A stretch of DNA of 64,000 nt, from the NCBI GenBank assembly GCA_028874995.1, contig JAPPGM010000104.1, positions 1-64,000 of the forward strand, written 5' to 3'. The position numbers and the translations under genes are program-made. This document shows, piece by piece, positions 1 to 64,000 of the stretch. Below the pieces are notes generated by a model that ran no database searches, had not been told where the DNA came from, and saw only the letters and a list, made by a program, of their open reading frames with translations. This stretch comes from Gemmatimonadota bacterium. Its GTDB lineage: Bacteria > Gemmatimonadota > Gemmatimonadetes > Longimicrobiales > Gaopeijiaceae. Position 1 is the stretch's first letter. Each line of letters begins with the position of its first letter.

Positions 1-37
1 TACGTGATTCCCTGCCGTGATACTGACCACCTCTAGT

Positions 38-52
38 CTGCCAAAATGGCAG
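38..52. promoter_or_regulatory. Perfect 6-bp inverted repeat, operator-like
   Basis: CTGCCA-AAA-TGGCAG is a perfect palindrome with a 3-nt centre. A near copy lies at 1094-1106, on the other side of the HEPN/MNT pair, and both are followed by a G-rich run. I see no gene between position 1 and 134, so this site may serve a gene outside the window or be a protein-binding site. I cannot name the regulator. Confidence 0.4.
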
Positions 53-134
53 GTTTGGGGGAGGGAGCGGGCGGGACCCCCTACATCATCAGGGAAGAAT
101 CGGGCCAGCGGAGTGGTTGGACGGTCAGAGCGTG

Positions 135-539
135 TCAACCGCCTGAAGAATGTCGCCTTGCCGCTGTCAGGATTGCGGACGCACCGGCAATGGCCGAAGC
201 CGCCTGGCGCGCACCGAACCCTGTCGCCGGAGTCCAGGCCTCGAGCCCGTTGGGATAGCGGGTCGGAATGTAGCTGAGGTCCAGTTCGCGAGCGTCGTCC
301 AGCAGCTCGTCAAGTGATGGAATACACGGGTCGAGCCGCTCGATCAGGTTGCGCACGCTGTGGCCCATGACCGCCCGTGCTCCTCGTGCATAGTGGACGG
401 CCTTCACGGCCTTCTCGGCGGCCTGTTGGGCGGAAAAACAGGCGTGAGCATGGAACCCGCCTTCCTCGGCGTAGCGGGCGTGGCGAAGGTCGTCCACCGC
501 AGCATCGAGCCACCGCCTCGCCTGAGCATCACCCGTCAT
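135..539 (-). CDS. HEPN domain protein (toxin-like partner of MNT)
   Basis: 134 aa. An all-helical HEPN protein of the kind paired with minimal nucleotidyltransferases. A candidate R-X4-H motif is R55-AVMG-H60, and the family's RYP motif is at about residues 94-96. Known HEPN toxins are RNases, and their MNT partners can silence them by AMPylation. The start ATG overlaps the end of the MNT gene by 4 nt, so the two are translationally coupled with the nucleotidyltransferase first. The Tyr that often follows the R-X4-H motif (R-X4-H-X-Y) is absent, so either a toxin role or only a nucleotidyltransferase-accessory role is possible. Confidence 0.85.
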   Translation of the reverse strand: MTGDAQARRWLDAAVDDLRHARYAEEGGFHAHACFSAQQAAEKAVKAVHYARGARAVMGHSVRNLIERLDPCIPSLDELLDDARELDLSYIPTRYPNGLEAWTPATGFGARQAASAIAGASAILTAARRHSSGG

Positions 540-892
540 CGGCGCTTCCGCAGGATCTCGATGCCTTCGCGTCGGAACAGGTCGAATACGCCGAACGGGT
601 CGGCCTCACCGGCCGCGAACTCCTCTGGAGTGTATACGAGGAGGTCGACCACCACGGGCAAGGCACGGTCGAGCTCTTTCGCGAGGGCCGGCGCGCGCTG
701 CGGGCGCGGTAGATCCGTGTCCATCACGACGGCGAGGTCGAGGTCGGAAAACCCGTCCGCCTGACCGCGGGCCCAGGATCCGAAGACGACGGCACGCTTC
801 GCTCCCGCCTTGCGCAAAACCGGTACCGCGCGTCGGCGCACCTCGTCCAGCGTGCACGGCGGGGGAGCGGAAATCACGGTGACTTCCGACAT
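536..892 (-). CDS. MNT-type minimal nucleotidyltransferase (antitoxin-like)
   Basis: 118 aa. A DNA-polymerase-beta-fold nucleotidyltransferase. The signature GSWARG is at 38-43, the paired acidic residues are D50 and D52 in SDLDL, and a third carboxylate is D83 in VVVDLL. All catalytic residues needed for nucleotidyl transfer are therefore present. Enzymes of this group (MntA) AMPylate the HEPN partner. It is the first gene of the two-gene unit and overlaps the HEPN start by 4 nt. The nearest upstream gene on either side is unrelated, as expected for a mobile toxin-antitoxin module. Confidence 0.88.
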   Translation of the reverse strand: MSEVTVISAPPPCTLDEVRRRAVPVLRKAGAKRAVVFGSWARGQADGFSDLDLAVVMDTDLPRPQRAPALAKELDRALPVVVDLLVYTPEEFAAGEADPFGVFDLFRREGIEILRKRR

Positions 893-1093
893 TGGTGGTC
901 GTCTCCTGGTGGCGGAAGCGGGGCGGAGGGGTCGTTGATCGCCCAGGTGTTGCCTGGGAATGGTAGCCCGGGGAGGGGGGAATATCCAGACTTATTCCGG
1001 TCCACTCCAAGGCCGACGGATCCGGCTGCGCCGTACGGTGAGCCGGTCCGCATTCATCGGTCACTACTTCAGTTGCGACTTGGCTGGCGAAGA

Positions 1094-1106
1094 TGCCACA
1101 ATGGCA
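1094..1106. promoter_or_regulatory. Palindrome TGCCA-N3-TGGCA, operator-like
   Basis: Near copy of the palindrome at 38-52, with the same 3-nt centre and a similar G-rich run after it. It lies 55 nt before a short ORF with a good ribosome-binding site and about 270 nt before the likely start of the beta-propeller gene, so it may control that unit. The rest of 893-1160 shows only a small inverted repeat (CCCAGG-N5-CCTGGG at 942-958) and no gene. Confidence 0.4.
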
Positions 1107-1160
1107 GGGTTCGGGGGGGCGTTACCGTGAACGATGCACGCTCAAGCAGGGAGGGAATTG

Positions 1161-1256
1161 ATGCACACCCAAGACCGTCGGCCGCCAAACCGACGGACAC
1201 GGGTTCACACACTTGGTGTGCTGGAAGTCTCATGGAACAGGCCGCCCCCCAACTGA
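1161..1256 (+). CDS. Possible small protein, 31 aa
   Basis: ATG preceded by GGAGGG with about 5 nt spacing, the best ribosome-binding site in this part of the window. The peptide is basic at first (several Arg and Pro), then GVLEVSWN, and ends in a Pro-rich tail. I do not recognise it. It sits between the palindrome at 1094 and the beta-propeller gene, so it could be a leader peptide, a small secreted peptide, or chance. I checked it as a lasso-peptide precursor and found no ring-forming Asp or Glu at the required spacing. Confidence 0.3.
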   Translation: MHTQDRRPPNRRTRVHTLGVLEVSWNRPPPN

Positions 1257-1363
1257 AGGGACCGACAGCTGGCGATGAGCGAGTCATCGGGGAAGCGGGC
1301 GCCCGGCCGGGATCCGGACCAGATACCTGTGGGAAGTGGAGCAGGCACCGGCACAAAGCAAGT

Positions 1364-2344
1364 GTGGGTCTCTCCCGGCCGGATACGAAGAGCTATTCGG
1401 TTTCGAACGGCCCCGCGGCGACCGCGCTGGCCATCCTTGCCGTCCTGTCCTGCAGCACCTGCGATCGCCCGGCGACCAATTCCCTTGCGGAGCCCGTGTA
1501 TTATTCCGAAAGCGATTCCGCATACGCGATAGGCAAGGTCGAGGCCCGTCTGGGTGGCTTTGGCGACGACCGGGTCGCGTTCGGTTCGATTCTCGATGTC
1601 GAGAAGATCCCATCCGGGTGGGCGGTTCTCGACGGGTTGAACAACCACATCGTGCTCGTGGACGGCGATCTGAACTCGCCACGCATCGTCGGAGGGCCCG
1701 GCGAGGGGCCAGGCGAATTCCAGGCACCCGGACAACTGGCGATGGTGGGCGATACGATCGCGGTTCTCGAAATGGGAAGTGGGGGACGGATTTCGTACCT
1801 GGCGCCCCAGGGTGGTTTCCTGCGGAGATCCGGCCACGTGGGGCACCCCGTGAGGTCTATCGGCATACATCCGGAGTTGGGCAGGTTCTTCCCGATTCTC
1901 TCGAGGGACTACTATCTGGTTCGCGCTACCGAGGAAGCCCAGTGGCCGATCGCTCCGGTACCCGCTGCCTTTGTGCCCGAGATCAAGGGATCCGCCGATG
2001 CCGCGGGCATGACCCCCAACCTGGTGGCCGTCACGGGAGATGGCACAACTCATGTCTTCGACGGAGAGCACCTGGCACTCGTCAGCTACGATGCCAGCGA
2101 CGATACGGGTGGGCGGATCGCGTTTCTCCCCAGAGAAATGCGAGATCGGAAGCTGAAGGAAACGGCTGAGGCCGCAACCGGTTTTGGAGGATCCGAGGTG
2201 CGGTTGAGTCAATGGGTGACCATGCTTGATCCCCTTGACGACGGACGGATTTTCATGCGAGCGGCGCACGGTACCAGCCAGGGCTACGTCCTGGACCCCG
2301 GGTCCCTGACGGCAACGCCGATCGTGGTCGCATCCGACCACTAG
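1364..2344 (+). CDS. Beta-propeller lipoprotein, possibly truncated
   Basis: About 326 aa from the GTG at 1364. An in-frame ATG at 1232 would add 44 residues ahead of the signal peptide. A hydrophobic segment ending in LAVLSC, followed by STC, looks like a lipobox, so export and lipid anchoring are likely. The rest has blade-like repeats typical of six-bladed NHL-like propellers, including a GEGPGEF turn about 120 residues in. It is a distant relative of the pair at 24734-27125. It ends at TAG 2342-2344, but the same frame continues with sequence resembling the C-terminal strands of those relatives, so this copy may be prematurely stopped. The start is also poorly defined, as expected for a decaying gene. 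Confidence 0.6.
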   Translation: MGLSRPDTKSYSVSNGPAATALAILAVLSCSTCDRPATNSLAEPVYYSESDSAYAIGKVEARLGGFGDDRVAFGSILDVEKIPSGWAVLDGLNNHIVLVDGDLNSPRIVGGPGEGPGEFQAPGQLAMVGDTIAVLEMGSGGRISYLAPQGGFLRRSGHVGHPVRSIGIHPELGRFFPILSRDYYLVRATEEAQWPIAPVPAAFVPEIKGSADAAGMTPNLVAVTGDGTTHVFDGEHLALVSYDASDDTGGRIAFLPREMRDRKLKETAEAATGFGGSEVRLSQWVTMLDPLDDGRIFMRAAHGTSQGYVLDPGSLTATPIVVASDH

Positions 2345-2467
2345 TCGCAGGTAGTCGTGTACTTTGACGGCAGGCACGTGATCCTGGGCGGCGGGCTGAC
2401 CCCTGAACTTGTGCTGGCCACAACCGAACTGGTGCCACGACCATCGACCGGGGGAGAGGGCCGATAG
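2345..2467 (+). other. In-frame coding-like extension after TAG of the propeller gene
   Basis: Forty codons in the same frame as the propeller gene follow its TAG, read as VVVYFDGRHVILGGGL and more, and end at TAG 2465-2467. The pattern matches the last strands of the relatives at 24734 and 26007 (LLLLLEDRTVLGYGF), including the spacing from a D-H or H-D pair before it. This suggests a nonsense mutation, readthrough or a base error. From 2468 to 2655 I see no gene or clear signal. Confidence 0.4.
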
Positions 2468-2655
2468 TCATGTGGTCCCGCAGGGGCAACTTCAGGGCTT
2501 CGCCGGTGGGGCAGATCCCGGATTTGCGCGTCGTGCCGGTCGTTGCGTCCGAGAGCGCGGCACTGTCTGTTTAGCGTCTGTCGAAAGGTCGCCCGGGGCG
2601 AGGCGTGCAAGCCGCCCGGCCGGCCCTACCACGACCCCGGACACGGAGCACCCCC

Positions 2656-4650
2656 ATGGCATCGGTCGATCCCCCGGCCCGCAAGGGCCTGCCGCCGGAA
2701 GCGTACGAAGTCGTCCCGGGCAGCGAGTACCGCCCCTACGTGCCGCCCGAGAAGTCACTGGCGGAGTTCACCGTCAAGGCGGTGGTCGTCGGGATTCTGA
2801 TGGCGGTGGTGTTCGGCGCGGCCAACGCCTACCTGGGGCTGCGGGTGGGCCTCACGGTCAGCGCCTCGATCCCGGCGGCGGTGATGGCGGTCGCGATCTT
2901 CCGGTTGCTGCGCCGGGGCACGATCCTCGAGACCAACATGGTGCAGACGATCGGGTCGGCGGGCGAATCGGTGGCCGCGGGCGTGATCTTCACGATCCCG
3001 GCGCTCTTCATCTGGCAGCGCTCGGATCCCACGATCGTGGTGGACCTGCTGCAGGTGTCGGTGATCGCCGGGTTCGGGGGGCTGCTCGGGGTGCTCTTCA
3101 TGATCCCGCTCAGGCGCTACCTGATCTCGCGCGAGCACGGGAAGCTCCCCTACCCCGAGGGCACCGCCTGCGCCGAGGTGCAGGTGGCGGGCGACACGGG
3201 GGGCGGCAAGGCGCGCATGCTCTTCGCGGGCCTGGGGCTCGGGGCGCTGTACCAGGCGCTCGCCAACCGAAACGGTCTCGGCCTCTGGAACGAGGGACCG
3301 CACGTGCAGCTCCCGCAGAAGGCGCAGATCGGCGGCGACTTCACGCCGGAGCTGCTGGGCGTGGGGTTCATCATCGGGCCGCGGATCGCGGCGATCATGT
3401 TCGGGGGCAGCGCGCTGGCGTGGCTGATCATGATCCCGGCGATCAACATGTGGGGTGGCGACAGTGTGGTGTATCCGGCCACGGTCGCCATGTCCGAGCT
3501 GGAATCGGGCCAGATCTGGAGCTTCTACCTCCGCTACGTGGGCGCGGGGGCGGTCGGTTGCGCCGGGATCGTCACGCTCATCAAGTCGTTCCCGACGATC
3601 ATCGAGTCGATCAAGCTCGGCGTCGGGCACGCCGCGGGCGGGGGCGGAGGCGATCTGCCGCGCACCCAGCAGGATCTGCCGATGAAGCTGGTGCTGGGTC
3701 TGGCGGCGCTGATGGCGGTGGCGCTGTGGCTCTGGCCCGGGGTGCCGGTGAACATACTGGGCGCGTTGTTGATCGTGATCTTCAGCTTCTTCTTCGTGAC
3801 GGTGTCGAGCCGGATCGTGGGACTGATCGGGTCGTCGTCGAACCCGGTGTCGGGGATGACGATCGCCGCGCTGCTGCTCACCTCGCTGATCTGGGTGGCG
3901 CTGGGGCTGAACGACGGAAGCTCCGCGGCCAAGGTGGCGGTGCTGGCGGTGGGCGCGGTGGTGTGCATCTCGGCAGCCGCGGCGGGCGATACCTCTCAGG
4001 ACCTCAAGACCGGGTTCCTGGTGGGGGCCACGCCGAAACGCATGCAGGTCGGCGAGATGCTGGGCGTGCTTGCGTGCGCGGTCACGATCGGCGGCGTGCT
4101 GATCCTGCTGAACGAGTCGTACGGAATCGGCACGGTGGACGGCCTGGCCGCGCCGCAGGCGACGCTGATGAGCCTGGTGATCGACGGCGTGCTGAACGCG
4201 TCGCTTCCGTGGGCCTTCGTGTTCATCGGGATCGTGCTCGCGCTGGTGGTCGAGTTCGTCTTCAAGCTGCCCTCGCTGGCCTTCGCGGTGGGCGTCTACC
4301 TGCCGGTGTCGCTGATGACGCCGATCCTGGTGGGCGGCCTGATGCGGAAGGCGCTGACACGGCGCTACGAGCAGGCGGGCGAGACCGGGGAAGGCGTTAG
4401 CGTCCTGGCCGAGAAGCGCGAGCAGGGGGTTCTCTACGCCTCCGGCCTGATCGCCGGGGCGGCGCTGGTGGGCGTCCTGATCGGAGGGCTGATCTATGTG
4501 GTGACGCGCGCGGGCGTCGCGCCCACCTGGCAGTTCGGGCACGCGTGGATGGACAGCGTGCCGGGTCTGGCATCGGTGGTGGGCACCCTGGCCTTTGCCG
4601 CGCTCTGCTGGATGCTGTGGCGGGCGGCCACGCGCAGGTCGCGGTCATGA
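2656..4650 (+). CDS. OPT-family oligopeptide transporter
   Basis: 664 aa integral membrane protein with more than a dozen hydrophobic segments. It matches the OPT superfamily in length and in conserved segments: NAYLGLRVGLTVSASIPAAV near residue 60, GSAGESVAAGVIFTIPAL near 115, and LPYPEGTACAEVQ near 173. The family imports small peptides or metal-chelate compounds, driven by protons; the substrate is not readable from sequence. I chose the ATG at 2656 because it directly precedes conserved sequence; a longer frame adds a basic Pro-rich leader. The stop overlaps the next gene by 4 nt. Confidence 0.92.
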   Translation: MASVDPPARKGLPPEAYEVVPGSEYRPYVPPEKSLAEFTVKAVVVGILMAVVFGAANAYLGLRVGLTVSASIPAAVMAVAIFRLLRRGTILETNMVQTIGSAGESVAAGVIFTIPALFIWQRSDPTIVVDLLQVSVIAGFGGLLGVLFMIPLRRYLISREHGKLPYPEGTACAEVQVAGDTGGGKARMLFAGLGLGALYQALANRNGLGLWNEGPHVQLPQKAQIGGDFTPELLGVGFIIGPRIAAIMFGGSALAWLIMIPAINMWGGDSVVYPATVAMSELESGQIWSFYLRYVGAGAVGCAGIVTLIKSFPTIIESIKLGVGHAAGGGGGDLPRTQQDLPMKLVLGLAALMAVALWLWPGVPVNILGALLIVIFSFFFVTVSSRIVGLIGSSSNPVSGMTIAALLLTSLIWVALGLNDGSSAAKVAVLAVGAVVCISAAAAGDTSQDLKTGFLVGATPKRMQVGEMLGVLACAVTIGGVLILLNESYGIGTVDGLAAPQATLMSLVIDGVLNASLPWAFVFIGIVLALVVEFVFKLPSLAFAVGVYLPVSLMTPILVGGLMRKALTRRYEQAGETGEGVSVLAEKREQGVLYASGLIAGAALVGVLIGGLIYVVTRAGVAPTWQFGHAWMDSVPGLASVVGTLAFAALCWMLWRAATRRSRS

Positions 4651-5009
4651 GGAGCATGAGGGCCCGGGGCTTGGCGGCCGCCCTGCTTGTGGCGGTCGGC
4701 TGCGACGAGGATGGTGGGCCGGAGACCGTCAGCCGCGAGGTGTTCGTCGAAACCTACGTCGCGTTGCGGGTCGCGGAACTGACCGAAGGCGGAGACGAGG
4801 GAATCTCCGCCGGGGCCCGGGACCGCGTGCTGGCCGAGAAGGCGGTGACGGAGGAGGACCTGCTGACCTTTGCCGAGGTGCACGGACCGAACGTGAGCTT
4901 CATGGAGCAGCTATGGGAGGATGTCGAGAAACGACTGGAGGAGCTTCGCAACACGCAGGACATGACGTATCCCGGGGCCGACGGCCCACCGCCTGGACAG
5001 CCACGCTGA
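4647..5009 (+). CDS. Small putative lipoprotein, coupled to the OPT transporter
   Basis: 120 aa. The ATG overlaps the OPT stop (ATGA), so the two are translationally coupled. An N-terminal hydrophobic stretch ends in LLVAVGC, a plausible lipobox. The mature part is acidic and mostly helical (EVFVETYVALRVAELTEG), with no domain I recognise. The tight coupling suggests an accessory or periplasmic partner of the transporter. It is convergent with guaA, and the 72 nt between them show no strong hairpin. Confidence 0.75.
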   Translation: MRSMRARGLAAALLVAVGCDEDGGPETVSREVFVETYVALRVAELTEGGDEGISAGARDRVLAEKAVTEEDLLTFAEVHGPNVSFMEQLWEDVEKRLEELRNTQDMTYPGADGPPPGQPR

Positions 5010-5081
5010 TGGCTGCCGACAGACCTCGGCCCGAAGTCGTGGTCGCGACGGGGCCGGCGAGGGCTCCGGCGACCCGTCCCT

Positions 5082-6657
<1,576 letters not shown>

Positions 6658-6665
<8 letters not shown>

Positions 6666-7947
6666 CGGTTTCACCGCGGATGAGGTCGTCGTAGCGCTCG
6701 CGGCGGCGGGCAAGCGTGACCCTGTCGCCATGTACGAGGACTTCGGCGGGACGGGGACGCGAGTTGTAGTTGGATGCCATGGTGAACCCGTAGGCGCCGG
6801 CCTGGTGGACGCACAGCAGTGCGCCGGGGCGCGGGAGGGGGAGAGAACGGTCCCGCGCCAGAAAGTCGCCCTGCTCGCAAACCGGGCCCACGATGTCCAC
6901 GCGTTCGACCGGATCACGGCCGTTCTCGCGCACCGGCGACACCGAGTGGACGCCTCCGTAGTGGCTCGGCCGGATGAGCTCGGTCATGCCGGCGTCGGTT
7001 ACCACGAAGGTTTTTTGACCGCCTTTTTTCACATATAATACACATGTGACCAGTACGCCAGCATCGCCAACGAGGAAGCGGCCGGGTTCGAGGACCAGGT
7101 CCAGGCCGCGCCCCCGGAGACGAGCGGTGACTTCGCGGCCCAATGCGTGGACATCCATGGCATCCCCCGCGCCGTCGGAGATGCCGAAGCCGCCGCCCAG
7201 ATCCACGTAGTCAAGTTCCACCCCAAGCTCCCGCCGCGCCCGCTCCTCCACCCCGAGCACCACGTCGAGCGCCTTCAGGAACGGCGCCGGATCGCGGATC
7301 TGCGACCCGATGTGCACGTCAACGCCGACCGCGTGCAGCGCCGGATGCTCCGCCACGCGGCGGTAAATCTCGTGCGCCTCGCCCGGGGAGACCCCGAACT
7401 TGGCAGCCGCGTGCCCCGTGCTGGTAAACTCGTGCGTGGGACTGTGCACGTCGGGGTTGACCCGCACCGCAACCGGCGCGACCGCGCCCATTCCGGCCGC
7501 CAGGGCACCCAGCGCGTCCAGCTCCTGGGCGCTCTCGACGTGAAAGGACATGACCCCGGCCTCGATCCCGTACCGCAGCTCGTCGTGGGATTTGCCCACC
7601 CCGGCGAAGACGATGCGGTCCGCGGGAATGCCCGCCCGCAGGGCGCGGTACAGTTCGCCGCCGCTGACTATGTCGGCGCCGGTACCGGTCCGGGCCAGGA
7701 GTTCCAGAACTGCCAGGTTGGGGTTGGCCTTGACCGAGTAGGCGACGAGAGAGCGGGACGACGGGTGCAAATCCGCAAACGCCGCTTCCAAGGTGCGCTT
7801 CCGCTCCAGAATACGGTCGCCATTATACACATATAATGGAGTGTTATACTGTCTTGCAAGATCCTCCAATGAACGGACGCCGCAGTGCAGCACCCCGCCC
7901 CGCCGCGCGAACGGGGGGGCCACGGCGGTCAGTACGCCCGCGCCCAC
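6658..7947 (-). CDS. lysA: Diaminopimelate decarboxylase
   Basis: About 429 aa from GTG. The last step of lysine synthesis: PLP-dependent decarboxylation of meso-DAP. PLP lysine is K73 in YSVKAN; HIGSQ, GGGFG and EPGR are present, as is the Cys of the CE(S/Q)GD active-site motif. The start overlaps the proS stop by 19 nt. Two short stretches use AT-rich codons unlike the rest, at about 7015-7050 and 7820-7858. Both encode LYV, and one forms a perfect 8-bp palindrome. The protein reads normally through both. Confidence 0.95.
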
Positions 7948-9401
7948 ACCACCTCCATCCGCGCCTTCCCACCCCCCACACAGTGGACGGGAGCGGTGGC
8001 CGAGCGGAACTCCTCGCCGGGAATGACGCGGATGGTGGCCTTCGTGGCCTCCTTCACCCGCTCCTCGACGTCGGGGTCCCCCGACCAGCCGGAGTAGACC
8101 AAGCCGGCGCCCCCGTCCAGGAGCGCGCCGAGTTCGTCAACGGACGAGACCTCGCCGCGGTGGGTCGCGGCCTCGCGCCTGGCTCGCGCCGAATCAAGCA
8201 GCCGTCCCTGCAGCGCCTCGAGCCGCGACGGCATCTCAGCCACCCCCCGCCCTTCCCCCACCCCCATCTTGCGGTCCTCACCCGGGACGGTCACCCGCTG
8301 CACCACGACCACCTCCCCCCGCTCCACGTCGCGCGGTCCGATCTCCACCCGCACCGGCACCCCCTTGCGCTCCCACTCGAAGAACTTCGCGCCCGGCGAC
8401 AGATGCCGTCGCTTGTCGACGGCCGCGCGCACGCCCGCATCCCCCAGCAACCCCACCACGCGGTCGGCCACCTCGCTCACCACCGCCCACTGTTCGTCGC
8501 TCCGCCCGATCGGCACCACCATCACTTGCGTCGGCGCGAGTCTGGGCGGCACCACAACGCCCACATCATCCCCATGCGTCATCACCAGTCCCCCCACCAG
8601 GCGCGTCGAAACGCCCCACGACGTATTCCACGCGTACTCCTCCCGGCCCTCCTCGCTCTGGAAGGTGAGGCCGAACTGGCGGGCGAAGTTCTGCCCCAGC
8701 ATGTGCGAGGTCCCCGCCTGCAGCGCCTTGCCGTCCTGCATGAGCGCCTCGCAGGCGTAGCTGCGCACCGCGCCCGCGAACTTCTCGGACTCGGACTTGC
8801 GCCCCGTAAGCGGCGGCATCGCCATCCAGTCCTCCATGAAGCTCCGGTAGATCCCCAGGATCTTGCGCGTCTCCTCCTCGGCCTCGTCCTCGGTGGCGTG
8901 CGCGGTGTGACCCTCCTGCCAGAGGAACTCGGCGGTCCTGAGGAAGAGGCGGGTCCTGAGCTCCCAGCGCATGACGTTCGCCCACTGGTTGAGCAGGATG
9001 GGCAGGTCGCGGTAGCTCTGCACCCACTTGGCGTACATGGCGTAGATGATCGTCTCGGACGTGGGCCGGATGACGTAGGGCTCCTCCAGTTCCTTGCCGC
9101 CTCCGTGGGTCACCACGGCCAGTTCGGGCTTGAACCCGGCCACGTGCTCCTTCTCGCGCTCGATGAAGCTCATGGGGATCAGGAGCGGGAAGTATGCGTT
9201 CTGGTGTCCCGACGCCTTGAACATGTCGTCCAGCGCGCGCTGCATGTTCTCCCAGATTCCGTATCCCCAGGGACGGATGACCATGCTTCCGCGCACCGGG
9301 GAATAGTCCGCCAGTTCGGCCTGCTGGACGACCTGGTTGTACCAGGCGGAGAAGTCGTCCGACCGGGAGGTTAGTCCCTTTTTCTGCGATTTCCTACCCA
9401 T
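7929..9401 (-). CDS. proS: Prolyl-tRNA synthetase, type 3 (archaeal/eukaryal-like)
   Basis: 490 aa. Charges tRNA-Pro with proline. The length and the opening KGLTSRSDDFSAWYNQVVQQ identify the short type without the bacterial editing insert. Motif 2 (MRWELRTRLFLRTAEFLWQE), the Gly-rich motif 3 region (TSWGVSTRL) and the C-terminal extension ending in ARAY are visible. The Tyr end is typical of this type. It ends 19 nt inside the start of lysA. The gene for the small membrane protein stops directly before its ATG. Confidence 0.96.
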   Translation of the reverse strand: MGRKSQKKGLTSRSDDFSAWYNQVVQQAELADYSPVRGSMVIRPWGYGIWENMQRALDDMFKASGHQNAYFPLLIPMSFIEREKEHVAGFKPELAVVTHGGGKELEEPYVIRPTSETIIYAMYAKWVQSYRDLPILLNQWANVMRWELRTRLFLRTAEFLWQEGHTAHATEDEAEEETRKILGIYRSFMEDWMAMPPLTGRKSESEKFAGAVRSYACEALMQDGKALQAGTSHMLGQNFARQFGLTFQSEEGREEYAWNTSWGVSTRLVGGLVMTHGDDVGVVVPPRLAPTQVMVVPIGRSDEQWAVVSEVADRVVGLLGDAGVRAAVDKRRHLSPGAKFFEWERKGVPVRVEIGPRDVERGEVVVVQRVTVPGEDRKMGVGEGRGVAEMPSRLEALQGRLLDSARARREAATHRGEVSSVDELGALLDGGAGLVYSGWSGDPDVEERVKEATKATIRVIPGEEFRSATAPVHCVGGGKARMEVVWARAY

Positions 9402-9755
9402 TTATTCGACGTCCCCTTCGGGAGATTGATCGGATTTGTGCCCGGCAGCCTTCCCCTCGGTCGCCTGTCTGCGCCTGTGCATCAGGAAAGCCGCCAGGGC
9501 GGGAATCAGAAAGAGGGTGAGGGATGCCCCCAACCATGTCATTCGGAAGGGGAGGCCGAAGGCCCGCACAGCCAGCAGGGCCGCGAGCCAGCCTCCGGCA
9601 AGCGCTGCGATCGCGGCGGCGCTGAGGACGATGAGTTCCAGGACGTTGAGGCGGCGCGCGGCCCGGTTCAGGGCGGCGCGCACCGCCTGTACATCGGCGG
9701 GCTCCGGTTCGAGCACCGGAGTGCGGGACTTCCTCGCGCGCCGCCTTCTCGTCAC
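9402..9755 (-). CDS. Small membrane protein with two TM helices
   Basis: 117 aa. The GTG start overlaps the hisS stop (GTGA), and the TAA directly abuts the proS ATG, so it is embedded in the operon. It has a basic N-terminus (VTRRRRARK), an alpha-helical segment, then two membrane segments at about residues 35-62 and 70-90 and a charged cytoplasmic tail. I do not recognise a family. A longer in-frame ORF reaches back into hisS and I reject that start. Confidence 0.7.
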   Translation of the reverse strand: MTRRRRARKSRTPVLEPEPADVQAVRAALNRAARRLNVLELIVLSAAAIAALAGGWLAALLAVRAFGLPFRMTWLGASLTLFLIPALAAFLMHRRRQATEGKAAGHKSDQSPEGDVE

Positions 9756-11074
9756 GGGTTCCCCCCGCCTGCGAAGTGCGTGGCCGCCGTCTCCAGCAGC
9801 GACGGGAGGGATCTCGTCTTCTGGCTTCCGGTCCTCAGATCCCGGACCGTCGCCGAGCCGGAAGCAGCCTCGTCCGGGCCGATGATGAGCGCTCGCCGCG
9901 CCCCGGCCCGGTCGGCCGCCCTGAGCTGTTTGCCAACCCCCTGCGGTCTCAGCGAATACATGACCGAATGCCCGGCGGCCCGCAGCCGGTGACTGACCTC
10001 CAGTCCCGCGCCGCGCTGGTCCGGCCCCACCCAGATCACGTAGTAGTCGCATGACGGAGCCGCACCGGGCACGAGATCCCGGTCGCGCAACAGTTCGCAG
10101 AGGACCACGTCGCCCATCCCGAACCCCACGGCGGGCAGCGGCTCGCCGCCCACCAGCTCGAGGAGCCGGTCGTAGCGTCCGCCGCCGCAGATCGCGCGCA
10201 GTTCGCCGGCGCGGTCGAAGAGTTCGAAGACGATGCCCGTGTAGTACGCCAGTCCGCGGACCACGCTGAAGTCGAAGTGCAGGTACGCGCCCAGACCCAT
10301 CGCCTCGAGGATCGACCGGTGTTCGTCCAGAGGGGTCATGGCCTCGATGACCGCCCCTGACGTGCGGAAACGGTCCGCCAGATGGTCGCGGGAACCATCG
10401 GACAGGAGTTCGGCCAGGATGTCAACCGTTCCTGACGACAGTCCCACGGCTTCAAGGCCGGCGCGGGTGCGCTCCAGGCCGGCTCTGCCCGCCTTGTCGA
10501 TCACCGCCAGACAGCCCGCGTGCGCACCGGGGGGAGCACCCGCGGCCGTCAGGACCGCGGTCACGAGGCGACGGTCGTTCACCCGGGCGACAAAGTCGTC
10601 CTCCCCCAGTCCCAGACCCCGCAGCGCGTCAATGGCCACCGCCAGGACTTCCGCGTCGGCGGCCACCCCGGCCTCGCCCACGACATCGACGTTCAGCTGG
10701 AAGTGTTCCCTCAGCCGGCCGCGCTGGCTTCGCTCGTAGCGGAAGAGCTGGGGGATCGAGAACCAGCGGATCGGCTTGGGCATGCCGCGGCTGCGTCCGG
10801 CCAGCATGCGGGCCAGGGTGGGCGTCATCTCCGGGCGCAGCGCGACCTCCCGGCCCCCCTTGTCGCGGAAGGTGTAGAGCTGCTCCACGATCTCCTCGCC
10901 GCTCTTCTCGACGTAGAGTCCGAGCGGCTCGAGCGGCGGCCCGTCGTACTCCCGGAAGCCGTAGCCGCGCGCAACCCGCCGCCAGGTGTTGAAGACGTGA
11001 CTGCGGAGCGCGAGGTCTCCCGGAGAGAAGTCCCGAAAACCGGGGAGACGGGCGAAGGATCGGGCTGCGGGCAT
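9752..11074 (-). CDS. hisS: Histidyl-tRNA synthetase
   Basis: 440 aa. Class II synthetase charging tRNA-His. Motif 1 region PGFRDFSPGD, motif 2 (FRYERSQRGRLREHFQLNVD) and the HisA/HisB motifs (GLAYYTGIVFELFD; GGRYDRL) are intact, followed by the anticodon-binding domain with VGPDQ. ATG at 11074 is the first good start, and the upstream extension is not conserved. Its 5' side carries a repeat A copy. It is the head of a hisS-membrane protein-proS-lysA-guaA run. Confidence 0.97.
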   Translation of the reverse strand: MPAARSFARLPGFRDFSPGDLALRSHVFNTWRRVARGYGFREYDGPPLEPLGLYVEKSGEEIVEQLYTFRDKGGREVALRPEMTPTLARMLAGRSRGMPKPIRWFSIPQLFRYERSQRGRLREHFQLNVDVVGEAGVAADAEVLAVAIDALRGLGLGEDDFVARVNDRRLVTAVLTAAGAPPGAHAGCLAVIDKAGRAGLERTRAGLEAVGLSSGTVDILAELLSDGSRDHLADRFRTSGAVIEAMTPLDEHRSILEAMGLGAYLHFDFSVVRGLAYYTGIVFELFDRAGELRAICGGGRYDRLLELVGGEPLPAVGFGMGDVVLCELLRDRDLVPGAAPSCDYYVIWVGPDQRGAGLEVSHRLRAAGHSVMYSLRPQGVGKQLRAADRAGARRALIIGPDEAASGSATVRDLRTGSQKTRSLPSLLETAATHFAGGGNP

Positions 11075-11107
11075 GGTTGCGAAGATAACCGGATGGGGGC
11101 GGTCCCT

Positions 11108-11181
11108 AACAGCCCGAGTGCAAAGCCCCCGGCATTCGCCCGGCGATGCATCCGGCCTGGAGCTTCGCTCGGACTGCTGGC
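11108..11181 (-). repeat. REP-like palindromic element A, reverse copy
   Basis: Read on the minus strand this carries the family core GGATGCATCGCC...GCGAATGCCGGGGG, flanked by arms related to GGCAGTCC and GGGCTG. It fills most of the 129 nt between hisS and folC. This copy is in the opposite orientation to the others in the window. Confidence 0.6.
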
Positions 11182-11203
11182 GGTCCGGAGCCACGACCGA
11201 CCG

Positions 11204-12472
11204 TCAGTCGCTCCCGAAGGGGCTTACCCCCAGGATCTGGAGCGCATCGCCCACCGTGTGACATGACCCCGTCACCACGACGGTCCCGCTCCCCGCCAGA
11301 ACGGCGGCGCGGTCCACCGCGGCCGCCACATCATCCACCACCTCGATCGGTATCCCGTCGCCCACCTCGGACGCGACCGCGTGCGGGTTCCAGTTCCTCT
11401 CCGGCGGCGCGGAGGCGGGGATGGTGAAGACCACCCGGTCGGCAAGATCCACGAGGGGCGGGAGCATGCGCGACCAGTCCTTGTCGCCCAGGATCCCCGC
11501 CAACACGACCAGCGGCCGGGGCGGCGCGAGGTCGGCCAGGACCCGGGCGAGCGCGCTCACCGCGGCCCGGTTGTGGGCCACGTCGAAGATATGGAGCCTG
11601 CCGCCGACGCGGTGCACCTGTCCCCTGCCCGGCCACCGCACCGTCGCGACGCCGGCGCGCACGGCGTCCGGCGAAGGCGGCCGTGGAAGCAACTGCAGCG
11701 CGCGGACCGCGAGAGCCGCGTTGGTCGCCTGGTGCGCGCCGGGAAGCGGTGTCCGCAGGTCGAGCAGGCTACCGTCGGCGGTGCGGACCGAGAAGCGCGT
11801 GCCGTCGGGGCCCAGCCGAAGCTCCGTGATGTCCCGCCACGGGTCGATCCGGTGAAACGGTGCGCCCGCCCGTGCCGCCCGTTCGCGGAGCACCGACAGC
11901 GCAGCGGGACGTCCCTCGGCCGTGACCACGGGAATCCCCGGTTTGATGATCCCCGCCTTCTCACGCGCGATCTCCTCAAGGGAGTCGCCCAGGTAGTCCT
12001 GGTGGTCCAGGGCCACGTTGGTGATGGCCGCGACTTCGGGGTCGATGACGTTGGTCGCGTCGAGGCGCCCCCCGAGCCCGACCTCGATGCAGGCCGTATC
12101 GACCTCCTCTTCGGCGAAGACGACCATGGCAAGCAGCGTCGACGCCTCGAAGAACGACATGCCGAGTTCGCGGGCCAGGGGGTGCAGCGGCGCGGCCGCG
12201 TCGATGAGGCGGGGAGCGGGGACGGGCCTGCCGTCGACGATGATGCGTTCGCGAAACGAACAGAGGTGCGGCGACGTGTACAGCCCGGCGCGTTCTCCCT
12301 GGTGGTGCAGCACGGATGCCCATGTGGACGCCACGGAACCCTTCCCGTTGGTGCCGCCCACGTGCAGGGTGCGGTAGCGGCGGTGGGGATTCCCGAGCTC
12401 GGCCAGCGCCGCCCGCATGCGTCCCAGTCCCCAGTCCACCGCGGTCGGCACCCCCGGAAAGAGAGCGCCCAT
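11204..12472 (-). CDS. folC: Folylpolyglutamate synthase / dihydrofolate synthase
   Basis: 422 aa. Mur-ligase family enzyme adding glutamate to folate. The ATP-binding P-loop VGGTNGKGS is near residue 40, followed by YTSPHL, the usual folate-binding region. The C-terminal domain has FDVAHNRAAV, and AGILGDKDW matches the family. It starts 41 nt after accD, so the two are probably cotranscribed. Its 3' side meets the repeat A copy before hisS. Confidence 0.95.
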   Translation of the reverse strand: MGALFPGVPTAVDWGLGRMRAALAELGNPHRRYRTLHVGGTNGKGSVASTWASVLHHQGERAGLYTSPHLCSFRERIIVDGRPVPAPRLIDAAAPLHPLARELGMSFFEASTLLAMVVFAEEEVDTACIEVGLGGRLDATNVIDPEVAAITNVALDHQDYLGDSLEEIAREKAGIIKPGIPVVTAEGRPAALSVLRERAARAGAPFHRIDPWRDITELRLGPDGTRFSVRTADGSLLDLRTPLPGAHQATNAALAVRALQLLPRPPSPDAVRAGVATVRWPGRGQVHRVGGRLHIFDVAHNRAAVSALARVLADLAPPRPLVVLAGILGDKDWSRMLPPLVDLADRVVFTIPASAPPERNWNPHAVASEVGDGIPIEVVDDVAAAVDRAAVLAGSGTVVVTGSCHTVGDALQILGVSPFGSD

Positions 12473-12513
12473 GAGGGGATCGGGGCCGGGGGCGCGGGGC
12501 CGGGTGCTCCGCC

Positions 12514-13371
12514 TCAGGCGCGCGGTCTCCAGCCGGCGTGGACGTGGCGAAGCAGTTGGGCCACCGAAGACTTGAGTTCGCGGCGGTCGATCACCCGGTC
12601 GACCATTCCATGCTCCTCCAGGAACTCGGCGCTCTGGAAGCCCGGCGGCAGCTCCTGCTTGATCGTCTCGCCGATCACGCGCGGCCCCGCGAAGCCGATC
12701 AACGCGCCCGGCTCCGCCAGGTTGACATCGCCCAGCATGGCGTAGGAAGCCGTGACGCCACCGGTGGTGGGGTCCGTGAGCACCGAGATGTAGGGCAGCT
12801 TTCGATCGTGGAGGCGAGCGAGCACGGCCGACGTCTTGGCCATCTGCATGAGCGAGAAGATGCCTTCCATCATGCGCGCCCCGCCCGAGGCGCTCACCAC
12901 GACCAGGGGCAGCTCGCGCTCCAGGGCGTCGCGCCCGGCCCGCGCGATCTTCTCCCCCACCACCGACCCCATCGATCCGCCGATGAAGCTGAAGTCCATT
13001 ACCGCCAGCACCACCGGGATGCCCTCGATGCGGGTCCGTCCGGTGATCACCGCTTCGCGCCGTCCGGTGCGCCGCCGGGCCGCTTCGAGCCGGTCGCTAT
13101 AGGCCTTGAGGTCGGTGAATCCCAGCGGGTCGCCGCTGGCCATCTCCCGATCCGCCTCCTCGAAGGAACCCGGGTCCGACAGCAGCTCCACGTATTGGGT
13201 GGCCGGGATCCGGAAGTGGTTTCCGCACTCGGGACACACGCCGAGATTGCGGGCCAGCCGCTCCCGGTAGAGGATCTCTCCGCATCCGTCGCACTTGGAG
13301 AAGACATCGCTGGGAAGGTCGCGGCGACCCTCTCCCGAGAGTCGCGTCTTCTTCTTCTGGAACCAGGCCAA
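12514..13371 (-). CDS. accD: Acetyl-CoA carboxylase, carboxyltransferase beta subunit
   Basis: 285 aa. Carboxyltransferase half of the first step of fatty acid synthesis, working with AccA. The zinc ribbon has C27, C30, C46 and C49, followed by the crotonase-fold core (VVSASGGARM, QMAKTSA). The start is TTG, reading LAWFQKKKTR, which fits the family's usual MAWFxxxK opening; no ATG or GTG is near. accA is not in the window. The gene follows rodA with 33 nt. Confidence 0.95.
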   Translation of the reverse strand: MAWFQKKKTRLSGEGRRDLPSDVFSKCDGCGEILYRERLARNLGVCPECGNHFRIPATQYVELLSDPGSFEEADREMASGDPLGFTDLKAYSDRLEAARRRTGRREAVITGRTRIEGIPVVLAVMDFSFIGGSMGSVVGEKIARAGRDALERELPLVVVSASGGARMMEGIFSLMQMAKTSAVLARLHDRKLPYISVLTDPTTGGVTASYAMLGDVNLAEPGALIGFAGPRVIGETIKQELPPGFQSAEFLEEHGMVDRVIDRRELKSSVAQLLRHVHAGWRPRA

Positions 13372-13404
13372 GTCTGCAGTCCCCTGCGTGTTTGCTTCGG
13401 GTGA

Positions 13405-14640
13405 TCAGGAATCGTCGCCGGCCACCGCCACCACCATCGCGGCGGCGATCCAGGACATCAACAGGAAAGATCCGCCGTAGCTGATGAAGGGCAGCGGGAT
13501 CCCGGTAACCGGCACCACCCCGATGGTCATTCCGGCGTTGACGAACACATGCGTCAGCCAAACCCCCAAGATACCGAAGATGAACAGACCGGCAAAGGAG
13601 CGCTTGGCGGCTTCCGCCACGCTGATCATCCGGAAGAACAGGAGGCCGAAGAGCGTGAGAATCACCGACGTGCCGACAAAACCGAACTCCTCCCCGACAA
13701 CGCTGAAGATGAAGTCCGTGTGCTGTTCCGGAAGGAAGGCCAACCTCTTCTGCGTGCCCGCGGTGAATCCCTTGCCGAATAGACCGCCACTCCCCACCGC
13801 CACCTTCGACTGGATGAGCTGCCAGCCGGCGTTGCGTGGATCGAGCGAGGGATCCAGGAAGACGAGCAACCGGTTTCGCTGGTATCCGGCCAGGGAATTC
13901 CAGAGGGGCTGGGCGACGGCTCCGGCCGCGACATTCCCCAGAATCACCACGACCGACTCCACAAGGTACAGGCGGAAACGGTACAGGTAGAGACCGATGG
14001 CCAGCAGCACGATGTAGACCGCCCACACGCGGAGGCTGAACGCGAGAATGAGACCGAGGCCCGGCGAAGCCGCGAAGAGGATGAGCGGCCAGGGCGTCCC
14101 CGCCCAGAAGATCACCGCGAAGAAGATCCCGATGAAGGCGAGTGCCGTTCCCAGATCGGGCTGCAGGAGAACCAGCACAAGGGGGAGGCCGACCAGCGCC
14201 GCCGGCGTCAGCAGGTCGCGAAGATACCGCGGAGGCTCCTCGCGCCTGGCGAGAAGGGCGGCGAGCGCGAGCGCGGTGGAGATCTTCGCGGCTTCGGCTG
14301 GCTGGAAACGGAATCCCCCGATCGACAGGAAGCTGCTGATGCCCTCCGCGGTCCCCGTACCCGTCCCCACCACCAGCGTGACGGCGAGCACACCCACGCC
14401 CAGAACGTAGCCGGGAACAGCCACCCATTCGAACCAGCGGAGCGGGATGCGCGCAACGATCAGGCACGCGACGACCGCGACACCCAGAAAGGTCGCCTGT
14501 CGGATCCAGAGACCCTGCGTAACGGAGCTGGTGACTTCGAGCACGCCGGCCGAATAGATCATGCCCACGCCGAACGTGGAGAGCAGCAGGAGGACGATCA
14601 GCATTGGCTGCTGCCACAGCGGCGCGACGAGTGTACGCAC
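13405..14640 (-). CDS. rodA: Rod-shape SEDS glycosyltransferase RodA
   Basis: About 411 aa, ten or so membrane segments. Polymerises lipid II with PBP2 during elongation. SEDS motifs visible include QPDLGTAL and, near the C-terminus, YGGSFLLMSW. I chose the GTG that overlaps the mrdA stop by 1 nt. An in-frame TTG at 14652 would add four residues inside mrdA. It is the last gene of the mreB-C-D-mrdA-rodA operon. Confidence 0.94.
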   Translation of the reverse strand: MRTLVAPLWQQPMLIVLLLLSTFGVGMIYSAGVLEVTSSVTQGLWIRQATFLGVAVVACLIVARIPLRWFEWVAVPGYVLGVGVLAVTLVVGTGTGTAEGISSFLSIGGFRFQPAEAAKISTALALAALLARREEPPRYLRDLLTPAALVGLPLVLVLLQPDLGTALAFIGIFFAVIFWAGTPWPLILFAASPGLGLILAFSLRVWAVYIVLLAIGLYLYRFRLYLVESVVVILGNVAAGAVAQPLWNSLAGYQRNRLLVFLDPSLDPRNAGWQLIQSKVAVGSGGLFGKGFTAGTQKRLAFLPEQHTDFIFSVVGEEFGFVGTSVILTLFGLLFFRMISVAEAAKRSFAGLFIFGILGVWLTHVFVNAGMTIGVVPVTGIPLPFISYGGSFLLMSWIAAAMVVAVAGDDS

Positions 14641-16478
14641 TACCGCCCCCAAGCCGTGCTTCGCCCGGCCCGCAGGTGTTCGCCGAGCGTCTGGATCGTA
14701 TCACGCGGAATCCCGTGCTTGCCGCGCAGGTAGAAGTCGGCCGTCTTGGCCACCAGCGGCGCCGCGACACCGGAACCGCTCCCGCCGAACTCGACCAGCG
14801 CGACGGCCACGATCTCGGGAGCCTCGCCGTACGGGCCGGCGATCGCCGTGAACCACGCGTGAGTGGGGCGGCCCCCGCCACTCTGGGCCGTGCCGGTCTT
14901 GCCGAGCAGATCGAAGTGCTCCAGCGACGACAGGTAGGCCGTGCCGCCCTGCCGGGTGACGCGGCGCATGCCTTCCCTGACCTGTTCCAGATGTTCGGGC
15001 GGAATGTCGAGACTCCAGCTTGCGTCGTTCGCACCTGCCGTTTCCGAGCGAAGCAGGGAGGGAGCGGGAGCGGAACCGTCGCGAGCGATGGCGAGGATGA
15101 ACTGCGCCATCTTGAGCGGGGTCTGGTCGTTCGGTCCCTGCCCGATCGCGAGGACCAGCGCCTCCCCCTCCTGTGGCCGGTAGCCGAAACGCCGCTCCCA
15201 GAACTCCGGGCCCTCCGGGAAGGTTCCTCCACCCTCCGTGGGAAGGTCGATCCCGCAGGGCCGGCCAAATCCCAGGCGGTTGCCGACTTCGAGCATCCGG
15301 GCCAGGCCGATTTCCGCTCCGAGCTGGTAGAAATACACGTTGCACGAGTGCTGGATCGCCCCGGCCAGGTCCAGCGACCCGTGCCCCTCGGGCTTCCAGC
15401 ACCCGTATGAACGGTTTCCGAAGACGTAGGAGCCCTGGCACGAGACGGGCATCCGCTGGCTGGGGGTAACCACCCCGAGATCCAGTGCGATCGCAGCGGT
15501 GGCCAGCTTCCAGGGTGAGCCCGGAGGGTAGCTCCCCATCACGGCCCGGTGATAAAGCGGGCTCTCCGGATCCTGCACGAGGCGGTCCCATTCGGAGCGG
15601 TCCACGACTCCCGCGAAGACGTTGGGGTCGAAGGCGGGAGCCGAATAGAGCGCCAGCACACCACCCGTTTCGACGTCGAGCACCACGACCGACCCTTTCA
15701 TGCCGTCCGGAAAGATGTGATCGATCCATTCCATGAGCTCCAGGTCGAGATTGAGATCGACATCGGTTCCAGGTTCCTCGATGACTGTGCGCATCCCGGC
15801 GAAAGACCCCACGATCCTCCCCTCCGCGTCGACCTCCACATACCGGACGCCCGGCCGACCCTGAAGCGTCGACTCGTACTGCGCCTCGATCCCCGACCTC
15901 CCCACGATCCACCCCGGCTCCGCGCCTTCGTCCTCCCGCGCCTCGACCTCGGTTTCATTGATCTCCCCCACATAGCCGATCACATGTGCGCCCACCCGTT
16001 CCGCCGGGTAGCGCCGCTTGGGGCGGGCTTCGATCAGCAGCCTCGGGAAGCTCGACCGTCGCTCCTGCAGCGCGGCCACCGCGTCGAAAGGGGCGTCCAC
16101 CGATACCAGCAGGGGACGTGGCGGGCCGGAGCGCGCCTGGGCGGAAAGCTCCTCGAAGCGTGCATCGTTCAGCTCCAGGTGCCCGCGCAGCCGTCGCAAC
16201 GTCGAAATCATGGAATCGGCCCGGTCGGGAACGATGGAAACCGAGTAGCCCGGGACGTTGTCGGCCAGTACCCGTCCATCCCTGTCCCTGATCACACCTC
16301 GCGGCGCGGGGATGGTAAGCGCGCGCAGGCGATTCGACTGGGATTGGAGCAGCCAGTCGGAGGAGCGCAGAACCTGGGCCCGGAAGAGCACCGCAACGAG
16401 CACACCCAGCATGGCCATGACGACGATTCGGGCGCGGGCGGCCAGCATCCTGACCTGCCTCGGGTTCCGGGGACTCAT
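14640..16478 (-). CDS. mrdA: Penicillin-binding protein 2 (transpeptidase, elongation)
   Basis: 612 aa. Class B PBP. An N-terminal membrane anchor lies near residues 15-35, with the transpeptidase at the C-terminus. The active-site triad is complete: S321-PW-K324, S378-C-N380 and K527-TG. It crosslinks the peptidoglycan made by RodA. The ATG overlaps the mreD stop by 4 nt, indicating coupling. The length is in the normal range. Confidence 0.96.
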   Translation of the reverse strand: MSPRNPRQVRMLAARARIVVMAMLGVLVAVLFRAQVLRSSDWLLQSQSNRLRALTIPAPRGVIRDRDGRVLADNVPGYSVSIVPDRADSMISTLRRLRGHLELNDARFEELSAQARSGPPRPLLVSVDAPFDAVAALQERRSSFPRLLIEARPKRRYPAERVGAHVIGYVGEINETEVEAREDEGAEPGWIVGRSGIEAQYESTLQGRPGVRYVEVDAEGRIVGSFAGMRTVIEEPGTDVDLNLDLELMEWIDHIFPDGMKGSVVVLDVETGGVLALYSAPAFDPNVFAGVVDRSEWDRLVQDPESPLYHRAVMGSYPPGSPWKLATAAIALDLGVVTPSQRMPVSCQGSYVFGNRSYGCWKPEGHGSLDLAGAIQHSCNVYFYQLGAEIGLARMLEVGNRLGFGRPCGIDLPTEGGGTFPEGPEFWERRFGYRPQEGEALVLAIGQGPNDQTPLKMAQFILAIARDGSAPAPSLLRSETAGANDASWSLDIPPEHLEQVREGMRRVTRQGGTAYLSSLEHFDLLGKTGTAQSGGGRPTHAWFTAIAGPYGEAPEIVAVALVEFGGSGSGVAAPLVAKTADFYLRGKHGIPRDTIQTLGEHLRAGRSTAWGR

Positions 16479-16948
16479 CGGCTCAGCGGGCCGCGAGCGA
16501 AGAGCAGCCGCGCCAGGAGACCGGCGCCGGCCGCATACAGGGCAAGCAATGGCCCCTCCATCAGTGCGGCATCGTTGAAGGGAACACGGCCGGCCGGGTC
16601 CGACACCACCCAGACAAGCAGGTCGCGTCCCCACTTCCCGAGGACAAGGAAAACCGCGAGAAACGGGATCGAGTCACCGACGAAGAGTTCGCGGGTTCGG
16701 GCCGCGACGGCGCCTGTTACCGACATGGCAAAGACGTTCGCACCGAATGAACCAACCGAGAAGGCGTCCTCGAGCAGGCCCAGAACAAACCCGGTTGCCG
16801 CTCCACCGGCACTGCCCAGGGCGCGGCTGGCCAGCAGCAGCGCGACGATGGCAAGGTCCGGTGCCGCCTTCCCCAGGCCCAGCGCGACATGGAGCAGGAG
16901 GTGGGTCACGACCAGCCCGGTGCACAGGAGGAATACGCGGAGATTCAT
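16475..16948 (-). CDS. mreD: Rod shape-determining protein MreD
   Basis: 157 aa, five or six hydrophobic segments with GSAGGAATGFVLGLLEDAF, the characteristic MreD stretch, near residue 50. Inner-membrane partner of MreC in the elongasome. The ATG overlaps the mreC stop by 4 nt. Function is called from family style and position between mreC and mrdA. Confidence 0.9.
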   Translation of the reverse strand: MNLRVFLLCTGLVVTHLLLHVALGLGKAAPDLAIVALLLASRALGSAGGAATGFVLGLLEDAFSVGSFGANVFAMSVTGAVAARTRELFVGDSIPFLAVFLVLGKWGRDLLVWVVSDPAGRVPFNDAALMEGPLLALYAAGAGLLARLLFARGPLSR

Positions 16949-17814
16949 CGCGGATCCGTCTGCCCCCCGCTCGCGGCGCTGTCGGGTTCAACGGTCGCCG
17001 GTTCGGCGACGCGACTCAGATAAACCAGCGCGTGCGTGGCCGCGCCGGGGTAGACCGCCGGGTCGACATGGTAGCTCCGGCTCCACCCCGCCGAAGTTTC
17101 CGCGGGTCCCGTGATCCAACCGATGCGGATCCCCCGGGGGAAGGTCCCCCCGCGCCCCGACGTGACCAGCTCTTCGCCGGGACTGAGATCGGAGAGATAG
17201 GCCGTGCCACGCAGGATCAGGCGGTCCTGCTCACGGAAACCACCCCTCACGGCCTCGACCAGGCCGTGGGCGCGGCCATCCGGCGTCATGGCGGAGGCCC
17301 GGAAATCGCGATGGGACCAGTCGAAAGCGACGGCCCGGCCGGAGAACACTTCCTGAACCTGACCCAGCAACCCGGCCTCGGTCGCGACCGCGTTGAAGGC
17401 GCGGACGCCGTCTTCGGAGCCGGCGTCCAGCAGGAATACGCTCTCGGCGCCGGGGGTGCCCGTGCGAATCACGGTGACCGCCCGCACCCGATGGCGCTCC
17501 CGTTCCTTCAGGGCCAGAGCCTCGCGCAGCCTCCGGTTCTCTTCCGCCAGGGTTCGGGCGGCGGCCACGAGTCCCGTCACCGAATCCATCTGCGCGCGCA
17601 GGACGTCGAAGTCCAGTGCCCGTTCCCTCATCCTCGTGATCGCTCCGTTGATTCCCAGCAGAGGGCTCAGCACCGTTTCGCGCAGGAACAGCCGAGCGGA
17701 ACGCTTGGATCCCGGCGGCAGATTCAGAACGATCAACGAACCCAGTATGACGCCCGCCGTGAGCAGGAAGTCCCTCTTGCGGTCCTCGCCTGTCCCCCTT
17801 GGCCGGCCGGCCAT
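16945..17814 (-). CDS. mreC: Rod shape-determining protein MreC
   Basis: 289 aa. One membrane anchor near residues 15-33, a coiled-coil with ENRRLREALALKERER near 90-108, then the beta-rich periplasmic domain (TAGLLGQV-type segment, LVTSGRGGTFPRGIRIG). Links MreB to the periplasmic synthases. Separated from mreB by 123 nt containing a GGACCAT...ATGGTCTCC stem at about 17893-17918 that may attenuate or stabilise the message. Confidence 0.93.
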   Translation of the reverse strand: MAGRPRGTGEDRKRDFLLTAGVILGSLIVLNLPPGSKRSARLFLRETVLSPLLGINGAITRMRERALDFDVLRAQMDSVTGLVAAARTLAEENRRLREALALKERERHRVRAVTVIRTGTPGAESVFLLDAGSEDGVRAFNAVATEAGLLGQVQEVFSGRAVAFDWSHRDFRASAMTPDGRAHGLVEAVRGGFREQDRLILRGTAYLSDLSPGEELVTSGRGGTFPRGIRIGWITGPAETSAGWSRSYHVDPAVYPGAATHALVYLSRVAEPATVEPDSAASGGQTDPR

Positions 17815-17937
17815 TCAGCCTCCTTCCGGTTCCGTGGACCGCTCCGGCCCGCGCCACGTCAGCCTCACCCCACGGCCCGTCGAGACCACCTCGGACCATC
17901 CAGCTTCCGTATGGTCTCCGGCGGGGCCCACGGGTCC

Positions 17938-18981
17938 CTAGGTCCTCAGGACCGGCCGGTACTTCGAGAAGTTCTCCAGAATGCGGCCGGACCCCCGGAC
18001 GACACACGTCATCGGCTCTTCGTCCACGTGGATCGGGAGGTTGGTCTCGAGCTCGATCAGCTTGTCGAGACCGCGGATCAGCGCTCCCCCACCCGTCATC
18101 ACGATCCCGAAGTCGACGATGTCGGAGGCCAACTCCGGTGGCGTGATCTCGAGCGCCGAGCGCACCGCTTCGACGATCGACCTGAGCGGCTCCTGCAGGC
18201 ATTCCCGGATCTCCTCGGAGTGGATTACCACCATCTTCGGGATTCCGGATAGAAGGTCCCTCCCCTTCACCTCCATTTCCCGCTCGTTTTCGATGGCGAT
18301 CGCGGAGCCGACCTGCATCTTGATCGCCTCCGCCGTAGGTTCGCCGATGAGGAGGTTGTAGTTCTTTCTGAGGAAGGTGACGATCGACGTATCGAGTTCG
18401 TCGCCGCCGATCCGGATCGACGTGTCCGCCACGATGCCCGAGAGCGCGATGACCGCGATTTCGGTGGTCCCGCCGCCGATGTCGATGACCATGTTGCCGC
18501 GCGGGGTTTCGATGGGCAGCCCCACGCCGATGGCGGCAGCCATCGGTTCGGCCACCATGTACACCTCGTTCGCGCCCGCCGCCTGGGCCGAGGAGCGCAC
18601 GGCCCGCCGCTCCAGCTCGGTGATGCCCGAAGGCACGCCCACCACCACCCGCGGCTTGATCCGGAAGATCCGCTTCGACATGACCTGCTTGAGGAAATGG
18701 CGCAGCATGAGTTCGGTAACGTCGACGTCGGCGATCACCCCGTCCTTGAGGGGTCTTACGGCCTCGATCCCGTCGGGCGTCCTGCCGAGCATGCGCTTGG
18801 CCTCCAGGCCAACGCTCATGATCCGCTTCGTCCCGCGTTCCACCGCCACCACGGAGGGCTCGCTCAGAACGACACCCTCTCCCCTGACGCACACCAGCGT
18901 GTTGGCGGTCCCGAGGTCGACCCCGATGTCGCTCGTGGGGACCAGCCGCTTCGAACTAAGCCAGCTCGAGATGGGTGGCAA
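17938..18981 (-). CDS. mreB: Cell shape actin homologue MreB
   Basis: 347 aa. Actin-like ATPase guiding rod elongation. Phosphate 1 motif DIGVDLGTANTLV, the IDIGGGTTEIAV phosphate 2 motif and MTGGGALIRGL adenosine motif are intact. The start is TTG; a nearby ATG is out of frame. A promoter candidate lies at 19042-19070. It heads the mreB-mreC-mreD-mrdA-rodA operon. Confidence 0.95.
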   Translation of the reverse strand: MPPISSWLSSKRLVPTSDIGVDLGTANTLVCVRGEGVVLSEPSVVAVERGTKRIMSVGLEAKRMLGRTPDGIEAVRPLKDGVIADVDVTELMLRHFLKQVMSKRIFRIKPRVVVGVPSGITELERRAVRSSAQAAGANEVYMVAEPMAAAIGVGLPIETPRGNMVIDIGGGTTEIAVIALSGIVADTSIRIGGDELDTSIVTFLRKNYNLLIGEPTAEAIKMQVGSAIAIENEREMEVKGRDLLSGIPKMVVIHSEEIRECLQEPLRSIVEAVRSALEITPPELASDIVDFGIVMTGGGALIRGLDKLIELETNLPIHVDEEPMTCVVRGSGRILENFSKYRPVLRT

Positions 18982-19041
18982 CGGTTGTCATGAGCCGTGG
19001 GGGCTCCGGTTCAAGGGTGTTGGCCGCTGGGATTTGGAACC

Positions 19042-19070
19042 ATCCTAACCTACCGCAATCGGCCTTTCAA
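19042..19070 (-). promoter_or_regulatory. Sigma-70-type promoter for the mreB operon
   Basis: On the minus strand TTGAAA (19065-19070), 17 nt, TAGGAT (19042-19047), about 60 nt before mreB. Both hexamers differ from the consensus by one or two bases and the spacing is ideal. Not tested for activity. Confidence 0.55.
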
Positions 19071-19083
19071 TTCACCCACACCG

Positions 19084-20643
19084 TCACTTCACGCCAGTAC
19101 TGCCGAACCCTCCGTCGCCGCGCCCTGTTGCCGAAACCGCGGAGGTCTCTTCCACCAGCGGCGTAAGACACCGGTTGAAGACCAGTTGTGCGATCCGGTC
19201 GCCGCGCCCGATCTCGACCGGCTCCGGTCCCAGGTTCTGCATGAGGATCTTGAGTTCGCCCCGGTAGTCGGAGTCGATCGTGCCCGGGCTGTTGGGCAGG
19301 GTGATGCCGTACCGTGCGGCGAGTCCCGACCGCGGCCGCACCTGGCACTCGACCCCGTGGGGAAGCTCCATGACAAGTCCCGTGCATGCCGCATGCACGC
19401 CGCCGGGCGGGAGTCGGAACCCCTCGCAACTGCGCACGTCGTACCCGGCCGCGCCCCCGGACGCCCTGGCCGGCAGGGCCAGGTCGGGGTTCGAGGGGAG
19501 ACGCTTGAAGCGAACGCGGGCGCCGGCGGGGGGCATCGCTCCGTCCAGCGACTCGCAGGCCAACCCGAATGCTTCGGCAACCCCGGGATGGACGATCCTG
19601 CCGCCCACGATGTTGATTCCCGGGGCAAAGCAGTGGTCCTCTTCACAGGCCCGCCGCCACCCCTTGCAAGCCACCTGGAGGGCGTACGGAAGCGTCGCGT
19701 TCGTCAGCGCGAGCGTCGAGGTGCGCGGGACCGCTCCGGGCATGTTCGTGACGCCGTAGTGAATGACCCCGTCGACCTCGTAAACCGGATCGTCATGGGT
19801 CGTGGGACGAATGGTCTCCACGCACCCACCCTGGTCCACCGCCACATCGACGATCACCGACCCGGGCCGCATCGTGGACAGGTCCTCCCGGGCCACGAGA
19901 CTCGGTGCCTTCGCCCCCGGAACGAGCACCGCGCCCACCACCAAGTCGGTGTCCCGCAACTGTTTCCGTACCGCGTAGCGGGTCGAGTAGAGCACGTTCA
20001 CGTTGGCCGGCATGATGTCGGCGAGCTGGCGCAGGCGGGCCAGCGAGATGTCCATGATCGAGACGCGAGCCCCCAGCCCCGCCGCCATCTTCGCCGCATG
20101 TGTGCCGACCACGCCCCCGCCCAGGACGAGCACCTTGGCGGGCAGCACTCCGGGCACGCCGCCGAGCAGTATTCCCGATCCGCCGTGGGGCCGTTCCAGG
20201 TACTTGGCGCCCGCCTGAATCGCCATCCGTCCCGCCACCTCGCTCATCGGCGTGAGCAGCGGGAGCGATCCGCGCTCCGGACCCACCGTCTCATACGCGA
20301 TGGCGACCGTGCCGCTCTCCATGACGGCGCGGGTGAGCGCCACCGACGCCGCGAAATGGAAGTAGCAGAAGACGATCTGGTCTTCCCGCATGAGCGGCCA
20401 CTCGGGGGCGACCGGATCCTTGACCTTCATGACCATGTCCGACCGCGCCCACACCTCTTCGGCGTCAGCCGCTATCTCCGCCCCCGCCTGCTCGTAGAAA
20501 TCGTCGGTGAACCCGCTGTTCTCGCCGGCGCCGGCCTGGATCAGCACGCGCTGCCCCGCCTGGGTCATGGCCTCCGCACCGGCCGGGGTAAGCGCTACCC
20601 GGTATTCGTTCTGTTTGATCTCCGTTGGAACGCCTACAAGCAT
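19084..20643 (-). CDS. Alanine dehydrogenase fused to dUTPase
   Basis: 519 aa. Residues 1 to about 365 are alanine dehydrogenase: MLVGVPTEIKQNEYRVALTP, the NAD-binding VLVLGGGVVGTHAAKMA, and the family end GRIVHPGVAEAFGL. After a short linker, residues 370-519 are a complete trimeric dUTPase: GAAGYDV (motif 1), RSGLA (2), GTIDSDYRGE (3), RGDRIAQL (4) and GGFGSTG (5). There is no stop between them. An in-frame ATG at 19536, with GGACGGAG just before it, could also give a free dUTPase of 150 aa. The two activities are unrelated (alanine/pyruvate balance, dUTP removal). The start overlaps the M16 peptidase stop by 10 nt. Confidence 0.9.
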   Translation of the reverse strand: MLVGVPTEIKQNEYRVALTPAGAEAMTQAGQRVLIQAGAGENSGFTDDFYEQAGAEIAADAEEVWARSDMVMKVKDPVAPEWPLMREDQIVFCYFHFAASVALTRAVMESGTVAIAYETVGPERGSLPLLTPMSEVAGRMAIQAGAKYLERPHGGSGILLGGVPGVLPAKVLVLGGGVVGTHAAKMAAGLGARVSIMDISLARLRQLADIMPANVNVLYSTRYAVRKQLRDTDLVVGAVLVPGAKAPSLVAREDLSTMRPGSVIVDVAVDQGGCVETIRPTTHDDPVYEVDGVIHYGVTNMPGAVPRTSTLALTNATLPYALQVACKGWRRACEEDHCFAPGINIVGGRIVHPGVAEAFGLACESLDGAMPPAGARVRFKRLPSNPDLALPARASGGAAGYDVRSCEGFRLPPGGVHAACTGLVMELPHGVECQVRPRSGLAARYGITLPNSPGTIDSDYRGELKILMQNLGPEPVEIGRGDRIAQLVFNRCLTPLVEETSAVSATGRGDGGFGSTGVK

Positions 20644-21989
20644 TTTTCCTTCCCGTTCGTTTGATCGGGGCCGAGGCACAGCGCGTACAGGCGCTCGGGA
20701 TCGAGTGCCTCCCCGGCAACCCGCACAATATCGCACCCGGACACCGCGTCGATCATCCCCTGCACTTCGTCGAGGCCCGCGAAGGGCTCGCCGTGCAGGG
20801 CGAATCCCGCAAGTCTGTGAAGACGTGCGCCCGGCGCCTCTAGCGACAGCATCAGCTGACCCTTCACCTGCTCCTTGATGCGGGCCAGTTCGTCGGTCGG
20901 CAGACCCTCGGTGGCTACCCCGCGGCAGACCTCGCGCACGGCGTCGAGCGCGGCCGGCGCCCAGGCGGGACGGGTTCCGAGGTAGATGCCCAGGACCCCG
21001 GCCCGCGAAAAAAAAGACTGATACGCATACACCGAATAGGCGAGCGCGAGTTCTTCCCGCACGCGCTGGAAGAGTCTGGAACTCATCCCGCCGCCCAGCG
21101 CCGCCGACAGGAGGATCAGCGCGTAGCGGTCCTCGTGGGCGTGTCCCGGCGTATCGCGTCCCAGTACGATATGCACCTGGGCCGACTCCCGTGCGATCCG
21201 GTCCGTTCCCGGCCGAACCTCGCCCGGATCGGCCACCGCCGGGGCTTCGCACCCCGGCTCGACGTCGCCGAACCACTCCCCGGCGAGGTCCGCGAAGGCG
21301 TCGTGTTCGACGCATCCCGCCGCCGCCACCACCAGGTTGGCCCCCACGTAGGAGGTGCGATGCAGCGCCGCCAGGTCCTCGCGCGTGATCGCGCCCACCG
21401 TGTCCCGTGTTCCCAGAATCGAGTATCCGTACGGGTGGCCGCCCCACATCCGGTCGCCGTGCAACTCGAAGACCAGGTCGTCGGGCGCGTCCTCGACGGC
21501 CGCGATCTCCTCGCCCACCACCTCCTTCTCGCGCTCCAGATCGGACTCCGCGAGCAGCGGGTTGCGGATCAGATCCGAGAGTACCTCGGCCGCCTGTGGA
21601 AGATGGTCCGCCAGCACCCGCGCCTCATAGCCCGTGTGCTCGCGGGAAGTATAGGCGTTCAGCGATCCCCCCAGGCTCTCAAGCGCCAGGGCGATCTCCT
21701 GACGGGAGCGGTTTTCGGTGCCGCGAAAGACCATGTGCTCCAGCAGGTGGCTGGCCCCCATCATCCCGGCGGACTCCAGCGCTGATCCCTGCCGGACCCA
21801 CGCCCCCACCGCCACCGAACGCACCCCGCGCATGGCTTCGGTGAGGACGCGCACGCCGTTGCCGAGCCGGGTGGCGCGGTAGGCTTCTCCGCCTCTCGGC
21901 AGGCCTGTCCTCGCGGAGTCTGCCGGCGACCGATGCACCCCGGCAGTCCGCGGGCCGCTCCGCGCGAATGCCGGGGAGGTACTGGCCAC
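20634..21989 (-). CDS. M16-family zinc metallopeptidase
   Basis: 451 aa if the GTG at 21989 is used. Zinc motif HLLEH at 81-85 with the distal Glu in EEIAAVED about 75 residues on, as in processing-peptidase-like members. The second half is the inactive M16 partner domain. The first 30 residues are encoded inside repeat A and look non-family; an in-frame GTG at 21938 would remove part of them. A run of eight T on the coding strand (21007-21014) sits in YQSFFSRAG. It lies between pnp and ald-dut, and such peptidases follow pnp in other bacteria. Confidence 0.9.
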   Translation of the reverse strand: MASTSPAFARSGPRTAGVHRSPADSARTGLPRGGEAYRATRLGNGVRVLTEAMRGVRSVAVGAWVRQGSALESAGMMGASHLLEHMVFRGTENRSRQEIALALESLGGSLNAYTSREHTGYEARVLADHLPQAAEVLSDLIRNPLLAESDLEREKEVVGEEIAAVEDAPDDLVFELHGDRMWGGHPYGYSILGTRDTVGAITREDLAALHRTSYVGANLVVAAAGCVEHDAFADLAGEWFGDVEPGCEAPAVADPGEVRPGTDRIARESAQVHIVLGRDTPGHAHEDRYALILLSAALGGGMSSRLFQRVREELALAYSVYAYQSFFSRAGVLGIYLGTRPAWAPAALDAVREVCRGVATEGLPTDELARIKEQVKGQLMLSLEAPGARLHRLAGFALHGEPFAGLDEVQGMIDAVSGCDIVRVAGEALDPERLYALCLGPDQTNGKEKCL

Positions 21990-21997
21990 GGACTGCT
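21942..21997 (+). repeat. REP-like element A, shortened copy at the pnp end
   Basis: GGCAGTCCGCGGG at the left and GGCCACGGACTGCT at the right pair as an imperfect stem around CGCGCGAATGCCGGGG. The right end shares bases with the pnp stop codon, as at rpsI. The same DNA encodes the doubtful N-terminus of the M16 peptidase. Confidence 0.6.
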
Positions 21998-24122
21998 ATC
22001 CGCGCGTGCCGGCCTTCTTCGCGTTGGGAGCGCCCTCTTCCGCCGCCGCGGCCTTCTTGGAGAGGCGCATCCGCCCCTTTTCGTCGACCGAGAGAAGCTT
22101 CACCCGGATGATATCGCCCCGGTTCACGACGTCCTCGGTCTTGCCGACCCGGTAGTCGGCCAGTTCCGAGATGTGGCAGAGCCCCTCCACGCCCGGCATG
22201 ATCTCGATGAAGGCGCCGAAGGTGGTGGTGTTCTTCACCGGCCCCTCGTAGATGCGCCCGACCTCGGGCTCCTGCACGATCGCCTCGATCATTTCCTTGG
22301 CCCGCGCGCCCGCCTCGCCCGAGACGGCCGCGATCTTCACCACCCCGTCGTCGTCGACCTCGATCGTGGCGCCGGACTCTTCCTGTATCGCACGGATTAT
22401 CTTGCCCTTGGGCCCGATGATGTCACCTATCTTCTCAGGGTTGATCCTGATCGAGGTGATCCGCGGGGCGTGCGGGGACAGGTCGTCGCGGTGGGTCTTG
22501 ATGACCTCGTGCATGCAGTCCAGGATGTGCATCCGGCCCTGGCGTGCCTTTTCGAGCGCCTCTTCGAGCAACTCGAAGGTCAGCCCGTCGATCTTGATGT
22601 CCATCTGGATCGAGGTCACGCCGCGGCGGGTGCCGGCCACCTTGAAGTCCATGTCGCCCAGGGCGTCCTCCAGGCCCAGGATGTCGGTCAGGATGGCCAC
22701 CCGGTCCCCCTCCGTGACCAGACCCATGGCGACGCCGGCGCACGCGGCCTTGATCGGCACGCCGGCATCCATCAGCGAGAGAGACGCGGAGCAGACCGAC
22801 GCCATCGACGACGAGCCGTTCGACTCCAGGATGTCGGAGACGATCCGGATCGTGTAGGGGAAGTCGTCGTATTCGGGCAGGAGGGGCTGGATGGCCCTCT
22901 CGGCGAGCGCCCCGTGTCCCTTCTCGCGCCGAGAGGTGGAGCGGATCGGCCTGGCCTCGCCCACCGAGAAGGGCGGGAAGTTGTAGTGCAGCATGAACGA
23001 CTTGGTGATCTGCTCCGCGCTGTCGATCGAGTCGATGCGCTGTTCGTCCCTGGAGGTTCCGAGCGTCACGACGCCCAGGGACTGGGTCTCGCCGCGCGTG
23101 AAGAGGGCGGAGCCGTGCGTGCGCGGGAGCACCCCTGTCTCGCAGGAGATCTGCCGGACGTCGTCGAAGCCGCGTCCATCCGCCCGCGTTCCCTCGTCCA
23201 GGATGCGGGCGCGCACGCTCTTCTTCTCCAGGTACCGAACCACGTCCTTGACGTCGTCCTGGCTGGCGCCGTCGGGATCCTCCGAAGCCAGTTGCCCGGC
23301 CACCTCGGCCGTGATCTCCGCGAGCGCGGCCTGGCGATCCTGCTTTCCGGGGATCCGCACGGCCTCCGTCACCTTGTCGGCGGCGGCACTCTCCACGCGG
23401 CTCCGCACCGCCGGGTCGACCTGTCTGGGCTCCCACGCCATCGCCGACTTGCGCCGCGGCGCGATCAGCTCCTCCTGGATCTCGATCAGCTCCCGGATCG
23501 CCTGGTGGGCCACCCTCAGCCCCTCGAGGATCTCCGTCTCGGGCACCTGGATGGCGCCACCCTCCACCATCACGATGGCGTTTTCGGAGCCCGCCACCAC
23601 GATGTCCACGTCGGCATACTCGAGCTGCGTAAAGGTCGGGTTGACCACCCAGTTACCCTGGATGCGCCCGATCCGCACGGACGCCACCGGCGTGTCGAAC
23701 GGGATCACCGAGGTGTTCAGGGCCACCGAGGCACCGATCAGCGTCAGCACGTCGGCGTCGTTCTCCTGGTCCGCGCTGAGGACCTGGGCGTGCACCTGGG
23801 TTTCGTTGAAGAAACCGTCGGGGAAGAGGGGGCGCAGCGTACGGTCGGTCAGCCTCGACGAGAGGACTTCCTTCTCCTGGGGAGCCCCTTCGCGCTTGAA
23901 GAAGCCGCCCGGGATCTTGCCAGCGGCGTAGGCTTTTTCACGGTACTCGACCGTGAGGGGAAAAAACGGGAGGTGGGTGGGCTTGTCCTGGACGGTCGCC
24001 GTCACGAGGACGACGGTCTCGCCGAACTGAACAAGGCAGGAGCCGTGCGCGAGACGCGCCATCCGGCCCACTTCGAGTACAAGTTTTCTGCCAGCGAACT
24101 GGCGTTCGATTCTTTCTGTCAT
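21996..24122 (-). CDS. pnp: Polyribonucleotide nucleotidyltransferase
   Basis: 708 aa. 3'-5' phosphorolytic exoribonuclease. Two RNase PH-like domains (first GSCLVQFGETVVLVTA; second FTRGETQSLGVVTLGT), then a KH domain (IGDIIGPKGKIIRAIQEESG) and an S1 domain (VKNTTTFGAFIEIMPGVEGL). All parts present and of normal length. ATG at 24122; rpsO lies upstream in the usual rpsO-pnp order, with two strong palindromes between. Confidence 0.97.
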   Translation of the reverse strand: MTERIERQFAGRKLVLEVGRMARLAHGSCLVQFGETVVLVTATVQDKPTHLPFFPLTVEYREKAYAAGKIPGGFFKREGAPQEKEVLSSRLTDRTLRPLFPDGFFNETQVHAQVLSADQENDADVLTLIGASVALNTSVIPFDTPVASVRIGRIQGNWVVNPTFTQLEYADVDIVVAGSENAIVMVEGGAIQVPETEILEGLRVAHQAIRELIEIQEELIAPRRKSAMAWEPRQVDPAVRSRVESAAADKVTEAVRIPGKQDRQAALAEITAEVAGQLASEDPDGASQDDVKDVVRYLEKKSVRARILDEGTRADGRGFDDVRQISCETGVLPRTHGSALFTRGETQSLGVVTLGTSRDEQRIDSIDSAEQITKSFMLHYNFPPFSVGEARPIRSTSRREKGHGALAERAIQPLLPEYDDFPYTIRIVSDILESNGSSSMASVCSASLSLMDAGVPIKAACAGVAMGLVTEGDRVAILTDILGLEDALGDMDFKVAGTRRGVTSIQMDIKIDGLTFELLEEALEKARQGRMHILDCMHEVIKTHRDDLSPHAPRITSIRINPEKIGDIIGPKGKIIRAIQEESGATIEVDDDGVVKIAAVSGEAGARAKEMIEAIVQEPEVGRIYEGPVKNTTTFGAFIEIMPGVEGLCHISELADYRVGKTEDVVNRGDIIRVKLLSVDEKGRMRLSKKAAAAEEGAPNAKKAGTRG

Positions 24123-24139
24123 CTGCTTCTTTCAGGGGT

Positions 24140-24183
24140 GCCGCCCGGCCGGGCGGCGAAGTGGCGGGCGGTGATCACCGCCC
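24140..24183. repeat. Twin 18-bp perfect palindromes between rpsO and pnp
   Basis: GCCGCCCGG/CCGGGCGGC (24140-24157) and GGGCGGTGA/TCACCGCCC (24166-24183) are each perfect palindromes, 8 nt apart. They could form hairpins that end or process the rpsO transcript. The rest of this 191-nt gap holds a degraded repeat A/CE-like stretch at about 24235-24296. Confidence 0.55.
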
Positions 24184-24313
24184 GGGCGCCGAACACGCCG
24201 TCAGCCCGGAGTCGCGCCCGAATTGGCGCGGCGCGGGTGCGGCAAGGCGCAACGAATAGGGATGCAGCCGGGGTTCGTGCCACGGGCTGCCGGTAGTTTC
24301 CGTGAGTTCGCGG

Positions 24314-24574
24314 TCAATGACGCAGTCCGAGGTCTTTGATCAGAGCCCGGTAACCGTCCACGTCGGTCCGCTTGAGGTATTCGAGCAGGCGCCGCCTCCG
24401 CCCCACCATCTTGAGGAGGCCGCGGCGGCTGTGATGGTCGTGCTTGTGGGCGTCGAAGTGGCCGCGAAGGTGGTCGATTCTCGCGGTGAGCAGCGCGACC
24501 TGAACCTGCGTACTGCCGGCCCCGTTCTCGTGGGGCTGGTACTTCCTGACGATTTCCTGTTTGTCGATTCCCAT
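24314..24574 (-). CDS. rpsO: Ribosomal protein S15
   Basis: 86 aa. Primary 16S rRNA binding protein. Shows the S15 stretches [14 protein letters not shown] and [23 protein letters not shown] at 24574; a longer in-frame ORF upstream is not conserved. Heads rpsO-pnp. A motif shared with the rplM upstream region lies about 115 nt before it. Confidence 0.97.
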
Positions 24575-24669
24575 GCCGGTTTCCGTGTGTCTCGTGCCGC
24601 GACGCCCGGAACGTCGCCGGGCGGACAGCCTTTTAATGTAGCCGATGGGGGGATGGGAAGGAAGACTGA

Positions 24670-24707
24670 GTCTTGTCCAACGTGTCTTGTCCAACGGCAG
24701 GTGAGCC
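24670..24707 (-). promoter_or_regulatory. Repeated motif upstream of rpsO
   Basis: GTCTTGTCCAACG occurs twice (24670-24682 and 24684-24696). The second copy continues into GTCCAACGGCAGGTGAGCC, found with one change upstream of rplM at 54535-54553. On the minus strand both read GGCTCA(C/T)CTGCCGTTGGAC. Possible shared activator or operator site for ribosomal protein genes. Confidence 0.35.
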
Positions 24708-24733
24708 TGAACCGGATTGCCGACGCTGCGCCG

Positions 24734-25858
24734 CTACCGGTCCAACCACACCCGCAGAACATCAAGGGTATTCGCGCCCAGCTCGGTGAATCCGTACCCC
24801 AGCACGGTTCTGTCTTCGAGAAGAAGAAGCAACTGGTCGTGCAGCTGTGACGCGACCAGGGTGCACGTCGACAGGTCGATCACATCGAGACGACCCTGGA
24901 AGATCCCGGTGATGTCCTCAAGGGCGGGCTCGATGAAGCCGTCGCCGGAGGGATCCGGGATGAGGGTTTCCAGCCAGTCGGATCGCCGAGCCGCGAGAGA
25001 CACCCAGAGCAGGCCATCCGAGTCGGTCCGTATCTGGCCGATGATATTGGGAGGCGGGTTGTCCGGCGAAGCGGGTTCCAGCAGAAAGTTCGCCGAGTTC
25101 AGCAGCGGCTCTCCACGAAGCCCGCCGAGCCGGGAACCCTCCTGAGACCACACTTCGACCACGTACTCGAACCTTCGCGCCGCGAACACGCTGCCGTCGG
25201 CGTCTGCTGCGAGGGTGAGTTCCACCGGCATGGACTCGGGTGAATCCGAATTCCGCTCGTCCCCGGCGCCGAACGACCTCAGGATCCCTGAATCATCGAT
25301 GATGTGCAGCGGCATGCCCACGCGCCCGGGCTCCTCGATCGAAGCGTGCACGACGTATCGCTCACCATCGCTCAGCGGCGCCTTCGCCGAAATCCAGGTC
25401 GGCAGCCGCTTCTCCTCGACCAGCGTGAACGCCTCGTCGATTACCGAAATCCTCAGGTTGTCCGTGTCGAAGACATGCACCCGTCCGGAACCATCGGTAT
25501 GCGTTGGCGCGGCGCTGCCGAACTCCATCGGGCCATCCCCTCTGCGACCAATCGCCCGCAGGAAGGTGCCCTCCGCATCAAAGACCTTGATCTGCTCGTC
25601 CTGGCCCACCCAATAGTTGCCCAGGCTGTCGCGAACGACGTTGTCCATGGTCCCTTCCGCGACCAGGAACCCGGGGCCCAGTTCGTCGCCCCCGAGGCGG
25701 GTGACGTGGGCGAAATCGAGGCAGTTCTCGCAGAGCGGCGTCTCCAGGTCCAGAACGCAGCCGTCTCCGAAGAAGGAACCCGGCTCGCGGGCCTCCTCTT
25801 CGGCGCATCCGGAAAGGGCCACCAGGAAAGTCGCCGTCAGTGCGAGTCTCTTCTTCAT
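24734..25858 (-). CDS. Beta-propeller lipoprotein, copy 1
   Basis: 374 aa. Begins MKKRLALTATFLVALSGC, a signal peptide ending in a lipobox, so it is exported and lipidated. The body shows repeated blade motifs such as GNYWVGQDEQIKVFDAEG and GRRGDGPMEF, typical of six-bladed NHL-like propellers. Cysteines sit near the N-terminus of the mature protein (GDGC, PLCENC). Very similar to the next gene, with the last 25 residues identical, so the two arose by tandem duplication. Function unknown; such proteins may bind a ligand or a partner at the envelope. The ATG has AGAGA before it; a longer in-frame ORF uses a TTG inside the palindromic region. Confidence 0.85.
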   Translation of the reverse strand: MKKRLALTATFLVALSGCAEEEAREPGSFFGDGCVLDLETPLCENCLDFAHVTRLGGDELGPGFLVAEGTMDNVVRDSLGNYWVGQDEQIKVFDAEGTFLRAIGRRGDGPMEFGSAAPTHTDGSGRVHVFDTDNLRISVIDEAFTLVEEKRLPTWISAKAPLSDGERYVVHASIEEPGRVGMPLHIIDDSGILRSFGAGDERNSDSPESMPVELTLAADADGSVFAARRFEYVVEVWSQEGSRLGGLRGEPLLNSANFLLEPASPDNPPPNIIGQIRTDSDGLLWVSLAARRSDWLETLIPDPSGDGFIEPALEDITGIFQGRLDVIDLSTCTLVASQLHDQLLLLLEDRTVLGYGFTELGANTLDVLRVWLDR

Positions 25859-25955
25859 TGATTCTCTTCGTCTTGGTTGGAGACTTGCGCCGGACTGGTG
25901 TGACCTTCGTTTACTCGCGGAAACCCGGATCGCCACCATCGGCAAACGAAGAAAA

Positions 25956-25993
25956 GTAAACTTCTGTTGACATTTTGACAATCACGGTTGTCA
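25956..25993 (-). promoter_or_regulatory. Inverted repeat in front of propeller copy 1
   Basis: TGACAA-N6-TTGTCA (25976-25993) beside GTAAACTTCTGTTGACA (25956-25972). The same block with one change is at 27292-27308 in front of copy 2. It lies about 100 nt upstream of the start, in a 148-nt gap, and is AT-rich compared with the surroundings. Probably the promoter/operator region duplicated with the gene. Confidence 0.5.
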
Positions 25994-26006
25994 TGTGGGT
26001 GTCATT

Positions 26007-27125
26007 CTACCGGTCCAGCCACACCCGCAGCACATCCAGGGTATTCGCGCCCAGCTCGGTGAACCCGTATCCCAGTACGGTCCTGTCGTCGAGAAGAACC
26101 AGCATCTGGTCGTGCAACCGTGACGCGACCAGGGTGCACGCTGCCAGGTCGATCACGTCGAGGCGGGGCTGGTACATCCTGGTGATGACATCGGGTGCGA
26201 CTTCGGAGGAGACGTCGCCCGACGGATCCCACATGATGTGCTGCAGCCAGTCGGGTCGCAGGATGAGGAGAGACACCCAAAGGAGACCGTCCGAGTCGGG
26301 GTGAATGTCGAAGATGCCACTGGGGGGCGGGTTGTCGGGCGATGGAGGCTCCTGCAGCGACGTCTCTGCGTTCAGCGCCGGCTCCCGGCGAAGCCTACCG
26401 ACGCGCGTACCCTCCTGAGACCACCCCTCGATCATATACTCGACGGGGTGCGCCGCGAACACGTGACCTTCCGGGCCGCCCGCAAGGCGCAGATCGATGG
26501 ATCCGAGCCAGGACTCGTCCGGCTCCTCCCCGGCGCCGAACGACTTCAGGACTCCCGAATCATCGATGATGTGAATAGGCATGCCTGTCCGTCCGCGCTC
26601 CCCGATCGATGCCTGGACGACATATCGTTCACCGTCGTTCAGCGGAGCGAACGCTGAGACCGACGGAGGAAGCCGCTTCTCTTCGGCCAGGGTGAACCCA
26701 CCGCCGATCACTGATATTCTGCGGTTTTCCGAGGTGTCGATTATGTGCACGCGTCCGAAGGCATCCGCATGCATTGGCTCGGCCCGGCGGAACTCCATTG
26801 GGCCATTCCCCCTGCGGCCAACCGTCCGCAGAAACGAGCCTTCGCGATCGAAGACCTTGATCTGCTCGACCTGGCCCACCCAGTAGTTCCCCAGGCTGTC
26901 CCGCACGACATTGTCCATGGTCCCGTCGTCAGTCAGAAACCCGGGGCCCAGTTCGTCGCTCCCGAGGCGAGTGACGTGTGCGAACTCGATGCAATCGTCG
27001 CAGAGCGGAGCCTCCGTTTCCAGGACGCAGCCGTCTCCGAAGAAGGAGCCCGGCTCGGGGGTCTCTTCGGCGCACCCGGAAAGGGCCACCAGGAGCGCTG
27101 TGCTCACTCCGAATCTTCCCCTCAT
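26007..27125 (-). CDS. Beta-propeller lipoprotein, copy 2
   Basis: 372 aa. Starts MRGRFGVSTALLVALSGC (lipobox LSGC) with GAGGGAAGAGGAA ahead of the ATG. Same layout as copy 1, including the cysteines (GDGC, PLCDDC), the blade motif GRRGNGPMEF and the identical end TVLGYGFTELGANTLDVL. Roughly two thirds of residues match copy 1 by eye. Upstream gene of the pair; each copy keeps its own promoter-like block, so they may be expressed separately. Confidence 0.85.
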   Translation of the reverse strand: MRGRFGVSTALLVALSGCAEETPEPGSFFGDGCVLETEAPLCDDCIEFAHVTRLGSDELGPGFLTDDGTMDNVVRDSLGNYWVGQVEQIKVFDREGSFLRTVGRRGNGPMEFRRAEPMHADAFGRVHIIDTSENRRISVIGGGFTLAEEKRLPPSVSAFAPLNDGERYVVQASIGERGRTGMPIHIIDDSGVLKSFGAGEEPDESWLGSIDLRLAGGPEGHVFAAHPVEYMIEGWSQEGTRVGRLRREPALNAETSLQEPPSPDNPPPSGIFDIHPDSDGLLWVSLLILRPDWLQHIMWDPSGDVSSEVAPDVITRMYQPRLDVIDLAACTLVASRLHDQMLVLLDDRTVLGYGFTELGANTLDVLRVWLDR

Positions 27126-27291
27126 GATTCCTCTTCCCTCTTGGTCTGTGTCGCCGCCGGACAAGGGCCATTGGTAGAACGTCACACGCCGGTCCCGACT
27201 CGACCATCGCACGATGACCCAGACTCCCTCTCGAGGAAACCCGGATCGCCACCACCGCCGTCGACAGCGCCAGCGCCATCGCCTCCGCATA

Positions 27292-27329
27292 GTAAACTTA
27301 TGTTGACAATTAGTAAACCAAAGTTGTCA
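27292..27329 (-). promoter_or_regulatory. Duplicated AT-rich block in front of propeller copy 2
   Basis: GTAAACTTATGTTGACA matches the block before copy 1 in 16 of 17 bases. TGACAA (27304-27309) and TTGTCA (27324-27329) are again inverted, here 14 nt apart. The region 27126-27374 contains no gene. Confidence 0.45.
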
Positions 27330-27374
27330 TTCCATCGATCATGTCCGCTTCGGGACGAAAGTACGGCGTCCCTC

Positions 27375-28307
27375 TCAACCCGCCAACGCCTTCCGCGTTC
27401 TCCGCACATCCGCCCGCATCTGCTCGGCCAGCTCGTCCGCCGAGTCGAAGGCGGCCACCGGGCGCAGCCGTTCGACCAGTTCCACCCGGATCTCACACCC
27501 GTACAGCTCGCCGTCGAAGTCGAGCAGGAATACCTCCACCGCGTCGCCCACCCCCGGAAAGGTGGGCCTCGGACCGATGTGCAGAGCGCCCATGAACCTT
27601 CCCGCGGGCACCGTTACGTAGCAGGCGTAGATGCCCTCCCGAGGCACGAGCTTGTCGGCGCCGTGGACGCGCAGATTGGCCGTGGGGAACCCCAGTTCGC
27701 GGCCCCGTCCGTCGCCGGGGACGACGGTTCCGGTGATCGGATACGGGCGCCCCAGACCGCGGTTCGCGTCCGCCAGCCTGCCCTCGGCGAGCGCCCGGCG
27801 GATCGAGGACGACGAGATGGCGGCTTCACCTGCGTGCACGGCTTCCACCACGTCCACCGCGAAGTCCAGTTCGGCGCCGATGGCGCGGAGCGTTTCCACG
27901 TTGCCCGAACGCCCGCGCCCGAAGCCGTGGTCGTAGCCGATGACCAGTTCGCTCATGCCCAGACCACCGATCAGGATCTCGGTCACGAAGCAGCGGGGCG
28001 AGTACTCGCGCAGCTCCGGCGTAAAGGCGAGGAACACGACGTAGTCGAGGCGGCTGCCCGCCAGCACCACCTTCTTCTCGTCCATCGTGGTGAGCATCTT
28101 CGGTGCCGCCTGGGGCCGGATGATTTGCAGCGGATGAGGGTCGAAGGTGACGAGGACGCTCCTGCCCGCGCGGGCCGCGGCGCGGGCGCCGATCTCGTCG
28201 AGCACGCTCCAGTGCCCCCGGTGGACCCCGTCGAAGGTGCCCACCGTGACGATCACGGGACGATCGTCGCGCGGGAGGCCGGAGGTACCGTCCTGGAAGA
28301 CGGTCAT
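27375..28307 (-). CDS. ribF: Bifunctional riboflavin kinase / FAD synthetase
   Basis: 310 aa. Makes FMN and FAD from riboflavin. The N-terminal nucleotidyltransferase has GTFDGVHRGHW and VIGYDHGFGRGRSG, and the C-terminal kinase has GRPYPITGTVVPGDGRGRELGFPTANL with the PTAN motif. Last gene of the rimP-to-ribF run, 39 nt after truB. Confidence 0.96.
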   Translation of the reverse strand: MTVFQDGTSGLPRDDRPVIVTVGTFDGVHRGHWSVLDEIGARAAARAGRSVLVTFDPHPLQIIRPQAAPKMLTTMDEKKVVLAGSRLDYVVFLAFTPELREYSPRCFVTEILIGGLGMSELVIGYDHGFGRGRSGNVETLRAIGAELDFAVDVVEAVHAGEAAISSSSIRRALAEGRLADANRGLGRPYPITGTVVPGDGRGRELGFPTANLRVHGADKLVPREGIYACYVTVPAGRFMGALHIGPRPTFPGVGDAVEVFLLDFDGELYGCEIRVELVERLRPVAAFDSADELAEQMRADVRRTRKALAG

Positions 28308-28346
28308 GCGTGCCGCCCCCCGACGACGGCCACGCGTCCACCGTCC

Positions 28347-29234
28347 TCACGCACGATGGAACACCTTGCGCGGTACGAGCACGCCGTCCAGCACGGCCCC
28401 CACCGCCACGAGCCGGTCCCCCGGCAGCGCGAACACGGCCACCCCGCAGTCCGGCGTCCCGTTCGGCACCTTCTTCCCCGTTGCGAGCATTGCCGCCTCG
28501 CCCGGCTCCACCACCACACGCGGCAGGTGGGCCAGTGCGGAGACGGCACCCACCCGGGCTCGATCCGGGATCCCCCCACCCCGCACCCCCTCGAGCCCCA
28601 CCGCGTCACGCACATGGAAATCCCCCACCCGGGTACGGCGCAGCGCGGTGAGGTGACATGCCGTCCCGAGCCGCTCCCCCAGTTCGACGCCCAGACTGCG
28701 CACATACGTCCCGCTCGAGCATTCCACCCGGAAGCGCACTTCGGGAAGCTCCACCCCAACCACCTGCAGCGCGTTTATGGTCACGTCCCGCCGCGGAAGC
28801 TCCACACTTTCGCCCCGCCGAACCCGCCGATGCGCGGGAACACCCCCCACTTTGACCGCGGAATACACCGGCGGCGACTGCCGCAGCGATCCCACCATCC
28901 CCCCCGCGATCATCCGGATGCGATCCGCCGTCAGCTCCCGCCAGCGATCATCCTCCGCGATCACCGCGCCCTCGGGATCCTGCGAATCGGTTGCGATCCC
29001 GAGGCGGGCAGTCGCTTCGTATCCCTTGTCCAGACCGGACAGGTATTCCAGGAGGCGGGTCGCCCTTCCGATCCCCAACACCAGGAGGCCCGTCGCGAAG
29101 GGGTCCAGCGTCCCCGCGTGGCCCGCCTTCTTAACCCTCAGCGCACGGCGAACCACCGCCACGACATCGTGCGAGGTCACGCCCGCCGGCTTGTCGACGA
29201 GCAGCATTCCCATGGCCGACGACGGCTGGCTCAA
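28347..29234 (-). CDS. truB: tRNA pseudouridine-55 synthase
   Basis: 295 aa from TTG. Makes psi55 in tRNA. The catalytic Asp is in HAGTLDPFATGLL, and the start region VDKPAGVTSHDVV is typical. The TTG overlaps the rbfA stop (TTGA) and has GGAGAGGA six nt before it, so I prefer it to the in-frame ATG at 29213, which lacks a site. Confidence 0.94.
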   Translation of the reverse strand: MSQPSSAMGMLLVDKPAGVTSHDVVAVVRRALRVKKAGHAGTLDPFATGLLVLGIGRATRLLEYLSGLDKGYEATARLGIATDSQDPEGAVIAEDDRWRELTADRIRMIAGGMVGSLRQSPPVYSAVKVGGVPAHRRVRRGESVELPRRDVTINALQVVGVELPEVRFRVECSSGTYVRSLGVELGERLGTACHLTALRRTRVGDFHVRDAVGLEGVRGGGIPDRARVGAVSALAHLPRVVVEPGEAAMLATGKKVPNGTPDCGVAVFALPGDRLVAVGAVLDGVLVPRKVFHRA

Positions 29235-29632
29235 CGGTCGTCCTCTCCAGCTTCGGGGGCATCGTCGGCTTGAGCGTCCCCCGCATCACCCGGCGGCAGG
29301 ACCTCCTTCAGAATCGCCTCGATCCGCTGCCCCGCTTCGATCGATGTGTCCCGCTCAAAGCGCAGCTCGGGCATCCGCCGGATGTGCAGCTCCCGCCCCA
29401 GAACCGAGCGCAGAAAGGGCGCGGCGCGGGCCAGACCCGCCAGCGTGCATGCCTGTTCGTCCTCGCTGCCATGCGGCTCCACGTACACGCGCGCGATCCA
29501 CAGATCCGCGCTCACATCCACTCCGGTCACGGAGAGCGGCCCAACGTCGGGATCGCGCACCAGGTACCGGATCTTCGCCGAGAGCTCCCGGCGCAGCTGC
29601 TCGCCCAGGCGGGCACGGCGTCGGGAGGACAT
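29231..29632 (-). CDS. rbfA: Ribosome-binding factor A
   Basis: 133 aa. 30S maturation factor with a KH-type fold: RRARLGEQLRRELSAKI at the start and RIDSIL-like ending (RIEAILKEV). ELRFERDTSIEAGQRI is the classic segment. An acidic tail follows. ATG shares one base with the stop of the DUF503 gene. Confidence 0.94.
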   Translation of the reverse strand: MSSRRRARLGEQLRRELSAKIRYLVRDPDVGPLSVTGVDVSADLWIARVYVEPHGSEDEQACTLAGLARAAPFLRSVLGRELHIRRMPELRFERDTSIEAGQRIEAILKEVLPPGDAGDAQADDAPEAGEDDR

Positions 29633-29910
29633 CAGAAGCGTTCCGACGAGTTGGCCACGACCACCGCATCGCGCGCCCCGGCAACGAGCCGGTCCACGGA
29701 CTCCTGGATCGAGTCCGCCTGTGCCGGGTGGGCGGCCAGAAACGCCGCCGAGATCCGCGCCCGGTTGCGCACGTCCTGCAGCCCGGACTCGATCACCGAA
29801 ACGTTCATCCGGGCAAGCCGGTCCTTCAACGAACGGAGAACCGAACGCTTCTGCTTGAGCGATCCCGAACCCGGGATTGCCAGGTCCCACGTCGACACGG
29901 TCACCACCAT
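29632..29910 (-). CDS. DUF503 (YlxP-like) protein
   Basis: 92 aa. Small conserved protein normally found between infB and rbfA, as here. GSLKQKRSVLRSLKDRL near residue 18 is the family signature. Likely a ribosome-assembly accessory; the molecular role is not established. The ATG lies 35 nt after the infB stop. Confidence 0.9.
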   Translation of the reverse strand: MVVTVSTWDLAIPGSGSLKQKRSVLRSLKDRLARMNVSVIESGLQDVRNRARISAAFLAAHPAQADSIQESVDRLVAGARDAVVVANSSERF

Positions 29911-29945
29911 CGTCGGTCGCGGGTGCGTCTCAGCGCTGGACGTCC

Positions 29946-32705
29946 TCAATCCCGTTCGGCGCTGGCCAGAGTGCGAGCGACCTCCTGGACCTGGTAGGTC
30001 TCGATGATGTCCCCGGCCTTGACGTCGTTGAAGTTGCCGATGCCGATGCCGCACTCGAAGCCTTCCTTGACCTCGCGCGCGTCGTCCTTGAAGCGCTTGA
30101 GCGACCCGATCTCCCCGTCGTAGATGACGACGCCATCCCGGATCACCCGCGCCAGAGCCCCGCGCCGGATCATTCCGTCAACGACGTAGCTGCCCGCAAT
30201 CGTGCCGACGCCGCGGATCTTGAAGATCACCCGTGCCTCGGCGGCACCCGTCACGCTCTCCCGCCGCTCAGGCGCGAGCAGTCCCTCCAGCGCGGCCCTG
30301 ACGTCGTCCACGGCCTCGTAGATGACGTCGTACGTCTGGATGTCGACGCTCTCGCGCGCCGACGCCTGCCGCGCACCGGCGTCGGGACGGACCCGGAAAC
30401 CGATGACCACCGCGCCGGCTGTCAGCGCGAGCATCACGTCGGACTCGTTGACGGCGCCCACGCCCCGATGGATGATCTCGACCTGCACCTCCTTGGCGGA
30501 GAGCTGTTCGAGGGCGTCGCAGAGCGCCTGCACGGAACCGTCCACGTCGCCCTTCACCACCAGACGCAGCGTCGTCACGTCGCCGGCGGCCAGAAGCTGG
30601 GTGAAGTCGCCCAGCTTGATTCCGCGCTCCTTGATGCGCAGCTGCTTCTCGCGGTCCAGACGCTGGCGGTTGCCGGCGATCGAAGCCGCCTTGTCGGCGT
30701 CCATGACCTGAAGCACATCGCCGGCCTGCGGCACTCCGGCCGTGCCCAGGATCTGTACCGGGATTCCCGGTCCGACATCGTCCACGTGCTGGCCGCGCTC
30801 GTCGAGGAGGGCGCGGATGCGGCCGTCGTAGAGACCGACCACGAAGCTGTCGCCGACACGCAGCGTTCCGCTCTGTACCAGGACCGTTGCGAGCGGACCC
30901 TTTCCGATGTCGAGTTCGGCCTCCACCACCGCGCCCACGGCGTCGCGGGAAGGATTGGCCTGCAGTTCCAGGATCTCGGCCTGGAGAAGGATTCTCTCCA
31001 GCAGATCGTCCATGCCCTGACCGGTCTTCGCCGAGACCTCGGCCACCAGCGTCTCGCCCCCGAAATCCTCGACGGTGACGCCGTGCTGCAGGAGGTCCTG
31101 ACGGACCCGTCCCGGATCGGCGGCCGGAAGGTCCATCTTGTTGATCGCCACGATCATCGGAACACCCGCGTTCTTCGCGTGGCTGATCGCCTCGATGGTC
31201 TGGGGCATGACCGCGTCGTCGGCGGCCACGACGAGAACCACCAGGTCGGTCACGTCGGCGCCGCGCGCGCGCATGGCCGTGAAGGCGGCGTGGCCGGGCG
31301 TGTCCAGGAAGGAGATCGTGCGGTCGTCGTCGAGTTCCACATGGTATGCGCCGATGTGCTGCGTGATGCCGCCCGCTTCGCCGGCCACGACGTTGGTGTC
31401 GCGGATCCAGTCCAGCAGCTTCGTCTTGCCGTGGTCGACGTGTCCCATGACGGTGACGACCGGCGGGCGCGGGCGCAGATCGGCAGGATCGTCCTCCACG
31501 ATCTCCTCGCTGGGTGGGAGATAGTCGGTCTCGCGAACGGCCCTGAACCCGAACCCTTCCAGCAGCAGCTCGATCTGGTCGAAATCGAGACGCTGGTTGA
31601 TCGTCACCGGAAGACCCATGTTCCTGAATGCGGACCCGATGATCTCGGCGGCGCTCGTCTCGATGAGTTCGGCGAGTTCCGCGACGGTGAGAAACTCGTT
31701 GACCCGGACCGTGCGGGCCTCGGCGGCGACCTGTTCGGCCGCCCGCTCCTCCGCCGCGACACGCTCCTCCTTGGCCGCGGCCACGGCGCTCTTGCCCTTG
31801 CGGCGCTTCTTGCGGCCGCCCTTGAGCTCGGCCATGACCCGCTGGATGTTCTCCTTCGCCTTGTCGCGATCGGTCCCCCGCCGGCGCTTGCCCCGCCTCC
31901 GCTCTCTCTTCTTGCGGCCGTCGGAGGTGTACCCCTCGGCCTGGATGCGCACCTTGCCGCCGGGACCCGCGCTGGCTGCCGGCGCGGGCTTGCTCCTGAC
32001 CGGAGCCACAACACCCGGAACACCGTCTCGGGCGGGAGACGGCTTGGGCGCGGGGCGAGCCGGCATGATGGGAGGTGCGCCGTCCGCCGGTCCGATCACG
32101 GGATCGGGTTCCACTGCCGGAGCCTGGGCAGCGATCGGCGGGACGGCGGTTTCCGACGGGCCCGGGGCGGTGCCGACCGCGGGAGCCTCCGGCGGTGGGG
32201 ATTCCGGTGGAGCAGCCTCCAAGGGCGGAGTCGTGTCCACGGCATCATCAACTTCGGCCTCCCCAGGCGAGGCCGGGGTCGCGGCGTCCGACGGCCGGGC
32301 ATCCCGCACCTGCGCTTCGACATCCACCTGCGCATCCACCACGACCGGCTCCACCGTCGTTTCAGGTGCCGCCGCCTCGGCCACTGCAGGGCCGACTTCC
32401 CCGTCCGCGGCTACGGATTCCTCGGGTGGGACCTCCACCGTGGCGGAGGGTTTGGGGGTCGTGACACGCCGACGGCGGCGCCTGCGGCTCGTGGGCTTGT
32501 GCGCCTTCACCACCGCGCGCATGACGTCCGCGGCGTCACCGCGGCCGGCTCTGCGCTCCCGTTCGAGGCGCGTCCGCACCTTGGCGACGTCCGTGTCCCG
32601 GATGTAGGCGTCGGGGTGGCCGACACGTACACCCGATTCCCTCAGAAACCTGAGGAGGACATCGGCGTTGACCCTCAGGTCGACCGCGAGTTCCCGGACC
32701 CGCAT
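29946..32705 (-). CDS. infB: Translation initiation factor IF-2
   Basis: 919 aa. GTPase placing fMet-tRNA on the 30S subunit. The N-terminal IF2-N segment (RVRELAVDL) is followed by a long low-complexity Pro/Ala/Glu and Arg/Lys region (about 60-370), then the G domain with [22 protein letters not shown] and NKMD, and the C-terminal domains. Its ATG shares one base with the nusA stop. Confidence 0.97.
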
Positions 32706-34054
32706 CAGGCCGATTCCTCCTGGGGCGCCGCCGTGTCTTCCCCGGTGCCGGCCGGCTCCGCTTCGACCACGGTGAGATCCTCGATCAGGGTGAGGAGCTG
32801 GCCAGCCGCCTCCTCGGTGACCCCGTCCACAGCCAGAAAGTCCGCCCGGTCCAGATCGATGATGTCGAGGAAGCTGTTGTATCCCGAGCCATTCAGCGCT
32901 TCGAGCGTCTCACCGTCCAGCGCCAGTTCGCTCAGCGGGAAGTCCGCGGTCTCGTAGGAGTCGCTTTCGTCCTCGACGAATACCGACATGTCGGTGCCCC
33001 GCTCCAGCCACTCGCGGGAACCGTAGAGATCGATCTGCCACCCGATCAGCTGCGATGCCAGTCGCACGTTCTGGCCGTTCCTGCCGATGGCGAGCGAGAG
33101 CTGATCCTCGTCGACGATCGCTGTGATGACCTGCCGTGCCGTGTCCGAAATGACCTTGGCCACGCGGGCGGGAGCGAGGGCGCGCCGGGCGAAGATCTCG
33201 GGCGTGGGATGCCAGGGCACGATGTCGATCCGCTCGCCCCCCAGTTCGCGCACGACGGCCTGAACCCGGGAGCCCTTGAGCCCCACGCAGGCCCCCACCG
33301 GATCGATGGAATCGTCGCGGCTGTGCACCGCGATTTTGGTCCGGCCCCCGACCTCGCGCGTGGATTCCTTGATCTCGACGATGCCCTGGTAGATCTCCGG
33401 CACCTCGAGCTTGAAGAGCGCCGCGACGAAGCCGGGGTCGGCGCGGGAGAGGATCAGGCGGGGACCCTTGGGCGTCTCGTCGACCTTCTTGAGCACTGCC
33501 CGGATCGATTCTCCCTGGCGAAACCGCTCCCGCGGATTCTGTTCCTTCCACGGAATGATGGCCTCGGCCTCGCGGGAGCGGTTCAGGATCAGCACCAGCT
33601 TACCGCGCTCGATCTGCTGCACCTCGCCGGAGAGCAGGTCGCCCACGCGATCGGAATACTCGTCGCGGATGCGCTGCCGCTCGCCCTCGCGCACCAGCTG
33701 CACGATCCGCTGCTTGGTGGCCATGACGGCGTTGCGCCCGAACTCGGTGAACTCGACGGGAATCTCCATCACGTCGCCGACTTCGTAGGTGGGATCGTCC
33801 CACCGCGCCTCGTCCACCGAGATCTCCGACGACGGATCCTCCACGGTCTCGACGACCCGTTTGAGGACGATCATCTCGATGTCGCCGGAGACGTCGTCGA
33901 TGAGGATCTCGGCGTTGACGTTTGCACCGAATATGCGTGCCAGACCGGCGTGAATCCCGTCCTTGATGAGCTCGTTGACCTCGTCGAACTCCAGGCTCTT
34001 GGCGTCCATGATGTCGCTGAACGCCGCCCTGATCTGCGTGGTGTTGACGCTCAT
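32705..34054 (-). CDS. nusA: Transcription termination/antitermination factor NusA
   Basis: 449 aa. N-terminal RNAP-binding domain, S1 domain (GDLLSGEVQQIERGKLVLIL), two KH domains (KGSRVQAVVREL; IGRNGQNVRLASQL) and an acidic helix-hairpin-helix C-terminal region. Coupled to rimP by an ATGA overlap and to infB by one base. Confidence 0.96.
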   Translation of the reverse strand: MSVNTTQIRAAFSDIMDAKSLEFDEVNELIKDGIHAGLARIFGANVNAEILIDDVSGDIEMIVLKRVVETVEDPSSEISVDEARWDDPTYEVGDVMEIPVEFTEFGRNAVMATKQRIVQLVREGERQRIRDEYSDRVGDLLSGEVQQIERGKLVLILNRSREAEAIIPWKEQNPRERFRQGESIRAVLKKVDETPKGPRLILSRADPGFVAALFKLEVPEIYQGIVEIKESTREVGGRTKIAVHSRDDSIDPVGACVGLKGSRVQAVVRELGGERIDIVPWHPTPEIFARRALAPARVAKVISDTARQVITAIVDEDQLSLAIGRNGQNVRLASQLIGWQIDLYGSREWLERGTDMSVFVEDESDSYETADFPLSELALDGETLEALNGSGYNSFLDIIDLDRADFLAVDGVTEEAAGQLLTLIEDLTVVEAEPAGTGEDTAAPQEESA

Positions 34055-34545
34055 GACACCTTCCAATCGTGGACCAGGCGGGCTGCCGATACCCGCGACC
34101 GTGGAACCTCGACCTCGTCGCCCCCGTTCAGCCGGAGCCGGATGGAGCCCGTGCCGCCGTCTTGCTCGCCAAGACCCAGCAGCTCGCCCTCCAGGCGCGA
34201 ACTCCGGCCGTGGAGGGTTTCGGTGCCGGTGACGGCGATCTTCCGTCCGCGGAACCGACGGAAGTCCCGGCTGCGGGTGAGAGGGCGCTCCAGGCCGGGC
34301 GAAGACACCTCGAGGACGTACCGTTCCGGCACCCTCGCGTCCCCGTCCAGCCACGCCTCGATGCCCCGGCTCACCGTCGCGCAGTCGTCCAGGGAGACGG
34401 GGCGGTCCAGCGCTTCGCGTTCGACGCGGAGCCGGATGATCGGACGCGCGGAGCTGCCCGCCCAGTCGAGCTGAACCAGCTCGTACCCCAGGCGGGAAAG
34501 GCGTGCTTCCAGTTCCTCCCGGATACCTGCCCGGTACGCTTTCAA
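34051..34545 (-). CDS. rimP: Ribosome maturation factor RimP
   Basis: 164 aa from TTG. Needed for 30S assembly. VSSPGLERPLTRSRDFRRFRG is the family signature. The TTG has AGGGGGTG seven nt before it, and its TG is shared with the TGA of a 20-codon leader ORF. A longer in-frame ORF runs through the terminator and promoter and is not credible. Head of the operon. Confidence 0.94.
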   Translation of the reverse strand: MKAYRAGIREELEARLSRLGYELVQLDWAGSSARPIIRLRVEREALDRPVSLDDCATVSRGIEAWLDGDARVPERYVLEVSSPGLERPLTRSRDFRRFRGRKIAVTGTETLHGRSSRLEGELLGLGEQDGGTGSIRLRLNGGDEVEVPRSRVSAARLVHDWKVS

Positions 34546-34604
34546 GTCGTCACCCCCTGCGACAGTGGATAAAAAAAGCGGGGGATGCCTTCTCCCCCAC
34601 TCAT
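34542..34604 (-). CDS. Possible rimP leader peptide, 20 aa
   Basis: ATG at 34604, reading MSGGEGIPRFFYPLSQGVTT and ending in a TGA that overlaps the rimP TTG (TTGA). Translation would cross the terminator hairpin at 34571-34600, so ribosomes could melt it. The Shine-Dalgarno site is weak. Its arrangement, not its sequence, is the reason to list it. Confidence 0.35.
   Translation of the reverse strand: MSGGEGIPRFFYPLSQGVTT
34571..34600 (-). terminator. Intrinsic terminator/attenuator in the rimP leader
   Basis: On the minus strand GTGGGGGA, a 7-nt loop, TCCCCCGC, then seven T. The stem is 8 bp with one G-U and can be extended by one or two pairs. It lies between promoter and rimP, so it can limit expression of the whole translation operon unless read through. 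Confidence 0.7.
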
Positions 34605-34647
34605 AACGCCGCCGGCGTCGGGCGGCCGTTTCGGGACCGCCTCCTGA

Positions 34648-34677
34648 ATTATAGCCGTCCCGCGGTCTCCCGGTCAA
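34648..34677 (-). promoter_or_regulatory. Strong sigma-70-type promoter for rimP-nusA-infB
   Basis: TTGACC (34672-34677), 18 nt, TATAAT (34648-34653) on the minus strand. About 45 nt separate the -10 box from the leader ATG. The best promoter match I see in the window. Confidence 0.75.
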
Positions 34678-34728
34678 TCGCGACGGGGTAGCGTGAACGG
34701 GGTGCCGCGTGGTTCCCTCCGCCGACCG

Positions 34729-36006
34729 CTACCCACGGCGTTCGATCCGGGCGCCCAGCTTCCGCAGCCGCTCGTCGATCCTCTCGTATCCGCGTTCGAT
34801 CTGTCCCGCGTTGCGGATGACGCTCTCGCCCCGGGCTCCGAGGGCCGCGATCAGCATGGCCATTCCGGCCCGGATGTCCGGGCTTTCCACCCTCGCACCG
34901 CGCAGGCTCGACGGTCCCACCACAACGACCCGGTGGGGGTCGCACAGGATGATGCGCGCGCCCATGCTCACCAGCTTGTCGGTGAAGAACATCCTGGACT
35001 CGAACATCTTCTCGTGGACCAGGACCGTTCCCCGTGCGCTGGTGGCGGCGACGACGGCGATCGAGGTCAGGTCGGCCGGGAAGGCGGGCCAGGGCCCGTC
35101 GTCGACCTTGGGGATGTGCCCGAAGGCGTCCATCCGGATGACGGGTTCGGTGCGTCCGTCCACGACAAGGTCCCGGCCCTCCACACGGCAGTCGATCCCG
35201 AGCCGACGGAAGCCGAGGAGGATGGAGTCGAGATGGGTGACCGGGGCGTCCTCGATCACCAGCCGGCTGCGGGTGACGGCAGCCAGACCGATGAAGGAGC
35301 CGGTCTCGACGTGGTCGGGTCCGATCTCGAAGTCGGCGCCGCCCAGGGTGGGTGCGCCGTGGATGGTGAGATTGGAGGTCCCGATCCCCTCGATGCGCGC
35401 ACCCATCGCGCTCAGGAGGTGGCAGAGGTCCTGCACATGCGGTTCGGCGGCCGCGTTGCGGATCAGTGTTTCGCCCGCAGCCATCGACGCAGCCATCACG
35501 GCGTTCTCGGTGGCGGTGACGGAGGGCTCGTCCAGGAACATGTCGGTGCCCCGCAGGGCGGGCGCACGGATGTCGAGACCGGTCGAGGTCTCCACCTCGG
35601 CGCCCAGTGCGCGGAAGGCCAGCAGGTGGGTGTCGAGACGGCGGCGGCCGATCACGTCGCCCCCGGGAGGAGGCAGCGAGAGGGAGCCGAAACGGGCCAG
35701 GAGCGGGCCGGCGAGAAGGATCGACGCGCGGATCCGCTCGGAGAGTTCGGGATCGAGATCCCCGGCCTCGACGTTGGCCGCGTTGACTGCCACCGTGTTG
35801 GTATCGGTCCAGGTCACCGACGCGCCCAGCGACTCCATGATCTCCAGGAGGGTATGGACGTCCCGGATCCGGGGAACGTTGCGGATGGTCACCGGCTCCG
35901 ACGACATGAGGGTCGCGGCGAGAACCGGCAGGGCCGCGTTCTTGTTGCCGGCGGGCCGGATGGCGCCGCTCAACTCGTGGCCGCCCGATACGATGAATGA
36001 TGGCAT
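34729..36006 (-). CDS. murA: UDP-GlcNAc enolpyruvyl transferase, Asp variant
   Basis: 425 aa. First committed step of peptidoglycan synthesis. Lys in NKNAALP (K22) is present. The catalytic loop, usually GGCxIG, reads GGDVIG, with Asp at 117 in place of Cys. Asp at this site is known from several lineages and keeps activity while preventing fosfomycin alkylation. I therefore infer intrinsic target resistance to fosfomycin. The ATG lies 22 nt from a CE repeat copy, which must contribute to its 5' region. Confidence 0.95.
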   Translation of the reverse strand: MPSFIVSGGHELSGAIRPAGNKNAALPVLAATLMSSEPVTIRNVPRIRDVHTLLEIMESLGASVTWTDTNTVAVNAANVEAGDLDPELSERIRASILLAGPLLARFGSLSLPPPGGDVIGRRRLDTHLLAFRALGAEVETSTGLDIRAPALRGTDMFLDEPSVTATENAVMAASMAAGETLIRNAAAEPHVQDLCHLLSAMGARIEGIGTSNLTIHGAPTLGGADFEIGPDHVETGSFIGLAAVTRSRLVIEDAPVTHLDSILLGFRRLGIDCRVEGRDLVVDGRTEPVIRMDAFGHIPKVDDGPWPAFPADLTSIAVVAATSARGTVLVHEKMFESRMFFTDKLVSMGARIILCDPHRVVVVGPSSLRGARVESPDIRAGMAMLIAALGARGESVIRNAGQIERGYERIDERLRKLGARIERRG

Positions 36007-36028
36007 CGGCTGAAAGATACCGAAATCC

Positions 36029-36430
36029 GCAACGCATAGCGAAGCCCTCCAAAGATTGGATGTATACTATACGTTCCATAATGTATAGTATACTTTACAT
36101 TGTGCATCGGTGAAACGGAGCGGCCCAGCCCGAATGCATCGCCGCTCGAATGCCGGGCGGGTTTTGTCCGCGGGCTGCTGGCAGTCCGTGGATGAACCCG
36201 CCCGAGCACCGAGAGCGGTGAGGCGCCGGGCTGGCAAGGCGCGACGAGAGGGGAATAGCACCGCTATTCACCCGAGGAGCAACGCAGAGCAGAGCATTTC
36301 AAGAAATCTGGTGTATACTCTACATTCCATAATGTATAGTATACTTTACATTGTGCATCGGTGAAACGGAGCGGCCCAGCCCGGATGCATCGCCGCTCGA
36401 ATGCCGGGCGGGTTTTGTCCGCGGGCTGCT
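36029..36430 (+). repeat. Tandem CE elements nested in REP-like palindrome A
   Basis: A truncated CE (36029-36132) with A right arm (to 36179), then a complete copy: A left arm (36180-36205), CE insert (36206-36383, 178 bp), A right part (36384-36430). The 106 bases from 36074 to 36179 recur at 36325-36430 with one or two changes, an offset of 251 bp. CE contains a hairpin with GAATAGC/GCTATTC and an AT-rich inverted repeat: GTATACTATAC-N10-GTATAGTATAC is perfect at 36062-36093 and has one mismatch at 36313-36344. This fills most of the 466-nt gap between murA and the DUF948-like gene; no gene seen. Confidence 0.85.
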
Positions 36431-36472
36431 AGCCCCATATTCCGGGCGCGAATCACGCTTGTCGGAGCCATC

Positions 36473-37072
36473 ATGTCACCCACCTTTACTGCCGTTGTGC
36501 AGGACACCACCGTCGTCGAACTGGCGCGTGACGGCCTCGCGGTGGTGTCGGCGTGGACGATGGTGGGGTTGGGGCTGGCGTTCCTGGCGATCCTGGTGGT
36601 TCTGGTGCTCGTCCTGGCGGAGCTCCGCACGCTGTCGCGGACCTGGACCGGTTTTGTGGCCACCACGACCGAACGGTCCGGGCCGCTCGTGGAGCACGCG
36701 AGCAACACCGCCCGCAACCTGGACCACATCACATCGGTCGTGCGGGCCGAGATCGACCGCCTCAACGGCATGATCGAGGGCGTGACCGACGACATCGGCG
36801 AGGCCTCGCTCGAGGTCAGGCGCCGGATCGCCGACCTTTCCGCGCTTCTCGATGTGGCCCAGTCGGAGGCGGAGGACGCGGTGCTGGATGCGGCCGCCAA
36901 GTTGCGCATGTTGCGGAAGGGGGCGGGGTTGCTGGCGAGGGTGGGCAGCGCGGCAGCTGGAGCCGGAAACGACACCGGAAACGGAAACGAAGGAATAGGT
37001 GGCGACGGCGAGGGCAAGGATGTTGCCAGCTCGGGTGAGGAGGCGGCGGTTACGGGTCAGGATCAGGAGTAG
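36473..37072 (+). CDS. DUF948-like membrane-anchored protein
   Basis: 199 aa. A membrane segment at about residues 28-50 is followed by helices with coiled-coil character (VRAEIDRLNGMIEGVTDDIG) and a Gly/Asp/Glu-rich disordered tail. This matches DUF948 (YtxG-like) proteins of unknown role, some stress-linked. ATG has GGAG six nt before it; the in-frame ORF upstream runs into the repeat. Convergent with pcrA. The CE/A repeat ends 42 nt before the start. Confidence 0.7.
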   Translation: MSPTFTAVVQDTTVVELARDGLAVVSAWTMVGLGLAFLAILVVLVLVLAELRTLSRTWTGFVATTTERSGPLVEHASNTARNLDHITSVVRAEIDRLNGMIEGVTDDIGEASLEVRRRIADLSALLDVAQSEAEDAVLDAAAKLRMLRKGAGLLARVGSAAAGAGNDTGNGNEGIGGDGEGKDVASSGEEAAVTGQDQE

Positions 37073-37096
37073 CCGGCTGTTTTCCACCGCCTGCTC

Positions 37097-39346
37097 TTAG
37101 AAAAAATCCCTCTCCAACCCAGCATAACGCACCAGCAGCTTCTTCCTCCCCGCGGCGTCGAACTCGACCGTCACCTTCAGGTCCCGCCCGAAACCCGAGA
37201 TCTCCATGATCGTCCCGGAACCGAAGGTCTGGTGTACCACCCGTTCGCCCTTTACGTAACGGGGCCGGTCTTGATTGAAGTCCGAGCCATCGTCGACCGG
37301 TACGGTGTAGTCGGCGCGTGCACGTGCCGGCCCCTGACGCTCGGGGTCGCGGGCTCGTCGCCCGTACCCGGTCCAAGCCCCCGAAACCAGATCGGTCGAC
37401 TTCGTCTCCACGCGGTCCTCAAGCACGTTCACGAACGTCGACAGACGCCCGAACACGGTCTCCCCCGCCCTGCGCCGCCGCCGCGCATGAGTCAGGTACA
37501 ACCTCTCCATGGCCCTGGTAATCCCCACGTAGAAGAGGCGCCGCTCCTCTTCCAGCAGCCGCGTCTCGTCGTACGCACGAAGCAGCGGAAACAACCCCTC
37601 CTCCAGTCCACTGATGAACACCACCGGAAACTCCAGCCCCTTGGCGCTGTGCAGCGTCATGAGGGTGACCGCGTCCGCCACCGAGTCATGAAAGTCCAGG
37701 TCGGTGACCAGCGCCACATGCTGGAGGAAGAGATCGAGATCGGTGAAGGTCTCGCGGTCGTCCTCGTCCAGCTCCATCACCTGCTCGGCCTCGAAGTCAC
37801 GAGCCGCCGCGATCAGTTCCAGCACATTTTCCGCCCGCTCCCGTCCCTCGGGACCTTCGGAACGAAGCCGCGACTCGAGGTCGAGTTCCTCGATCAGCTC
37901 CTCCAGGATCTCGCCCGCGGTCAGGAGACCGGCCCTTGCACGATACCTGCCGATCAGCCCGGCAAATTTCTCAAGCCCCTTCCGGGCTCCCGCGAAAAGC
38001 CCGGCAACCTCCCCCGCCCTCCCCGCCGCCTCGAACAGATCGATTCCCGATTCCCGCGTGAACCGGGCAAGCCGTTCCAGCGATGTCTTGCCGATCCCCC
38101 GGCGCGGATAGTTCACCACGCGGTCGAAGGCGTCCATGTCGAGCGGGTTGGCGATCAGGCGCAGGTAGGCGAGGACATCCTGGATCTCGCGGCGCTCGTA
38201 GAAGCGGACCCCGCCCACGATCTGGTACGGGACGCCCCGGCGCCGGAAGCGGTCCTCCAGCGCCCGCGACTGGGCGTTGGTGCGGTAGAGGACCGCGAAG
38301 TGGCGGTGATCGTACTCGGGATTCGAGAGCATTCGGCGCTCTACCTCCTCGACGATCCAGCGGCCCTCGTCGGCCTCGCTCGCCGTCTCGACCAGGGTGA
38401 TTGGCGCGCCACCCACGAGCTCGGTCCGCATCGTCTTTTCCTTGCGGTCCAGGTTCTGGCGGATCACCACATTGGCGGCGTCCAGGATGACCGGCGTGGA
38501 GCGGTAGTTCTGCTCCAGGCGCACCACCTTCGCCCCCGGAAAGCTCTTCTCGAAGTCGAGGATGTTGCGGATGTCGGCGCCCCGCCATCCGTAGATGCTC
38601 TGGTCGTCGTCGCCCACGACCATGAGGTTGCCGTGGTCGGCGGCCAGCAGCTCGAGCAGGCGGAACTGGGCCCGGTTGGTGTCCTGATACTCGTCGACGA
38701 GAATGAAGGAGAAGAGCCGCTGGTATCTGCTCAGCAGATCGGGGTTGGTCTCGAAGAGGCGCACCGGCAGGACGAGCAGGTCGTCGAAGTCCATGGCGTC
38801 CTGTCGCTTCAGCGCTTCCTGGTAGGCGCCGTACACGACGGCGACCCGGCTCAGGAAGAGGTCGAGGTCAGCGTATTCCTCCCTGAACTTCTCCACGCCG
38901 ATCAGGTGGTTCTTCGCGTCGGAGATCCGGTCGCGTACGGCACGCGGGGAACACTGGAGCGGGTCGATGTCCACGCTCTTCTGTGCCTTTTTGATCTCGC
39001 GCAGCGACTGGTCCGCGTCGCGGATCGTGAAGGCCCGGGTCCAGCCCAGTTCGGGTGCGTGACGCCGCATCAGACGCGCGCCCAGCGCGTGAAAGGTGCT
39101 CATCCAGATCCCCTTCGGATCCCCGCCCAGCATCGACACGACCCGTTCGCGCATCTCCTGCGCCGCCTTGTTCGTGAAAGTGACCGCCAGGATACGGTCG
39201 GGGGGCACGCCGTGCTCCATGACGAGTTGGCACACCCGGGTCGTGAGGACGCGGGTCTTCCCGGACCCCGCCCCGGCAAGGACGAGGCACGGGCCCTCGA
39301 AGTGCTCGACTGCGTGGCGTTGCTCGGGGTTCAGGGCTTCCAGCAT
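37097..39346 (-). CDS. pcrA: ATP-dependent DNA helicase PcrA/UvrD family
   Basis: 749 aa. Superfamily 1A 3'-5' helicase for repair and replication restart. Walker A GAGSGKT at 25-31, TFTNKAAQEM, LVDEYQDTN (motif II), GDDDQSIYGWRGA (motif III), LEQNYRST (IV), TLHSAKGLEFPVVF (V) and LFYVGITRA (VI). The C-terminal tail ends in a Tudor-like segment (VVHQTFGSGTIMEI), as in PcrA. Normal length. Confidence 0.96.
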   Translation of the reverse strand: MLEALNPEQRHAVEHFEGPCLVLAGAGSGKTRVLTTRVCQLVMEHGVPPDRILAVTFTNKAAQEMRERVVSMLGGDPKGIWMSTFHALGARLMRRHAPELGWTRAFTIRDADQSLREIKKAQKSVDIDPLQCSPRAVRDRISDAKNHLIGVEKFREEYADLDLFLSRVAVVYGAYQEALKRQDAMDFDDLLVLPVRLFETNPDLLSRYQRLFSFILVDEYQDTNRAQFRLLELLAADHGNLMVVGDDDQSIYGWRGADIRNILDFEKSFPGAKVVRLEQNYRSTPVILDAANVVIRQNLDRKEKTMRTELVGGAPITLVETASEADEGRWIVEEVERRMLSNPEYDHRHFAVLYRTNAQSRALEDRFRRRGVPYQIVGGVRFYERREIQDVLAYLRLIANPLDMDAFDRVVNYPRRGIGKTSLERLARFTRESGIDLFEAAGRAGEVAGLFAGARKGLEKFAGLIGRYRARAGLLTAGEILEELIEELDLESRLRSEGPEGRERAENVLELIAAARDFEAEQVMELDEDDRETFTDLDLFLQHVALVTDLDFHDSVADAVTLMTLHSAKGLEFPVVFISGLEEGLFPLLRAYDETRLLEEERRLFYVGITRAMERLYLTHARRRRRAGETVFGRLSTFVNVLEDRVETKSTDLVSGAWTGYGRRARDPERQGPARARADYTVPVDDGSDFNQDRPRYVKGERVVHQTFGSGTIMEISGFGRDLKVTVEFDAAGRKKLLVRYAGLERDFF

Positions 39347-39440
39347 TGGAGGCGCTCGCTCAGGGCGACGGGATTCATGCGGGGCGACAGGGTGAACGTG
39401 CCTGAGGTGGATGGGCGGGCGCAGTCAGGGGTCGTGGGGT

Positions 39441-40670
39441 TCAGGAGTCCGCCGCGCGGGGCAAACGTGCCTGGAACGTGACGCCGCGCTCGCCCCGGTC
39501 CAGCAGTTCGATGCGCCCTCGGTGGACGCCCTCGACGATCCGTCGCGTGAGCGTCAGGCCGACGCCCCATCCGCCCGATTTCGTGCTGACGCCCGGGTCG
39601 AACACCCGGTCCCGGATCTCGAGCGGGACGCCGGGCCCCGTGTCCCGGATTCGTACCACCACCCAGCGCCGCTCGGCCGCGCGCGCCGATATGGTGATGG
39701 ACCCGCCGGTACCGGCCATGGCGTCCAGGGCGTTCTTCACGACGTTCTCCAGCGCCCAGGCCAGCAGGACCTGGTGGCCCTGCACATCCGGAAGGTCGTC
39801 GGGGACATCGACGTGCAGCGCCACTCCAGGTCCCAGCCGGGGCAGCCTGGCCCCCATGTAGTTCCTGAGCTCTGCGATCACCGCCCCGAGCGAGACGCGC
39901 TTCAGCTCCGGATCCCTGCCGATCAGCTCGAAGCGGCGGCTTACCCGTTCCAGCCGAACCAGGTCCTCGCCGATGGCCGTCGCGATCTCCGCCTGGCGCA
40001 TGTCGCCCGGGCGGGCCTCGCGTGACAGCCCCAGAACCTCGACCCATCCCTGAAGCGAACTGATGGGCGTCCCGAGTTGATGGGCAAGCTCCCGGGCCAT
40101 CGCCGTCCACGCCTGCTCCGCCGCACTCAGCCGCTGATAGCGGAAGAAGGTGACAGCAAGAAGGACCGTCAGCACGAGCCCCGCAGCCCAGAGGAAGGGA
40201 ATCCACTGCAGGCGCGCCGTCTCGGGTGTGATCCCGTAGTGAACCAGCTGGCTGGTGGTGTCACCCACCGGCGCATTGCGGAGATCCAGTTCGTCGGCGT
40301 AGCGGAGGATGCGTTCGATGTCTTCGGCGGTTGGCGGGTCCGAGACGTCGAAGGGAAGATTGGCGTGGGCGTAGTAGTCGCGACCCGGTCCTGAGGTGAC
40401 GACGAACGGCACACCGAGCTCGAGGATCAGGGTCTGCAGGTTGTAGAGCGCAGCCACGCCGGCGTTTTCTTCCTGGCTCGTCAGCCCGTTCTCCACCTGC
40501 GCGTAGATGCGGGAGAAGATCTCGGCGTCGGCCTGGCGGGAACGCACGATCTGGGCGGTGTACACCATGTAGAAGACGAGCAGCGCGAAGAAGAGAATCC
40601 CCAGCGCGAGCTGCCAGTTCCGCGGATCCCTCCTCCTGGCGGCGGTCCGCGCGCGCTTCTTTCTCTTCAT
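39441..40670 (-). CDS. Membrane sensor histidine kinase
   Basis: 409 aa. TM helices at about 20-38 and 156-176 frame a periplasmic sensor domain of about 115 residues. The phospho-accepting His197 is in ARELAHQLGTP; N box ENVVKNALDA, G1 DTGPGV and G2 GWGVGLTL are intact, so it should be active. I see no HAMP domain. Its ATG shares one base with the serS stop. No response regulator adjoins it; the orphan NtrX-like regulator at 55542 is one candidate partner. Confidence 0.93.
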   Translation of the reverse strand: MKRKKRARTAARRRDPRNWQLALGILFFALLVFYMVYTAQIVRSRQADAEIFSRIYAQVENGLTSQEENAGVAALYNLQTLILELGVPFVVTSGPGRDYYAHANLPFDVSDPPTAEDIERILRYADELDLRNAPVGDTTSQLVHYGITPETARLQWIPFLWAAGLVLTVLLAVTFFRYQRLSAAEQAWTAMARELAHQLGTPISSLQGWVEVLGLSREARPGDMRQAEIATAIGEDLVRLERVSRRFELIGRDPELKRVSLGAVIAELRNYMGARLPRLGPGVALHVDVPDDLPDVQGHQVLLAWALENVVKNALDAMAGTGGSITISARAAERRWVVVRIRDTGPGVPLEIRDRVFDPGVSTKSGGWGVGLTLTRRIVEGVHRGRIELLDRGERGVTFQARLPRAADS

Positions 40671-41953
40671 CACCCTCCCGGTCCGATCTCGTCGAAGCCC
40701 AGCGCCGGTGCCACCACTGGGGGAAGCCGCACCGACCCATCCTCCTGTTGATAGGTCTCGAGCAGCGCGACCATGAGCCGCGGCAGCGCCAACGCGGACC
40801 CGTTCAACGTGTGCACGAACTCGGTCCCGGAGCTCTGGGCCCTGCGAAAACGGATGTTGGCCCGGCGCGCCTGGTAGTCGGTGAACGTCGAACAGCTCGA
40901 AACCTCGAGCCACTGCTCCACGCCGGGAGCCCAGACCTCGAGGTCGTAGGTCAGCGAGGCCGAGAACCCCAGATCGCCGGACGCGAGCAGCACGACCCGG
41001 TAGGTGAGCCCCAGCAGTTCGAGGATGCGGCACGCGTCACGGGTCAGTTGCTCCAGCGCCGCGGCGCTCGCCTCCGGCCGCTCGAAGCGGACCAGCTCCA
41101 CCTTGTCGAACTGGTGGACCCGGAGCATCCCGCGGGTGTCCTTGCCTGCCGCGCCAGCCTCTCTTCGAAAGCAAGGCGAATAGGCCACGTACTTGCGGGG
41201 CAGCGTATCCCCGCGCAGGATCTCGCCCCGGTGAATGTTCGTCACGGGCACTTCGGCCGTGGGAATCAGCCAGAGTCCGTCGCGCGGCGTCACGTAAGAC
41301 TCGTCGGCGAACTTGGGCAGCTGTCCCGTGCCCGTCATGGTGCTCTCGCGCACCAGGTACGGGACCCGGAGTTCGGTGTAGCCGCGTTCGGCCGCGTGCA
41401 ACCCGATCATCCAGTTGATCAGCCCCCTCTGCAGGGCGGCCCCCCTTCCCCGCAGCATGAAGAACCCGGATCCGGACACCCGAACCCCCGCCGCCAGGTC
41501 GAGGATCCCCAGCGACTCGCCCAGCTCCCAGTGGGGACGCGGGGTGAAGGGGAATTCCGGCGGCCTGCCCCAGCCGCGCACGATCTCGTTCGCCTCCTCG
41601 CCACCGGTGGGCACGCGTTCGTCGGGCAGGTTCGGGATGACCGCGAGCTGCTCGGCGATCCACGCATCCGCGGCGGCAACGCGGGCATCCAGTTCCGCGA
41701 TCTCCGCGCCCACCTCACGCATCCGCGCGATCTCCGCCCGCGCGTCGCCGCCCCGTCGCTTCGCCTCGCCGATCCGTTTCGAGACCCGGTTTCTGAGCGC
41801 CTTCAGGTCGTTGGCGCGACCCAGTGCCTCACGCCGGATGCGGTCCCTCTCGGCGACTTCTGCGACGAGCCCGGCGATCCCCTCCTCCCCCCGCCGTTCC
41901 AACGCCGCGCCGACACCCGCCGGATCGCGGCGCAACGCCTTGATGTCCAGCAT
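40670..41953 (-). CDS. serS: Seryl-tRNA synthetase
   Basis: 427 aa. Class II synthetase. The N-terminal helical hairpin (about 30-100) binds the long variable arm; motif 2 has SPCFRREAGAAGKDTRGMLRVH and motif 3 ends in NGSALALPRLMVALLE. Complete. The region upstream to 42045 is repeat A. Confidence 0.97.
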   Translation of the reverse strand: MLDIKALRRDPAGVGAALERRGEEGIAGLVAEVAERDRIRREALGRANDLKALRNRVSKRIGEAKRRGGDARAEIARMREVGAEIAELDARVAAADAWIAEQLAVIPNLPDERVPTGGEEANEIVRGWGRPPEFPFTPRPHWELGESLGILDLAAGVRVSGSGFFMLRGRGAALQRGLINWMIGLHAAERGYTELRVPYLVRESTMTGTGQLPKFADESYVTPRDGLWLIPTAEVPVTNIHRGEILRGDTLPRKYVAYSPCFRREAGAAGKDTRGMLRVHQFDKVELVRFERPEASAAALEQLTRDACRILELLGLTYRVVLLASGDLGFSASLTYDLEVWAPGVEQWLEVSSCSTFTDYQARRANIRFRRAQSSGTEFVHTLNGSALALPRLMVALLETYQQEDGSVRLPPVVAPALGFDEIGPGG

Positions 41954-41975
41954 TCAGAGGTTCACCCGGGTCGTC

Positions 41976-42044
41976 GGCAGTCCGTTCAAGAGCCTGCGCG
42001 GGTACATCGCCTCTCGAGGGCCGGGGGGACTCCGTCCACGCGCC
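41976..42044 (+). repeat. REP-like element A, degenerate copy
   Basis: GGCAGTCCG at the left, then ACATCGCCTCTCGAGGGCCGGGGGGACTCCGTCCACG, similar to the family core and right arm. Lies between the end of the lipoprotein gene at 42046 and the start of serS. Confidence 0.55.
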
Positions 42045-42045
42045 G

Positions 42046-42600
42046 TCAATCCGGCGGGACGAGGTCGCGGCTGTTGCAGATGCGGTTAACATCGAACTGG
42101 AACCGGACGGTCCCGACGATGCTGTCCGTCTCCAGGACTTCGATCTTGCCGTAGTAGTTGCACACGGAGAAGGTGCCCTGGTGCAGCCGCGTGCGGATGA
42201 CGTAGATCGGGTCGAAACTGATCGGGATCGGCGCATCGGTCACGTAGCGGGCGGTATCGGCGGGCGCCTCCTCGGCCGTCTCGAAGGTGTGCCCTTCGAG
42301 GGTCGCCAGACCGGCGTCCGAGCTGATCCCGAGGGCCCCGGGCGGCAGCCACACGAACTGCCCGTCCCGGTAGTCCACCGTAAGGTCCCACAGGTCGCCG
42401 GTGGTCGGAGCCTCCAGCCGCTTCGGGATGCGGCTGAAGAAATCGAAGGCCGAAAGCAGGTTGGTTTCGGGCCGGGACAGGACGTACAACTCAACCGTAT
42501 CCGGGTTCGCGACCCAGCTGAACGCGAACGGGTCGTCGCCGCACGCGGCAAGCAAGGTCCCGCTTGCGACGATCACCAGCACCAGATTGCGAATCTTCAT
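42046..42600 (-). CDS. Putative lipoprotein of unknown function
   Basis: 184 aa. Signal peptide MKIRNLVLVIVASGTLLAAC ending in a lipobox, so it is probably an envelope lipoprotein. The mature part is beta-rich with no domain I know and two Cys near the C-terminus (VCNYYG, RICNSRD). A stem GACCCG-N7-CGGGTC (42615-42633) lies just before the ATG, and TTGACC-18-TAGATT overlaps it as a possible promoter. Confidence 0.8.
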   Translation of the reverse strand: MKIRNLVLVIVASGTLLAACGDDPFAFSWVANPDTVELYVLSRPETNLLSAFDFFSRIPKRLEAPTTGDLWDLTVDYRDGQFVWLPPGALGISSDAGLATLEGHTFETAEEAPADTARYVTDAPIPISFDPIYVIRTRLHQGTFSVCNYYGKIEVLETDSIVGTVRFQFDVNRICNSRDLVPPD

Positions 42601-42680
42601 GGCTCAATCTATCCGACCCGGCTCATTCGGGTCAACTCACGTTATCGTTACTATTGTGGGCGGTTGAGCGTAGCTATGCG

Positions 42681-42731
42681 GCGCGCTTGCATCGCCGTCC
42701 GAATGCCGGGTGGAACCCCACCACGGGCGGG
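42681..42731 (+). repeat. REP-like element A, partial copy
   Basis: GCATCGCCGTCCGAATGCCGGGTGG followed by CCACGGGCGGGCC gives the core and part of the right arm; the left arm is missing. Lies in the 308-nt gap upstream of manC. Confidence 0.55.
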
Positions 42732-42795
42732 CCTGGAATGCGGAGGACACTACATGCGTGAAATGGCGACCGCACCGCTCGCGGCCCGATCCACG

Positions 42796-42867
42796 GGCAG
42801 TCCGTGGATAGATCCGCCCGGATGCCTCGCCGCCGGAATGCCGGGGGTGTTCTGTCCAGGGGCTGCC
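42796..42867 (+). repeat. REP-like element A, uninterrupted full copy
   Basis: 72 nt. Arms GGCAGTCCGTGGATAGATCC and the complement of GTTCTGTCCAGGGGCTGCC pair with a few mismatches around GATGCCTCGCCGCCGGAATG. This copy lacks the CE insert, so it shows the empty site: CCCG followed directly by GATGC. Confidence 0.7.
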
Positions 42868-42908
42868 AGGTTCCGACACCTTCCCAAGTCAGGGAGTCGT
42901 TCGTAACC

Positions 42909-43988
42909 GTGAATCCCCCGGTGTGGGTCACGATCCTCGCGGGCGGCGCCGGACACAGGTTCTGGCCCATGAGCACGCCCGCCCGCCCGAAACAGCTGTT
43001 GCCGCTGGCCAGCTCCCGGCCCCTGATCGCCGACACGATCGAGAGGGTGAGCGGTTTGGTCGCGACCGAGCGGCTGCGAGTCCTGGCCGGCGAAGGTCTC
43101 GTGGAGCCCATCCGGGCCGCTACCGGACTCGGGCGCGAGTCCTTTCTGGTGGAGACCCGCGCCATGGGCACCGGTCCGGTCCTGGCCCGCGCAGCGTGGG
43201 AGATCGCCCGGCACGATCCCGGCGCGATCATGATTTCGCTACACTCCGATCACATCATCGAGCCGGTGCACGCCTTCCGGAACGTCGTGGGCGCCGCCGT
43301 CGAGACTGCGCGCCGGGAGCGGCTGCTGCTCACGGTGGCGGTGCCGCCCGACCGGCCGGAAACCGGATACGGATACATCCGTCCGGGCGAGGCACTGGAT
43401 GCGCCGACGGGGCATCGCGCCTACCGGGTCGGCGCCTTCGTGGAGAAGCCCGACTCTGCCGCGGCTGCGCGGTTCATCGACCAGGGCTACCGCTGGAACA
43501 CCGGAATCTTCATCTGGGCGGCCGGTGTGTTCCTGCGTGAACTGGAGCGATGCGCGCCCGAGGTAGCCGGCGCGCTCACGCATCTGGAGCGGGGAGACTC
43601 CGCCGCCTTCTTCGAGGAGACCGCCAGGATCAGCGTGGACAAAGCGGTCCTGGAGCGAAGCGGAAGGGTCGCGTGCATCGACGCCGCCTTCCGGTGGGAC
43701 GATGTCGGAAGCTGGGAGTCGCTGGCCCGCAACCGGTTGTCGGACGCAGACGGCAACGTGTGCGAGGGAGAAGTTCACCTGTCCGGATCGGAGGGAAACA
43801 TCGCAGTGGCCGACAGCGGACGCCTCGCGCTGTTCGGTGTGGAGGATCTCCTCGTCGTCCAGACCGGGCACGTCACGCTGGTCATGCCCCGCTCGGAGTC
43901 CCCCCGGCTGAAGGACTATCTGCGCAAACTGCCCCCGCACCTGCTCGAACCGGGTTCCGGCCGCGGGCCCGACGCGGCGTCTGGTTGA
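42909..43988 (+). CDS. manC: Mannose-1-phosphate guanylyltransferase
   Basis: 359 aa from GTG. Makes GDP-mannose. The nucleotide-binding signature AGGAGHRFWPMSTPARPKQ opens the protein; VEKPD and NTGIFIW are in place. It lacks the C-terminal isomerase domain of the bifunctional type. The start is uncertain by a few codons (another GTG at 42921). First gene of a three-gene plus-strand run. GDP-mannose feeds surface polysaccharide or glycosylation. Confidence 0.92.
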   Translation: MNPPVWVTILAGGAGHRFWPMSTPARPKQLLPLASSRPLIADTIERVSGLVATERLRVLAGEGLVEPIRAATGLGRESFLVETRAMGTGPVLARAAWEIARHDPGAIMISLHSDHIIEPVHAFRNVVGAAVETARRERLLLTVAVPPDRPETGYGYIRPGEALDAPTGHRAYRVGAFVEKPDSAAAARFIDQGYRWNTGIFIWAAGVFLRELERCAPEVAGALTHLERGDSAAFFEETARISVDKAVLERSGRVACIDAAFRWDDVGSWESLARNRLSDADGNVCEGEVHLSGSEGNIAVADSGRLALFGVEDLLVVQTGHVTLVMPRSESPRLKDYLRKLPPHLLEPGSGRGPDAASG

Positions 43989-45199
43989 TGCCGACGCGTC
44001 TCTTCCTCTTCGACGACGCGGTGGCCCGGGGTTGGCGTCCCTTCTCGGTGACACGCCCGGCCGGCGAACTCCTCTTCGGTACGGAGACGCTGCGTGCCCG
44101 CGCGGAACGCGTGTGGGGACTGAAGTGCCGAGGCCACCTTGCCGGGGACGCCCTGCTGGACTTCGACGAGCCCGGCGCCCCCCGGTGCGTGAGCCCGGAC
44201 GAAATCGGGAACGACGGGAATCGGCTCCTTCTGTCGAGCCGGTTCGCCTCCGAGGTTGGAGACATCTCCTTTCGCCGGCCCACGCTGCTTACGGCGGAAC
44301 GGGCCGAACCGGTCGGCGTCTGGATCCCGGACGGAACGGATTTGCCCGCGGCAGTCCAGGATGGGGAGTGGCCGGACTGGCCGGAAACCGGTCTCAACGG
44401 GACGGTGCTCCGATCGGTGTGGGAGCTCATGGCGAAGAACGGCGATCGTCTTCGGGCCGACGGTGAGGGATTCGCGGACGGCGGGGTGCCCTCGGGGGTT
44501 GACCGCATCGGCGGGGGGGCCGTCAGCGTGGGCGAAGGGGCGGTCATCGAGCCGGGAGCGGTCCTCGACACGCGCCGCGGACCCGTGGTCGTGGACGCCG
44601 GGGCGCGCGTTCAGGCTCCGTGCCGCATCGCGGGGCCGGCGTATATCGGCCGCCGATCGACGGTTCTGGGAGGCGTACTCGCGGACGTGGGCATCGGGCC
44701 CTTCTGCAAGGTAAGGGGCGAGGTCGAAGCGACCGTCATCCTGGGTTTTTCGAACAAGGCCCACGACGGCTTCCTGGGACACTCGGTGGTCGGGCGGTGG
44801 GTGAATCTGGGCGCGATGACCAGCAACTCCGACCTGAAGAACTCCTACGGCACCGTGCGGGTCGAGGTGGACGGGACCACGATCGACACCGGGCTGGTCA
44901 AGGCAGGGTGTCTGCTCGGCGACCACGTCCGCACCGGGATCGGCACGCTCCTCGACACGGGCGCCACCGTCGGCGCGGGGTCGAGTCTCTTCGGCGGGGG
45001 CATGATGCCGAAGGACGTGCCGCCCTTCTCCTGGGGGGGTGGCGGAGACTTCGTGGATCACCGGATCGACCGCTTCCTCGAAACGGCGGCCCGGGCGATG
45101 GCGCGCCGCGGCGTCGACCTGTCGGCCCGCAACCGCCGCCTGTTCCGCCGCGCCTTCGCGGACACGGCGCCGCTGCGATCCGGAAAAGGCGTTCGCTGA
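43988..45199 (+). CDS. GlmU-like sugar nucleotidyltransferase/acyltransferase
   Basis: 403 aa. N-terminal part has FLFDDAVARGWRPFSVTRPAGELLFG, as in the NTP_transf_4 family found with GlmU-like proteins; a long left-handed beta-helix with hexapeptide repeats follows (from about 200, GAVSVGEGAVIEPGAVL). Likely binds a sugar phosphate, but the substrate is not certain. ATG shares a base with the manC stop, so they are coupled. Confidence 0.85.
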   Translation: MPTRLFLFDDAVARGWRPFSVTRPAGELLFGTETLRARAERVWGLKCRGHLAGDALLDFDEPGAPRCVSPDEIGNDGNRLLLSSRFASEVGDISFRRPTLLTAERAEPVGVWIPDGTDLPAAVQDGEWPDWPETGLNGTVLRSVWELMAKNGDRLRADGEGFADGGVPSGVDRIGGGAVSVGEGAVIEPGAVLDTRRGPVVVDAGARVQAPCRIAGPAYIGRRSTVLGGVLADVGIGPFCKVRGEVEATVILGFSNKAHDGFLGHSVVGRWVNLGAMTSNSDLKNSYGTVRVEVDGTTIDTGLVKAGCLLGDHVRTGIGTLLDTGATVGAGSSLFGGGMMPKDVPPFSWGGGGDFVDHRIDRFLETAARAMARRGVDLSARNRRLFRRAFADTAPLRSGKGVR

Positions 45200-45202
45200 A
45201 CG

Positions 45203-46024
45203 GTGCGGTTCTCGGTGCTCGGCAGCGGCAGCCGCGGCAACGCCACCCTCATCGCCGCGGGAACCACCCGGCTGCTGGTCGACGCCGGGTTCAGCGGGCG
45301 GGAACTGGCGAAGCGGCTCGCCGTCGTCGGTGTGGAACCCGCCCAGGTCACGGCAATCCTGGTCACGCATGAGCATGGGGACCATACGCGGGGGGTGGGC
45401 GTCTTCGCCCGGGCGCACGGCACGCCGATAATGATGACCGAGGGTACACTGGGCGCCTGTGCCAGGTTGCTTCGGGGCAGCGAAGAGGTCCGGACCTACC
45501 GGGCCGGCTACCCGGTCGAGGTGGGGGAGCTCGAGATCGAACCGTTCATCACCGTCCACGACGCGGTCGACCCCGTGGCCGTCGCGGTACGCGAACCCGC
45601 CACCGGTCTGCGCCTGGGAATCGCCACCGACCTGGGCCGACCAACGCTCCAGGTGATGCACGCGCTACGGGGATGCGACGCGTTGATCGTCGAATCGAAC
45701 CACGACGAGTCGATGCTGTGGTCCACCGGCTATCCCGCCTCGGTCAAGGCCCGAATCGCCTCGAGTCACGGACACCTCTCGAACCAGGCGGCCGCCCGGC
45801 TGGTCGTGGAACTGCTGAGCGCGAAGCTCACCGTGGTCGTGCTGGCACACCTGTCGGAGGAATCGAACACCGCCCGATTGGCGAAGAGCGTAATGGAGGG
45901 CGCGCTCGCAAGGAAGCGATTCAAGGGGACGGTCGAGGTGGCCCGTCCGGACCGGCCCACGCCGGTGCTCGACCTGGCGATCCTCCGCGAGCGGGCGGGC
46001 CCGCGGCAGCTGTCGTTCTTCTGA
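45203..46024 (+). CDS. Metallo-beta-lactamase-fold hydrolase, YycJ-like
   Basis: 273 aa from GTG, 3 nt after the previous stop. Motif VTHEHGDH near residue 55 binds two metals; GSGSRGNAT at the start and SSHGHLSNQAAARL near 190 match the YycJ/WalJ group, which has nuclease members. Convergent with rseP; the 32-nt gap contains GCGGCCGCGGCCGC, a compact palindrome. Confidence 0.9.
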   Translation: MRFSVLGSGSRGNATLIAAGTTRLLVDAGFSGRELAKRLAVVGVEPAQVTAILVTHEHGDHTRGVGVFARAHGTPIMMTEGTLGACARLLRGSEEVRTYRAGYPVEVGELEIEPFITVHDAVDPVAVAVREPATGLRLGIATDLGRPTLQVMHALRGCDALIVESNHDESMLWSTGYPASVKARIASSHGHLSNQAAARLVVELLSAKLTVVVLAHLSEESNTARLAKSVMEGALARKRFKGTVEVARPDRPTPVLDLAILRERAGPRQLSFF

Positions 46025-46056
46025 CCCGCGCGGCCGCGGCCGCTGGACGGCTTCTG

Positions 46057-47403
46057 CTACAACCCCAGGAAGCGCAGCGCGTCGTTGCCCAGCGCCCAGA
46101 CCATGAGAAGGATGACGAACACGAGGCCGACCTGGCTCCAGCGCAGTCGTTGCTTCACCGACAGCTTCTGGCCCCGCACGAGTTCGATTCCGAGGAAGAC
46201 CATGTGGCCCCCGTCGAGGACGGGAATGGGAAGCATGTTGAGGATGGCCAGGTTGATGCTGAACAGGGCCATGAAGCTCAGGAAGGCGGCCATTCCCTCG
46301 GCGGCGGCCTGGCCCGAGGCAACCGCGATGGTGCCGAGCGACCCGACCGACCGCGGTGACACGTCAAGGGTGAAGAGGTCTCGCAGGAAGCCCAGAATGC
46401 GACGGGTCATGCCATAGGTATTGGCCCATCCCAGGGACACGGCTTCCACCCGGCCGACCGGGACGGTGCGGGTTTCGGGCGTGGCCCGGAAGATGCCCAG
46501 CCGTCCGACGCGCTCACCGGCCTCCTCGCCTTCGACATCGTCCAATTCCACGATGCGGGTCAGCGCGGTCTCGCCTCTGAGGAGGCCGACTTCCACGGTC
46601 TCGCCCGGACGGGATCCGACTTCGCGAATCACATCCATCCAGCTCCGCACGGGAGCCCCGGCCACGCTCGTGAGGCGGTCGCCGCGCTCGATCGACGAGC
46701 CCGCCGCAGGGCCGCCCGGTTCGAGGTCGCCCACCACCGGATCGACCCAGTACAACAGCGCGGCGGCCAGGTTCCGGCGCTCGTCCTCGTCGTCCGGAAC
46801 GACGATTCCGAAGGTGCCGGCGGGCGACTCGGTGGCCAACGAGAGCGGTCCGGCGGGACTCTCCAGCAACGCCCGCTGGATGTCGACCCAGGACTCCGGC
46901 CGGACTCCACCCACCCGTGAGATCTCGGCTCCGGGGACGATCTCCGCCAGCGCTTCGGTTCCCGCGGGCAGGGCTTCCTCGTCGACACCCATGACCCGTG
47001 TGGTGGCCAGCTCCTGCGCGCCCCACGCAGCCGCCACCAACGTGTACAGGAAGAACGCGAAGAGCATGTTCATGATGACCCCCGCCGAGATGACGAATGC
47101 CCGCGCCAGGAGCGGCTGGGCATCGAAATCGGTGGGTCGGGGCCTCCGCGGCGTCTCGGCGGCACCCCCTTCCAGCTGTTCCATGACCTCGTCGTCCATC
47201 CCCTGCATCTTCACGTAGCCGCCCAGCGGAATGGCGGAAAGGACGTACTCGGTGCCCCCCCGCTCAACACCCCAGATGCGCGGCCCGAGGCCGATGGAGA
47301 AGCGCTCCACTCCGATTCCCACGGACTTGGCGGCCCAGAAGTGCCCCAGTTCGTGTACGAAGATCAGAACGCCGAGAACGACTATTGTGGCCAAGATTGC
47401 CAT
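46057..47403 (-). CDS. rseP: Site-2 intramembrane metalloprotease
   Basis: 448 aa. HELGH at 17-21 in the first membrane helix, LDGGH near 400 completing the zinc site, and PDZ segments between. Cuts membrane-bound anti-sigma factors and signal peptide remnants. Starts 22 nt inside dxr. Last gene of the ribosomal and envelope cluster. Confidence 0.95.
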   Translation of the reverse strand: MAILATIVVLGVLIFVHELGHFWAAKSVGIGVERFSIGLGPRIWGVERGGTEYVLSAIPLGGYVKMQGMDDEVMEQLEGGAAETPRRPRPTDFDAQPLLARAFVISAGVIMNMLFAFFLYTLVAAAWGAQELATTRVMGVDEEALPAGTEALAEIVPGAEISRVGGVRPESWVDIQRALLESPAGPLSLATESPAGTFGIVVPDDEDERRNLAAALLYWVDPVVGDLEPGGPAAGSSIERGDRLTSVAGAPVRSWMDVIREVGSRPGETVEVGLLRGETALTRIVELDDVEGEEAGERVGRLGIFRATPETRTVPVGRVEAVSLGWANTYGMTRRILGFLRDLFTLDVSPRSVGSLGTIAVASGQAAAEGMAAFLSFMALFSINLAILNMLPIPVLDGGHMVFLGIELVRGQKLSVKQRLRWSQVGLVFVILLMVWALGNDALRFLGL

Positions 47404-48554
47404 GCACCGATCCTTTTCACTTCCGCGGCCGCGCAGCGCCTCGCGGTCCGGTCCACCTGTAGGACCTCCTGTAGATCACACGCGGTTCGTCCCTCCAGTG
47501 CCTCGAGGACGGCCGCCACCACTTCCGCCATGCCAAAGAAGGTAACCCCGCCCGTCAGAAAGGCTTCAACGGCCACCTCGTTCGCTGCGTTGAACACCGC
47601 GGGGGCCGCGCCCCCCGCGCGTCCGGCGTTCACGCCGAGGCGGAAGAGCGGGAAGCGCTTCTCGTCCACCGGTTCGAAGACGAGGGGCGAGAGCTCGATG
47701 GGATCGAATCCCTGCAGCACGGGGTCCGGCGGTCTGCGCGGCCAGGTAAGCGCGTGCAGCACGGGCAGTTCCATCGTGGGCGCGCCCATCTGCGATAGGA
47801 CCGAGCCGTCAACGAACTCGACGAAGGAGTGGACGATGGACGTCGGGTGCACCACGACCTCGATCCGGTCGTAGGGCAAACCGTACAGGAAATGCGCCTC
47901 GATCACCTCGAGCGCCTTGTTGGCGAGGGTCGCCGAATCGATGGTGATCTTCGCGCCCATCTCCCAGGTGGGGTGTCGCAATGCCATCGACGCGGTGGCC
48001 TCTCCCAGCGCCTCTGCGTCGGTCTCGCGAAAGGGCCCGCCGCTCGCGGTGAGGATCACGCGGTTAATCTCGTCCCGCCGCGCGGCACCGATGCACTGCA
48101 GGATCGCGGAGTGCTCGCTGTCGACCGGCACGAGTTCGCCACCCCCTCGGCGCGCCGCCTCAAGCACGAGATCTCCGGCCGCGACCAGTGACTCCTTGTT
48201 GGCCAGCGCACAGCGCTTGTCGGCCTCGAGGGCGGCAAGGGTGGGCGGCAACCCCGCCGCGCCCACCACCGCGTTCACCACGACATCCACACCGGGCAGA
48301 GCCGCGAGTTCCACCACACCCTCGGGACCGGTCCGCCAGCCCGCGGCCTTCAGGTCGGGACGATCCTTCAGCGCCGACGACTCGGCCACCGCGAGTTCAC
48401 GCGTCCCGAACTCGGCCGCCAGCCGTTCCAGCTTCCCGACGGATCGGTGGCCCGACATGGCGACCACCCTGAATCGCGCCGGGTGCCTTCGGATGACGGA
48501 GAGCGTCGAAAGTCCCACGGAGCCCGTGGCCCCCAGTACCGCGACTCCCGTCAC
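47382..48554 (-). CDS. dxr: 1-Deoxy-D-xylulose-5-phosphate reductoisomerase
   Basis: 390 aa from GTG. Second step of MEP isoprenoid synthesis. NADPH motif GATGSVGLSTL, ANKESLVAAG, VDSEHSAI and GPFRETDAEAL are conserved. The GTG overlaps the cdsA stop (GTGA). Ends inside the rseP start. Confidence 0.96.
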   Translation of the reverse strand: MTGVAVLGATGSVGLSTLSVIRRHPARFRVVAMSGHRSVGKLERLAAEFGTRELAVAESSALKDRPDLKAAGWRTGPEGVVELAALPGVDVVVNAVVGAAGLPPTLAALEADKRCALANKESLVAAGDLVLEAARRGGGELVPVDSEHSAILQCIGAARRDEINRVILTASGGPFRETDAEALGEATASMALRHPTWEMGAKITIDSATLANKALEVIEAHFLYGLPYDRIEVVVHPTSIVHSFVEFVDGSVLSQMGAPTMELPVLHALTWPRRPPDPVLQGFDPIELSPLVFEPVDEKRFPLFRLGVNAGRAGGAAPAVFNAANEVAVEAFLTGGVTFFGMAEVVAAVLEALEGRTACDLQEVLQVDRTARRCAAAEVKRIGAWQSWPQ

Positions 48555-49423
48555 GCCAGGTACCGGGTCAGGACGAGCAGGCCGTAGGCCAGCGGCAGCG
48601 TGAAGAAGAGCGCGTCCAAGCGGTCCAGCACTCCACCGTGTCCGGGAAGGATCGCCCCGGAGTCCTTCACCCCCGCTTCCCGCTTGAGGACGGACTCGGC
48701 AAGGTCGCCCACCTGCGCGGCCGCCCCTAGAAAGAGCCCGATCAAACCACCGGCAAGCGGTGACAGGGGAACGGTGCCGAAGTCGTCCAGCGCGAAACCC
48801 GCGGCCACGCCCGCCGCCACGGACGCGGCCAATCCCCCGACACCTCCCTCCACCGTCTTGCCCGGACTGACCCGGGGCGCCAGGCGGGTCTTGCCGACGC
48901 TTCGGCCGACGAAGAAAGCCGCGGTGTCGCCGGCCCAGGTCACGCCCAACGGCAGGAGCACGAGCAATGTTCCTTCCCAGGGGTGCCAGGGGAGCGTGCC
49001 CATCACTTCGGGCAGGTTCCTGAGCAGAACGGCAAACGCCAGTGTGCCACCCGTGTACAGAACTCCGAGGACGGTGGCCGCGGCTGAGAGGAGTGGTGCT
49101 TCGCCGATCCGTCGGCCGAAGACCGCCACGCACGCGGTCATCAGCACCAGGATCAGGACAAGCGCCAGTCCGCGGTCGCCCCACGCCGCGAAGGCGGGGT
49201 CGTGGGTGGCCAGGAGCACCAGGAGCGACGCGGCCGGGATTCCCAGCCAGCGCACCGGACGCGCGCCTCTCGCGGACGCAAGCGCGTAGAATTCGTGTGC
49301 TCCGATCGCTGCCGCGACCATCAGGAGCGCACCGAGATACCAGCCGCCCAGATGGATCAGCAGGATCGCCAGCGGAATGCCCGCCGCGGCGACCAGAATC
49401 CGGGCTCTGAGTTCGGCCGACAT
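48551..49423 (-). CDS. cdsA: Phosphatidate cytidylyltransferase
   Basis: 290 aa with about eight membrane segments. Makes CDP-diacylglycerol for phospholipids. The signature SPGKTVEGGVGGL and GDLAESVLKREAGVKDSG near the C-terminus are intact. Separated from uppS by a repeat A copy. Confidence 0.95.
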   Translation of the reverse strand: MSAELRARILVAAAGIPLAILLIHLGGWYLGALLMVAAAIGAHEFYALASARGARPVRWLGIPAASLLVLLATHDPAFAAWGDRGLALVLILVLMTACVAVFGRRIGEAPLLSAAATVLGVLYTGGTLAFAVLLRNLPEVMGTLPWHPWEGTLLVLLPLGVTWAGDTAAFFVGRSVGKTRLAPRVSPGKTVEGGVGGLAASVAAGVAAGFALDDFGTVPLSPLAGGLIGLFLGAAAQVGDLAESVLKREAGVKDSGAILPGHGGVLDRLDALFFTLPLAYGLLVLTRYLA

Positions 49424-49442
49424 CTTCACGAGGCGCCGGGGC

Positions 49443-49513
49443 CGCGGTCCGTGGACGGAGCCGTCCGGACACATGGCCGCTCGAAGGCCGGGGGGATTCC
49501 GTACACGGACTGC
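49443..49513 (+). repeat. REP-like element A, copy between cdsA and uppS
   Basis: GCGGTCCGTGGACGGAGCCG on the left and GGGGGATTCCGTACACGGAC on the right pair around ACATGGCCGCTCGAAGGCC. It sits at the 3' end of uppS, within a few bases of its stop. Confidence 0.6.
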
Positions 49514-49517
49514 AACG

Positions 49518-50231
49518 TCAACCCGCCGCCACCCGGCCGAACCGCCGTTCCCGCTGCTGGTAGTCGAGGATGGCGGCGAAAAGGTCTTCGCGCGTGAAGT
49601 CGGGCCAGTAGGCCGTCGTGATGTACAGTTCGGTGTAGGCCAGCTGCCAGAGCATGAAGTTGCTGAGGCGGAACTCGCCGGAAGTCCGGATGAGCAGGTC
49701 GGGGTCCGGGAGCCCGGAGGTGAACAGGGAGCCTTCGAGGACGTTCTCGTCGATCAACTCGGGGTCCAGGGACCCGTCTCTGGCCCGCTCGCACAGCATC
49801 CGTGCCGCACGAACGAGTTCTTCCCTGGCCCCGTACGACACCATCAGGTTGAGCCGCAGGACCGTGCCGCCCCGGGTCGTCTCCTCGATCTGCCTGACCG
49901 CCTCGCGCGCCGCCGGATCGAGACGCTCGACTTCACCCAGAACCCTGGCCTCCACGCCGGCCCGGGCCAGTTGGCCCCGTTCCTTCTCGGCATATACCTG
50001 GAGCAGTCGCATGAGCGCGTCGATCTCGCTCCGGGGCCGCTTCCAGTTCTCGGTGGAGAAGGCGAAGAGGGTGAGGATCTCGACGCCGGCGGCGCAGGCT
50101 CCCTCGACAGCTTCGCGGACCGCGTTCATCCCCTCCCAATGCCCTGCGTGCCTGGGCAGACCCCTTGTGCGGGCCCAGCGGCCGTTGCCGTCCATGATAA
50201 TGGCCACGTGACGCGGCACGCGGGAGTTCAT
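49518..50231 (-). CDS. uppS: Undecaprenyl diphosphate synthase
   Basis: 237 aa. Builds the C55 lipid carrier for peptidoglycan. Signature MDGNGRWARTRGLPRHAGH at the start, LFAFSTENWKRP, and the C-terminal RTSGEFRLSNFMLWQLAYTE. Starts 23 nt after frr. Confidence 0.96.
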   Translation of the reverse strand: MNSRVPRHVAIIMDGNGRWARTRGLPRHAGHWEGMNAVREAVEGACAAGVEILTLFAFSTENWKRPRSEIDALMRLLQVYAEKERGQLARAGVEARVLGEVERLDPAAREAVRQIEETTRGGTVLRLNLMVSYGAREELVRAARMLCERARDGSLDPELIDENVLEGSLFTSGLPDPDLLIRTSGEFRLSNFMLWQLAYTELYITTAYWPDFTREDLFAAILDYQQRERRFGRVAAG

Positions 50232-50254
50232 CAGGATGCGGTCGAGCAGGTCAG

Positions 50255-50806
50255 TCAGATCGCCATCACCTCCTTCTCCTTGGCACTCAGGAGTTCGTCG
50301 ATCCTGCGGATATGCTCGTCCGTGACCTTCTGCACCTCGTTCATCATGCGATGCGCGTCGTCCTTCCCCACCTCGTGTTCCTTGAGCATCAGCTTCACGA
50401 AATCGTTGGCCGCGTGCCGGGCGTGGCGCACCGAGATCTTCCCCTCTTCAGCCATTTTGTGCAGCAGGCGCACGTATTCTCGGCGACGCTCCTCGTTGAG
50501 GGGCGGGATGGGCACCCGAACCAGGGATCCGTCATTGGAAGGATTGAGGCCGAGCCCCGCTGACAGGACGGCCTTCTCGATCGCCTCGATCAGCGAAGGG
50601 TCGAAGGGCTGGACCACCAGGAGCGATGCGTCCGGGGCCGAGACGTTCGCCACCTGGTTCAACGGCATCCGGCCCCCGTAGGCATCAACCCGAACGCCAT
50701 CGAGGATCGTCGGAACCGCCTTGCCGGTGCGCACCGTCGCGAACTCGCGCTGGACCGCATCCACGGCTTCGCCCATTCTGCTTCTGGTTTCGTCCATTAC
50801 TTCCAC
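50255..50806 (-). CDS. frr: Ribosome recycling factor
   Basis: 183 aa from GTG (ATG three codons later also possible). Splits ribosomes after termination. FATVRTGKAVPTILDGVRVD and LNEERRREYVRLLHKMAEEGKI are characteristic. In the usual pyrH-frr-uppS order. Confidence 0.96.
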   Translation of the reverse strand: MEVMDETRSRMGEAVDAVQREFATVRTGKAVPTILDGVRVDAYGGRMPLNQVANVSAPDASLLVVQPFDPSLIEAIEKAVLSAGLGLNPSNDGSLVRVPIPPLNEERRREYVRLLHKMAEEGKISVRHARHAANDFVKLMLKEHEVGKDDAHRMMNEVQKVTDEHIRRIDELLSAKEKEVMAI

Positions 50807-50872
50807 GTTGCTCTCCTGCCGCTCGACGCCGCGTTCACCACGAACGCGGCGCGCTGATCATGTCGGTTCCGT

Positions 50873-51634
50873 TCAAGATACCAGCGTTCCAACGTATTTT
50901 CCGCGGATCGCCCGGCGTACGGCACCCTTGTCGTCCAGGTTCAGGACGATAATCGGAAGGTCGTTCTCGCGGCAAAGCGAGACCGCCGCCGCATCCATGA
51001 CACGGAGGTCGCGCGCGACGACTTCGTGGAAGGAAATGTCGGGAATGAACTCGGCATCGGGGTCGCGGGCGGGATCGGCCGTGTACACGCCCTTCACCTT
51101 GGTCGCCTTGATCACGACATCGGCGTTCATCTCGATCGCTCTCAGCACCGCGGCCGTGTCGGTCGAGAAGTAGGGGTTGCCGGTTCCTCCGGCGAAGATG
51201 ACGATCCGCCCCTTCTCGAGGTGTCGCACCGCCCGGCGGCGTATGTACGGTTCGGCGAGCTGCGGCATCCGGATGGCCGTCATGACCCGCGTGTCGATAC
51301 CCTTTTTCTCGAGCAGATCCTGCACGGCCAGCGCGTTCATGATCGTGGCCAGCATGCCCATGTAGTCCGCCGATACGCGATCCATCCCGCGTCTGCTGGC
51401 GATGGCCCCGCGGACGATGTTGCCACCCCCGATCACCAGCCCCAGCGAGACGCCCACTTCGTGAATCGCCCGGATCTCGTCGGTGATTTCGTCCACGACC
51501 CCCGGTTCGATCCCGAAGCCCCGCTGCCCGGCCAGCGCTTCTCCCGAGAGCTTCAGGATGACACGATCGTAGCCCGAACTGCGCCGGTCGCGCGCGGCGG
51601 ACGCCTCGCCGCTGCCGGGGTTCGGGCCAGGCAC
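50873..51634 (-). CDS. pyrH: UMP kinase
   Basis: 253 aa from GTG. Makes UDP. The amino-acid kinase core has [21 protein letters not shown] and [13 protein letters not shown]. The first 20 residues are extra and not conserved; no later start fits better. 10 nt after tsf. Confidence 0.95.
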
Positions 51635-51644
51635 GGGCTGCTCG

Positions 51645-52238
51645 CTACCCCCCGACCTGGAATCGCGAGAACCGCGCCACCCTGATCTTCTCTCCCGTAC
51701 GGGCCGAGACTTCGGTGATGAGTTCGCCGACGCTCCGGTCGGGATCCTTCACGTACGCCTGCTCCAGGAGCACGCGTTCCCTGTAGAACTTGGCCAGCTT
51801 GCCGTCCACGATCCTGTCGCGGATGTGTTCGGGTTTCCCCTCCCGCGCCACCTGTTCCGTGAAGATCCTGCGCTCCCGCTCGACGGTCGATGCGTCCACG
51901 TCGTCGGCGGCCACCGCGATGGGGTCCGCAGCCGCCACATGCATGGCGAGGTCCCGGGCCAACGTCCGGAAGTCGTCGGTGTTTGCCACGAAGTCCGTCT
52001 CGCAGTTGAGTTCCACCAGGACGCCGATGCGCCCGCCGTGGTGAATGTAGCTGGCGACCGTGCCTTCGTTGGCGGCCCGCGCAGCCCGCTTGGCAGCCTT
52101 CGCCTCGCCCTTGCTTCGCAGCAGGTCGATCGCCGCTTCGATGTCGGCGCCGGTCGACTCCAGCGCCCTCTTGCAGTCCATCATCCCCGCCCCGGTACGG
52201 TCACGGAGCTCCTTAACCAGCTTTGCGCCGATCTTCAT
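51645..52238 (-). CDS. tsf: Elongation factor Ts
   Basis: 197 aa, the short form seen in Thermus and others. Recycles EF-Tu. [20 protein letters not shown] and [12 protein letters not shown] are intact. 140 nt from rpsB; this gap shows no clear signal. Confidence 0.96.
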
Positions 52239-52378
52239 CGTAAACTATTCCCTGACTTGCGCCAACGTCGCTTGGGGTGAACCAGAACTTGAACAAACCT
52301 GCCCAGGCATCCATCGAACGACGCGCTCCGACCCCCGGAGAGCCCGACTTCGCCTGCCCAACGGCCGTACCCGTGAGA

Positions 52379-53311
52379 CTAGTCCGCCGGAGCCTCGGAC
52401 CCACCCTTCGAACCCGATGCCGGCTTGCGGCGCCGGGGGCGCCTGGGTGCTCCGTCGCTCTCTCCGGCCTTGCGCACCTGTGCAATCGCTTCCGGCCGGG
52501 GACGCCGCTTTCGCGGGCGCGGTCTGAATTCGCGCGTGTCGGCGGTCTTCTCACCGGTTTCGGTGGAATAGGTCGTCGCCCCCAGCTCGGCCTGTCGCCT
52601 CAGCTGTTCATCCGGCACCTCGCGCCGGGCAATGCGAATCGTTTCGGCGATTCGGCCGGCGATCAGGCTGACCGAGCGAATGGCGTCGTCGTTGCCGGGG
52701 ATGGGGTAGTCGATCAGGGACGGGTCCACGTTGGTGTCGGCAATCGCGATGACCGGAATTCCGAGCCTGTGAGCCTCGCGCACCCCGATGATCTCGCGCC
52801 TGGCGTCGACCACGAAGATCGCGCCCGGCAGCCGCACCATGTCGCGCAGGCCGATGAAGTACTTCTCCAGCTTGACGCGCTCCCGCTCGAGGAGCAGGCG
52901 TTCCTTCTTGGTGTAGAACTCGAAGGCGTTCTCTTCCTGGCCGCGGGCAAGCTCCTTCATGCGCCGTATCTGGCGGCGAATGGTCTTGAAGTTGGTGAGC
53001 ATTCCTCCGAGCCAGCGCTCGGTGACGTACAGAGCCCCGCAGCGCTCGGCCTCCTCCTCGATGACTTGCCGCAGCTGCCGCTTCGTGGAGAGGAAGAGCA
53101 CCCTCTCGCCCTTGAGAACGACCCTGCGCACCGCGTCGCACGCCTGTTCCAGGCGATCGAGCGTCTTGCGGAGGTCGATGATGTGGATCCCGTTGCGTTC
53201 TCCGAAGATGTAGGGCCGCATCTTGGGGTTCCAACGCCTGGTCTGGTGCCCGAAATGGACACCGGCATCGAGAAGGTCGGTCAGGCCGACATCGTTTTCG
53301 GCAGGATTCAT
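52379..53311 (-). CDS. rpsB: Ribosomal protein S2 with basic tail
   Basis: 310 aa; the first 235 or so are normal S2 ([52 protein letters not shown]). The extra C-terminal 60 to 70 residues are rich in Arg, Pro and Lys. The ATG is 13 nt from repeat CE/A, so its promoter or leader lies in the repeat or upstream of it. Confidence 0.96.
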
Positions 53312-53324
53312 GAGAGTGTAGCCT

Positions 53325-53573
53325 GGCAGTCCGTGGATGGAGCCGCCCGAGCACCGAGAGCGGTGAGGCGCCGGGCTGGCAAGGCGCGACGAAGGGGGAA
53401 TAGCAGCGCTATTCGCCCGAGGAGCAACGCAGAGCGAAGCCTTGGAGTGACAAGATGTATAGTGAACATGACATAATGTAATGTGTACTTTACAGTTTTG
53501 ACAGGTGAAGTGAAGCGCCCAGCCCGGATGCATCGCCGCTCGAATGCCGGGGGGATTCCATCCACGGGCTGCT
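53325..53573 (+). repeat. CE element nested in palindrome A, between rpsI and rpsB
   Basis: Left arm GGCAGTCCGTGGATGGAGCC (from 53325), CE insert 53351-53525 (175 bp), then the A core and right arm to 53573. The GC half has GAATAGC/GCTATTC and GAGGAGCAACGCAGAGC; the AT half, about 53455-53505, is diverged from the copy near murA. The right end includes bases of the rpsI stop codon (53572-53574). Confidence 0.85.
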
Positions 53574-53967
53574 ATCGCTTGCTGAACTGGAAACGCTTGC
53601 GTGCCTTGGGCCTGCCAGGCTTCTTGCGTTCGACCTTGCGGGGGTCCCGCGTCAACAACCCGTTTTCCCGGAGCGGTGCCCGCAGTTCCTCGTCGTGAGT
53701 CAACAACGCCCTGGCCAGACCCAGCCGGATCGCGTCCGCCTGGCCTGTCAGCCCGCCCCCGTGGACCCGGGCCACTACGTCGAAGCGACCGTCCGCTTCG
53801 GCGACGCGCAGAGGATCCTCGATGCGAACCCGATGGGCCGGGCGGGGGAAATAGTCTTCGGGTGTCCTTCCGTTGACGGACCAGCGACCGCCACCCGGGC
53901 GGATGGATACTCGTGCAACGCTTCTCTTCCGGCGTCCTACGGCCTGGATCGGCACTTCAGCGGCCAT
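53572..53967 (-). CDS. rpsI: Ribosomal protein S9
   Basis: 131 aa. Reads [12 protein letters not shown] at the start, [19 protein letters not shown] in the middle and the basic end [17 protein letters not shown], where the terminal SKR reaches the decoding centre. Stop codon lies in repeat DNA. 17 nt after rplM. Confidence 0.97.
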
Positions 53968-53984
53968 GCGTCTCCTCGCGCAAG

Positions 53985-54416
53985 TCAGATCTCCAGGGGC
54001 CTGGGACCCTGGGCCTGATGTGGGTGAACCGCGTCCGGGTAGACCCGGAGCTTGCGGCGCATGCTCCGCCCCAGCTTGTTCTTCGGCAGCATACCCCTGA
54101 CGGCCAACTCGATCACCCTGTCCGGGAACCGCTCCAGCATCGTCTTGAAGGGGATGTGTTTGTCGCCCCCCATGTACCCCGAGTGGCGGAAATAGGTCTT
54201 TTGCTCCGCCTTGCGGCCGGTCAGTACCACCTTTGACGCGTTGACGACGATCACATGGTCGCCCGTGTCGAGATGGGGCGTGTAGATCGGCTTGTGTTTG
54301 CCACGCAGGATCCGGGCGACCTCGGTCGCGAGCCGGCCCAGCGGCTTGCCCTCTGCGTCAACAACCCACCAACTCCGGTGGATGTCATCTTTCCTGGGAG
54401 TGATTGTGGTCGTCAC
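53985..54416 (-). CDS. rplM: Ribosomal protein L13
   Basis: 143 aa from GTG. Shows [35 protein letters not shown] and [12 protein letters not shown]. No ATG fits. Preceded by a strong promoter and an 80-nt leader containing a GCGAACCCG...TTTCGC stem that could regulate it. Confidence 0.96.
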
Positions 54417-54495
54417 GGTTTCCCCATGCCCTGCGAAACGAAGCCGCCCCGCGAAACGGGTTCGCGAGGTCGGCCAGAAAAATCCACAGCAAGGA

Positions 54496-54553
54496 ATTGT
54501 ATCCAGACCTCCGGCGGGTGTCAACACAAGTCGGGTCCAACGGCAGATGAGCC
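54496..54553 (-). promoter_or_regulatory. Promoter for rplM-rpsI and upstream shared motif
   Basis: TTGACA (54519-54524), 17 nt, TACAAT (54496-54501): a near-consensus sigma-70 promoter. Just upstream, 54535-54553 carries the motif GGCTCATCTGCCGTTGGAC also found before rpsO. Confidence 0.75.
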
Positions 54554-54629
54554 CGCGCTCAAGGCCGGTTTCCAGCGGGGAATGAGCCTGAAGTCCGGGA
54601 CGCATGCACGGTGAAACGCGCCCGGCACG

Positions 54630-55481
54630 TCAGTCGGTGAAGGGTTTGAGCAGCCGGGCCCTCGACGCGTGGCGCAGACGCTCGAGTGCCTGCTGCTTGA
54701 TCTGCCGAACCCGCTCGCGCGTCACCCCCAGCCTGGAACCGATTCCCTCCAGCGACATGGGCTGCTGGTCACCGAGCCCGAAATAGAGCCGCAGAACCTG
54801 TGCCTCGCGGGCCTGCAGCGTCCCGAGGGCGGCTTCGAGGGCTTCAGTGAGCGCCTGTTCCAGGATGGGCTCGTCGGGGCCGGGTGACACCCGGTCCGGC
54901 AGGTAGTCGAGCAGACGGCCGTCCTCGCCCGGGGCAACGGGTGCGTCGAGGGAGACATGGGCACGTGAGATGGCGAGTGTCTTCTCGACCTCTTCCCGGC
55001 TGAGTTCCACCTCCTCCGCGAGCTCCGCAACGGTGGGTTCCCGGCCCAGCTCCTGCACGAGCACGGCCTTGCGTTTCGCGATGCGGTGGAAGAGGCCCGC
55101 CCGGCTCAGCGGGACCCTCACAATCCTGCTCTGCTCGGCGAGGGCCTGCAGTATCGCCTGCCTGATCCACCAGACGGCATAGCTGATGAACTTGATCCCT
55201 TTCGTTTCATCAAATTTCCGGGCGGCCCTGATGAGCCCGAGATTCCCCTCGTTGATCAGGTCCGGAAGGGGGACGCCCTGGTTCTGGTACTTCTTCGAGA
55301 CCGTGACCACGAAGCGAAGGTTCGAACGAACCAGTTTGTCGAGCGCTTCCTCCTCGCCGCGCCTGATCCCCTGGGCAAGACGAACCTCTTCATCCCGGTC
55401 GAGGAGCGGATACCGGCTGATCTCCTCGAGGTACTGGTCGAGGGATCCGCCGGAGGGATCGGGACGGGGAGAGAGACTCAT
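54630..55481 (-). CDS. RpoD/SigA-family sigma factor
   Basis: 283 aa. Regions 1.2 (DQYLEEISRYPLL), 2 (DLINEGNLGLIRAARKFD; SYAVWWIRQAI), 3 and 4 (GVTRERVRQIKQQALERL) are present, region 1.1 is absent. Short forms like this are primary sigma factors in some phyla and alternative ones in others, so I leave the rank open. Confidence 0.93.
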   Translation of the reverse strand: MSLSPRPDPSGGSLDQYLEEISRYPLLDRDEEVRLAQGIRRGEEEALDKLVRSNLRFVVTVSKKYQNQGVPLPDLINEGNLGLIRAARKFDETKGIKFISYAVWWIRQAILQALAEQSRIVRVPLSRAGLFHRIAKRKAVLVQELGREPTVAELAEEVELSREEVEKTLAISRAHVSLDAPVAPGEDGRLLDYLPDRVSPGPDEPILEQALTEALEAALGTLQAREAQVLRLYFGLGDQQPMSLEGIGSRLGVTRERVRQIKQQALERLRHASRARLLKPFTD

Positions 55482-55541
55482 GCTCTCATCCTGGAACCGA
55501 CGTTGGCCTGCGACAACCCGCTTCCCGTTGGCGACACGGCG

Positions 55542-56900
55542 CTACTCCCGTTCCAGCCCATGGCGTTCGATCTTCTTGTAGAGGTTCGACCGGGGCATTC
55601 CCATCCTCCTCGCGGCCTCCGAGACATTCCATTCATAGTCGCGCAGCTTCCCCGCGATGAAGGCCTTTTCGGCCGCCTCCTTGAACTCGTTCAGGGTCTC
55701 CAGCGCCATCATGCTCCCCGGAACGCCGGCGTCGGGCGAGACGGCCGCGACAAGCTGGGTCACGTCGCGTCTTTCCACCGAGTCTCCCGGGCTGAGGATC
55801 ATCAGGCGGGCAACCGCGTTCTTGAGCTGACGGACGTTGCCGGGCCAGTCCGGCTGCGCGAGAGCTTCCAGGGCCCCATCGCTGAAGAGCTTGTGCGGCA
55901 CCCCGTACGTGCCGGGCGTCAACTCCGCGAAGTGCCTGACCAGCATGGGGATGTCCTCTGCCCGCTCCCTGAGCGGAGGGACACGGATCGTGACCATGTT
56001 GAGCCGGTGAAGGAGGTCTTCGCGGAACTCGCCTCTGTCGATCAGGTCGTACAGATCCTTGTTGGTGGCGGCGATGACCCTCACGTCCACGGAAACCGGC
56101 CGTGCCCCTCCGACCGGGGTTATGTCGCCCCCCTGCAGCGCCCGCAGGACCTTGGCCTGCGCCGCGAGCGACATGTCTCCCACCTCATCCAGGAAGAGCG
56201 TGCCCCGGTGCGCCTGCTCGAACTTCCCCATCCGGTCGGCCACGGCCCCCGTGAAGGAGCCCTTGACGTGGCCGAACAGCTCGGACTCGATCAGCTCGGA
56301 GGGGATGGCCGCGCAGTTCACCTCGACGAACAGCTGCGCCGACCGGGTCGAGCGGCGGTGCAGTGCACGCGCGGTGAGTTCCTTCCCGGTTCCGTTCTCC
56401 CCGGTGATCAGGACGGGCGCGTCGGTGCCACCGACCTTTTCGATGTCGTGCAGAACCTGCTTGATCGCGCGTGATCCCCCGACGATCCCGTGGTGGATTT
56501 CGATCTCGTGGGTCAGGCGCTCGACGCTGTCGGACAGGCCACGAACCATCAGGGCGTTTCGGAGCGTGACCAGCAACCGGTTGGTGTCGAGCGGCTTCTC
56601 GAGGAAATCGAAGGCCCCGTTTCGCGTCGCCTTCACCGCGGTCCCGATCGTTCCGTGCCCCGAAATCATGATCACGACGGCCCCGGCGTCGGTCTGCCGG
56701 ATGCGCTCCAGGACCTCGATGCCATCCATCTTCGGGAGCTTCACGTCGAGGAGGGTCACGTCGGGCCTGAACTCGGGATAGTCGATCAGCGCGGCCGGAC
56801 CGTTGCTGCACAGGTGCACCCGGTGGCCTTCATACTCGAAGACCTGCCTGAGGGCCTCGCCAACGGACTCCTCGTCGTCGATGATCAGGATTCTTGCCAT
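55542..56900 (-). CDS. NtrC-family sigma-54 response regulator, NtrX-like
   Basis: 452 aa. Receiver with Asp52 as phosphoacceptor, AAA+ domain with Walker A GENGTGKE (167-174), the sigma-54 contact loop GSFTGA (214-219) and a Fis-type helix-turn-helix (NVSEAARRMGMPRSNLYKKI). The Ala to Ser change in the GAFTGA loop is tolerated in some members. It is upstream of, but not overlapping, the sigma-70 factor; no kinase adjoins. Confidence 0.93.
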   Translation of the reverse strand: MARILIIDDEESVGEALRQVFEYEGHRVHLCSNGPAALIDYPEFRPDVTLLDVKLPKMDGIEVLERIRQTDAGAVVIMISGHGTIGTAVKATRNGAFDFLEKPLDTNRLLVTLRNALMVRGLSDSVERLTHEIEIHHGIVGGSRAIKQVLHDIEKVGGTDAPVLITGENGTGKELTARALHRRSTRSAQLFVEVNCAAIPSELIESELFGHVKGSFTGAVADRMGKFEQAHRGTLFLDEVGDMSLAAQAKVLRALQGGDITPVGGARPVSVDVRVIAATNKDLYDLIDRGEFREDLLHRLNMVTIRVPPLRERAEDIPMLVRHFAELTPGTYGVPHKLFSDGALEALAQPDWPGNVRQLKNAVARLMILSPGDSVERRDVTQLVAAVSPDAGVPGSMMALETLNEFKEAAEKAFIAGKLRDYEWNVSEAARRMGMPRSNLYKKIERHGLERE

Positions 56901-56930
56901 GAACTCGGGTCTTCCACGGGTCGATCGTGA

Positions 56931-57581
56931 CTAGGTGCGAACCAAAACCAGCTTGCCATCCTCGATATGCGCCGCTCTCAGCCCGCTGAGCGCCGGAACC
57001 GGCACGGCAGAAGCGGGCGCGTCCGGCGGCGGCTCGTGGCCGAGCGCGGCGAGGATCTCCGGAACGGCGGCCGCCGGAATCGGCCACCCCTGCAACTCCA
57101 CGCCCCCGACCACGAGCACCGAAACCTCATCCCCGAATACACCCAGCGAACCCTTGACGACCACATCGACCGTATCGGGCAGGATGCCGGCGACCCCTCC
57201 CAGGTGGGGCAGGTCGGAGATTCGGGCGGGCAGTACTCGGGCTCGAATTTCCAGGCGATTCCCGACGAAGGAGACGGTCGGGTCCAGTACGCCGGAAGGG
57301 ACGATTCCGGGGATCGAATAGCGCAACAGAGATGACACTTCGGCCGATTCCAACCTCAGTTCTGGCTCTTCGGAGACCTGGAACTCCTCGATCTTCGCCT
57401 CGGCCCGGGCGGCGGTTTCCGCATTGACCGGCAGGTCCGCAACCTCCGCCTGGTCGATCCCCAGCGCCGATTCCACGCGGGGGAATACCGCATCGCCCCA
57501 TCTCCAGCCCCCATATGCCGCCAGGGCGGCCACCAGCAACAGCACCGTTCGGGTCACGAATCTCTTCAGCGCCTTACCCAT
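56931..57581 (-). CDS. Membrane-anchored protein of unknown function
   Basis: 216 aa. N-terminal signal-anchor at about residues 9-25, then a periplasmic beta-rich domain with LRLESAEVSSLLRYSIPG. I do not recognise a family; lipid-binding type folds are possible. The ATG overlaps the thpR stop by 8 nt. It precedes the NtrX-like regulator by 30 nt, so they are likely cotranscribed. Confidence 0.75.
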   Translation of the reverse strand: MGKALKRFVTRTVLLLVAALAAYGGWRWGDAVFPRVESALGIDQAEVADLPVNAETAARAEAKIEEFQVSEEPELRLESAEVSSLLRYSIPGIVPSGVLDPTVSFVGNRLEIRARVLPARISDLPHLGGVAGILPDTVDVVVKGSLGVFGDEVSVLVVGGVELQGWPIPAAAVPEILAALGHEPPPDAPASAVPVPALSGLRAAHIEDGKLVLVRT

Positions 57582-58221
57582 CTTTTCGACTCTCTCGTTC
57601 GGCAGCCCCTCTCGAGAGACCACCGCCCCGCGCCGGCGGCGACTCGGGATCACTGGACGGACCGCCGCCTCCGAGGACGGCCCGATGGACGTTCGTGTAG
57701 CGGGGCCCGCCGGGCAGCAACTCACTGCGCACGAGGTGAACCGCCGCGACGGGGAACACCAGATCCGGAATGGTGACGGCGTTGCGGTGTCGGGCGCCAT
57801 CCCCGCCGGAGCGAGCCCTGCTGGCTCTTCCTACCGTGAGATGAGGACTAAAGGTCCGATTCTCACGGGCCACGCCCTCGTGGGCGAGTGCACGGTCCAG
57901 CCTTTTCCGCAGCCCGGAAAGCGGCCGGCCGCTGACTCCCACCCAGTATACCCGGGGCGGGCCGCGCCCGGGAAATGTGCCCGTCCCGGAAAGCCCGATC
58001 TCGAATGGAGCGACCTGGTCGAGCGCCTCCGTCGCGGCGATGAGTCGGGGCAGGACCCGGGTCGAAACGTCGCCAATGAAACGCACCGTGATGTGCAGGC
58101 GCTCCTGAGGAACCCAGCGTACGGAAGGAAGGAACTCGCGCACGGGGGCCAGAGAGCGCCACAACGTCCGCCGGACCCGTTCGGGCGGCCAGACCGCGTA
58201 GAACAGGCGTAGCGATCTCAA
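57574..58221 (-). CDS. thpR: RNA 2',3'-cyclic phosphodiesterase
   Basis: About 215 aa from TTG. 2H phosphoesterase with both catalytic motifs, HITV at 43-46 and HLTV at 127-130. Opens cyclic phosphates on RNA ends. The TTG overlaps the desulfurase stop (TTGA). A basic, Gly-rich tail of about 30 residues is extra. Confidence 0.9.
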   Translation of the reverse strand: MRSLRLFYAVWPPERVRRTLWRSLAPVREFLPSVRWVPQERLHITVRFIGDVSTRVLPRLIAATEALDQVAPFEIGLSGTGTFPGRGPPRVYWVGVSGRPLSGLRKRLDRALAHEGVARENRTFSPHLTVGRASRARSGGDGARHRNAVTIPDLVFPVAAVHLVRSELLPGGPRYTNVHRAVLGGGGPSSDPESPPARGGGLSRGAAERESRKDG

Positions 58222-59378
58222 GCCACCGGAACCGCCACTGGACCGAGTACGGCGTCGACGCCCTGAACGGCGGCCTCCACATCGCTTCGCGACGAGGCCC
58301 ATCCCAGCGAGAAGCGAACGGCCCCCTCCTCCGATGTGCCAAGGATCCTGTGCACTTCGGGCGCGCAGTGCAGCCCGGCGCGCGTCTGGACCCCATGTTC
58401 CCGGTCGAGATGTCCGGCCAGCGACGCGGCATCCATGCTTTCGGCCCTGACGGTCACGACGGGGACGCCGTCCGGAGCCGGGGGCGACAGCATGTCGAGT
58501 CCCGGCACCGTCGAAAGTCCTTCGAAGAGTTCGGCCTTGAGAGACATCTCGTGCGCGTGGATGGAATCCAGTCCCCGCCCTACCAGGAACCGGCAGCCGG
58601 CCAGGAGCCCGGCCATCCCAGGAGGGTTGCCCGTCCCCGCCTCCAGGCGGTCCGGCATGGCAGGGGGCATGAGCCTGTTCCGGGAGTCGCCTCCGGTACC
58701 GCCGACCAGCAAGGAGTCGACCTCCAACCCCTCTCTCACCCACAGACCACCGGTGCCCTGCGGCCCCAGAAGCCCCTTGTGACCCGTGAAGGCGACCACG
58801 TCGGCCCCGTCCGCGGCGAGGCTCCGGCTCCAGTGCCCGGCCGATTGGGCGGCGTCCACCACGACGACCGCCCCGGCTTCGTGCGCCATGTGCGCCAGCG
58901 GGCCGAGCGGCATGAGCGTGCCGAGGACGTTCGATGCAATGTTCACTACGAGCACGCCGGCGCCGTCCAGCAGCCTCTCCGCCTCGTCCATGTCGATCGA
59001 CCCGTCGGGACTCCCCGAGAGCATGCGCAGTTCCACTCCCCGGTGTTCGGACAGGTAGTGGGAAGGCCGCAGCACAGCGTTGTGATCGTACTGGGATATG
59101 ACCAGGGTGTCGCCCGGCGCAAGCAGGCCCCAAAGGGCCGTGTTGAGCGCGTGGGTGGCGTTCTGCATGAATGCAATCCGTCCCGGATCGCCCGGCAGGC
59201 CCATGACCCGGGCCAGTTCGCAACGGCAACGGAATGCGAGGCGTGCCGCTTCCATCGCCCCGGAGTGTCCTCCGCGCCCGGGTGAGCAGCCCACCCCCCG
59301 CAGAAACTCGGCGACCGCGTCGGCCACCTCCGGCGGGCGCACCGCCGAGGTGGCGGCGTAGTCCATGTAGTGTCCCAT
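58218..59378 (-). CDS. Cysteine desulfurase family aminotransferase
   Basis: 386 aa. Class V PLP enzyme with Lys201 in FTGHKGLLGP and the candidate catalytic Cys337 in RAGLHCAPEVHRILGT, as in the type II (SufS/CsdA-like) group. The substrate could be cysteine or selenocysteine. No suf genes are nearby, so the partner is unknown. Confidence 0.9.
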   Translation of the reverse strand: MGHYMDYAATSAVRPPEVADAVAEFLRGVGCSPGRGGHSGAMEAARLAFRCRCELARVMGLPGDPGRIAFMQNATHALNTALWGLLAPGDTLVISQYDHNAVLRPSHYLSEHRGVELRMLSGSPDGSIDMDEAERLLDGAGVLVVNIASNVLGTLMPLGPLAHMAHEAGAVVVVDAAQSAGHWSRSLAADGADVVAFTGHKGLLGPQGTGGLWVREGLEVDSLLVGGTGGDSRNRLMPPAMPDRLEAGTGNPPGMAGLLAGCRFLVGRGLDSIHAHEMSLKAELFEGLSTVPGLDMLSPPAPDGVPVVTVRAESMDAASLAGHLDREHGVQTRAGLHCAPEVHRILGTSEEGAVRFSLGWASSRSDVEAAVQGVDAVLGPVAVPVA

Positions 59379-59432
59379 GCCAGGGTTCCTCCGGCCAACG
59401 GTCGTACGGGGTGCGGTATTCCATTGGCCAGC

Positions 59433-61034
59433 CTAATCGGTGGAGGTCCCGGTAAACAAGGGTGCGACCCCCTTGCCACGGACGGTCGGCGCGATCCGGC
59501 GCGTGTCGGCGGAGAGTCCGAACCCCCGCCCGAGCAACCCCACCCGAAGACGGAGCGCCTCGGCCACCTCCCGCATGCCCACACGGTCGTTCCGCGCGAG
59601 ATCGGCGATCGTGCGCGCAACCCGCAGGGTCCGGTGCACCGAGCGGGCGGACAACCCGTATCGGCCGATTCCATCCTCGAGGAGCCGACTTCCGGATTCG
59701 GACATCCGACAGGCCCGCATGACCTCACGCGCAGGCACCAACGCGTTCACCGCCCCGCTACCGGAGGAGCGCCGCAACTGCCGACACCTTGCTCCGGCCA
59801 CCAGGTCTTTCGCGACCGCCGTGTCCCAGCCCTCTCCTCCCCCGACCCCCGACAGCTCGTTCCAGGAGACGGGCCCGACCTGAACCTGAAGGTCGATCCG
59901 GTCCAGGAGGGGCCCGGAAAGGCGCGACCGGTAGCGCGCGACATCACGGTCGGCGCAGACGCAGTCCTCCCCTCCCTGCCCGCAGGGACAGGGGTTCATG
60001 GCGGCGATCACCTGGAAGCGCGCCGGAAAGGTGACCGTGTGCCGCACGCGGGCAATCCGGACCCGGCCCGACTCGATGGGCTGGCGGAGGGTCTCCAGAA
60101 CGCTCCGGCTGAACTCCGGCAGTTCGTCCAGGAAGAGCACGCCAAGGTGAGCCAGGCTGATTTCGCCGGGCCGCGGTGGATTGCCCCCACCAATGAGTCC
60201 CCCGGCGGAGATCGTGTGGTGGGGGGCGCGGAACGGGCGATCGGTCTTGATGGGATCGTCGTCGTCGAGGAGTCCCGCAACCGAATGGACCCGGGTCACC
60301 TCCAGCGACTCCGCCTCCGCCAGGGGTGGCAGAAGGCCGGGCAGGCGCCGCGCGAGCATGGTCTTGCCGGAGCCGGGCGGGCCCGACATGAGAAGGCTGT
60401 GACCTCCCGCGGCGGCGATCACCAGCGCGCGCTTTGCCAGGGGTTGCCCACGGACATCCCCGAGATCCGGACGGTACCTCGGGGCGCTGCCGGAGGCGCG
60501 CGGAGGTATGGGCGCAGGTTCCAGTTCGCCGCGCAACAGCCCCACGACCTGGTCCAGCGACTCGACCCCCACCACCTCCACCCCCGGCACGGCGGCGGCC
60601 TCACGGGCGTTGCCCGTCGGCACGAAGAGTCGTCTCGTCCTCTGGGCCCGGCAGCTCATGGCCAGCGCGATCGCCCCCCGGATCGGGCGTACGGAGGCAT
60701 CGAGACCCAGTTCCCCGACGAAGGCACACTCCCCGAACGTCTCGGCCGGCAGGTGGCCGAATGCCGTCAGTAGCGCCACCGCAATCGGGAGATCGAAACC
60801 CGACCCCGACTTGGGCATGTCCGCGGGCGCCAGGTTCACGGTGATGCGCCGCGGTGGAAGCGCCCTCCCGCTCTGCGCCAGCGCGGCGAAGACCCGCTCC
60901 TTGCCCTCGCGCACGGCGCCCGCCGGGAGCCCGACCACCGTGAAAAGGGGCAAGCCCGTCTGCACCTTGACCTCGACCGTGACCGGCTGGCCTTCGACCC
61001 CGTGGACCCAGTACGAATGCACCACTGCAAGCAT
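59433..61034 (-). CDS. comM: ComM/YifB-type AAA+ ATPase (Mg-chelatase-like)
   Basis: 533 aa. N-terminal Lon-like domain (AGAVREGKERVFAALAQSG), AAA+ core with GPPGSGKTMLARRLPGLLP, LFLDELPEF, and a CPCGQ cysteine region. ComM is a helicase aiding branch migration in transformation. Divergent from pntA across 180-odd nt. Confidence 0.95.
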   Translation of the reverse strand: MLAVVHSYWVHGVEGQPVTVEVKVQTGLPLFTVVGLPAGAVREGKERVFAALAQSGRALPPRRITVNLAPADMPKSGSGFDLPIAVALLTAFGHLPAETFGECAFVGELGLDASVRPIRGAIALAMSCRAQRTRRLFVPTGNAREAAAVPGVEVVGVESLDQVVGLLRGELEPAPIPPRASGSAPRYRPDLGDVRGQPLAKRALVIAAAGGHSLLMSGPPGSGKTMLARRLPGLLPPLAEAESLEVTRVHSVAGLLDDDDPIKTDRPFRAPHHTISAGGLIGGGNPPRPGEISLAHLGVLFLDELPEFSRSVLETLRQPIESGRVRIARVRHTVTFPARFQVIAAMNPCPCGQGGEDCVCADRDVARYRSRLSGPLLDRIDLQVQVGPVSWNELSGVGGGEGWDTAVAKDLVAGARCRQLRRSSGSGAVNALVPAREVMRACRMSESGSRLLEDGIGRYGLSARSVHRTLRVARTIADLARNDRVGMREVAEALRLRVGLLGRGFGLSADTRRIAPTVRGKGVAPLFTGTSTD

Positions 61035-61221
61035 GCCGAACTCCGCGAAATTGATTTGTCGGCACGCAGTTTACCGGGATCTCGCGGGCGCTGGAATGTC
61101 GAAATCGGCCCTTCGACGGTGGAGACGGAGGCGAGGCACCCGCCCGCTTTCGCGCGAGGGACTGGCGGAACCGGCCGCGCCGATGCAAGTTGGACGCGTT
61201 TTTGACCGGGAGATGACATTG

Positions 61222-62373
61222 ATGACCATCGCGACCATGGCCGAAAGCCGGCCGGGCGAACGTCGCGTCGCACTCGTTCCCGACGCTGTGCGGCACTACC
61301 GCAAACGAGGCTGGGAGCTACGCGTCGAGGCCGGCGCGGGGAACGCCGCCTCTTTTCGGGACCGGGACTACGAGGGGGCGGAAGCCACCGTCGTCGCGGG
61401 GCGGGGCGCGCTCCTCGACGGGGCCGGGGTGGTGCTGAAGGTGCAGCCGCCCACCCGCGAAGAGGTGGATGCGCTGCCACGGGGCTGCGTCCTCGTGTGC
61501 CACCTGAACCCGCTGGGCCCCACCGAGATCATCGAGGCGCTGGCGGCGCGGGGAGTGAGCGCGTTCGCCGTCGAGCTGATCCCCAGGATCACCCGGGCGC
61601 AGAAGATGGATGTCCTCTCCTCGCAAGCCACCGTTGCGGGGTACAAGGCGGTCCTCAACGGTGCCGGAGGCATGACCCGTTTCCTCCCCATGCTGACCAC
61701 CGCGGCCGGCACGGTCCGGCCCGCCAAGGCCATGATTCTGGGTGCCGGCGTGGCGGGATTGCAGGCGATCGCAACGGCGAGGCGGCTGGGCGCGGTGGTG
61801 TCGGCCTTCGACATCCGTCCCGCGGTGAAGGAGCAGGTCGAGAGCCTGGGGGCGAAGTTCCTCGAGGCGACCCTGGACGAGGCCAGCGAGGACGAGGGCG
61901 GCTACGCCCGCGAGCTGTCGGAGGAGCAGCACGAGGCGGAGCTGGAACTGATCGCCACGCACATCCGCGACCACGACCTGGTCGTCACCACGGCCCAGAT
62001 TCCCGGACGCGCCGCCCCCGTGCTCATCACGGAGGAGATGGTGGCGAGCATGCGGCCCGGCAGCGTGATCGTGGACCTGGCTTCGGAGACCGGCGGAAAC
62101 TGCGAACTGACCGCCGCGGGCGAAAGCGTGGAGCATGGCGGGGTCACCGTCATGGGACCGACCAATCTCCCGGCCGAGCTCCCCTTCCACGCCAGCCAGA
62201 TGTACGCCCGCAACCTCGCCGGCCTCGTCGACCACATCTTCGACGACGAGGGCGGGATCGACTACGACGATGAAATCACGGCCGCCACCTGCGTGACCCG
62301 CGGCGGCGAAATCACCAACGAGCGCGTCAGGGACAACCTGGCTGCCGCCACGGAGCAGAGAGCCCATGGGTGA
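61222..62373 (+). CDS. pntA: NAD(P) transhydrogenase subunit alpha, part 1
   Basis: 383 aa. NAD(H)-binding domain I. AKAMILGAGVAGLQAIATA is the nucleotide-binding motif, and KMDVLSSQATVAGYKAVL near residue 130 is characteristic. I chose the ATG at 61222, nine nt after GGGAG; other in-frame ATGs lie at 61213 and 61237. Ends 8 nt inside the next gene. Split alpha is normal outside enterobacteria. Confidence 0.94.
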   Translation: MTIATMAESRPGERRVALVPDAVRHYRKRGWELRVEAGAGNAASFRDRDYEGAEATVVAGRGALLDGAGVVLKVQPPTREEVDALPRGCVLVCHLNPLGPTEIIEALAARGVSAFAVELIPRITRAQKMDVLSSQATVAGYKAVLNGAGGMTRFLPMLTTAAGTVRPAKAMILGAGVAGLQAIATARRLGAVVSAFDIRPAVKEQVESLGAKFLEATLDEASEDEGGYARELSEEQHEAELELIATHIRDHDLVVTTAQIPGRAAPVLITEEMVASMRPGSVIVDLASETGGNCELTAAGESVEHGGVTVMGPTNLPAELPFHASQMYARNLAGLVDHIFDDEGGIDYDDEITAATCVTRGGEITNERVRDNLAAATEQRAHG

Positions 62374-62644
62374 ACTCCTGATCGGCCTGTACGTCTTCGT
62401 GCTGGCCACACTCGCCGGGAGGGAGGTGATCTCGAAGGTCCCCCCCACCCTTCACACCCCCCTCATGTCCGGCGCCAACGCGATCTCGGGGATCGCGATC
62501 ATCGGCGCGCTGGTCGTCACCGGGGCCGCGGACTCGACCTGGGTGAGGGTCCTCGGCATCGCGGGAATCGTCATGGCCACCATCAACGTCGTGGGCGGCT
62601 TCATGGTGACCGACCGCATGCTGCAGATGTTCAGGAAACGTTAG
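62366..62644 (+). CDS. NAD(P) transhydrogenase subunit alpha, part 2 (membrane)
   Basis: 92 aa with about three membrane helices (LIGLYVFVLATLAGREVISK; GIAIIGALVVTGA). Forms part of the proton channel between PntA1 and PntB. Overlaps pntA by 8 nt, so coupled. Confidence 0.92.
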   Translation: MGELLIGLYVFVLATLAGREVISKVPPTLHTPLMSGANAISGIAIIGALVVTGAADSTWVRVLGIAGIVMATINVVGGFMVTDRMLQMFRKR

Positions 62645-62649
62645 TGTCG

Positions 62650-62880
62650 TGTCCCGGAGATATCTCGGCTATTCGAGCACCGATTCATCCGGGCTGGACC
62701 GCTTCGCTCATGTCACCAGTAATGTAATGAATATATTACAATATGTAATGTATAGTATACATTCTTGCTCATCTGAGCTCCGCTCTGCGTTGCTCCTCGG
62801 GCGAATAGCCCTGCTATTCCCCTCTCGTCGCGCCTTGCCAGCCCGGCGCCTCGGCACTCTCGGTAGCTCGCGAATCCCCG
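62650..62880 (-). repeat. CE element (reverse) between pntA2 and pntB
   Basis: Reading the minus strand: CCGAGAGTGCCGAGGCGCCG, the GAATAGC/GCTATTC hairpin, GAGGAGCAACGCAGAGC, the AT half, then CCAGCCCGGATGAATCGG and a degraded A right part. The AT half includes AATGTATA-G-TATACATT (17-bp palindrome). It fills the 258-nt gap in an operon whose genes are usually close; no gene seen in it. Confidence 0.8.
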
Positions 62881-62902
62881 GAACACAACACTGAGGCAGC
62901 CG

Positions 62903-64000
62903 TGGAAACTTCCCTGATCGCTCAACTCGCATACCTGGTCTCGGCGATCCTCTTCGTCTCCGGGATCAAGCAGCTGTCGTCGCCCGCCACGGCACGGTCC
63001 GGGAACGCGCGCGCGTCGGTGGCCATGCTGCTGGCCATCGTGGTCACCCTCCTCGACAACGAAATCCTGGACTGGACCACCGTGGCGGCCGCGGTCATCG
63101 CGGGCGCGGTGGTGGGGGGAGTGCTGGCGCGCAAGATCGAGATGACCGCAATGCCCCAGCTGGTGGCGGTCTTCAACGGTTTCGGCGGGGGTGCTTCGGC
63201 GGCGGTTGCGGCCGCCGAGTTCGTCCGGCTGGGAGGAAGCGGCACGGGCGTCGAACTCGGCGCCGGGGTCACCATCGTGCTCAGCACCCTCATCGGGGCG
63301 GTCACCTTCTCCGGTAGCCTGATCGCCTTCGGCAAGTTGCAGGGGATCGTGACCGGCAAGCCCGTCACGTTCCCGCTGCAGAAGTCCTTCAACGCCCTGC
63401 TCTTCCTGGCGGTGCTGGTGATTGGGGCGGGGCTGGCCGATGTCGGCATCGGCGACGCGGTGGCCTCGATCTTCGGATCCAGCGTCGTCGAGGTCGGCGT
63501 GCCCTTCTTCCTGGCCCTGGTCGCCGGCGCGCTGATTCTCGGCGTCCTGCTGGTGATCCCGATCGGCGGCGCCGACATGCCGGTGGTGGTGTCGCTCCTC
63601 AACTCCTATTCGGGACTGGCGGCCGCGGCCACGGGCTTCGTGCTCGGCAACATGATGCTGATCATCGCCGGGTCGCTGGTCGGGGCCGCGGGGCTGATCC
63701 TCACCCAGCTCATGTGCAAGGCCATGAACCGCTCGCTCGGCAACGTGGCTTTCGGGGCCTTCGGGACCGACGGGCCGACGACGAAGGCGAAGACCGGCGA
63801 GCGCCCGGTCCGGGATGTCGACGCGGAGCAGGCCGCCATGGTCCTCGCCTATGCGGGGTCGGTCGCGGTCGTTCCCGGGTACGGACTCGCGGTCGCCCAG
63901 GCGCAGCACGAACTCAAGAAGGTGTGCGACCTGCTCGAGGAGCGGGGCGTCCGCGTGCGCTTCGGGGTCCACCCGGTGGCGGGCCGCATGCCCGGACACA
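62903..64000 (+). CDS. pntB: NAD(P) transhydrogenase subunit beta, partial
   Basis: 366 residues to the window edge, of about 465 expected. GTG start with GAGG six nt before it. Membrane helices lead to the NADP domain: VFNGFGGGASAAVAAAEF, then IPIGGADMPVVVSLLNSYSG and VVPGYGLAVAQAQHELKKV. The reading frame is open throughout, and only the end is missing. Confidence 0.94.

Follow-up and report, generated by a model that had tools for sequence, protein, structure and literature searches.

The repeats A and CE of a 64,000-nucleotide stretch of a Gemmatimonadota genome (contig JAPPGM010000104.1, positions 1 to 64,000; hereafter the window) are not two nested repeats but one non-autonomous element (MITE) of about 250 bp. 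We assign a probability of roughly 0.75 to the reading that an IS1182-like DDE transposase acts on this MITE in trans and moves it, that its short forms arose by deletions in place and its tandem copies by local duplication.

Structure and copies of the element in the window

Re-reading of the window sequence at 36029-36430 confirmed all sequence features on which the original prediction of a mobile CE element inside a palindrome A was built, i.e. CE between the two halves of A, the flanking CCCG and a recurring stretch. The recurrence, described as 106 bases with one or two changes, is real; here, 135 bp at 36048-36182 recur at 36299-36433 with 93% identity. The region is composed of a left-truncated copy (36029-36178, + strand; model positions 104-254; profile match, E = 2e-34) followed by a complete element. 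The right end of the truncated copy is intact, with CTGC at 36175-36178, and in genome G021 a lone half copy is found at its locus. Tandem junctions read CTGC-NN-GCAG, NN being CC, TT or, as here, TG (36179-36180). The adjoining complete long-form MITE measures 249 bp from terminal repeat to terminal repeat (36181-36429, + strand; profile match, E = 3e-72; 249-bp end pair). Its left terminal inverted repeat GCAGTCCGTGGATG (36181-36194, +) matches the ends of IS1182-like transposons and its right one, TGTCCGCGGGCTGC (36416-36429, +), is followed by TA, both being evident in the sequence and in the end-pair scan.

Between these ends, on the same strand, lie the two short repeats CCCG (36201-36204 and 36380-36383), core box 1 GGCAAGGCGCGACGA (36233-36247), a central hairpin (GGGGAATAGC / GCTATTCACCC; 36248-36275), core box 2 GGAGCAACGCAG (36276-36287) and an AT-rich block with approximate limits (36297-36366). 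The boxes were located by core pattern matches and covariance model, the hairpin by fold and covariance model. In the AT-rich block of this and other long copies TGTA/TACA words recur, which are kept genus-wide (ATGTATA, ACATGACATAATGTAA, CTTTACA); judged from these words, the block could be a protein-binding site.

A second long-form copy adjoins the stop codon of an rpsI-like gene (53326-53572, +; profile match, end pair), and a third has degraded ends (62666-62877, -; profile match; core model, E = 6e-14). The shorter forms comprise two 70-bp A forms (42797-42866, +, the empty A of the original prediction, identified by sequence and end pair; 49444-49513, +, by end pair), a diverged A form (41977-42046, +; profile match), a 54-bp deletion form (21943-21996, +; end pair) and two left-truncated remnants (42639-42728, +, and 11107-11175, -; profile matches). 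As had been noted before, no transposase for the element is present within the window. On the minus strand, two adjacent genes (24734-25981 and 26007-27290; 415 and 427 aa) are tandem paralogues whose DNA is 77-81% identical over long stretches.

Family size and size classes

The element is much more frequent than chance would allow. It has 50 BLAST matches in its own genome, where the core pattern, defined as GGCAAGGCGCGACGA-N(15-40)-GGAGCAACGCAG, is matched 25 times versus zero times for the reversed control pattern. A strict scan of a 544-kb sample (G021 pieces plus the window) yielded 19 end pairs versus one control pair; a looser scan allowing three mismatches produced noise and was discarded in favor of the strict version. 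The family is present in 23 of 23 genomes of the genus (Longimicrobiales-type Gemmatimonadota), with the ends GCAGTCCGTGGA...TCCACGGGCTGC bordered by TA on either side, and the alignment of 30 full copies gives the consensus TAGCAGTCCGTGGATAAAGCCGCCCGAGCACC...GGATGCATCGCCGCTCGAATGCCGGGGGGATTTTGTCCACGGGCTGCTA. At about 250 bp the many-copy MITE is too short to encode its own transposase. Its shortness, its many copies and the match of its ends to a transposon in the same genome support the predicted non-autonomous mobile element. In the draft genome G014 many contigs start 30-90 bases from a MITE end, where the repeat seems to break the assembly, so that copy numbers from this genome are lower bounds.

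The end pairs of the 544-kb sample mainly measure 34, 44, 54-56, 70, 142, 171-172 and 238-249 bp, versus the one control pair, and the core is confined to the 171-249 bp forms. A form of about 118 bp was seen at another locus.

A and CE as parts of one element

According to the predicted fold, CE pairs through its first ~30 bases with the right half of A. The palindrome is thus whole only when CE is present, and A alone is a broken palindrome. All eight core-bearing end pairs of the 544-kb sample possess both A ends, which is a weak test taken alone since pairs were located by their ends. Among the BLAST and core matches, the core was seen lacking A arms only in truncated copies or at contig ends. 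Thus, of the two arrangements in relatives that would set insert apart from target, CE without A arms was confined to such cases, and A without CE is frequent among the A-type pairs. Moreover, elements with the same ends, arms and core occur in another phylum (Vicinamibacterales), and core plus arms is therefore the older form.

If CE were an independent mobile element that had entered the REP-like palindrome A and duplicated 4 bp of target (CCCG), this would account for the exact junction between A and A plus CE and for CCCG at both sides. We nevertheless consider this very improbable, since the start of CE is the pairing partner of the right half of A, many other shortened forms have other junctions, the whole element is present in another phylum and no other target was seen to contain CE. 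Different short repeats form the junctions of the shortened forms. This is expected from deletion, whereas an insert in a fixed target should leave a single type of empty site. CCCG is the junction repeat of the 70-bp form and is best read as deletion microhomology, given the pairing of CE with A and the differing forms at orthologous sites; the empty A is then one among several internal-deletion forms rather than a target before insertion. The real nested and later insert is not CE but the AT-rich block of about 68 bp. Lying between GCGAAGC-type repeats, it is lacking in the 172-bp form as well as in members of other genera and phyla; its absence from other phyla is the reason for this assignment.

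Orthologous sites and tandem copies

The MurA locus is empty in G018, G003 and G014; it carries a half copy in G021, a remnant of 40 bp in G012 and a half plus a full copy in the window. The rpsI locus holds the ~250-bp form in the window, 172 bp in G021 and no element in G001 and G009. Hereby, the empty site of G001 (GCCTATCGC) and the filled site of G021 (GCCTAACAG...CTGCTATCGC) differ by the element plus TA; this gain of TA was seen at the single clean filled/empty MITE pair, the other sites being degraded. A third locus (L218) has three units in G021, a remnant and a full copy in G012, a half in G003 and short remnants in G000 and G018, and a fourth (L225a) has the long form in G021 and a mini form in G018. 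The direction of change at such sites, by deletion or by replacement, is not proven. Copies are also found flush with stop codons.

Half copies in the genus often begin just 3' of the central hairpin, and several Vicinamibacterales copies terminate within or near it; half copies would fit breakage at this hairpin. A consistent polarity of truncation with loss of left ends was considered and rejected: in Vicinamibacterales it is the right half that is missing from copies located by their left ends, and sampling together with selection near genes can explain the pattern.

The three tandem units in G021 are identical and those of C120 are 99.4% identical, while half and full copies agree to 96% in G012 and to 93% in the window. 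With 93-100% identity within tandems versus 83-91% between dispersed G021 copies, the local expansion proposed originally is supported; judged from these identities, the tandems appear to be local duplications and not repeated independent insertions.

The probable partner transposon

The original prediction had suggested looking for a transposase-bearing element with the same ends. Such an element was found in the form of an IS1182-like transposon of about 1.5 kb that has up to 19 of 19 terminal bases in common with the MITE. Matches to elements of this kind were obtained in 15 of the 23 genus genomes, some of them weaker and due to distant relatives or fragments, and none in the other eight; draft assemblies often lose such transposon copies. 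Copies with both ends close to TAGCAG(G/T/C)CCGTGGA are present in G001 (three), G015, G005 and G018. The ends common to MITE and transposon are short (12-19 bp), the full 19/19 agreement with the MITE consensus being reached by an end in G015. The three G001 copies (about 1512-1516 bp, 98% identical) lie at CTAG with TA on both sides. While the transposon appears intact in relatives, the copies of the own genome are broken (C55, C171). The transposase contains the domains DUF772 and DDE_Tnp_1; its best NCBIfam match, NF033551 (IS1182), scores 180.5 and 185.7 bits, which is below the curated cut-off of 270, and it is for this reason called IS1182-like. A Vicinamibacterales genome searched by ends contains a 1496-bp IS1182-like element with the ends TACCAGCCCGTGGCGAAAG and TAGCAGCCCGTGGAAGAAG; a MITE of that genome, with the end TAGCAGCCCGTGGCGAAAG, agrees with it at 18 of 19 bases. 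Judged from these shared ends, the IS1182-like transposon is the likely partner of the MITE. In a Vicinamibacterales sequence (L341; G401, contig 57), the IS1182-like element sits within another transposase-looking gene, which is ISAzo13-like by eye.

Two other transposase types were considered. The RAYT transposase (PF01797) is found in none of the 23 genus genomes, with positive controls, and the REP-like identity ascribed to A loses its basis with this lack of a Y1 transposase in 23 of 23 genomes. IS630 was rejected as partner in this genus: elements are present, but among 26 DDE_3 matches in seven genomes none has the MITE ends at its own boundaries, and some adjoin MITE ends. At four loci (L300, L303 and L305 in G001, L293 in G000), IS630 elements with the ends CTAGTGTWGTGTCCC abut MITE or IS1182-like ends; because both families use CTAG, each insertion of one creates new targets for the other.

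In Binatia, IS630 appears as a second carrier. On chromosome OY282432.1, core members of about 163 bp have ends such as CTAGTGTCCTGTCCCACAAA, and the end GTATCCTGTCCCACAAATAA of an IS630 element (L329:732-1924; NF033545, E = 1e-69) is identical to that of the MITE L330 at 20 of 20 bases. Two transposase families with a common CTAG/TA site thus contribute the ends around one and the same core. Within the own family, the MITE L083 (G031) has the ends TAGTGTAGTGTCGC, which resemble the IS630 ends TAGTGTAGTGTCCG in G021.

The core across phyla and its fold

Matches to the core pattern were obtained in Acidobacteria, Eisenbacteria, Binatia, Myxococcales, Deltaproteobacteria, an actinobacterium, Burkholderiales (betaproteobacteria) and gammaproteobacteria. 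Since many carriers are metagenome bins, contamination could explain individual cases; the set also includes a complete Binatia chromosome and the isolates Denitromonas, Pelomonas and Paucibacter. Hardly any Gemmatimonadota outside this genus show the exact pattern, which was matched in 24 of 395 genomes of the phylum, from two genera. Related elements with altered boxes occur in the same family and order, and here both boxes change together (GAC/GGA, TTT/AAA, CCT/AGG). The cross-phylum set was found via the exact boxes, and box conservation within it is partly by construction. Several betaproteobacterial members (L165, L174, L176, L180, L184, L195, L199, L212) show a second architecture around the same core, with arms of ~32 nt and, beyond the right arm, a further small hairpin (CTCACCC..GGGTGAG); neither ends nor a transposase were found for them. 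The core pattern had no match in viral contigs (IMG/VR) and only six partial matches of about 26-36 bp in plasmids. Rfam gave no match to the element above gathering score for the window and 16 cross-phylum loci, and no credible one at relaxed thresholds. A literature search with the core letters in open-licence papers returned none that by title appears to concern this repeat; it may have been described elsewhere before.

For 39 elements, the two arms of the same element align with a median score of 54, compared to 22 for arms of different elements, which equals that of shuffles, and RNAalifold reports compensatory changes in the inner arms. Across 22 arm clusters, G-T, G-G and G-A mismatches outnumber A-C, C-C and C-T mismatches on the + strand in 21 of 21 decided cases. 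This strand is also the more stable one in 12 of 15 cases with RNA parameters and in 14 of 15 with DNA parameters. The central hairpin, unlike the arms, shows no strand bias, its G-T and A-C mismatches being equal (85 versus 100). The bias of the arms points to a selected single-strand fold, of RNA or DNA alike; G-richness of unpaired positions could add to it.

Proposed mechanism and alternatives

We infer the following course. The IS1182-like transposase would recognize the ends GCAG(T/C/G)CCGTGGA next to TA and insert the element into CTAG-like sites at their TA, frequently in TAG stop codons, which would leave TA on both sides. Between its ends the element is one long imperfect palindrome with the conserved core (box 1, hairpin, box 2), the + strand folding best. 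Because it is a long palindrome, copies would break and become shorter at their sites through deletions between short repeats, yielding A, the other short forms and the halves cut near the central hairpin, and tandems would result from local duplication.

Among the alternatives, the least improbable, yet still unlikely, is stem-loop replacement, in which the IS1182-like transposase would swap palindromes so that mini, A, short and long forms interchange at fixed sites. Forms of different size do occupy the same sites across species, and IS1272, a member of the partner's family, is reported to target and replace stem-loops without target duplication (PMC5678879). The ragged, lineage-specific breakpoints at the L218, L225b and MurA loci, however, look like deletions, and TA was gained at the rpsI site. 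Slightly less probable still is a host function of the transcript, such as has been suggested for ERIC (mRNA 3'-end stability or termination), as the main reason for the element's retention, with mobility being secondary. The strand-biased fold, the conservation of the core across phyla, the maintained pairing of the arms and the copies flush against stop codons agree with such a function, but the balanced mismatches of the central hairpin, the lack of an Rfam match and the poor retention of copies at orthologous sites do not. Least credible of all is single-strand transposition of the REPIN/RAYT type by a Y1 (HUH) tyrosine transposase: the palindromic form, the many copies and the one strand favored for folding are set against the absence of PF01797 from the genus, the inverted ends with TA on both sides and the existence of a matching DDE transposon. 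Transposition in trans by the IS1182-like transposase, followed by deletion in place, remains our preferred reading. Points that speak against it are the TA gain at just one clean MITE pair, the shortness of the shared ends, the broken transposon copies of the own genome together with the eight genomes lacking a match, and the absence of target duplication reported for IS1272.

Significance and comparison with known systems

The usual view of a MITE is that it descends from a single transposon within a single lineage and is a dead end. In the present case, one structured core is shared by many phyla while the arms around it are unrelated, and its ends agree in two instances with those of different transposase families, which suggests that the core is kept by selection while changing its carrier. 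As a tentative proposal, somewhat short of probable, the core may unite structured MITEs throughout the bacteria into one superfamily, to which ERIC might belong. In such a superfamily, a folded core of ~55 nt would stay constant while arms and terminal repeats are exchanged; it would parasitize DDE families sharing the CTAG/TA target (IS1182-like, IS630) and act as a functional single-strand fold in RNA or ssDNA.

Transposons of the IS1182 family and IS5-like ones (DUF772 plus DDE_Tnp_1) resemble the MITE in ends (up to 19/19), CTAG/TA sites and the genomes in which they reside, but lack its core and arms. IS630-type MITEs (RUP and similar) have TA on both sides and prefer CTAG, whereas in this genus no IS630 element has the MITE's ends. 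According to a review on MITEs in bacteria, ERIC, Correia and RUP have TA ends (PMC2229807); a 2024 review mentions neither IS1182 nor IS630 nor phyla (PMC10969869).

ERIC (IRU/RU-1) shares the TA ends, the palindrome, the central hairpin, similar boxes in the same order and, according to the fold, the same more stable strand. It differs by its length of 127 bp, its short 7-bp end repeats and its box sequences. The boxes of E. coli ERIC score 38 compared to 23.4 ± 2.8 for shuffles, with 1 of 1500 shuffles as high. The covariance model gave no match, which is a weak test for ERIC, as the model was built from core-pattern matches and its boxes are nearly invariant by construction. The link to ERIC is thus a lead, suggestive but not proven; if ERIC belongs here, one could test where a repeat that has served for typing for decades came from.

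Correia/NEMIS elements likewise have TA ends and two size classes that differ by an internal block (PMC2229807), but are restricted to Neisseria; the likeness noted here is one of ends and size classes. REP/REPIN elements with RAYT are, like the forms described here, short palindromes in many intergenic copies. In contrast to them, the MITE has inverted ends with TA and no RAYT, and its short palindromes are remnants of a longer element; REP-like palindromes can thus arise as debris of a larger hairpin element.
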